From IMG/VR virus record IMGVR_UViG_3300002835_008705, positions 1 to 20,061 of that record: 20,061 nt of DNA; one strand, 5' to 3'. This document shows, piece by piece, positions 1-20,061 of this stretch. The DNA is from a virus. The number at the start of each line of letters is the position of its first letter. Position 1 is the first letter of the stretch. Position numbers and translations under genes: made by a program. Under the pieces are notes generated by a model. It made no database searches and was not told the origin of the DNA. It worked only from the letters and a program-made list of their open reading frames with translations.

Positions 1-1
1 A

Positions 2-64
2 TCGCAAACCAAGACACACTTTCTTTCGCGCGAAGGCCGACGGTTTGCGGGGCGGCGATTGTAA
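2..64 (+). CDS. Possible 3' end of an upstream gene (partial)
   Basis: A frame is open from base 2 to a TAA at 62-64 and gives about 20 residues ending in a basic tail (SREGRRFAGRRL). In this kind of gene order the large terminase subunit normally precedes the gpW and portal genes, so this could be its C-terminus. No family motif is visible in so short a piece. Frames 1 and 3 are also open for some distance, so the choice of frame is weak. Confidence 0.25.
   Translation, partial: SQTKTHFLSREGRRFAGRRL
3..49. repeat. Nested inverted repeat before the first promoter
   Basis: CGCAAACC (3-10) pairs with GGTTTGCG (42-49). Inside it, the perfect palindrome TTCGCGCGAA (25-34) can form a second hairpin. 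No U-tract follows directly, so this is not a standard intrinsic terminator. It lies just upstream of the promoter at 59-102 and could act as a terminator for the previous gene or as a protein-binding site. Confidence 0.35.
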
Positions 65-108
65 CCTTGCGGGGGCGGGTTTTTTTGCCGGTGTGGTAGC
101 GTGGTCCC
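59..108 (+). promoter_or_regulatory. Candidate phage promoter P1, leaderless
   Basis: TTGTAAC (59-65), 7 bases, GGGCGGG (73-79), 17 bases beginning with a T-run, then an extended -10 TGGTAGCGT (94-102). The same elements with exactly the same spacings occur before the capsid gene at 6413-6456. The ATG at 109 is 7 bases from the end of the -10, where the transcription start would fall, and no Shine-Dalgarno sequence is present. The predicted mRNA is therefore leaderless. The TGnTAnnnT -10 is a known extended -10 pattern. The G-rich -35 is not a sigma-70 consensus. Confidence 0.6.
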
Positions 109-723
109 ATGACCACCATTCTGCGTTGCGCTTGCGTTTTCGTCGTTTTTGCCTTGGGCGGATGCTCCGTTCCTCGGCAATACCGCGCCATGCCCGCACC
201 GGCTGCCGAGGTGCCAGCGGTTAATCCGCCCTATGCGATTCGCCAAACGAACTGGCTGAGTCCGCAGCGCGAGGGCTCATGCGTCCATGCGTCGCTCTCG
301 TCGTGTCTGCACTGGCAAAACCAGTTTGACCTGGCCAAGCAATGGCGATCGCAGTACAGCGGCGGGGAGTATGGCGACCGGCTGCGGCAGCGACTCGATG
401 CGGCTGGTATTAAGTACGCCTACACCGAGAAGGCCAATCTGCAATTGCTCGACGACGCGCACAGCTCGCGACGCGGTGCCTTGCTTTGGTGGAAGCCTAA
501 CCACTGCTGCACGTTCTGCGGGTGGGCTAAAGATCAATCTGGAACAGTGTACGCCGCTATCCTCGACAACAACCGCACGAATCAATACGAGTTTGTCGAG
601 CGGTCGGAATTTCATCGGCGATGGGCTGGGTTTGGCGGTTTCGCGCTGACTCCTTTGTTCGACCCGCCGTCGCCACCCATTTGGAAATCGTTTGCACCTG
701 TTGAGGAATCGTGGCCATGGTAG
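109..723 (+). CDS. Lipoprotein with papain/C39-like cysteine peptidase fold
   Basis: The 204-residue protein starts with a hydrophobic signal and a lipobox LGGC, with the lipidated Cys at residue 19, so it should be a lipoprotein outside the cytoplasmic membrane. After a Pro/Ala linker come a Cys at the start of a helix (GSCVHASLSSC, Cys58), a His in NHCCTFCGW (His132) and ILDNN (Asp153/Asn154). This Cys-His-Asp/Asn order and spacing resembles papain-like and C39-type peptidases. No database match could be made, so the fold is an inference. It is the first gene after promoter P1, and its stop overlaps the next gene's ATG (717-723). A phage structural operon does not need such an enzyme, so it may be a cargo gene acting on the host envelope, or a virion protein. 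The many extra cysteines in the His region are unusual. Confidence 0.6.
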   Translation: MTTILRCACVFVVFALGGCSVPRQYRAMPAPAAEVPAVNPPYAIRQTNWLSPQREGSCVHASLSSCLHWQNQFDLAKQWRSQYSGGEYGDRLRQRLDAAGIKYAYTEKANLQLLDDAHSSRRGALLWWKPNHCCTFCGWAKDQSGTVYAAILDNNRTNQYEFVERSEFHRRWAGFGGFALTPLFDPPSPPIWKSFAPVEESWPW

Positions 724-1625
724 GCAACAATTGTGACTCGCAAGAACACAAAGTCAAAGTCGTTTTGTCTTTCGGCCTGGTGGTTGTTGCTTTTCTTTGT
801 GCTGTGTTCGTGGTCGTTGGTCAGCGAATGGCTCCGCGCGTGGAGAGAGCCCTCGGGATTGAAGGTGTCAAATCCGCCGACATCCCAGCCGGAGGAATCA
901 ACTACGACGCATTGAAAAATGCGCCGCTGAATCAAATGCCGGTTAATGAACAAGCGGCGAGAGAAATCAAAAAACAACAGATTGAGATCGGCAAATCACC
1001 ACCGCAGCCAACACCCAAAACGCCATCAGGTCTCGAGCCAACACCAACCGCAAAACGGTACAGCATCACGCTGTTTGCCGGTGTCGATCCGAAATCGACG
1101 CAGGTTCTCGACTGGTTCAATCGCGAGTCGGTACTGCAGGAAATAAAAGCGAATTGCAACTTCCACGTCTACACCAAGGACAACGCACTATACCGCGAAC
1201 GGTATAGTTCCATCGTTTCTCCTGACGATTTCCCGGCGATTGTGTTTTGCGATCCTGAGGGCGGGCATGTGTACGTCGCGGGCAAGTCGCAAATGCCGAC
1301 GTCGGCCCGGGCGTTGTTCGACGCAATGCGATCCGCCTATAAGACCCAGCAACAGGTCCGCGAGCAATCGCAAGACTCATCGATCGTGCTGCAATCTGGG
1401 CCGGACAATTGCCCCGATGGATCATGCAGGCCAAACGATCGCGTCCCGTTTATCAATCCCGATCGCAAGCCACTGTTTCCGGCACTGCGACCCGATGAAC
1501 CGCCATCGATCGAATCGATCTTGTATTGGCTCTGGAATCCTGGCGAGGCGGTTCTCGCGTTGCTGTGTGCGGCCGTGCTGTGTGCGATCGCTCTCGTTGT
1601 CACGATCAAGGTGTGGAAATCATGA
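717..1625 (+). CDS. Membrane protein with thioredoxin-like domain, no CXXC
   Basis: ATG 717 overlaps the previous stop (ATGGTAG) and is preferred to the in-frame GTG at 711. This gives 302 residues. An N-terminal membrane segment lies at about 13-35, followed by a Pro-rich linker at about 90-112. A thioredoxin-like domain spans about 113-208: beta strand YSITLFAG, helix, then PDDFPAIVF, which looks like the cis-Pro motif before a strand and GG hairpin. The usual CXXC is missing, since LFAGVDPKS sits in its place. A second membrane segment is at about 277-298, and CPDGSC lies between the domain and that anchor. This would be a non-redox thioredoxin fold held at both ends. The neighbours are a lipoprotein and two small membrane proteins, suggesting a joint envelope function. 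The role is unknown. Confidence 0.65.
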   Translation: MVGNNCDSQEHKVKVVLSFGLVVVAFLCAVFVVVGQRMAPRVERALGIEGVKSADIPAGGINYDALKNAPLNQMPVNEQAAREIKKQQIEIGKSPPQPTPKTPSGLEPTPTAKRYSITLFAGVDPKSTQVLDWFNRESVLQEIKANCNFHVYTKDNALYRERYSSIVSPDDFPAIVFCDPEGGHVYVAGKSQMPTSARALFDAMRSAYKTQQQVREQSQDSSIVLQSGPDNCPDGSCRPNDRVPFINPDRKPLFPALRPDEPPSIESILYWLWNPGEAVLALLCAAVLCAIALVVTIKVWKS

Positions 1626-1864
1626 TGTGGGCCGTTTTGCTAATGCTCCTGTGTGTCGTTTTTTTGGTGGTGATTTGGTGGAAGCCAAACAAGTCGAACG
1701 GTCCTGCCGTGATTCAATCGGCGATGGATCGGATTGTCTCGCGACCTAGCACGCCGCTTGAGCAAGAGATCGAGATCATCGCGTCCGCACTTCGGGAACG
1801 CGACGCTGCCAAGCGAAAAGCCGAAGCTCTTGCACGCCTCAAGGATCTTCTCGCAGAGGAATAA
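1622..1864 (+). CDS. Small membrane-anchored protein
   Basis: ATG 1622 overlaps the previous TGA (ATGA, 1622-1625), which favours this start over an earlier in-frame one at 1526. The protein has 80 residues. It opens with a single hydrophobic segment (residues 1-20, LLMLLCVVFLVVIWW), followed by a cytoplasmic-looking, highly charged helix (EQEIEIIASALRERD) that could form a coiled coil. Size and layout resemble small phage membrane proteins such as spanin or accessory components. No signature allows a choice, so it remains hypothetical. Tight coupling suggests it is made together with the thioredoxin-like protein. Confidence 0.6.
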   Translation: MMWAVLLMLLCVVFLVVIWWKPNKSNGPAVIQSAMDRIVSRPSTPLEQEIEIIASALRERDAAKRKAEALARLKDLLAEE

Positions 1865-1868
1865 ACCA

Positions 1869-2069
1869 ATGGCCGAAATCACCGACCAGCAAATTGCCGA
1901 CGCCGCCGCTCAACCGCAGTCCATGTCGGTCGATGGGGTCAACGTCGCTCAGCGATCGCTCAAGGAATTGATGGACGCGCAAGACAATCTCTCGCAGAAA
2001 AACGCCGAGAAGCCACGGCGTGGGCTGCTGTTTTCGAAGCTGATCCCCGGATCTGCCCGAGGCCAGTGA
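1869..2069 (+). CDS. gpW-like head-tail joining protein
   Basis: 66 residues starting at ATG 1869, 4 bases after the preceding stop. The pattern ITDQQIADAAAQPQSMSVDG, then VAQRSLKELMDAQDNL, fits small phage proteins found directly before lambda-type portals (gpW-like: two helices around a short hairpin, about 60-70 residues). Members complete the head and join it to the tail at the portal vertex. The C-terminus is basic (RRGLLFSKLIPGSARGQ). The earlier in-frame start at 1734 lies inside the preceding gene and is not needed. The call rests on size, pattern and position beside the portal gene. An alternative is an uncharacterised packaging accessory protein. Confidence 0.6.
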   Translation: MAEITDQQIADAAAQPQSMSVDGVNVAQRSLKELMDAQDNLSQKNAEKPRRGLLFSKLIPGSARGQ

Positions 2070-2257
2070 TGACCTGGTGGGCCACGCTCGTCGCTGCCGT
2101 ATTGCAATGGCTTAGCAAATCGACCGGCCGGCAAATTGCCATTGGTGCGGCGTTGTTTCTGATCCTGCTGGGGATCCTGCTTGGGTCCACAGCCACGGTC
2201 GTCTTTGGTGGTGCTCTGTTGTTTTTCTTGTTGAGTCGCCCAAATGCCAATTCTTGA
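2069..2257 (+). CDS. Small membrane protein
   Basis: ATG 2069 overlaps the preceding TGA (TGATG), and an in-frame GTG at 2066 is the alternative. The 62 residues form an amphipathic start (MTWWATLVAAVLQWLSK) and a strongly hydrophobic hairpin at about 23-56 with Gly residues, so one or two membrane segments. The gene runs 14 bases into the portal gene, showing translational coupling. Phages often carry holins of this size, but a holin between gpW and portal would be out of place. No endolysin is seen nearby. Function unknown. Confidence 0.55.
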   Translation: MTWWATLVAAVLQWLSKSTGRQIAIGAALFLILLGILLGSTATVVFGGALLFFLLSRPNANS

Positions 2258-4568
2258 CCAGTACGGCCAAACGATCGACACCCAATCGATCGCGATTGCG
2301 CAGCGCATCGCTAAGCAACGCGCCCGCCGCGATTCGCTCAGCGCCTCATACGACGCCGCGGCCGAGACTAGGGAGTCGGCCAAGCACTGGCGGTGGGCTG
2401 ATCATCACTCTGCCGCTGCCGCCAATTCGTCCAGCGTCCGAAAAACCCTCCGCCAGAGATCACGCTACGAGATCCTCGAATCGAATTCGTTCGCCAAGGG
2501 TATCGCGCTTACGTTGTCCAACGACACTATCAGCACCGGTCCATCGTTGCAAGTGATGCTCCCGGATCCCGCAGCGTCGCGAGCCATCGAGCAGCGGTGG
2601 CGCAAGTGGTCCAAAGACGTCAAGCTCGCTGACAAACTGCGGACCGCACGCCTGGCCAAACTGGTCGATGGCGAGACGGTCATCCTCAAGGGCAACAATC
2701 GCCGATCCCGCAACCCCGTGCAGCTCGACGTTCGCGTCATCGAAGCGGATATGCTCGCGACGCCCAACTACATGGACGGGTTCCCCAACCAAGTCGATGG
2801 GATCATCTTCGATGAATGGGGCCAGCCGATCGAGTACCACGTCCTGAAAGGTCACCCCGGCGACGTGTGGCCGTGGAAGGCCTGGGATTACGAGACTATT
2901 GACCCGGACGATCTGATCCACCTGTTCCGCAGCGAGCGACCCGGCCAACAGCGAGGCATCCCCGAGATGACTCCAGCGTTGCCGCTGTTCGCTCAACTTC
3001 GCCGCTACACCCTCGCCGTCATCGCGGCCGCGGAGAACGCCGCCGATTTCTCTGCGGTCCTGAAAACACAATCCAGCGCGTTCGATTCGGCAACCGATGG
3101 GATCGACGACATCGATCCATTCGATGGTGTCCAGATCGATCGCGGCATGATGGTCAGCTTGCCACGCGGTTGGGATCTGACGCAATTCAAACCGGAACAA
3201 CCGACCACGACCTACGAAGGATTCCGCAACGCGATCCTCAACGAGATCGCTCGCTGCGTCCACATGCCATCCAACAAGGCCCTCGCGGATTCGTCCAAAT
3301 ACAACTACAGCTCGGGCCGACTAGATCACCAAACGTATTACGAAGCGATCTCGGTCGAAAGATCGCAATGGGAAATCGAATGCCTCGACCGCATTTTCGA
3401 ATGGTGGCTCGATGAAGCGCTGATGCTCACCGGGTATCTGCCGGCCCTCGAGCCGATGGACGAGATCCCGCACGTGTGGCGTTGGCCACCGAACCGCGAC
3501 GTGAACCCCAGCGAGGTCGCCGACGCCAACATCCGCTTGATCGATGCCGGACTCAAGACGCGTCAACAATATCTCATCGAGCAAAACATCGACCCAGAGT
3601 CGCACGCCCAGCAACTCGACGAGGAGGGGTGGGTCAATCCCAACGCACCTGAGCCGACCGAGGCAACGATCGCCACCGATGCCGATCCGTTGGCACCGGT
3701 CGACGACGTTGCGAAATCCGCGCTCAATGGTGCCCAGGTCGCCAGCCTGGTGCAGATCGTCAACGCGATCGCCATGGGCACGATGCCACCCGACACGGCC
3801 AAGGCGGTCATCGCGTCCGCGTTCCCGACCATGGACTCGGCTATAATCGATTCAATTGTTGATCCGATCAAGCCCGGCAGCGTGACACCTGAAGGCACCC
3901 CCGCACCTGCCGCAGCCGAGGCACCAATCGGGCCAGATGGCGATCCGGTGCCAAGTGCCAAACCACCGCCTGGCGAGTTTGCCAACCTGTCGCGCCGGCA
4001 GCTCAAGCGCCAGATGGCCGCGATCGATGACGGGCTCAACAAAGTCAAGTCCGGTGAGTGGACCGTCCAACGCGCTCGCGTGTTCTATGGGTCGATCGGA
4101 CTGACTCAGCAGACGATCGATAATTTGCTCGACGAGTTTGGCGAAAACGAGCCACCATGCGAAGATTGTGGGGATGCCGGCGCCGCCCAAGCCATGGCAT
4201 CGGATCGCACGCTCGAGGCCAATTGCGGCACCGGCAAAGACGGATTTGAGGCAGGCAACGATTGTGGCAAAGGTGGTGGCGGCGGTGGTGAATCGTCTTC
4301 GGACAAATCCAGTGGATCAAGTGGATCTGATTCTGGATCCAGCACAGGAGGAAAGCACAGCGTGAAACTACCACCCAAAAAATCGAAACTCAAAATCGAC
4401 ACCGCGTCGCAGGCTCTCGACCAAATGGGGTATAAGCTCGATTTCAAATCCTCAAAGACCGATTTGAAAACAAAGAAGACGAGCTACAGCGTGACCGACC
4501 GCAACGGCAACACGTCGCGAATGGACACCGACCAGATCAAGGAATTGGTCTACCAGGGCGCCAGCTAG
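2244..4568 (+). CDS. Portal protein, lambda gpB family, with C-terminal extension
   Basis: The 774-residue protein forms the dodecameric channel through which DNA enters the head. Residues 1 to about 450 follow the lambda-type portal: an N-terminal RSRYEILESNSFAKG segment, VDGETVI, VRVIEADML, DGIIFDEWGQPIEYHV, a DDLIHLFRSERPGQQRGIP segment near the clip and stem, and NEIARCVHMPSNKAL, then YNYSSGRLDH. Lambda gpB has 533 residues, so about 240 are extra here. They comprise an Ala/Pro-rich region, an ELSRRQLKRQ-type helical stretch, GTGKDGFEAGNDCGKGGG followed by a Gly/Ser linker (about 658-705), and a small terminal domain (about 712-774). The GNxC-G motif with a Gly linker is also seen in phage minor head (MuF-type) proteins. 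No separate MuF gene occurs here, so the extension may replace part of it. The gene overlaps its upstream neighbour by 14 bases. Confidence 0.88.
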   Translation: MPILDQYGQTIDTQSIAIAQRIAKQRARRDSLSASYDAAAETRESAKHWRWADHHSAAAANSSSVRKTLRQRSRYEILESNSFAKGIALTLSNDTISTGPSLQVMLPDPAASRAIEQRWRKWSKDVKLADKLRTARLAKLVDGETVILKGNNRRSRNPVQLDVRVIEADMLATPNYMDGFPNQVDGIIFDEWGQPIEYHVLKGHPGDVWPWKAWDYETIDPDDLIHLFRSERPGQQRGIPEMTPALPLFAQLRRYTLAVIAAAENAADFSAVLKTQSSAFDSATDGIDDIDPFDGVQIDRGMMVSLPRGWDLTQFKPEQPTTTYEGFRNAILNEIARCVHMPSNKALADSSKYNYSSGRLDHQTYYEAISVERSQWEIECLDRIFEWWLDEALMLTGYLPALEPMDEIPHVWRWPPNRDVNPSEVADANIRLIDAGLKTRQQYLIEQNIDPESHAQQLDEEGWVNPNAPEPTEATIATDADPLAPVDDVAKSALNGAQVASLVQIVNAIAMGTMPPDTAKAVIASAFPTMDSAIIDSIVDPIKPGSVTPEGTPAPAAAEAPIGPDGDPVPSAKPPPGEFANLSRRQLKRQMAAIDDGLNKVKSGEWTVQRARVFYGSIGLTQQTIDNLLDEFGENEPPCEDCGDAGAAQAMASDRTLEANCGTGKDGFEAGNDCGKGGGGGGESSSDKSSGSSGSDSGSSTGGKHSVKLPPKKSKLKIDTASQALDQMGYKLDFKSSKTDLKTKKTSYSVTDRNGNTSRMDTDQIKELVYQGAS

Positions 4569-4571
4569 CCG

Positions 4572-5636
4572 ATGTCATCTCTGACGCGTGAGACCAAGTC
4601 ACGCACCGGGTGGCGGCTGCGAGCGTACACGGCCACCGGTCGGAAATCGATTTGGTTGGGTGACATCGCCGAGGCCGACGCAGTCGCTGTCCAGCGTCAC
4701 GTTGACGAGATACTCGCCGCACAAACCGCCGATCTCCCGCTGCCGCGTCAGACCGTGCGTTGGCTCGACCAAATCACGCCCGCTCTACGGCGCAAACTCT
4801 CCGCGATCCTCGGCGCGACCCACACCGTTGGGACCGCCATCGATGCCTACGTGCATGAGACGCGTGAGCGGTTGGCACTCGCCACATGGAACGATCGGCA
4901 ACGGTCGCTCGAACTGCTTCGTGAGACACTCGACCAGCGACCCATCGATCGCGTGGCCGTCGAGGATGTCACCGAGTGCCATCAATCGCTGACCGTAGGC
5001 GAATCCACGCGAGGCAAGATCGCCGCAGGATGGCGCGCGTTTTTCCATTGGTGCATCGATCGCAAGCTCATTGCCGACAATCCCGCTCGGGAGCTATCGA
5101 CCAAAATCAACGTCCGTGAGAAGCATTTTGTCCCGGTCGGTGTTGCGGCCAAGCTGATGGAGCTCGCCACGCCCTCGATGGCGGTCGCGATCGCCATGAG
5201 CCGATGGGGTGGAATCCGCGTCCCGTCCGAGCTGCGATCGCTCACCTGGGACGCGATCGACTGGGATCGAAAACGGATCGCTATCTGCGACCACAAACGG
5301 AACACCACGCGCACCATTCCGCTATTCCCCGAGATCGCCGCGGCCCTCGCGAGTCATCCTCGCGATGTGCCGCTATGCGGTGATCTGCTTGAGGGCAGCG
5401 ATTCCGGTATGGCCTGTCGGTTGCTCAATCTGATCGCGATCGCCGGCGTGACGCCATGGCCTGCGCCGTGGCACTCCATGCGAGCCACCCGCGAGACGGA
5501 ATTGATTGAGCGGTATGGACTCGCCACCGCGTCGCAGTGGATCGGCAATAGTGCCGCCGTCGCAATGCGATCGTATGCCATGGTCACCGACGAGCACTGG
5601 CGGACTGCCACTGCCGATACCCCGCCGAATCCGTGA
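4572..5636 (+). CDS. Tyrosine recombinase (phage-type integrase)
   Basis: The 354-residue protein would cut and rejoin DNA at attachment sites to integrate or excise the element. It has an N-terminal arm-binding-like part, a core-binding helical domain (about 85-190) and a catalytic domain (about 195-345). Catalytic residues visible are Arg216 in GGIRVPSELRSL, Lys242 in CDHKRNTTRTIPL, His301 and Arg304 in HSMRATRE, and the nucleophile Tyr335 in AAVAMRSYAMVTD. The usual GHS box reads GNS (326), as is common in planctomycete integrases. The set is complete, so the enzyme is probably active. The gene starts 3 bases after the portal stop, so it is co-transcribed with head genes. That is unusual, because integrases normally sit in their own module. 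Its last 53 bases overlap the convergent gene at 5584-5799. Confidence 0.88.
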   Translation: MSSLTRETKSRTGWRLRAYTATGRKSIWLGDIAEADAVAVQRHVDEILAAQTADLPLPRQTVRWLDQITPALRRKLSAILGATHTVGTAIDAYVHETRERLALATWNDRQRSLELLRETLDQRPIDRVAVEDVTECHQSLTVGESTRGKIAAGWRAFFHWCIDRKLIADNPARELSTKINVREKHFVPVGVAAKLMELATPSMAVAIAMSRWGGIRVPSELRSLTWDAIDWDRKRIAICDHKRNTTRTIPLFPEIAAALASHPRDVPLCGDLLEGSDSGMACRLLNLIAIAGVTPWPAPWHSMRATRETELIERYGLATASQWIGNSAAVAMRSYAMVTDEHWRTATADTPPNP

Positions 5637-5799
5637 TTGCCGCCTCGACCGCAGCCACCTTGCTCGGCACGGTGTCGAGGTACTCTACGATTGGCGGTGC
5701 GAGCTTGAACGTGACAGGTCGCTTTGCGTTGGCCATCTTCTTACGGCCAGCGCCCTCGCGAGCGCCGCCGTGTGTGGGTGTTTTTTTCTTGCGCGGCAT
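5584..5799 (-). CDS. Small basic DNA-binding protein, ribbon-helix-helix-like
   Basis: 71 residues. The N-terminus is very basic with GGAREGAGRKK, a motif found at the start of many small phage and mobile-element DNA-binding proteins. It is followed by a strand (RPVTFKL), a helix (PPIVEYLDTV) and a second helix (SKVAAVEAAITDSAGY), the order of a ribbon-helix-helix domain. It starts 4 bases after the stop of the gene at 5804-5992 and is the last gene of a three-gene minus-strand operon. Its 3' end overlaps the integrase gene in the convergent direction. It is a good candidate for a regulator of the integrase or of the divergent promoters near 6300-6460. The binding role is inferred. Confidence 0.7.
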   Translation of the reverse strand: MPRKKKTPTHGGAREGAGRKKMANAKRPVTFKLAPPIVEYLDTVPSKVAAVEAAITDSAGYRQWQSASARR

Positions 5800-5803
5800 T
5801 AAA

Positions 5804-5992
5804 TCACCATCCGCCTTCGTTCCACTCGGCGTAGGTCATATTGGCCGGTTCGTCCGTTTCTACTACGTCAAACTTTGCGTCTGCAAAAATTTTCTTTGCG
5901 GTTTGCATTGCTTCGGTTGCCTCTTTTTTGGTGGCAAAAACCACGCCATCGAGACCTGTGTTTTCTGCTGCTGTGATTACTTCGTAGCCCAT
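5804..5992 (-). CDS. Small hypothetical protein
   Basis: 62 residues starting at the ATG at 5992, with GGGGAG as ribosome binding site about 9 bases upstream, better than most genes here. The sequence alternates strand and helix (YEVITAAENTGLDGVVFATKKEATEAMQTAKKIF) and ends acidic (ETDEPANMTYAEWNEGGW). The pattern 'strand - FATKKEA - long helix' is common in small phage proteins of unknown role. There are no membrane segments and no cysteines. It is the middle gene of the minus-strand operon downstream of the TATAAT promoter at 6298-6325, next to the DNA-binding gene. Function not recognised. Confidence 0.6.
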   Translation of the reverse strand: MGYEVITAAENTGLDGVVFATKKEATEAMQTAKKIFADAKFDVVETDEPANMTYAEWNEGGW

Positions 5993-6026
5993 TTATCTAT
6001 CTCCCCGTTTTCAAAAACTGCCGGAG

Positions 6027-6051
6027 CCCACCCGGCGGAAGGGCGGGTGGG
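6027..6051. other. GC-rich hairpin between two minus-strand genes
   Basis: CCCACCCG (6027-6034) and CGGGTGGG (6044-6051) form an 8-base-pair stem with a 9-base loop. It lies just after the stop of the gene ending at 6053. In the minus direction a run of five T follows only about 9 bases later, too far for a good intrinsic terminator. It may stabilise the upstream mRNA end or reduce read-through. Confidence 0.4.
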
Positions 6052-6052
6052 A

Positions 6053-6244
6053 CTAGCTGATTTTTCCATCTGCTCGCAATGTTCGCAGAGCCAGCTTTTT
6101 TGCGGCATGCTCTCGATCGTTTCGGCTGACCCCGAGCGAGTCGGCGAGAGCAGTCCATTGCGTCAGGCTCAAGTTCGCAACCTTTCGCAGTTGCGATTGA
6201 AACTCTGCGTTGATCAGGTTTAGCGTTTCGATGCTGCTCATCAT
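6053..6244 (-). CDS. Small helical protein, first gene of minus-strand operon
   Basis: 63 residues, or 62 from the second of two adjacent ATGs (6244, 6241). AAAGGGTGAG lies upstream and its AAGG spaces better to the second ATG. The protein is mostly helical: SSIETLNLINAEFQSQLRKV, then LSLTQWTALADSLGVSRN and a basic helix (REHAAKKLALRTLR). The piece 'LTQWTALADSLGVSRN' looks like a helix-turn-helix core, but the protein is too short and plain to be certain. It is first behind the TATAAT promoter, which carries an inverted repeat over its -35 element. An autorepressor in this position would be typical. A repressor or excisionase-like role is speculation. Confidence 0.55.
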   Translation of the reverse strand: MMSSIETLNLINAEFQSQLRKVANLSLTQWTALADSLGVSRNDREHAAKKLALRTLRADGKIS

Positions 6245-6297
6245 CTCACCCTTTGCGTTCGTTTCCCGCGTCGCACTGTGCGTCGCTTGTACACGTG

Positions 6298-6325
6298 ATT
6301 ATATCGGCTGCTTGATTCCCGGCAA
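6298..6325 (-). promoter_or_regulatory. Sigma-70-type promoter for the minus-strand operon
   Basis: Read on the minus strand, TTGCCG (6320-6325) is followed by 16 bases and a perfect TATAAT (6298-6303). The start point would be near 6291, leaving a leader of about 45-50 bases before the gene at 6244. This is the only consensus -10 recognised in the window. It differs clearly from the TAGnGT type before the structural operons. Confidence 0.65.
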
Positions 6326-6338
6326 TACCTAAATCAAG
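6311..6338. promoter_or_regulatory. Operator-like inverted repeat over the -35 box
   Basis: CTTGATT (6311-6317) and AATCAAG (6332-6338) are perfect inverted 7-base arms, 14 bases apart. The centre-to-centre distance is about two helical turns (21 bases), as expected for a dimeric repressor. The repeat encloses the -35 element of the minus-strand promoter (6320-6325), so binding would block that promoter. No protein can be assigned to it. The small proteins of the same operon are candidates. Confidence 0.5.
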
Positions 6339-6362
6339 AAAAATAGGGGAAGATTTTTTGGG

Positions 6363-6392
6363 GACCATTTTCCTGACGTCAGGAAAATGGTC
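6363..6392. repeat. Perfect 30-base palindrome
   Basis: The half GACCATTTTCCTGAC is followed at once by its exact reverse complement, centred on TGACGTCA at 6377/6378, with no loop. It sits 21 bases upstream of the TTGTAAC box of promoter P2 and 38 bases from the minus-strand -35. There is no U-tract downstream on either strand, so a terminator is unlikely. An operator for a dimeric protein or a recombination site fits better. No second copy was noticed in the window. Confidence 0.75.
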
Positions 6393-6412
6393 GGGTTGGC
6401 GGGGAACATCAT

Positions 6413-6463
6413 TTGTAACACCCGTTGGGCGGGTTTTTGCGGGGTCGTGGTAGGGTCGATTGC
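6413..6463 (+). promoter_or_regulatory. Candidate phage promoter P2, leaderless, before capsid gene
   Basis: TTGTAAC (6413-6419), 7 bases, GGGCGGG (6427-6433), 17 bases beginning TTTTT, then extended -10 TGGTAGGGT (6448-6456). All three elements and both gaps equal those of P1 at 59-102. ATG 6464 lies 8 bases after the -10, so the mRNA should start at or 1-2 bases before the start codon. No Shine-Dalgarno is seen. A short ACCCG/CGGGT stem followed by Ts overlaps the element, but P1 lacks it, so the shared signal reads as a promoter and not as a terminator. Confidence 0.6.
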
Positions 6464-8800
6464 ATGACCAAATCGACCACACGGGCTCGCCTTGAGCAAG
6501 CCCGGCGACGACGCGAGAAGCGCCTCGCCCGAAATCGCGATCGGCTCCACGCCGCCGAGGATCGTGGGCTCGACCTGCGAGCCACCGGTGAGCCTCTGTC
6601 GTTGTGTGCCATGGATGGGTCGGACGCTCCAACGCTGCCGCGTTTCAACGCGATTGCGTACACGGGTGGCCCGATGTACCCCAAGCTCGCCATCGCATGG
6701 AACGGACCGGTGTATGTCGATCTGTCAGGTCTGGACGCGGTGGCTACGAATCCCATCCATCGCGATCACGACGAAGGGAAGCCAATCGGTCATTCCGTGT
6801 CCGTAGACAACGACGGCACGCGATTGGTTTGCTCCGGGGTTTTCAGCGTCAACTCAATCGATACCTCCGAGATCGTGGAGTCGGCCAAGCAGGGGTTTCC
6901 TTGGCGTCCCAGTGTGGGCGTCAAGATCGTTTCCTACACCACGCTCCAAGCCGGTCAAACGGCATCGATCAACGGACGCATCGTCGAAGGCCCAGCACTC
7001 TGGGTCAAGCGATCGGTCCTCAAAGAAATCTCCCTCGTCACCATCCCCGGCGACGATTCCGCCACAATTTCAATCGCCGCGAGCCAAGCCACGCCCATGG
7101 TCCCAGACTTCGCCAACTACTGCCAATCCCTCGGCGTCGATCCCGCCGCCGCCTCTCCCGAACTGCTGCAGGCTCTGCAGACGGCTTACGCCGAGTCCGT
7201 CGAGCCCAGCGATTCCCCCGCACCTCCTCCGCCCTCACCGTCTGGCATGGATGCCGGCGGCGGGGGTCCCGCCCCAATGCCGATGCAATCGGCCCAACCG
7301 TCGCCCGAAGTCCCGCAGGACAAGGAAAAGCCCGCTATGGCCAACGCCCACTCGCCCGTCGATCTCGCTGCCGCCGAAGTCTCCACCTACCGAGCTGCAC
7401 TCGCTGCCGAGGTGGAGCGATCCAACCAGGTCCGTGACCTGTGCGCCAAATTCGGTAGCCCACAAATCAGCATTGACGGCAAGAACGTCGACCTCGCCGC
7501 GCATGCGATCGCACACGGCTGGGACCGTGACAAGACCGAACTCGAGGCCCGACGTCATCTGGATCTCGAAGCGACCCGCGAATCACGCCCTCGCGGGCCC
7601 GCCATCCACTCTCACTCGCGCGATGAGCGGCAGTCCCTTGACGTGCTACAAGCCGGGATGCTGCTCCGCGCGGGGTGCAATCTTGACTCGAAGCAATTCG
7701 AAAATCGCTGGGTCAAGGCCAAGCTGCCCAAGTGGTTGCAAGCCGGGATCAACGATCCTATCCGGCAACGCACGATGGACCACGGCCACGCTGCCTCGGA
7801 CCTGTCCCTGGTCGACGCCTGCCGACTCGGCCTGCAAGCTCGCGGGCATGATGTGCCCGCCGGACGCATGGACATGATCCAAGCCGCCTTCTCGACCGGT
7901 TCCGCTGCCGCATTGTTCGGCGCGACCATCGGCGCGAAGATGCTGGAAAGCTACGCCGAGGTCGACGATTTCTCTGCAGGTTGGTGCAGCGAAGACGAAA
8001 ACCCAGACCTCGAGCAACACAACCGCAACCGGACCCAAGCGGCCCAGTCGCTGGTCTATCATCCGGTCGGCGGCGAAGCGGCCCACACCGGTCGCGTGGT
8101 CACTTCGGAAAAGGCTCAGGTCTACCGATTCTCTCGCCAGATGAAAATCGACGAGGCCGACGTTCTCGGCGACAACTTCTCAAAGTTCAAAGACACCCCG
8201 CGCGACTTCGGTTTGGCAGCGGGTCGCGTTCGACCGGACATGGTCGCGATGGTCCTCTTGAGCAATCCCAACTTGCTCGCCACCGGTCGCGCCCTGTTCA
8301 ACACGACCGACGGCAACATGATCGCGAGCGGAAAAGCACTTGCACGTGCCACGCTATCCGAGTTGATCGCCGCGATCCGCAAGCGAAAGGATGGCGACGC
8401 CAACCTCGATCTCCCCGTCACTCACTTGATCGTGCCGCCGGATCTGCTTGATACCGCAGTGCAGTTGTGCTACTCGGTCGTGATCTCCAACGATAGCGGC
8501 GCGGGTGAAATGAACCCGCTTAAGCAGTACGGGATCACACCCGTTAGCGAGCCGCGATTGTCGACCGGCATGAACCACCCGGTCACCGGCGCCGCGCTCG
8601 CGGGCTCGACGACCATGTACTACGGTCTCTCCGACAAGTCACGCACCATCGAAGTCACCTACCTGCAAGGTGCAGGCCGTACCCCGGTCGTTCGGTCCGA
8701 GACCCTCACCGGTGGCGAGTTCGGTCTCGCAATCGACGTTCGCCACTATATCGGAGCCACCGCTCTCGATTGGCGCGGATTCCATCGCTTCAACGCGTAA
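6464..8800 (+). CDS. Prohead protease-major capsid protein fusion
   Basis: 778 residues from ATG 6464. That start sits correctly behind promoter P2; an in-frame TTG at 6425 lies inside the promoter and is rejected. Residues about 55-205 are a capsid maturation protease of the HK97/U35 type: IHRDHDEGKPIGH (His99 likely catalytic), GFPWRPSVGVK (Ser150 likely nucleophile) and LKEISLVTIPGDDSA, a hallmark near the domain end. Residues about 210-400 are Pro/Gly-rich then helical (AEVSTYRAALAAEVERSNQV), like a scaffold or delta domain. Residues about 400-778 are a capsid protein resembling the Mu gpT type (LLSNPNLLATGRALFNT, VTHLIVPPDL, SRTIEVTYLQG). The protease would free itself and the scaffold during maturation. 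Such fusions are known but uncommon. The N-terminus is strikingly arginine-rich (residues 7-27). Confidence 0.85.
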   Translation: MTKSTTRARLEQARRRREKRLARNRDRLHAAEDRGLDLRATGEPLSLCAMDGSDAPTLPRFNAIAYTGGPMYPKLAIAWNGPVYVDLSGLDAVATNPIHRDHDEGKPIGHSVSVDNDGTRLVCSGVFSVNSIDTSEIVESAKQGFPWRPSVGVKIVSYTTLQAGQTASINGRIVEGPALWVKRSVLKEISLVTIPGDDSATISIAASQATPMVPDFANYCQSLGVDPAAASPELLQALQTAYAESVEPSDSPAPPPPSPSGMDAGGGGPAPMPMQSAQPSPEVPQDKEKPAMANAHSPVDLAAAEVSTYRAALAAEVERSNQVRDLCAKFGSPQISIDGKNVDLAAHAIAHGWDRDKTELEARRHLDLEATRESRPRGPAIHSHSRDERQSLDVLQAGMLLRAGCNLDSKQFENRWVKAKLPKWLQAGINDPIRQRTMDHGHAASDLSLVDACRLGLQARGHDVPAGRMDMIQAAFSTGSAAALFGATIGAKMLESYAEVDDFSAGWCSEDENPDLEQHNRNRTQAAQSLVYHPVGGEAAHTGRVVTSEKAQVYRFSRQMKIDEADVLGDNFSKFKDTPRDFGLAAGRVRPDMVAMVLLSNPNLLATGRALFNTTDGNMIASGKALARATLSELIAAIRKRKDGDANLDLPVTHLIVPPDLLDTAVQLCYSVVISNDSGAGEMNPLKQYGITPVSEPRLSTGMNHPVTGAALAGSTTMYYGLSDKSRTIEVTYLQGAGRTPVVRSETLTGGEFGLAIDVRHYIGATALDWRGFHRFNA

Positions 8801-8818
8801 GCCGGATCGCATCACCTC

Positions 8819-9133
8819 ATGAAAATCAAACTCACCACGACGATCTATTTTGACGGCGTGCCGTACCCTGCGGGCTCGATCATCGACCCAGAGGCCATCG
8901 GCGCGAACGGCGACGCGATCGTGCATTGGATGTGGGGCGAACAAGTCGACGACGAGGCACCGATCGCGATCGTGCCCGTGTTCTCCGACCCAGTTGTCGA
9001 GCCAATCGCCGAGCCAATCGCCGAGCCAATCGTTGGACAAGTTGCCGAACTTTCCCCTCAAGTTTCCCCCGAACTTTCCCCTCAACCAATCCCCGAACCG
9101 CCACCTGCACCGCGGCGCAAGCGGAACAAGTAA
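8819..9133 (+). CDS. Small Pro-rich protein following the capsid gene
   Basis: 104 residues starting 18 bases after the capsid stop, without a clear ribosome binding site. The N-terminal half (MKIKLTTTIYFDGVPYPAGS, then IIDPEAIGANGDAIVHWMWG) resembles short phage proteins found next to capsid genes that carry a strand-turn-strand and an 'YPAGSIID' element. Their role is not known to me. The C-terminal half is low-complexity: EPIA repeated, then LSPQ VSPE LSPQ, proline-rich and ending in RRKRNK. The tail may be a flexible extension on the head surface or a binding tail for another structural protein. Alternatives are a head vertex or scaffold accessory protein. Confidence 0.6.
   Translation: MKIKLTTTIYFDGVPYPAGSIIDPEAIGANGDAIVHWMWGEQVDDEAPIAIVPVFSDPVVEPIAEPIAEPIVGQVAELSPQVSPELSPQPIPEPPPAPRRKRNK
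8999..9084 (+). repeat. 12-base tandem repeats inside the Pro-rich tail
   Basis: GAGCCAATCGCC occurs three times in tandem (8999-9034, the last copy ending GTT), coding for EPIA. A second series, CTTTCCCCTCAA / GTTTCCCCCGAA / CTTTCCCCTCAA, follows at about 9049-9084 and codes for four-residue repeats. Both keep the frame and could change copy number by slippage. Confidence 0.75.
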
Positions 9134-9157
9134 CACCACGCCCAAGGAACCCACTCA

Positions 9158-9526
9158 ATGCCAGCCCCCACATTTGTACGCGCCGCCTCGGTCCGCACCA
9201 TCACCGCCGCTGCGGATTTGGTTTGCGGCACGATTGTCGCATCGACCGACGGCCTCGCCGGATACGTCGAAGCTCAACGCGGGATCCGGAACGGCGAGAC
9301 CGGATTGATCCGAATCGAAGGCGTCGTCGAGGTTGACAAGGCATCTGCCGATAACATCGCTGCCGGCGCTCGGATGCAGATCAACACCTCCACGCAGGTC
9401 GCCTCGGTCCTCGCCTCGGGCAGCCCGACCGGAGCGAACATTCTTTGCGGTCGCGCTGTCGCGGCTGCGGGTGTTGGCACCGTGCGAATGTTGGTCGACC
9501 TCAACCGCAATTTGAACCAAGCGTAA
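9158..9526 (+). CDS. Capsid decoration/cement protein, DUF2190-like
   Basis: 122 residues, soluble and rich in small residues with alternating strands. The layout matches DUF2190-type phage proteins: an N-terminal ITAAADLVCGTIVASTDGL segment, then GYVEAQRGIRNGETG, a VDKASADNIAAGARMQINT stretch, and a closing GANILCGRAVAAAGVGTVRM strand pair. Members usually follow the capsid gene and stabilise expanded heads by binding at three-fold axes or between capsomers. The position directly after the capsid and Pro-rich genes supports this. The usual length is about 105-130 residues. A different small head protein is possible but less likely. Confidence 0.7.
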   Translation: MPAPTFVRAASVRTITAAADLVCGTIVASTDGLAGYVEAQRGIRNGETGLIRIEGVVEVDKASADNIAAGARMQINTSTQVASVLASGSPTGANILCGRAVAAAGVGTVRMLVDLNRNLNQA

Positions 9527-9530
9527 CGCC

Positions 9531-9743
9531 ATGCGACCCTGTTGCTTTGTCTTCATTGTTCTGGCATACATCACTCTGTGCGGGTGCCAGGCGACCAAGT
9601 GCGATTGCTGTGCCACGTGCGTGGACCAGTGCTCGCCGATGTCCACGGTCTGCGGCGATGCGTGCGACCATGCCGCGGTCTGCTGCCAGTGCGTGGACTG
9701 CAAATGCCTGTGCTGTGTACCCGTGGAACCACCCAGGGGCTGA
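9531..9743 (+). CDS. Cysteine-rich small lipoprotein
   Basis: 70 residues, of which 18 are cysteines. The N-terminus (MRPCCFVFIVLAYITLCGC) is a signal with lipobox-like LCGC. The rest is a chain of CxC, CC and CxxC pairs (TKCDCCATC, DACDHAA, VCCQC, VDCKCLCC), ending in a Pro tail. This resembles metallothionein-like or disulfide-rich proteins and could bind metal or be a knot of disulfides outside the membrane. The start is 4 bases after the cement-gene stop and the end is 3 bases before the next ATG, so it is expressed with head genes. Since an ORF this size could be spurious, note that it fills an otherwise empty 213-base slot with a well-formed signal peptide. Function unknown; a cargo gene is possible. 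Confidence 0.6.
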   Translation: MRPCCFVFIVLAYITLCGCQATKCDCCATCVDQCSPMSTVCGDACDHAAVCCQCVDCKCLCCVPVEPPRG

Positions 9744-9746
9744 TCG

Positions 9747-10097
9747 ATGGGAATGCTCGAGAACGCGACCGCTGCCCTGGCGTCGATCCTCGACACTCAC
9801 GCGTCGGTTCCGATCACTTACTCGCGAGGCATGACCACCATTGCGGGACTGACCGCGATTCGCGGATCTACCCCGTACGAGTCGAACGATTCCGACGGGA
9901 TCATCCATCGTACCATCGCTCGCGATTACCTGATGCGATCCGCCACGTTTCCGTTTAGCGACATGCCGCGCGATGGGGACATCATCAAAGATGGCGAGGA
10001 ATATTACCTCGTCCATTCGATGACCGGCGAGCGACCGTGGCGGTACAGCGATCCCGGCCAATCGCTTCTTCGGATCCATACCAAGAAACAACCGTAG
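9747..10097 (+). CDS. Head-tail connector (neck) protein
   Basis: 116 residues. The sequence has an initial helix (LENATAALASILDTH), VPITYSRG, then strands with FPFSDMPRDGDIIKDGEEYY and LVHSMTGERPWRYSDPGQ, ending in a basic strand (LLRIHTKKQ). Small head completion proteins of lambda FII or HK97 gp7-like type show the same 'P..GD.I...g..Y.V' core followed by a strand ending 'RIHTK'. They sit between the portal vertex and the tail. Position between the cement gene and the tail terminator fits. The family call is from pattern and order and has not been searched. Confidence 0.62.
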   Translation: MGMLENATAALASILDTHASVPITYSRGMTTIAGLTAIRGSTPYESNDSDGIIHRTIARDYLMRSATFPFSDMPRDGDIIKDGEEYYLVHSMTGERPWRYSDPGQSLLRIHTKKQP

Positions 10098-10103
10098 CTC
10101 ATT

Positions 10104-10562
10104 ATGCCTGTCGCTGTCGACCGATTGATCTGCGACGACATCAAGACGTTGATCGTCTCGGGCTCGATTGCAAAACCCGACAACCTCGGAGGCATCACTG
10201 CCGCCGACGTGACGATCGACTACTTGCCCCGGTTCGAACCGGCGGATCTTGACGATCTAAAAATCGTCATTGCGCCGCGAACCCGATCAACCACCATCGC
10301 ATCCCGCGCCTCGCGTCAGCGAGATTTGCAGATCCAGGTCGCGATCATGCAATCGGCGACCGCCGACTCTGCTCGGTTCACGGCACTGATCGACATGACC
10401 AACGACATCGAGCAGCGGCTCGCTTTGGCCTCCGCCATCAGTGGCGTTACCTACCGCGCGACCTACGTCGACTCGTCGACGCAGCTTTACGACATCGCCG
10501 CCCTCGAACAGCATTCCGTTTTCCGGTCCGTGATCACCGTCACCTACCGACTCACCACGTAA
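10104..10562 (+). CDS. Tail terminator / tail completion-like protein
   Basis: 152 residues. An N-terminal helix (DRLICDDIKTLI), strands (VTIDYLPRFEPADLDDLKIV), a middle helix with FTALIDMTNDIEQRLAL and a C-terminal strand pair ending AALEQHSVFRSVITVTYRL. The closing 'E..VFRS.ITVTYR' strand is typical for phage tail terminator or HK97 gp10/lambda gpU-like proteins, which stop tail tube growth and join it to the head. The order neck protein, terminator, tail tube supports the call. The start follows the neck gene by 6 bases without a good ribosome binding site. Confidence 0.62.
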   Translation: MPVAVDRLICDDIKTLIVSGSIAKPDNLGGITAADVTIDYLPRFEPADLDDLKIVIAPRTRSTTIASRASRQRDLQIQVAIMQSATADSARFTALIDMTNDIEQRLALASAISGVTYRATYVDSSTQLYDIAALEQHSVFRSVITVTYRLTT

Positions 10563-10582
10563 CCCACAAAGGCCCGTCACGT

Positions 10583-11077
10583 ATGCCATCCATCATCGGA
10601 CCGATCGCCGGCAACGAGTGCAAGCTCTACTACCAAACCACCCTGGCCACCACGTTCACGACTGCGGGGGCCGTGTTGATCGGCGAAGCTCAGGATGTCA
10701 ACCTGTCGCTGACCACTGGCACCGCTGACGCAGCATCGCGGCTGAGTTTGTTCAAGTCCAAGCTGCCGACACTCACCGAGCTTTCGCTCACGTTCTCCCT
10801 GTTGTGGAATGGCGACGTCGGCGACACAACCCAGACCGCACTTCGCACGGCATTTCTCGCCCGTACTGTCTGGCACTGGGCGGTGATGGACAACATCCTG
10901 ACCACGCCAGGCGTCAAAGGTTCGCAGGGCCTGACGTTCCCCGGAATCATTACCGAGTTCCCGCTCGATCAACCGATCGAAGGGAATGTCAAAGTCGACA
11001 TCAAGGTCGATCTGGTCCGCGCCAAGGTCAGCAGCACGCTCGTCGATCCCGCTTGGTTGCTGGTCGCTGCCAGCTAA
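10583..11077 (+). CDS. Major tail (tube) protein
   Basis: 164 residues. The sequence shows a beta-rich middle (AQDVNLSLTTGTADAASRL), a long helix (TQTALRTAFLARTVWHWAVMD), the loop TTPGVKGSQGLTFPGIITEF and then long strands (GNVKVDIKVDLVRAKVSS), which is the build of a gpV-like tail tube monomer. The tube carries DNA from head to host. The 'G.QG.TFP.I.TEFP..QP.EG.VK..I...' pattern matches tail tube proteins of siphoviruses. AAAGG lies upstream as a weak ribosome binding site. The usual size is 150-200 residues. Confidence 0.75.
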   Translation: MPSIIGPIAGNECKLYYQTTLATTFTTAGAVLIGEAQDVNLSLTTGTADAASRLSLFKSKLPTLTELSLTFSLLWNGDVGDTTQTALRTAFLARTVWHWAVMDNILTTPGVKGSQGLTFPGIITEFPLDQPIEGNVKVDIKVDLVRAKVSSTLVDPAWLLVAAS

Positions 11078-11115
11078 CACAACAACAACAACCCGACGCG
11101 CTAGCGAGGGACATT

Positions 11116-11346
11116 ATGCGGATCGGCGACATTGTCGAGATCGAATTCCGCGACCACGCACACGGCCACGAGACGATCGTTTTTTTCGTCTGGGGCCGGC
11201 TGGTCAAGCGATCTAAGACGGATTGGGTGATCGCTGTCTGGGATTATATCAAGCCACCCAAGCGGCGATCTCTCGAAAACGATCCTAACGTCGAGACGTT
11301 CACCATCGCGCGCGATGCCGTCATCTCCTACCGAGTACTCGCCTGA
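11116..11346 (+). CDS. Small beta-barrel-like phage protein
   Basis: 76 residues from ATG 11116, which has GAGGGA 5 bases upstream; a longer in-frame start near 10804 would run inside the tail tube gene and is rejected. The protein resembles a small family of phage tail-region proteins: GDIVEIEFRDHAHGHETIVF, VWGRLVKRSKTDWVIAVWDY, then ETFTIARDAVISYRVL, suggesting an SH3 or KOW-like barrel. It lies between the tail tube and a virion protein gene. Its job is not known. The 38-base gap before it has repeated CAA triplets. Confidence 0.6.
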   Translation: MRIGDIVEIEFRDHAHGHETIVFFVWGRLVKRSKTDWVIAVWDYIKPPKRRSLENDPNVETFTIARDAVISYRVLA

Positions 11347-11349
11347 CCC

Positions 11350-11676
11350 ATGGCAAAATTTCTCCAAGCACTGACGGCCACCATCCCGAGCGCAGGCACC
11401 ACGTCGGGATTTGTCACGATGCCCACGACCCAGTACGCGCTGGGCATCATCACGCCGGCCGCTCTGACCGGCACGTCGTTCACCTTCGAGGGCTCGATCG
11501 ATGCCGTCACATTTCGACCCTTGTACAACGAGGGGACTCTCTACAGCGTGACCGTCGCCGCATCGCGATACATCGCGCTAAATCCCTCGGTCATGCAATC
11601 GGTCAAGCATCTGAAAATCGTCAGCGGATCCAGCGAGGGCGCGCTGCGAGTTATCCAAATCGTGATCGGCGAATAA
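11350..11676 (+). CDS. Virion beta-domain protein, paralogue of the C-terminus of 13994-14584
   Basis: 108 residues, 3 bases after the preceding stop. It has TPAALTGTSFTFEGSIDA and LYNEGTLYSVTVAASRYIAL, then LKIVSGSSEGALRVIQIV. The same 70-residue pattern recurs in the C-terminal 100 residues of the protein at 13994-14584 (MTGTSMTFLGSIDG, LYEGSTLYSVASPSGRYIAL, LRVVSSSTEPSA). The fold is probably a small beta sandwich of the kind used on tail or head surfaces. The copy here is a stand-alone gene directly before the tail chaperone. The decoration role is inferred from the paralogy and the neighbours. Confidence 0.62.
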   Translation: MAKFLQALTATIPSAGTTSGFVTMPTTQYALGIITPAALTGTSFTFEGSIDAVTFRPLYNEGTLYSVTVAASRYIALNPSVMQSVKHLKIVSGSSEGALRVIQIVIGE

Positions 11677-12210
11677 ATGAACGAAGCGAAATTCAAAGAC
11701 ACCGAAGGCCGCGACTGGTCGCTGCGACTGGACGTCGCCACGCTGCGACGAGTCCGCGACCTGACCAGCGTCGACCTCGGCAAACTGTTTTCCGACCCGC
11801 AGCAACTGGCTAACTTGCACGCTGACATCATCCTTTTTGTCGACGTCCTATTCGCGATCGTCAAACCCACCGCCGACGCTCGCGGGGTGTCCGACATTCA
11901 ATTCGGTCAATCGTTGGCCGGTGATGTGCTCGAGAGTGCGGTCCTCGCCTTCGAGACGTCGGTGGTCGATTTCCTCCCGGAGCGCGACCGCCGCGCGGTG
12001 CTGCGTCAACTGATCGACGGCAACCGGGCGGCGCAGAAACAAGCGGTGCTGAGAATCCAGAACGCGATCCGGGACGGACTGATCGAGCAGGGGATCTCCG
12101 AGCAGATGGCGACCCTCGACCAGATGCTCAGCCCACGCTCTGGGAAGTCCTCTACCGACTCGCCGCAATCATCGGCATCGAGCCTGGTCCCTACTCCCTC
12201 CGCGAGCTGA
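11677..12210 (+). CDS. Tail assembly chaperone, G-like product
   Basis: 177 residues, starting at the base after the preceding TAA. The N-terminal part (KFKDTEGRDWSLRLDVATLR, RRVRDLTSVDLGKL) and a long helix (ADIILFVDVLFAIVKPTADA) match gpG-like chaperones of siphoviruses, which guard the tape measure protein before tail tube assembly. The last 20 or so residues (GKSSTDSPQSSASSLVPTPS) look non-native. Over the same bases, the frame shifted by one reads PTLWEVLYRLAAIIGIEP and then GPYSLRELMWMTDA, a strong T-like chaperone sequence. The real second product is therefore probably made by -1 frameshifting (see 12090-12138). Lambda G/GT is the model. Confidence 0.7.
   Translation: MNEAKFKDTEGRDWSLRLDVATLRRVRDLTSVDLGKLFSDPQQLANLHADIILFVDVLFAIVKPTADARGVSDIQFGQSLAGDVLESAVLAFETSVVDFLPERDRRAVLRQLIDGNRAAQKQAVLRIQNAIRDGLIEQGISEQMATLDQMLSPRSGKSSTDSPQSSASSLVPTPSAS
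12090..12138 (+). other. Probable -1 frameshift region in the tail chaperone gene
   Basis: The G frame (codons beginning at 12091, 12094...) and the T frame (one base earlier) both read through without stops here, and the T frame is open back to at least 12033. Meaningful T-like sequence begins at about 12138 (LWEVLYRLA). The shift must therefore occur before that point. No clean XXXYYYZ heptamer is present. Candidates are G-GGG-ATC (12090-12096) and C-CCA (12132-12135), where a single tRNA could slip back one base. Re-initiation at the ATG 12210 is the alternative, but it would lose the conserved-looking part. Confidence 0.5.
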
Positions 12211-12419
12211 TGTGGATGACCGACGCGATCCGCTGCGAGCAGTGGGACCACACCGCGTCGATCCTTTGCCAGCAAGCCAACACCTACCGCGATCCGAAAA
12301 GCCGACCGCTTCCGTTTTTCCGCTTCCACCCGTTCCGCAAAGACCCGCAAAAGTCGCGCGGCATCACCGTCTCCGAGCTGCACGCACTGCGCGCAATGTT
12401 CCCGCAATCCCAACCGTGA
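12210..12419 (+). CDS. Tail assembly chaperone, T-like frameshift extension
   Basis: The 69-residue frame beginning at the ATG 12210 overlaps the G stop by one base (TGATG). The same frame, open upstream, carries the conserved-looking LWEVLYRLAAIIGIEPGPYS, then LRELMWMTDAIRC, so the functional product is probably a G-T fusion spanning from 11677 with a -1 shift. The tail end (RFHPFRKDPQKSRGITVSEL, HALRAMFPQSQP) is the basic C-terminus that in lambda gpGT binds the tail tube protein. If the shift does not happen, this short piece may be made by coupled re-initiation. No tape measure gene follows it in this window. Confidence 0.6.
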   Translation: MWMTDAIRCEQWDHTASILCQQANTYRDPKSRPLPFFRFHPFRKDPQKSRGITVSELHALRAMFPQSQP

Positions 12420-12426
12420 GCAAATC

Positions 12427-12831
12427 ATGGCCATCCAGCTCTCTGTCGCGGTCCGCAACGCACGGCTCGATCAAATCGAGTCCACGATCGGCACCGCACC
12501 CACGCTCGAGATCCGAACCGGATCCCCCCCCGCGAACTGCGCCGCTGCCGACATCGGGACCGTGCTGGCCACGATGACTTTGCCATCTGATTGGATGGCA
12601 AACGCCGCATCGGGCGCCAAGGCACTCAGCGGCACCTGGCAGGATTTGTCCGCCGACTCCACTGGAAACGCTGGCCACTACCGGATCAAGGCCGGATCGA
12701 CCTGCCATTTGCAAGGCACCTGCACCGCGGCCGGTGGAGGTGGGGATATGGAAATCTCGCCCAGCGTGTCGGTGACCGCTGGCCAATCGTTCACGGTCTC
12801 AACTATGACCCTCACCGACGGGAACGCGTAA
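12427..12831 (+). CDS. Virion protein of a common phage tail-region family
   Basis: 134 residues, beta-rich. It begins IQLSVAVRNARLDQIESTIG and continues TLEIRTGSPPANCAAADIGT, VLATMTLPS, then closes with AGHYRIKAGSTCHLQGTCTA and GGGGDMEISPSVSVTAGQ. This arrangement, a short N-terminal helix, 'LEIRTG..P....AA..GT.LA...', then a 'T.SGGGGD......I..GQ..T' hairpin, is a widespread phage structural family of unknown exact role. The C-terminal GGGGDME hairpin is the most recognisable part. It starts 7 bases after the T-like frame and is followed after 2 bases by the next gene. Decoration or fibre function is inferred. Confidence 0.62.
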   Translation: MAIQLSVAVRNARLDQIESTIGTAPTLEIRTGSPPANCAAADIGTVLATMTLPSDWMANAASGAKALSGTWQDLSADSTGNAGHYRIKAGSTCHLQGTCTAAGGGGDMEISPSVSVTAGQSFTVSTMTLTDGNA

Positions 12832-12833
12832 CC

Positions 12834-13247
12834 ATGGCAGTCGCAAAATGGGCCACTCCTTCGGCGCGCGGATCGAACATTGCGTCGACCAACCTGAACA
12901 GCCTGGCTAACGGATCCGAGTCCACGGCGGTCACGTATGACAATTCGACCAACCGCGATCTGTACGGGATCATCACGATCAAGCTCGGGTCGATCACTCC
13001 CGCGACGGCCGGCGCTATCGCGGTCCGAATCACCCTCAACGATGGCACCGACACCTCCGACCGTGCAGCGGGCGACGTCTACATCGCCGAACTGAACAGC
13101 GGTGCATCGGCCAAAGTCGTCATGATCCCGATGGTCCGGCTCTATCCGTTCTCGATGCGAATCAGCGTCCGCAATAACAGCGGCGTCGCATTCGCCGCAT
13201 CGGGAAACGAGTTGTACGTCCGGCCCTACAATGAGGACGTGACCTAA
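12834..13247 (+). CDS. Beta-rich virion protein, hypothetical
   Basis: 137 residues from ATG 12834, 2 bases after the preceding stop; the earlier in-frame start at 12591 is inside that gene. A stretch of strands (YGIITIKLGSITPATAGAIA, VRITLNDGTDTSDRAAGDVY, VVMIPMVRLYPFSMRISVRN) without long helices or cysteines suggests a jelly-roll or sandwich. The pattern 'SESTAVTYDNSTNRDLYGII' then 'LRITL..G..' and a closing 'N.SG.AFAASGNELYVRPYN' is seen in phage tail-region proteins but the function is not known to me. It likely works with the neighbouring LamG-like protein. Confidence 0.55.
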   Translation: MAVAKWATPSARGSNIASTNLNSLANGSESTAVTYDNSTNRDLYGIITIKLGSITPATAGAIAVRITLNDGTDTSDRAAGDVYIAELNSGASAKVVMIPMVRLYPFSMRISVRNNSGVAFAASGNELYVRPYNEDVT

Positions 13248-13248
13248 G

Positions 13249-13992
13249 ATGCGAACCGGCAGCGCGGTCGACGATGCGGTTTTGCAATCGCGGCGGCTGA
13301 CGATCCAGCATCTTCGCCCGATCGCCTGGGCTCACGCACGCGATGGCGTGGCACGCTACTCAGGCTCAGGAATTTCGGAGATAGACACTGGATTGTCGCT
13401 TGAGTTCGCGCAGTCTGATGCAAACCTCCGTCCCACTCGCGGGTTTACTGCCGGCCAAGTTGGAATCGTCCCGATTAGTCCCGCCGACCAAGTCACAACT
13501 CCATCGACTGCACAAGCGGTCGGCGATTTCACAATCGCCGTGCTTTGGTGGTGTTCCAACACCAATGGTAACGTTCCAGATTTCATTGTTAGGGATTCGG
13601 CTTCTGGGGTGTATTTGCTGTTGACATCCGTTTCAGGTCCAGCAGTCCGCGCGACAGTCGGATCAGTCCTATCAAATACGATTGCCATTTCCACCGGACG
13701 CCCATTCGTTGCCGTGCTCACGTACCTCGACGGATCGCAAACGGGAACGCTTCGCTGCAACGGATCGAGCGAGATCGCGACCGACAACGGACTGAGCACC
13801 GATAACGTGACTATTGACTTGGTAGTCAACACCGCAGACGAAATCTGCTACGAAGCCGTCGCTTTCGATCGCGCACTTGGAAACCGCGAGTGCCAGTTGC
13901 TCGAGGGCGTCATGGCTTGGAATAACGGACTACCGAACGCATTGCCCGGCAATCATCCGTTTGCGTTGCGTCCTCCGCTGATCGGAGACTAA
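13249..13992 (+). CDS. LamG/concanavalin-like virion protein
   Basis: 247 residues. The middle and C-terminal part has the marks of a laminin-G-like jelly roll: GDFTIAVLWWCSNTNGN, then DFIVRDSASGVYLLLT, RPFVAVLTYLDGSQTGTL and a final YEAVAFDRALGNRECQLLEG. The last part, 'EA..FDRALG..E...LEG.MAW..GL...LP..HP', is typical of LamG proteins in phages and planctomycetes, which bind glycans. The N-terminal 60 residues are different and may attach it to the tail. Local base composition is a little less GC-rich than in its neighbours around 13380-13700. A host-binding role is inferred. Confidence 0.65.
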   Translation: MRTGSAVDDAVLQSRRLTIQHLRPIAWAHARDGVARYSGSGISEIDTGLSLEFAQSDANLRPTRGFTAGQVGIVPISPADQVTTPSTAQAVGDFTIAVLWWCSNTNGNVPDFIVRDSASGVYLLLTSVSGPAVRATVGSVLSNTIAISTGRPFVAVLTYLDGSQTGTLRCNGSSEIATDNGLSTDNVTIDLVVNTADEICYEAVAFDRALGNRECQLLEGVMAWNNGLPNALPGNHPFALRPPLIGD

Positions 13993-13993
13993 C

Positions 13994-14584
13994 ATGCCAA
14001 CACGCAACCGCGTTCCCGCCATCGCGGTCATTTCTGCCGCTGCTCCGGTCGGAACCGTCGTCCAACCCCTTGCCGATGTGACGAGCGTCTCCGGGGCGGT
14101 GATCCCGAACTCCTCGGCTGGTTCGATCACTCGCACGCTTGCCGACGTCACCTCGTCGACCGCTGCGGTGGTCGACAACGGCCCAACCGGCTCGATTGTC
14201 CGCACTCTCGACAGCTTGACCGTCAGCTCCACCGGCGCCGTCGTCGCGACCGTTGGCGAATCGGGCACCGAACCGCCGACGTTGCGAATCAGCATCCCCG
14301 CATCGGGGACAACCTCGGACGCTGCAACGATTCCGATGTCGCTCAACTTGGCCGGGATCGACGTACCGACCATGACCGGCACATCGATGACGTTCCTGGG
14401 CTCGATCGACGGCAGCAATTACTTCGCGCTCTACGAGGGGAGCACGCTCTACAGCGTGGCCTCGCCGTCGGGCCGCTACATCGCCCTCGACCCTGCGGTC
14501 GTCAGCACCGCGAAATTCCTCCGCGTTGTTTCCAGCTCGACCGAGCCGTCCGCGCGCCCGCTCACTCTCGTCCTTCGCAAATAG
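13994..14584 (+). CDS. Modular virion protein: three repeats plus a beta domain
   Basis: 196 residues. Residues about 19-88 hold three imperfect repeats of 23-25 residues: GTVVQPLADVTSVSGAVI, GSITRTLADVTSSTAAVV and GSIVRTLDSLTVSSTGAVV. Residues about 97-196 are a beta domain that repeats the stand-alone protein at 11350-11676 (see that entry). So an attached repeat stalk carries a domain that elsewhere in the same operon is a gene of its own. Starts one base after the preceding stop. This is the structure of a fibre or decoration protein. The binding target is unknown. Confidence 0.6.
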   Translation: MPTRNRVPAIAVISAAAPVGTVVQPLADVTSVSGAVIPNSSAGSITRTLADVTSSTAAVVDNGPTGSIVRTLDSLTVSSTGAVVATVGESGTEPPTLRISIPASGTTSDAATIPMSLNLAGIDVPTMTGTSMTFLGSIDGSNYFALYEGSTLYSVASPSGRYIALDPAVVSTAKFLRVVSSSTEPSARPLTLVLRK

Positions 14585-14593
14585 GATCCACCG

Positions 14594-14971
14594 ATGCCAT
14601 TTCTCAACGATCGCGTTTTTGACAACGGGCTTACGGTTTTAGATACCGAAGCCAACCGCCTGGACATCTGCAGCAGCGAGCCGACGACCTACACGCAGGC
14701 CAACAGCACGCTCACCTTAGGCAATAAAACGCTCGGCGCGGGCGACATCGGAGCACCGGCCGCGGGTTCGCCAAACGGTCGGCAAGTCACTGTCACAGCT
14801 TTGACTGCCGGATCGGTCACCGCGACGGGAACGGCAACGCATTACGCCATAACCGACACCGTCAACAGCCGACTGCTGGCAACCGGTGCATTGACCGCAT
14901 CGCAAGCAGTGACTAACGGCAACACGTTCTCGACCAGTTCGTTCACGATCCGCATTCCGCAAGCGAGCTAA
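14594..14971 (+). CDS. Phage virion protein, small beta-rich family
   Basis: 125 residues. It begins PFLNDRVFDNGLTVLDTEAN, then LDICSSEPTTYTQANSTLTL. This 'N..FDNGL..L.T..N.L.IC...PTTY..A..T..LG.K' start is widespread among phage structural proteins of unknown role. The rest consists of strands (VTVTALTAGSVTATGTATHY, LLATGALTASQAVTNG) and ends FSTSSFTIRIPQ. It probably forms a beta sandwich on the particle. Gap to the preceding gene is 9 bases and to the next 3 bases. Confidence 0.65.
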   Translation: MPFLNDRVFDNGLTVLDTEANRLDICSSEPTTYTQANSTLTLGNKTLGAGDIGAPAAGSPNGRQVTVTALTAGSVTATGTATHYAITDTVNSRLLATGALTASQAVTNGNTFSTSSFTIRIPQAS

Positions 14972-14974
14972 CAC

Positions 14975-15433
14975 ATGGCTGACAACGTAGGAATCACACC
15001 CGGCAGCGGCGCGAAAGCAGCAAGCCGCGAGGTCACGTACAGCGGCGAAACGGCGCAGGTTCAAGTCGTCGGGCTCGCGACGTTCGCCGGTGCCGACGAT
15101 GCCAAGACCGTGGCTGACGTATCGGCAAATAATCCGATGCCGGTTGTCGGTACCCAAACTGATGATTTGCTTCGTATGCTCTCACGGCTCGTCAAGATTC
15201 TTGAATGCAATGCGGTCGTTGACCAACAACAACGGCAACGGGTAACGATTGATGCGATTGCAAGCTCGTTGACGTTAGGAACAGTAAGTACGGTGTCCAA
15301 TCTCGGCACAGTCTCCAACGTCCAAACCGTAGCAGCACAGACAGCACTTGCCGGTATGGACCGGGAAATGTACATCAACATCGCAAAGAACACCTACGCA
15401 AATTCAATTCGGTCACAATTATCATTCGTCTAA
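14975..15433 (+). CDS. Hypothetical virion protein
   Basis: 152 residues. The N-terminal part is Gly/Ala-rich with strands (GETAQVQVVGLATFAGADDA, VADVSANNPMPVVGTQTDDL), then a helix with LLRMLSRLVKILECNAVVD and a basic QQRQRV stretch, followed by a repeated SLTLGTVSTVSNLGTVSNVQ and a helical end. It may attach to the particle and present a repeated segment. The bases from about 15170 on are poorer in GC than most of the window (28 of 60 at 15241-15300), similar to the first bases of the next gene, so both may have a shared outside origin. Function unknown. Confidence 0.55.
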   Translation: MADNVGITPGSGAKAASREVTYSGETAQVQVVGLATFAGADDAKTVADVSANNPMPVVGTQTDDLLRMLSRLVKILECNAVVDQQQRQRVTIDAIASSLTLGTVSTVSNLGTVSNVQTVAAQTALAGMDREMYINIAKNTYANSIRSQLSFV

Positions 15434-15441
15434 GGTAAACC

Positions 15442-18075
15442 ATGCCAACACTATCAAACAACACGCTGACGCAGCAAGTTGATTTGCCAACGTGGGAATG
15501 GACACGTTTTGCCCCCGCAGTGTCGTCGGCGATCTCGTCCACCTGTTCGGCAGACAACCCCAATTTCCTCAGCACCGAACACGGCAGGTACATCTACTAC
15601 CTGATTAACTCGACGAACTTCTGGCGTTACGACACCTTCACCGACGTGTACCAGCAGTTGGCGTCGCCGCCGGTCGCCCTGACCACCTTCTCGGCAATGA
15701 AGCTGATGGGCGGCATGGGGCCCGAGGACAGGGTCATCGCCGCCACCAGCACCACCCTGACCGTCGCCGCAGTGACCGCACAGGCCATGCTCGGCTACGA
15801 CGTGGTGATCGTCAGCGGTACGGGCGCAGGTCAGCGCCGCACGATCACGGGTGTGGCCGAGCCGGTGGTGCACGACACCGGCGTCGTCACCACCGTCACG
15901 AACACGCAGGGCGCAATGTCGATCACCGACTCGGCCAGGTCGTGGGCGGTCAACCAGTACGCCGGGTACACCGCCCGCATCGTGTCGGGCACCGGCGTCG
16001 GCCAGTTCCGCCGCATCCTGTCCAACGCCGCAACGGTGCTGACCTTCGGTGACACGACCCAGCAGAACAAGCCCTACAACAACCCCGGCATCTTCGCCCC
16101 CGTTCCGGTCACCACCGCCGGTTCGCAGGCGTCGTTCACGATCGAGTCACAGGTGCTCACCGTCGACTCGGCGTGGGGGACCACCCCCGACACCACGTCG
16201 GTGTTCCGCATCCAGTCGGGCATGATCGCCATGACGACCTCGGCGGCTGCGCCGTTCTTCGTGCATCAGCACTACGACATCCTCACCGACACGTGGTACA
16301 TCATGCCCGCCACGTCGAACGTGCTGGCGGCGGCAGCGACCGACATGAGCCTTGAGCGCATGAGCGAGAACGCTTCGATCTGGGATCGGGGCAAGGCGAC
16401 CGGCGGCACGACCACCACACTGGTCGACGCCGCACGCGGGGTCGACACCCCGGCGTGGCGCACGAACCAGTGGGCGAACTACTGGGTGTACATCTTCTCG
16501 GGCACGGGTGTCGGCCAGATCCGCAAGATCGACTCCAACACCGCTACGACCCTGACGTGGAGCACTGCGGCCACCGCTCCCGACGCGACGAGCCGCTACC
16601 TGATCGTCGGGTTCGACGCCGGTACGGCCACCTCGGGTGCGGCCAGCACACTGACCGACTCGACCAAGAGCTGGGCGACGAACCGGTGGGCGAACTACGC
16701 CGTGCGCATCCTCGCTGGCACCGGCGCAGGCCAGGTGCGTCCGATCGTGTCGAACACGGCGACGGCGTTGACGGTCGCCAGGCCGTGGGCGACAAACCCC
16801 GACAACACCAGCGTCTATGCCTTGCAGGGCGACCCTGACAAGCTGTTCTTGTGGGCCGGTGGCCTGGCGTCGGTGCCGATCCTAAACCTCGACTCGAACA
16901 TCGGCACGTTCGGTCGGCAGGTCGACTTTGGCATCGCCCGCTCTGCGAGTGCCACCGTAGCGGGTCATCAGCCAGTGGCGATCGCCTCGGCCACATGGGT
17001 GACGAACGTGGCCACGGCCACCACGTCGCATCCGCACCAGTTCCGTGTCGGCGAGTCGGTGACCGTTGCTGGCGTCACGACCACCACAGCACTCAACGGC
17101 ACCTTCACCATCGCATCCGTGCCGTCGGCGACGACGTTCACCTACGCCGTCACCGGCAGCGGCTCGCCCGCCCAGACCGCTCAGTCGGTCACGTTGCTGA
17201 TCGACTCCACGAAGGCGTGGACCACCAACGAGCACGCCGGGCGCTACGTCTACTTCCAGTCCGCTGCGACGACGACGACGTCTGGTGCAACGACCACGCT
17301 GGTTGGTCGCATCTCGGCCAACGACGCGACCTCACTGACGATCACCACCAGCGCCGTCGCCACGGCACCCACCAACGGTGTCAGCCGCTACTCGATCTGC
17401 ACCACAGGTGGACCGGGAGCGATGGTGTCGGGCATCGCCAACGGCACGCACAGCACGACCACGCTCCAGGTGACCGGCGCTGGCTGGACCGTCAACACCT
17501 ACAGCTCGAAGCGTGTCCGCCTCTTCGCGACCGGCGCGAGCGGCAACGTCGAGGCGATCATCTCGTCCAACACCGCCGACACGCTCACGTTCTCCGCTGC
17601 TCTCGGCGCCGCCCCGGCAACCAACATCACCGGTTTCCAGATCCTCGAAGGCATCCAGAAGGGTGTGGGCTGCAACGCCAACTGGGCGTTCGGCACCACG
17701 AACGCCGACATTCGAGGCCGGTACATGTTCGCCACCCGTGGCGGCGGCTTGGCCGGGTTCGACCGGCTCGACCTGACCACGGATCGCATGTCACCGATCG
17801 CGACCTCGCCCACGACGGAGACACTGTCGACCGGCACTATGACGGCCTACGACGGCGTGGACCGGATCTACTTCCACAAGGACGCCACGCAGAGGGTCCT
17901 GTCGCTCAACGTGATGACAGCGAACGTCAACGGTGCGAGCATGTATCCATATGCAGCACCAACTGCGGTACTCGGCAACCGTATGGAAATCCTCACCACC
18001 AAGGATAATTTGAAGTATCTGTGGCTGAATCGTGCGTCGTTTCAAGAATGCTTCCGATGTCTCTTGTTCTGGTAA
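15442..18075 (+). CDS. Large repetitive virion (tail fibre-like) protein, mosaic composition
   Basis: 877 residues. A unit of 60-70 residues returns about five times: an 'S..WA.N..A.Y.VRI' strand, then SGTGxGQxRxI, then SNTATxLT. Copies are seen near 124, 182, 352, 425 and, more worn, 697. Each unit probably forms one blade or rib of a beta structure. Such 'GTG.GQ.R.I..NT.T.LT' repeats are known in large phage tail proteins, including actinophage ones. Composition changes sharply. GC counted by hand is 26/60 at 15421-15480, 43/60 at 16681-16740, 40/60 at 17461-17520 and 25/60 at 18001-18060. The core thus appears to be a transferred block inside a less GC-rich frame. Residues 1-45 and 834-877 belong to the low-GC frame. 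The protein may bind the host. Confidence 0.6.
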   Translation: MPTLSNNTLTQQVDLPTWEWTRFAPAVSSAISSTCSADNPNFLSTEHGRYIYYLINSTNFWRYDTFTDVYQQLASPPVALTTFSAMKLMGGMGPEDRVIAATSTTLTVAAVTAQAMLGYDVVIVSGTGAGQRRTITGVAEPVVHDTGVVTTVTNTQGAMSITDSARSWAVNQYAGYTARIVSGTGVGQFRRILSNAATVLTFGDTTQQNKPYNNPGIFAPVPVTTAGSQASFTIESQVLTVDSAWGTTPDTTSVFRIQSGMIAMTTSAAAPFFVHQHYDILTDTWYIMPATSNVLAAAATDMSLERMSENASIWDRGKATGGTTTTLVDAARGVDTPAWRTNQWANYWVYIFSGTGVGQIRKIDSNTATTLTWSTAATAPDATSRYLIVGFDAGTATSGAASTLTDSTKSWATNRWANYAVRILAGTGAGQVRPIVSNTATALTVARPWATNPDNTSVYALQGDPDKLFLWAGGLASVPILNLDSNIGTFGRQVDFGIARSASATVAGHQPVAIASATWVTNVATATTSHPHQFRVGESVTVAGVTTTTALNGTFTIASVPSATTFTYAVTGSGSPAQTAQSVTLLIDSTKAWTTNEHAGRYVYFQSAATTTTSGATTTLVGRISANDATSLTITTSAVATAPTNGVSRYSICTTGGPGAMVSGIANGTHSTTTLQVTGAGWTVNTYSSKRVRLFATGASGNVEAIISSNTADTLTFSAALGAAPATNITGFQILEGIQKGVGCNANWAFGTTNADIRGRYMFATRGGGLAGFDRLDLTTDRMSPIATSPTTETLSTGTMTAYDGVDRIYFHKDATQRVLSLNVMTANVNGASMYPYAAPTAVLGNRMEILTTKDNLKYLWLNRASFQECFRCLLFW
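15800..17620 (+). repeat. Diverged tandem repeats within the 877-residue gene
   Basis: Protein-level units carry SGTGxGQxRxIxSNxATxLT at residues about 124, 182, 352 and 425 and a weaker copy at about 697 (TGASGNVEAIISSNTADTLT). Spacing between copies varies (58 to 272 residues), so these are modules with insertions, not a clean DNA tandem array. Confidence 0.6.
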
Positions 18076-18081
18076 CCAATC

Positions 18082-18243
18082 ATGACTATCGAATTTTTGA
18101 TGCGCGTACTCACGAATCGGCTTACACGATTACGAGACGCCAAGATTCAAGCGGAAGCTAACGGAGACCTGGAAAGAATCGTCGAGCTGGACACCGAAAT
18201 CACTGAAACCGAGGCAACGCTCGCCGCACTGCGGAGCCTGTGA
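18082..18243 (+). CDS. Small coiled-coil-like protein
   Basis: 53 residues from ATG 18082, 6 bases after the large gene, ending in a TGA (18241-18243) that overlaps the next ATG. It is almost all helix: MTIEFLMRVLTNRLTRLRDA, then a charged stretch ERIVELDTEITETEATLAAL. Heptad spacing of Leu/Ile suggests a coiled coil of two segments. Because it is bracketed by overlapping coding frames with good spacing on both sides, it is likely real in spite of its size. The role may be a chaperone or linker for the neighbouring fibre proteins. Confidence 0.6.
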   Translation: MTIEFLMRVLTNRLTRLRDAKIQAEANGDLERIVELDTEITETEATLAALRSL

Positions 18244-18983
18244 TGAATTTGTTTTCGTTCCTGTTTGGTGGTTTGCTCGGAGGTGGTGGCAGCGGAAACG
18301 ACGCCGTCACACCGAGCAACCTTGCCGCTGGGACGCCTGTCCTCGGAACGACCACCGTCACACTCGCCGGGACGCTCAGCCCCGAGAATCTCACCGCTGG
18401 GACGCCTGTCCTCGGAACGACCAGCCTCACGCAAAATCACTCGCTCGCACCGTCTGGCCTCGCAGCGGGAACGCCTGTCGTCGGCACGTCCACACTGACG
18501 CAGACTCACGCCGTCGCACCGAGCAACCTCGCAGCGGGAACGCCGGTCCTCGGCACGTCCGCACTGACGCAAACCCACGCGGTCGCACCGAGCAACCTAG
18601 CCGCCGGAACGCCGGTCCTCGAGACGCTGACCGTCTCGCTTGCTGGCACGATCGCACCAACGAACTTGGCAGCGGGAACGCCGGTTGTCGGCACGTCGGC
18701 ACTGACGCAAGTTCACTCGCTCGCGCTGACCAACCTGGCCGCTGGCGCTCCTGCCATCGGCACGTCCACGCTAACGCAAACGCATCCGTTCGAACCGGTC
18801 GCAATTGTCAGCGGTGCGCCGGCGATCGGTGCGACCACCCTCACCCAAAATCACGGCTTGGCCCCGGTCGGACTCGCGACCGGCTCGCCGCAACTCGGAT
18901 CTCTGGATCTCGTTGTGATCGGGGATGTGTCCGTCGGTGCGTTTTCTCGATCGCCTGCCATCGTTGGCTCTGGAGTTTATTGA
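18243..18983 (+). CDS. Repeat protein with nine 23-residue units
   Basis: 246 residues from ATG 18243 (overlapping the preceding TGA); a GTG at 18240 is an alternative start. After a short hydrophobic N-terminus with a Gly-rich piece (FGGLLGGGGSG), nine units of 23 residues follow, with the pattern 'LAPSNLAAGTPVLGTSTLTQTHA'-like, of which the stretch NLAAGTPVLGT is most constant. Units six and later diverge, and the last is followed by a non-repeat tail (VVIGDVSVGAFSRSPAIVGS). Similar AGTPxLGT repeats occur in phage tail-region proteins of several bacterial groups. They should fold as a regular beta stack. Function on the particle is unknown. Confidence 0.68.
   Translation: MNLFSFLFGGLLGGGGSGNDAVTPSNLAAGTPVLGTTTVTLAGTLSPENLTAGTPVLGTTSLTQNHSLAPSGLAAGTPVVGTSTLTQTHAVAPSNLAAGTPVLGTSALTQTHAVAPSNLAAGTPVLETLTVSLAGTIAPTNLAAGTPVVGTSALTQVHSLALTNLAAGAPAIGTSTLTQTHPFEPVAIVSGAPAIGATTLTQNHGLAPVGLATGSPQLGSLDLVVIGDVSVGAFSRSPAIVGSGVY
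18309..18902 (+). repeat. 69-base tandem repeat array (about nine units)
   Basis: Units of 69 bases code for 23 residues each. Units 3 to 6 are closest to each other, with the 20-base stretch GCAGCGGGAACGCCGGTCCT and near variants repeated. Later units are more diverged. Being in frame and tandem, the array could change length by recombination or slippage without breaking the gene. Confidence 0.8.
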
Positions 18984-19681
18984 TGTACCGAAAAAACACT
19001 GCGGGCCAATCGATCTACTTCGCGATGATCAACGCATCGACCGGCGCAGCCCTTACCGGTGCGACCGTGACCGCACGCCGCGCCCTCGATGCCACCGCAC
19101 AAGCGACCGCGACCGGCACCGTCACCGAGCTGGGGAACGGTCAATACCGATTCAACCTCAGCCAGGCAGACACGAACGCGAACTACGGATCGTATCTGTT
19201 CACGGCAACCAACGCCGTCCCCGTCGAAAAAACGGTCGTCTTCACTGCCGCGAACCCGACAGACGGCGAGACGTTTGGAATCAGTAAACTAGATCTGCTT
19301 GTGGTTGGGTCCGTCAGTTACTCCGGGCCAGTCGATCCGACGGGTGTCATCCGCTCGCCGATCATTCGTGGCGACGATTACCTCGCCGCCAACGGTCGCG
19401 CGTTGACGTGGACATTCTCCGCCATCACTGGCATGAGTGCGGGTACCAGCACTGCACAACTTGGGTTCAAGTCGGGGACATCGACCTTGGTCGCGACTGG
19501 CACCGTGACCGACAACGGCAATGGAACATGGACTGCGTCGTTTGATCTGACGAAGGGACAGACCGCAGGCTTGACCGCACCTCAGTACGATTGGTCGGTC
19601 GAGATCGTCGGATCCGGCGGCGCGGAGATCACTCAAGTCCGATCCGGCCGCAGCGTGATCGTCGCGGACAAGTTTACATGA
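18983..19681 (+). CDS. Two-domain beta virion protein
   Basis: 232 residues from ATG 18983, which overlaps the preceding TGA. The N-terminal domain (about 1-92) is like a carboxypeptidase-regulatory or BppU-type beta sandwich: NTAGQSIYFAMINASTGAAL, TVTARRALDATAQATATGTV, LGNGQYRFNLSQADTNANYG. The C-terminal domain (about 115-232) repeats that idea (RGDDYLAANGRALTWTFSAI, ATGTVTDNGNGTWTASFDLT, YDWSVEIVGSGGAEITQVRS). Phage tail fibre and baseplate proteins often pair such domains. It follows the repeat protein and ends the group of surface proteins. Host attachment or baseplate assembly is likely but not shown. Confidence 0.65.
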   Translation: MYRKNTAGQSIYFAMINASTGAALTGATVTARRALDATAQATATGTVTELGNGQYRFNLSQADTNANYGSYLFTATNAVPVEKTVVFTAANPTDGETFGISKLDLLVVGSVSYSGPVDPTGVIRSPIIRGDDYLAANGRALTWTFSAITGMSAGTSTAQLGFKSGTSTLVATGTVTDNGNGTWTASFDLTKGQTAGLTAPQYDWSVEIVGSGGAEITQVRSGRSVIVADKFT

Positions 19682-19731
19682 GCCATGTTCACCACACTTC
19701 AACCCGGCGGCTCGCGCCGCTCGGCTACTAA
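19678..19731 (+). CDS. Possible 17-residue leader peptide gene
   Basis: ATG 19678 overlaps the preceding TGA (ATGA) and the frame ends at TAA 19729-19731, 2 bases before the next ATG. It codes for MSHVHHTSTRRLAPLGY. The tight fit between both neighbours fits the style of this operon, and it would keep ribosomes coupled to the next gene. A chance frame of this length cannot be excluded. Confidence 0.25.
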   Translation: MSHVHHTSTRRLAPLGY

Positions 19732-19733
19732 AA

Positions 19734-20061
19734 ATGCGGATCACGTTTGCCATCAAGGAATCGTTTTTCGATCGACCCAAGATCGTCGCGGCCCTGGGTC
19801 GTGCTCGATCCCGTGCACTATCAAAAGCTGGTTCCTTTGTTCGCCGGCGCGCACGCTCGAGCATGAGACGACGGAAACAATCGTCCGCACCTGGCCAACC
19901 ACCGACCGCACGCGCGACGAATGGGCCGAGCCTGAAAACGATTTTGTTCGCGTTTGATGGCGGCAAAGATTCCGTGATCGTCGGCCCGGTGCAACTGAAC
20001 CAAGCCACCAACGCCATCAAGGCCCGAACAACCGTTCCGGCGTTGCATGAGTTTGGAGAAA
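19734..20061 (+). CDS. Virion morphogenesis-like protein (partial, cut by window)
   Basis: A frame from ATG 19734 stays open to the window end (109 codons). It starts MRITFAIKESFFDRPKIVAA, continues with a basic helix (LGRARSRALSKAGSFVRRRA, RSSMRRRKQSSAPGQPPTAR), then SLKTILFAFDGGKDSVIVGP and TTVPALHEFGE. The order 'helix with K.G..VRR.AR.S', 'APG.PP', strand, 'VIVGP', and 'ALHEFG' marks the HK97 gp10-like/virion morphogenesis class, common in phages of planctomycetes. These proteins take part in neck or tail assembly. That it comes after the fibre group and not next to the neck genes is unusual. The C-terminus is missing. Confidence 0.75.
   Translation, partial: MRITFAIKESFFDRPKIVAALGRARSRALSKAGSFVRRRARSSMRRRKQSSAPGQPPTARATNGPSLKTILFAFDGGKDSVIVGPVQLNQATNAIKARTTVPALHEFGE

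What the first reader, a model, noticed from the sequence alone, without database searches (positions are those of the whole stretch)
59..6463. Same promoter architecture twice, each giving a leaderless mRNA
Seen: TTGTAAC, 7 bases, GGGCGGG, 17 bases, then TGGTAGCGT at 94-102 and TGGTAGGGT at 6448-6456. All spacings are identical although the filler differs, which would be rare by chance. Both ATGs begin 7-8 bases from the -10, at the expected transcription start, and neither has a ribosome binding site. Known: TGnTAnnnT is an extended -10. Inferred: a phage-specific late promoter pair driving two structural operons as leaderless transcripts, perhaps with an alternative sigma factor or activator binding TTGTAAC.
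Basis: partly seen in the sequence, partly recalled or inferred. Interest (0 to 1): 0.68.

Follow-up and report, generated by a model that had tools for sequence, protein, structure and literature searches.

The report
Paired leaderless late promoters in phage
A family of uncultured phages carries exactly two copies of one promoter design, one in front of each block of particle-building genes and placed so that the message starts at or one base before the start codon; it is conserved across dozens of relatives, so it is very likely a real two-site late-gene switch, although the protein that works it is not identified.

Summary
TTGTAAC-N7-GGGCGGG-N14-TGGTAGnGT occurs at 59-102 and 6413-6456 and nowhere else in the window (the quoted 17 bases run to TAGnGT; to TGGTAG it is 14). 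The window is a whole 20,061-base IMG/VR phage record, and about 75 capsid-family loci could be fetched.

They confirm a two-site promoter but redraw it. The conserved core is TTGTAAC-N28-TGnTAnnnT. Of 50 TTGTAAC in 20 family contigs, 30 have the -10 exactly 28 bp downstream; all other gaps from 5 to 60 give 1. Records holding both operons have two sites each. GGGCGGG itself is not conserved. In two divergent genomes both sites carry the same variant box (CTGGAAY; CTGTAAG) in the same register, which points to one shared trans-acting factor.

Leaderlessness is well supported: the capsid ATG lies 6-7 nt after the -10 in all 32 distinct promoters. It is lost at site 1 in one clade (41-45 nt leader). 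Both first genes lack a Shine-Dalgarno, although 12 of 26 window genes have one.

Best reading: activator-dependent late promoters without a -35, working like Mu C or P2 Ogr promoters. Activator and host are unproven; a small winged-helix-like early protein is one of the best-correlated candidates.

The parts
59..65 (+). Site 1 upstream box TTGTAAC (about -50 to -44 if the ATG is +1)
   Evidence: Direct reading; invariant in TTGTAAC-type relatives at gap 28 from the -10
73..86 (+). Site 1 second half-element GGGCGGG (73-79) and T-tract (80-86)
   Evidence: Direct reading; GGGCGGG not conserved at site 1 in G003, G008, G009
94..102 (+). Site 1 extended -10 TGGTAGCGT
   Evidence: TA and final T of the hexamer invariant across 51 distinct promoters
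109..723 (+). Gene 1, predicted lipoprotein with a possible papain-like Cys/His pattern; ATG 6 nt after the -10, no SD; first gene of operon 1
   Evidence: no Pfam, PHROG or NCBIfam match
2244..4568 (+). Portal protein, operon 1
   Evidence: PF05136 E=1.6e-57
4572..5636 (+). Tyrosine integrase B, last gene of operon 1
   Evidence: phrog_1 E=2e-21
6413..6419 (+). Site 2 upstream box TTGTAAC
   Evidence: conserved where the DNA just upstream is unrelated
6427..6438 (+). Site 2 second half-element GGGCGGG (6427-6433) and T-tract (6434-6438)
   Evidence: Direct reading; varies in relatives, the CG and T-tract stay
6448..6456 (+). Site 2 extended -10 TGGTAGGGT
6464..8800 (+). Prohead protease/major capsid fusion; ATG 7 nt after the -10, no SD; first gene of operon 2
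   Evidence: PF25209 and phrog_4523, NF045541
8819..20061 (+). Operon 2: head-tail and tail genes, running off the record; ends with a terminase in longer relatives
   Evidence: GpA_nuclease in G003

Best explanation
The two elements are the two late promoters of a temperate tailed-phage family. Each has a sigma-70-type extended -10 (TGnTAnnnT) and no -35; the -35 region is taken up by an upstream box (TTGTAAC at about -50 plus a weaker CG-centred half at about -33, often with a T-tract in the spacer) that most likely binds a phage-encoded activator. When the activator is made, it switches on both sites together: site 1 for gene 1-portal-integrase and site 2 for capsid-tail-terminase. In this phage transcription starts at, or one base before, the ATG, so both first genes are translated from leaderless mRNA. 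Shown here by sequence: conservation, exact spacing, two sites per genome, box changes shared by both sites of a genome, ATG position. Inferred: promoter activity, start sites, the activator, late timing, leaderless translation.
For: 30 of 50 TTGTAAC in 20 family contigs have .G.TA...T exactly 28 bp downstream, against 1 at all other gaps from 5 to 60. Records holding both operons have two sites. The block is conserved where flanking DNA is unrelated. The box changes together at both sites in G006 and G020, each P about 4.5e-5. The capsid ATG is 6-7 nt after the -10 in 32 of 32 distinct promoters. SD-like 4-mers in 12 of 26 window genes against 9.7% background, but none at the two first genes. 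Mu late promoters have C sites at or above weak -35s and a T stretch in two spacers (PMC4461284); P2 drives several late operons with one activator (PMC3931495).
Against: No transcript data. No activator identified; no early gene tested is both present in all TTGTAAC genomes and clearly a transcription factor. The leader is 41-45 nt at site 1 in clade B, so leaderlessness is not essential there. One relative (L022) has TTG instead of ATG after the site-2 -10. In clade B the TTGTAA of site 2 is also the Leu-stop end of the integrase, so that part of its conservation is confounded with coding, though not in the window clade or at site 1.
Confidence: 0.66

Rival explanations
1. Ordinary host-type extended -10 promoters whose upstream box is bound by a host transcription factor or the RNA polymerase alpha subunit; no phage activator is involved.
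For: A good extended -10 can work without a -35 (established knowledge). Host unknown, so its promoters could not be compared. A minus-strand gene in the window has an ordinary TTGCCG-16-TATAAT match.
Against: The box differs between phage lineages in step at both sites, easier to explain with a phage-encoded reader. An exact scan of 84,980 bacterial and archaeal species genomes for the longer TTGTAAC-N7-GGGCGGG-N14-TGGTAG pattern gave no match.
Confidence: 0.2
2. A phage-encoded alternative sigma factor reads the box as its -35 element.
For: G020 encodes two ECF-like sigma proteins side by side.
Against: 31 bp between the box and the -10 hexamer is far beyond the usual 16-19; the -10 keeps the sigma-70 positions T1 A2 T6; no relative of the larger G020 sigma (7996-8697) was found in the other family contigs.
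Confidence: 0.07
3. The repeated block is a recombination or attachment site, or an inert remnant of a duplicated integrase-plus-flank cassette.
For: In most relatives each copy lies just downstream of a tyrosine integrase gene.
Against: G020 keeps site 2 although its integrase-B gene lies elsewhere. Integrases A and B split very deeply, so an inert remnant would have decayed. Conservation falls on the -10 positions and the ATG distance.
Confidence: 0.04

Closest known systems
Bacteriophage Mu late promoters (lys, I, P, mom) activated by C protein
   Same: A few late operons under one activator; site at or above the -35, poor -35, T-stretch in the spacer of two of them (PMC4461284)
   Different: Different box, two sites instead of four, leaderless start codons, no C homologue recognised
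P2-type late promoters activated by the zinc-finger protein Ogr
   Same: Upstream activator box shared by several late operons (PMC3931495)
   Different: P2 box TGT-N12-ACA is absent at both sites; no Ogr match. A 104-aa Cys-rich early protein (zn104) exists but lacks the CX2CX22CX4C pattern
Predicted leaderless phage promoters, e.g. mycobacteriophage Corndog PL1/PR2
   Same: Promoter placed so that +1 is the first base of the start codon (PMC4351075)
   Different: Those are SigA-like promoters with a -35, not a pair with a shared activator-type box

Membership tests
Sigma-70 extended -10 promoter | TGnTAnnnT with T1, A2 and T6 of the hexamer | tested here: met
   Exact in the window. TA and final T invariant in 51 distinct promoters, by construction of the pattern in that tally, but also seen in capsid-anchored alignments made without it; the TG is relaxed in clade B site 1 (CG), G006 and G020 site 1
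Sigma-70 extended -10 promoter | Transcription start about 7 nt after the hexamer | not testable with these tools
   Needs 5'-end mapping; ATG at 6-7 nt fits
P2 Ogr-dependent late promoter | TGT-N12-ACA box | tested here: not met
   TGT at 61 and 6415 is followed after 12 nt by GCG at both sites (read)
Mu C-dependent late promoter | C-type activator gene and its binding site | tested here: inconclusive
   No C-like gene named among the early proteins scanned, but not every early ORF was scanned
ECF/alternative sigma promoter | -35 and -10 motifs about 16-19 bp apart | tested here: not met
   Box to -10 hexamer is 31 bp in every promoter
Leaderless mRNA | Start codon at or within a base or two of +1, no SD | tested here: inconclusive
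   Geometry and SD absence fit; the 5' end itself was not measured

The most novel reading that the evidence does not exclude
An undescribed phage late-gene activator (perhaps the winged-helix-like or a Cys-rich early protein) has co-evolved with a two-site bipartite box that replaces the -35 and drives leaderless translation of the capsid mRNA; within the family the first operon has switched between leaderless and leadered forms behind an otherwise unchanged promoter.
Probability: 0.4. Interest if true: 0.6.

Novelty: new variant of a known kind. Interest (0 to 1): 0.47.

Why it matters
No record in the phage collection matches these phages at DNA level, so their gene control is unknown. A fixed two-site promoter whose box changes in step gives a testable late-gene switch and a way to find its activator. 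A leaderless capsid message, and a sister clade that has gained or kept a leader at the same operon-1 promoter, make a natural comparison of leaderless and leadered initiation.

Tried and rejected
N17 before TGGTAG: no match, a wording slip. GGGCGGG as an invariant box: rejected. A collection-wide scan for TTGTAAC-N28-TGnTAnnnT-N6-ATG gave 89 contigs, roughly what chance would give for 15 fixed bases in a collection of that size (my estimate); most look unrelated and are not used as evidence. Recent duplication of an integrase-promoter cassette: integrases A and B are each monophyletic with a very deep split, so any duplication predates the family. Intrinsic-terminator reading of ACCCGTTGGGCGGGTTTTT at site 2: the stem is mismatched in relatives and absent at site 1. 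The larger G020 sigma as the family-wide factor: not found in the others.

Full report
OBSERVATION. TTGTAAC-N7-GGGCGGG-N14-TGGTAGnGT occurs at 59-102 and 6413-6456, with two matches in the window and none in 100 shuffles. The quoted 17 bases are right only to TAGnGT; the literal N17-TGGTAG pattern is absent. The window is a complete IMG/VR record of 20,061 bases. A second contig (L004, in G002) is identical over 11 kb and extends 5.9 kb further upstream.

SURROUNDINGS. Site 1 precedes a predicted lipoprotein gene (109-723), small membrane-protein genes, the portal (2244-4568) and a tyrosine integrase (4572-5636). Site 2 precedes a protease-capsid fusion (6464-8800) and the head-tail genes. In longer relatives the second operon runs on to a terminase with a GpA-type nuclease domain, and most early genes lie on the other strand.

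RELATIVES. Searches with capsid and portal gave about 75 capsid-family loci. Upstream of the capsid, the block from TTGTAAC to the ATG is conserved even where the DNA directly 5' of it is unrelated, a phylogenetic footprint. The conserved core is TTGTAAC-N28-(T)GnTAnnnT. GGGCGGG varies (GGACGGT, GAGCGGT, GAATCGA; GGTCTAG at site 1 of some), leaving a CG at a nearly fixed place and usually a T-tract. Records holding both operons have exactly two sites, at gap 28. In 20 contigs, 30 of 50 TTGTAAC have the -10 pattern at gap 28, and all other gaps from 5 to 60 together give one. Some of these contigs are close relatives, so the 30 are not independent; 51 distinct promoter sequences were collected in all.

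CONCORDANT CHANGE. Two divergent genomes do not have TTGTAAC at the sites. G006 has CTGGAAY at both (ATCTGGAAYCRACYTAGA shared); G020 has CTGTAAG-N7-GGATCG at both. Both keep the 28-bp gap and a TAnnnT hexamer. The shared 27-nt stretches have P about 4.5e-5 against random pairs from the same genome, and neither box-plus-hexamer combination occurs elsewhere in its genome. The two sites of a genome change together, which is what one trans-acting reader would cause. Gene conversion between the sites is a weaker alternative: the intervening filler differs.

LEADERLESSNESS. In 32 distinct site-2 promoters the ATG is 6 or 7 nt after the -10. At site 1, 8 of 19 are like that (window clade, G006, G020), but 11 (clade B) have a 41-45 nt leader behind the same promoter. 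Twelve of 26 window genes have an SD-like 4-mer against 9.7% of random positions; the two promoter-proximal genes have none. So missing SDs are not simply the rule in this phage, and leaderless transcripts are the natural reading. One relative (L022) has TTG in place of the ATG.

MECHANISM. The box covers about -50 to -30, there is no -35, and the -10 is extended. Activator-dependent phage late promoters look like this: at Mu late promoters the C site is upstream of or over the -35, the elements are non-consensus, and two spacers share a T-stretch (PMC4461284); P2 Ogr drives four late operons from a shared box (PMC3931495). The elements here work like those but are not members of either set: the P2 box is absent and no homologous activator was found. 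A sigma-factor reading is disfavoured by the 31-bp distance, although G020 encodes two ECF-like sigmas.

CANDIDATE ACTIVATORS. Early genes were compared by presence. A 113-121 aa protein (wh; G002 1697-2035 minus strand) is in all TTGTAAC genomes with an early region except G008, and absent from G006 and G020. Its predicted fold is a helix-turn-helix with a wing (mean pLDDT 66, low) and its best structural matches are mostly winged-helix regulators, none with E below 0.001. Another, p83, has a similar spread (alignment) but is poorly conserved. Two Cys-rich proteins (zn104; znHTHzn) are present in parts of the family. This is correlation only.

ORIGIN OF SITE 2. In an outgroup with 47-49% identical capsids no such promoter precedes the capsid, and in most of those loci the portal-to-capsid interval is too short for an integrase. 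Site 2 therefore looks like an addition in this subgroup, perhaps restoring expression after an integrase entered the operon; G020 keeps site 2 although its integrase-B relative lies elsewhere. The scenario is inference.

LIMITS. PMC5397173 notes few SD genes and a leaderless/RPS1-type signal in the one planctomycete it analysed, which would suit such a host but does not show it.

Noticed in passing
6363-6392: Perfect 15+15 nt palindrome (GACCATTTTCCTGAC/GTCAGGAAAATGGTC) just upstream of site 2. Relative G001 has matching changes in both arms (TTTTGCCGAC/GTCGGCAAAA). No T-run follows it on either strand, so it looks more like an operator than a terminator.
   Followed up: partly
5584-6325: Cassette of three small minus-strand genes between integrase and site 2, missing in most relatives, with a TTGCCG-16-TATAAT promoter match at 6325-6298; probably a moron expressed in the lysogen.
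   Followed up: partly
4572-5636 and G002:4570-5718: Most genomes carry two tyrosine integrases that are only distantly related, each lying upstream of one of the two late promoters. Why a phage keeps two is unexplained.
   Followed up: partly
L204:7996-9472: Genome G020 has two divergent ECF-like sigma factor genes next to each other, unusual for a phage.
   Followed up: partly
109-723: Gene 1 has a lipobox and conserved GSC...H...LDNN pattern like a papain-fold cysteine peptidase, but no family match.
   Followed up: no
L199 region, clade B site 1: Some clade B leaders start with GGTCC...GGACC, a possible 5'-terminal hairpin, not kept in G005 or G015.
   Followed up: no
15-27 (ACACACTTTCTTT): ACACACTTTCTTT is kept upstream of site 1 in the window clade and clade B, although its distance to TTGTAAC differs; possibly part of an attachment site or a terminator of integrase A.
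   Followed up: no
18243-18983: Protein built of repeated NLAAGTPVLGT-like units, probably a repetitive structural protein.
   Followed up: no
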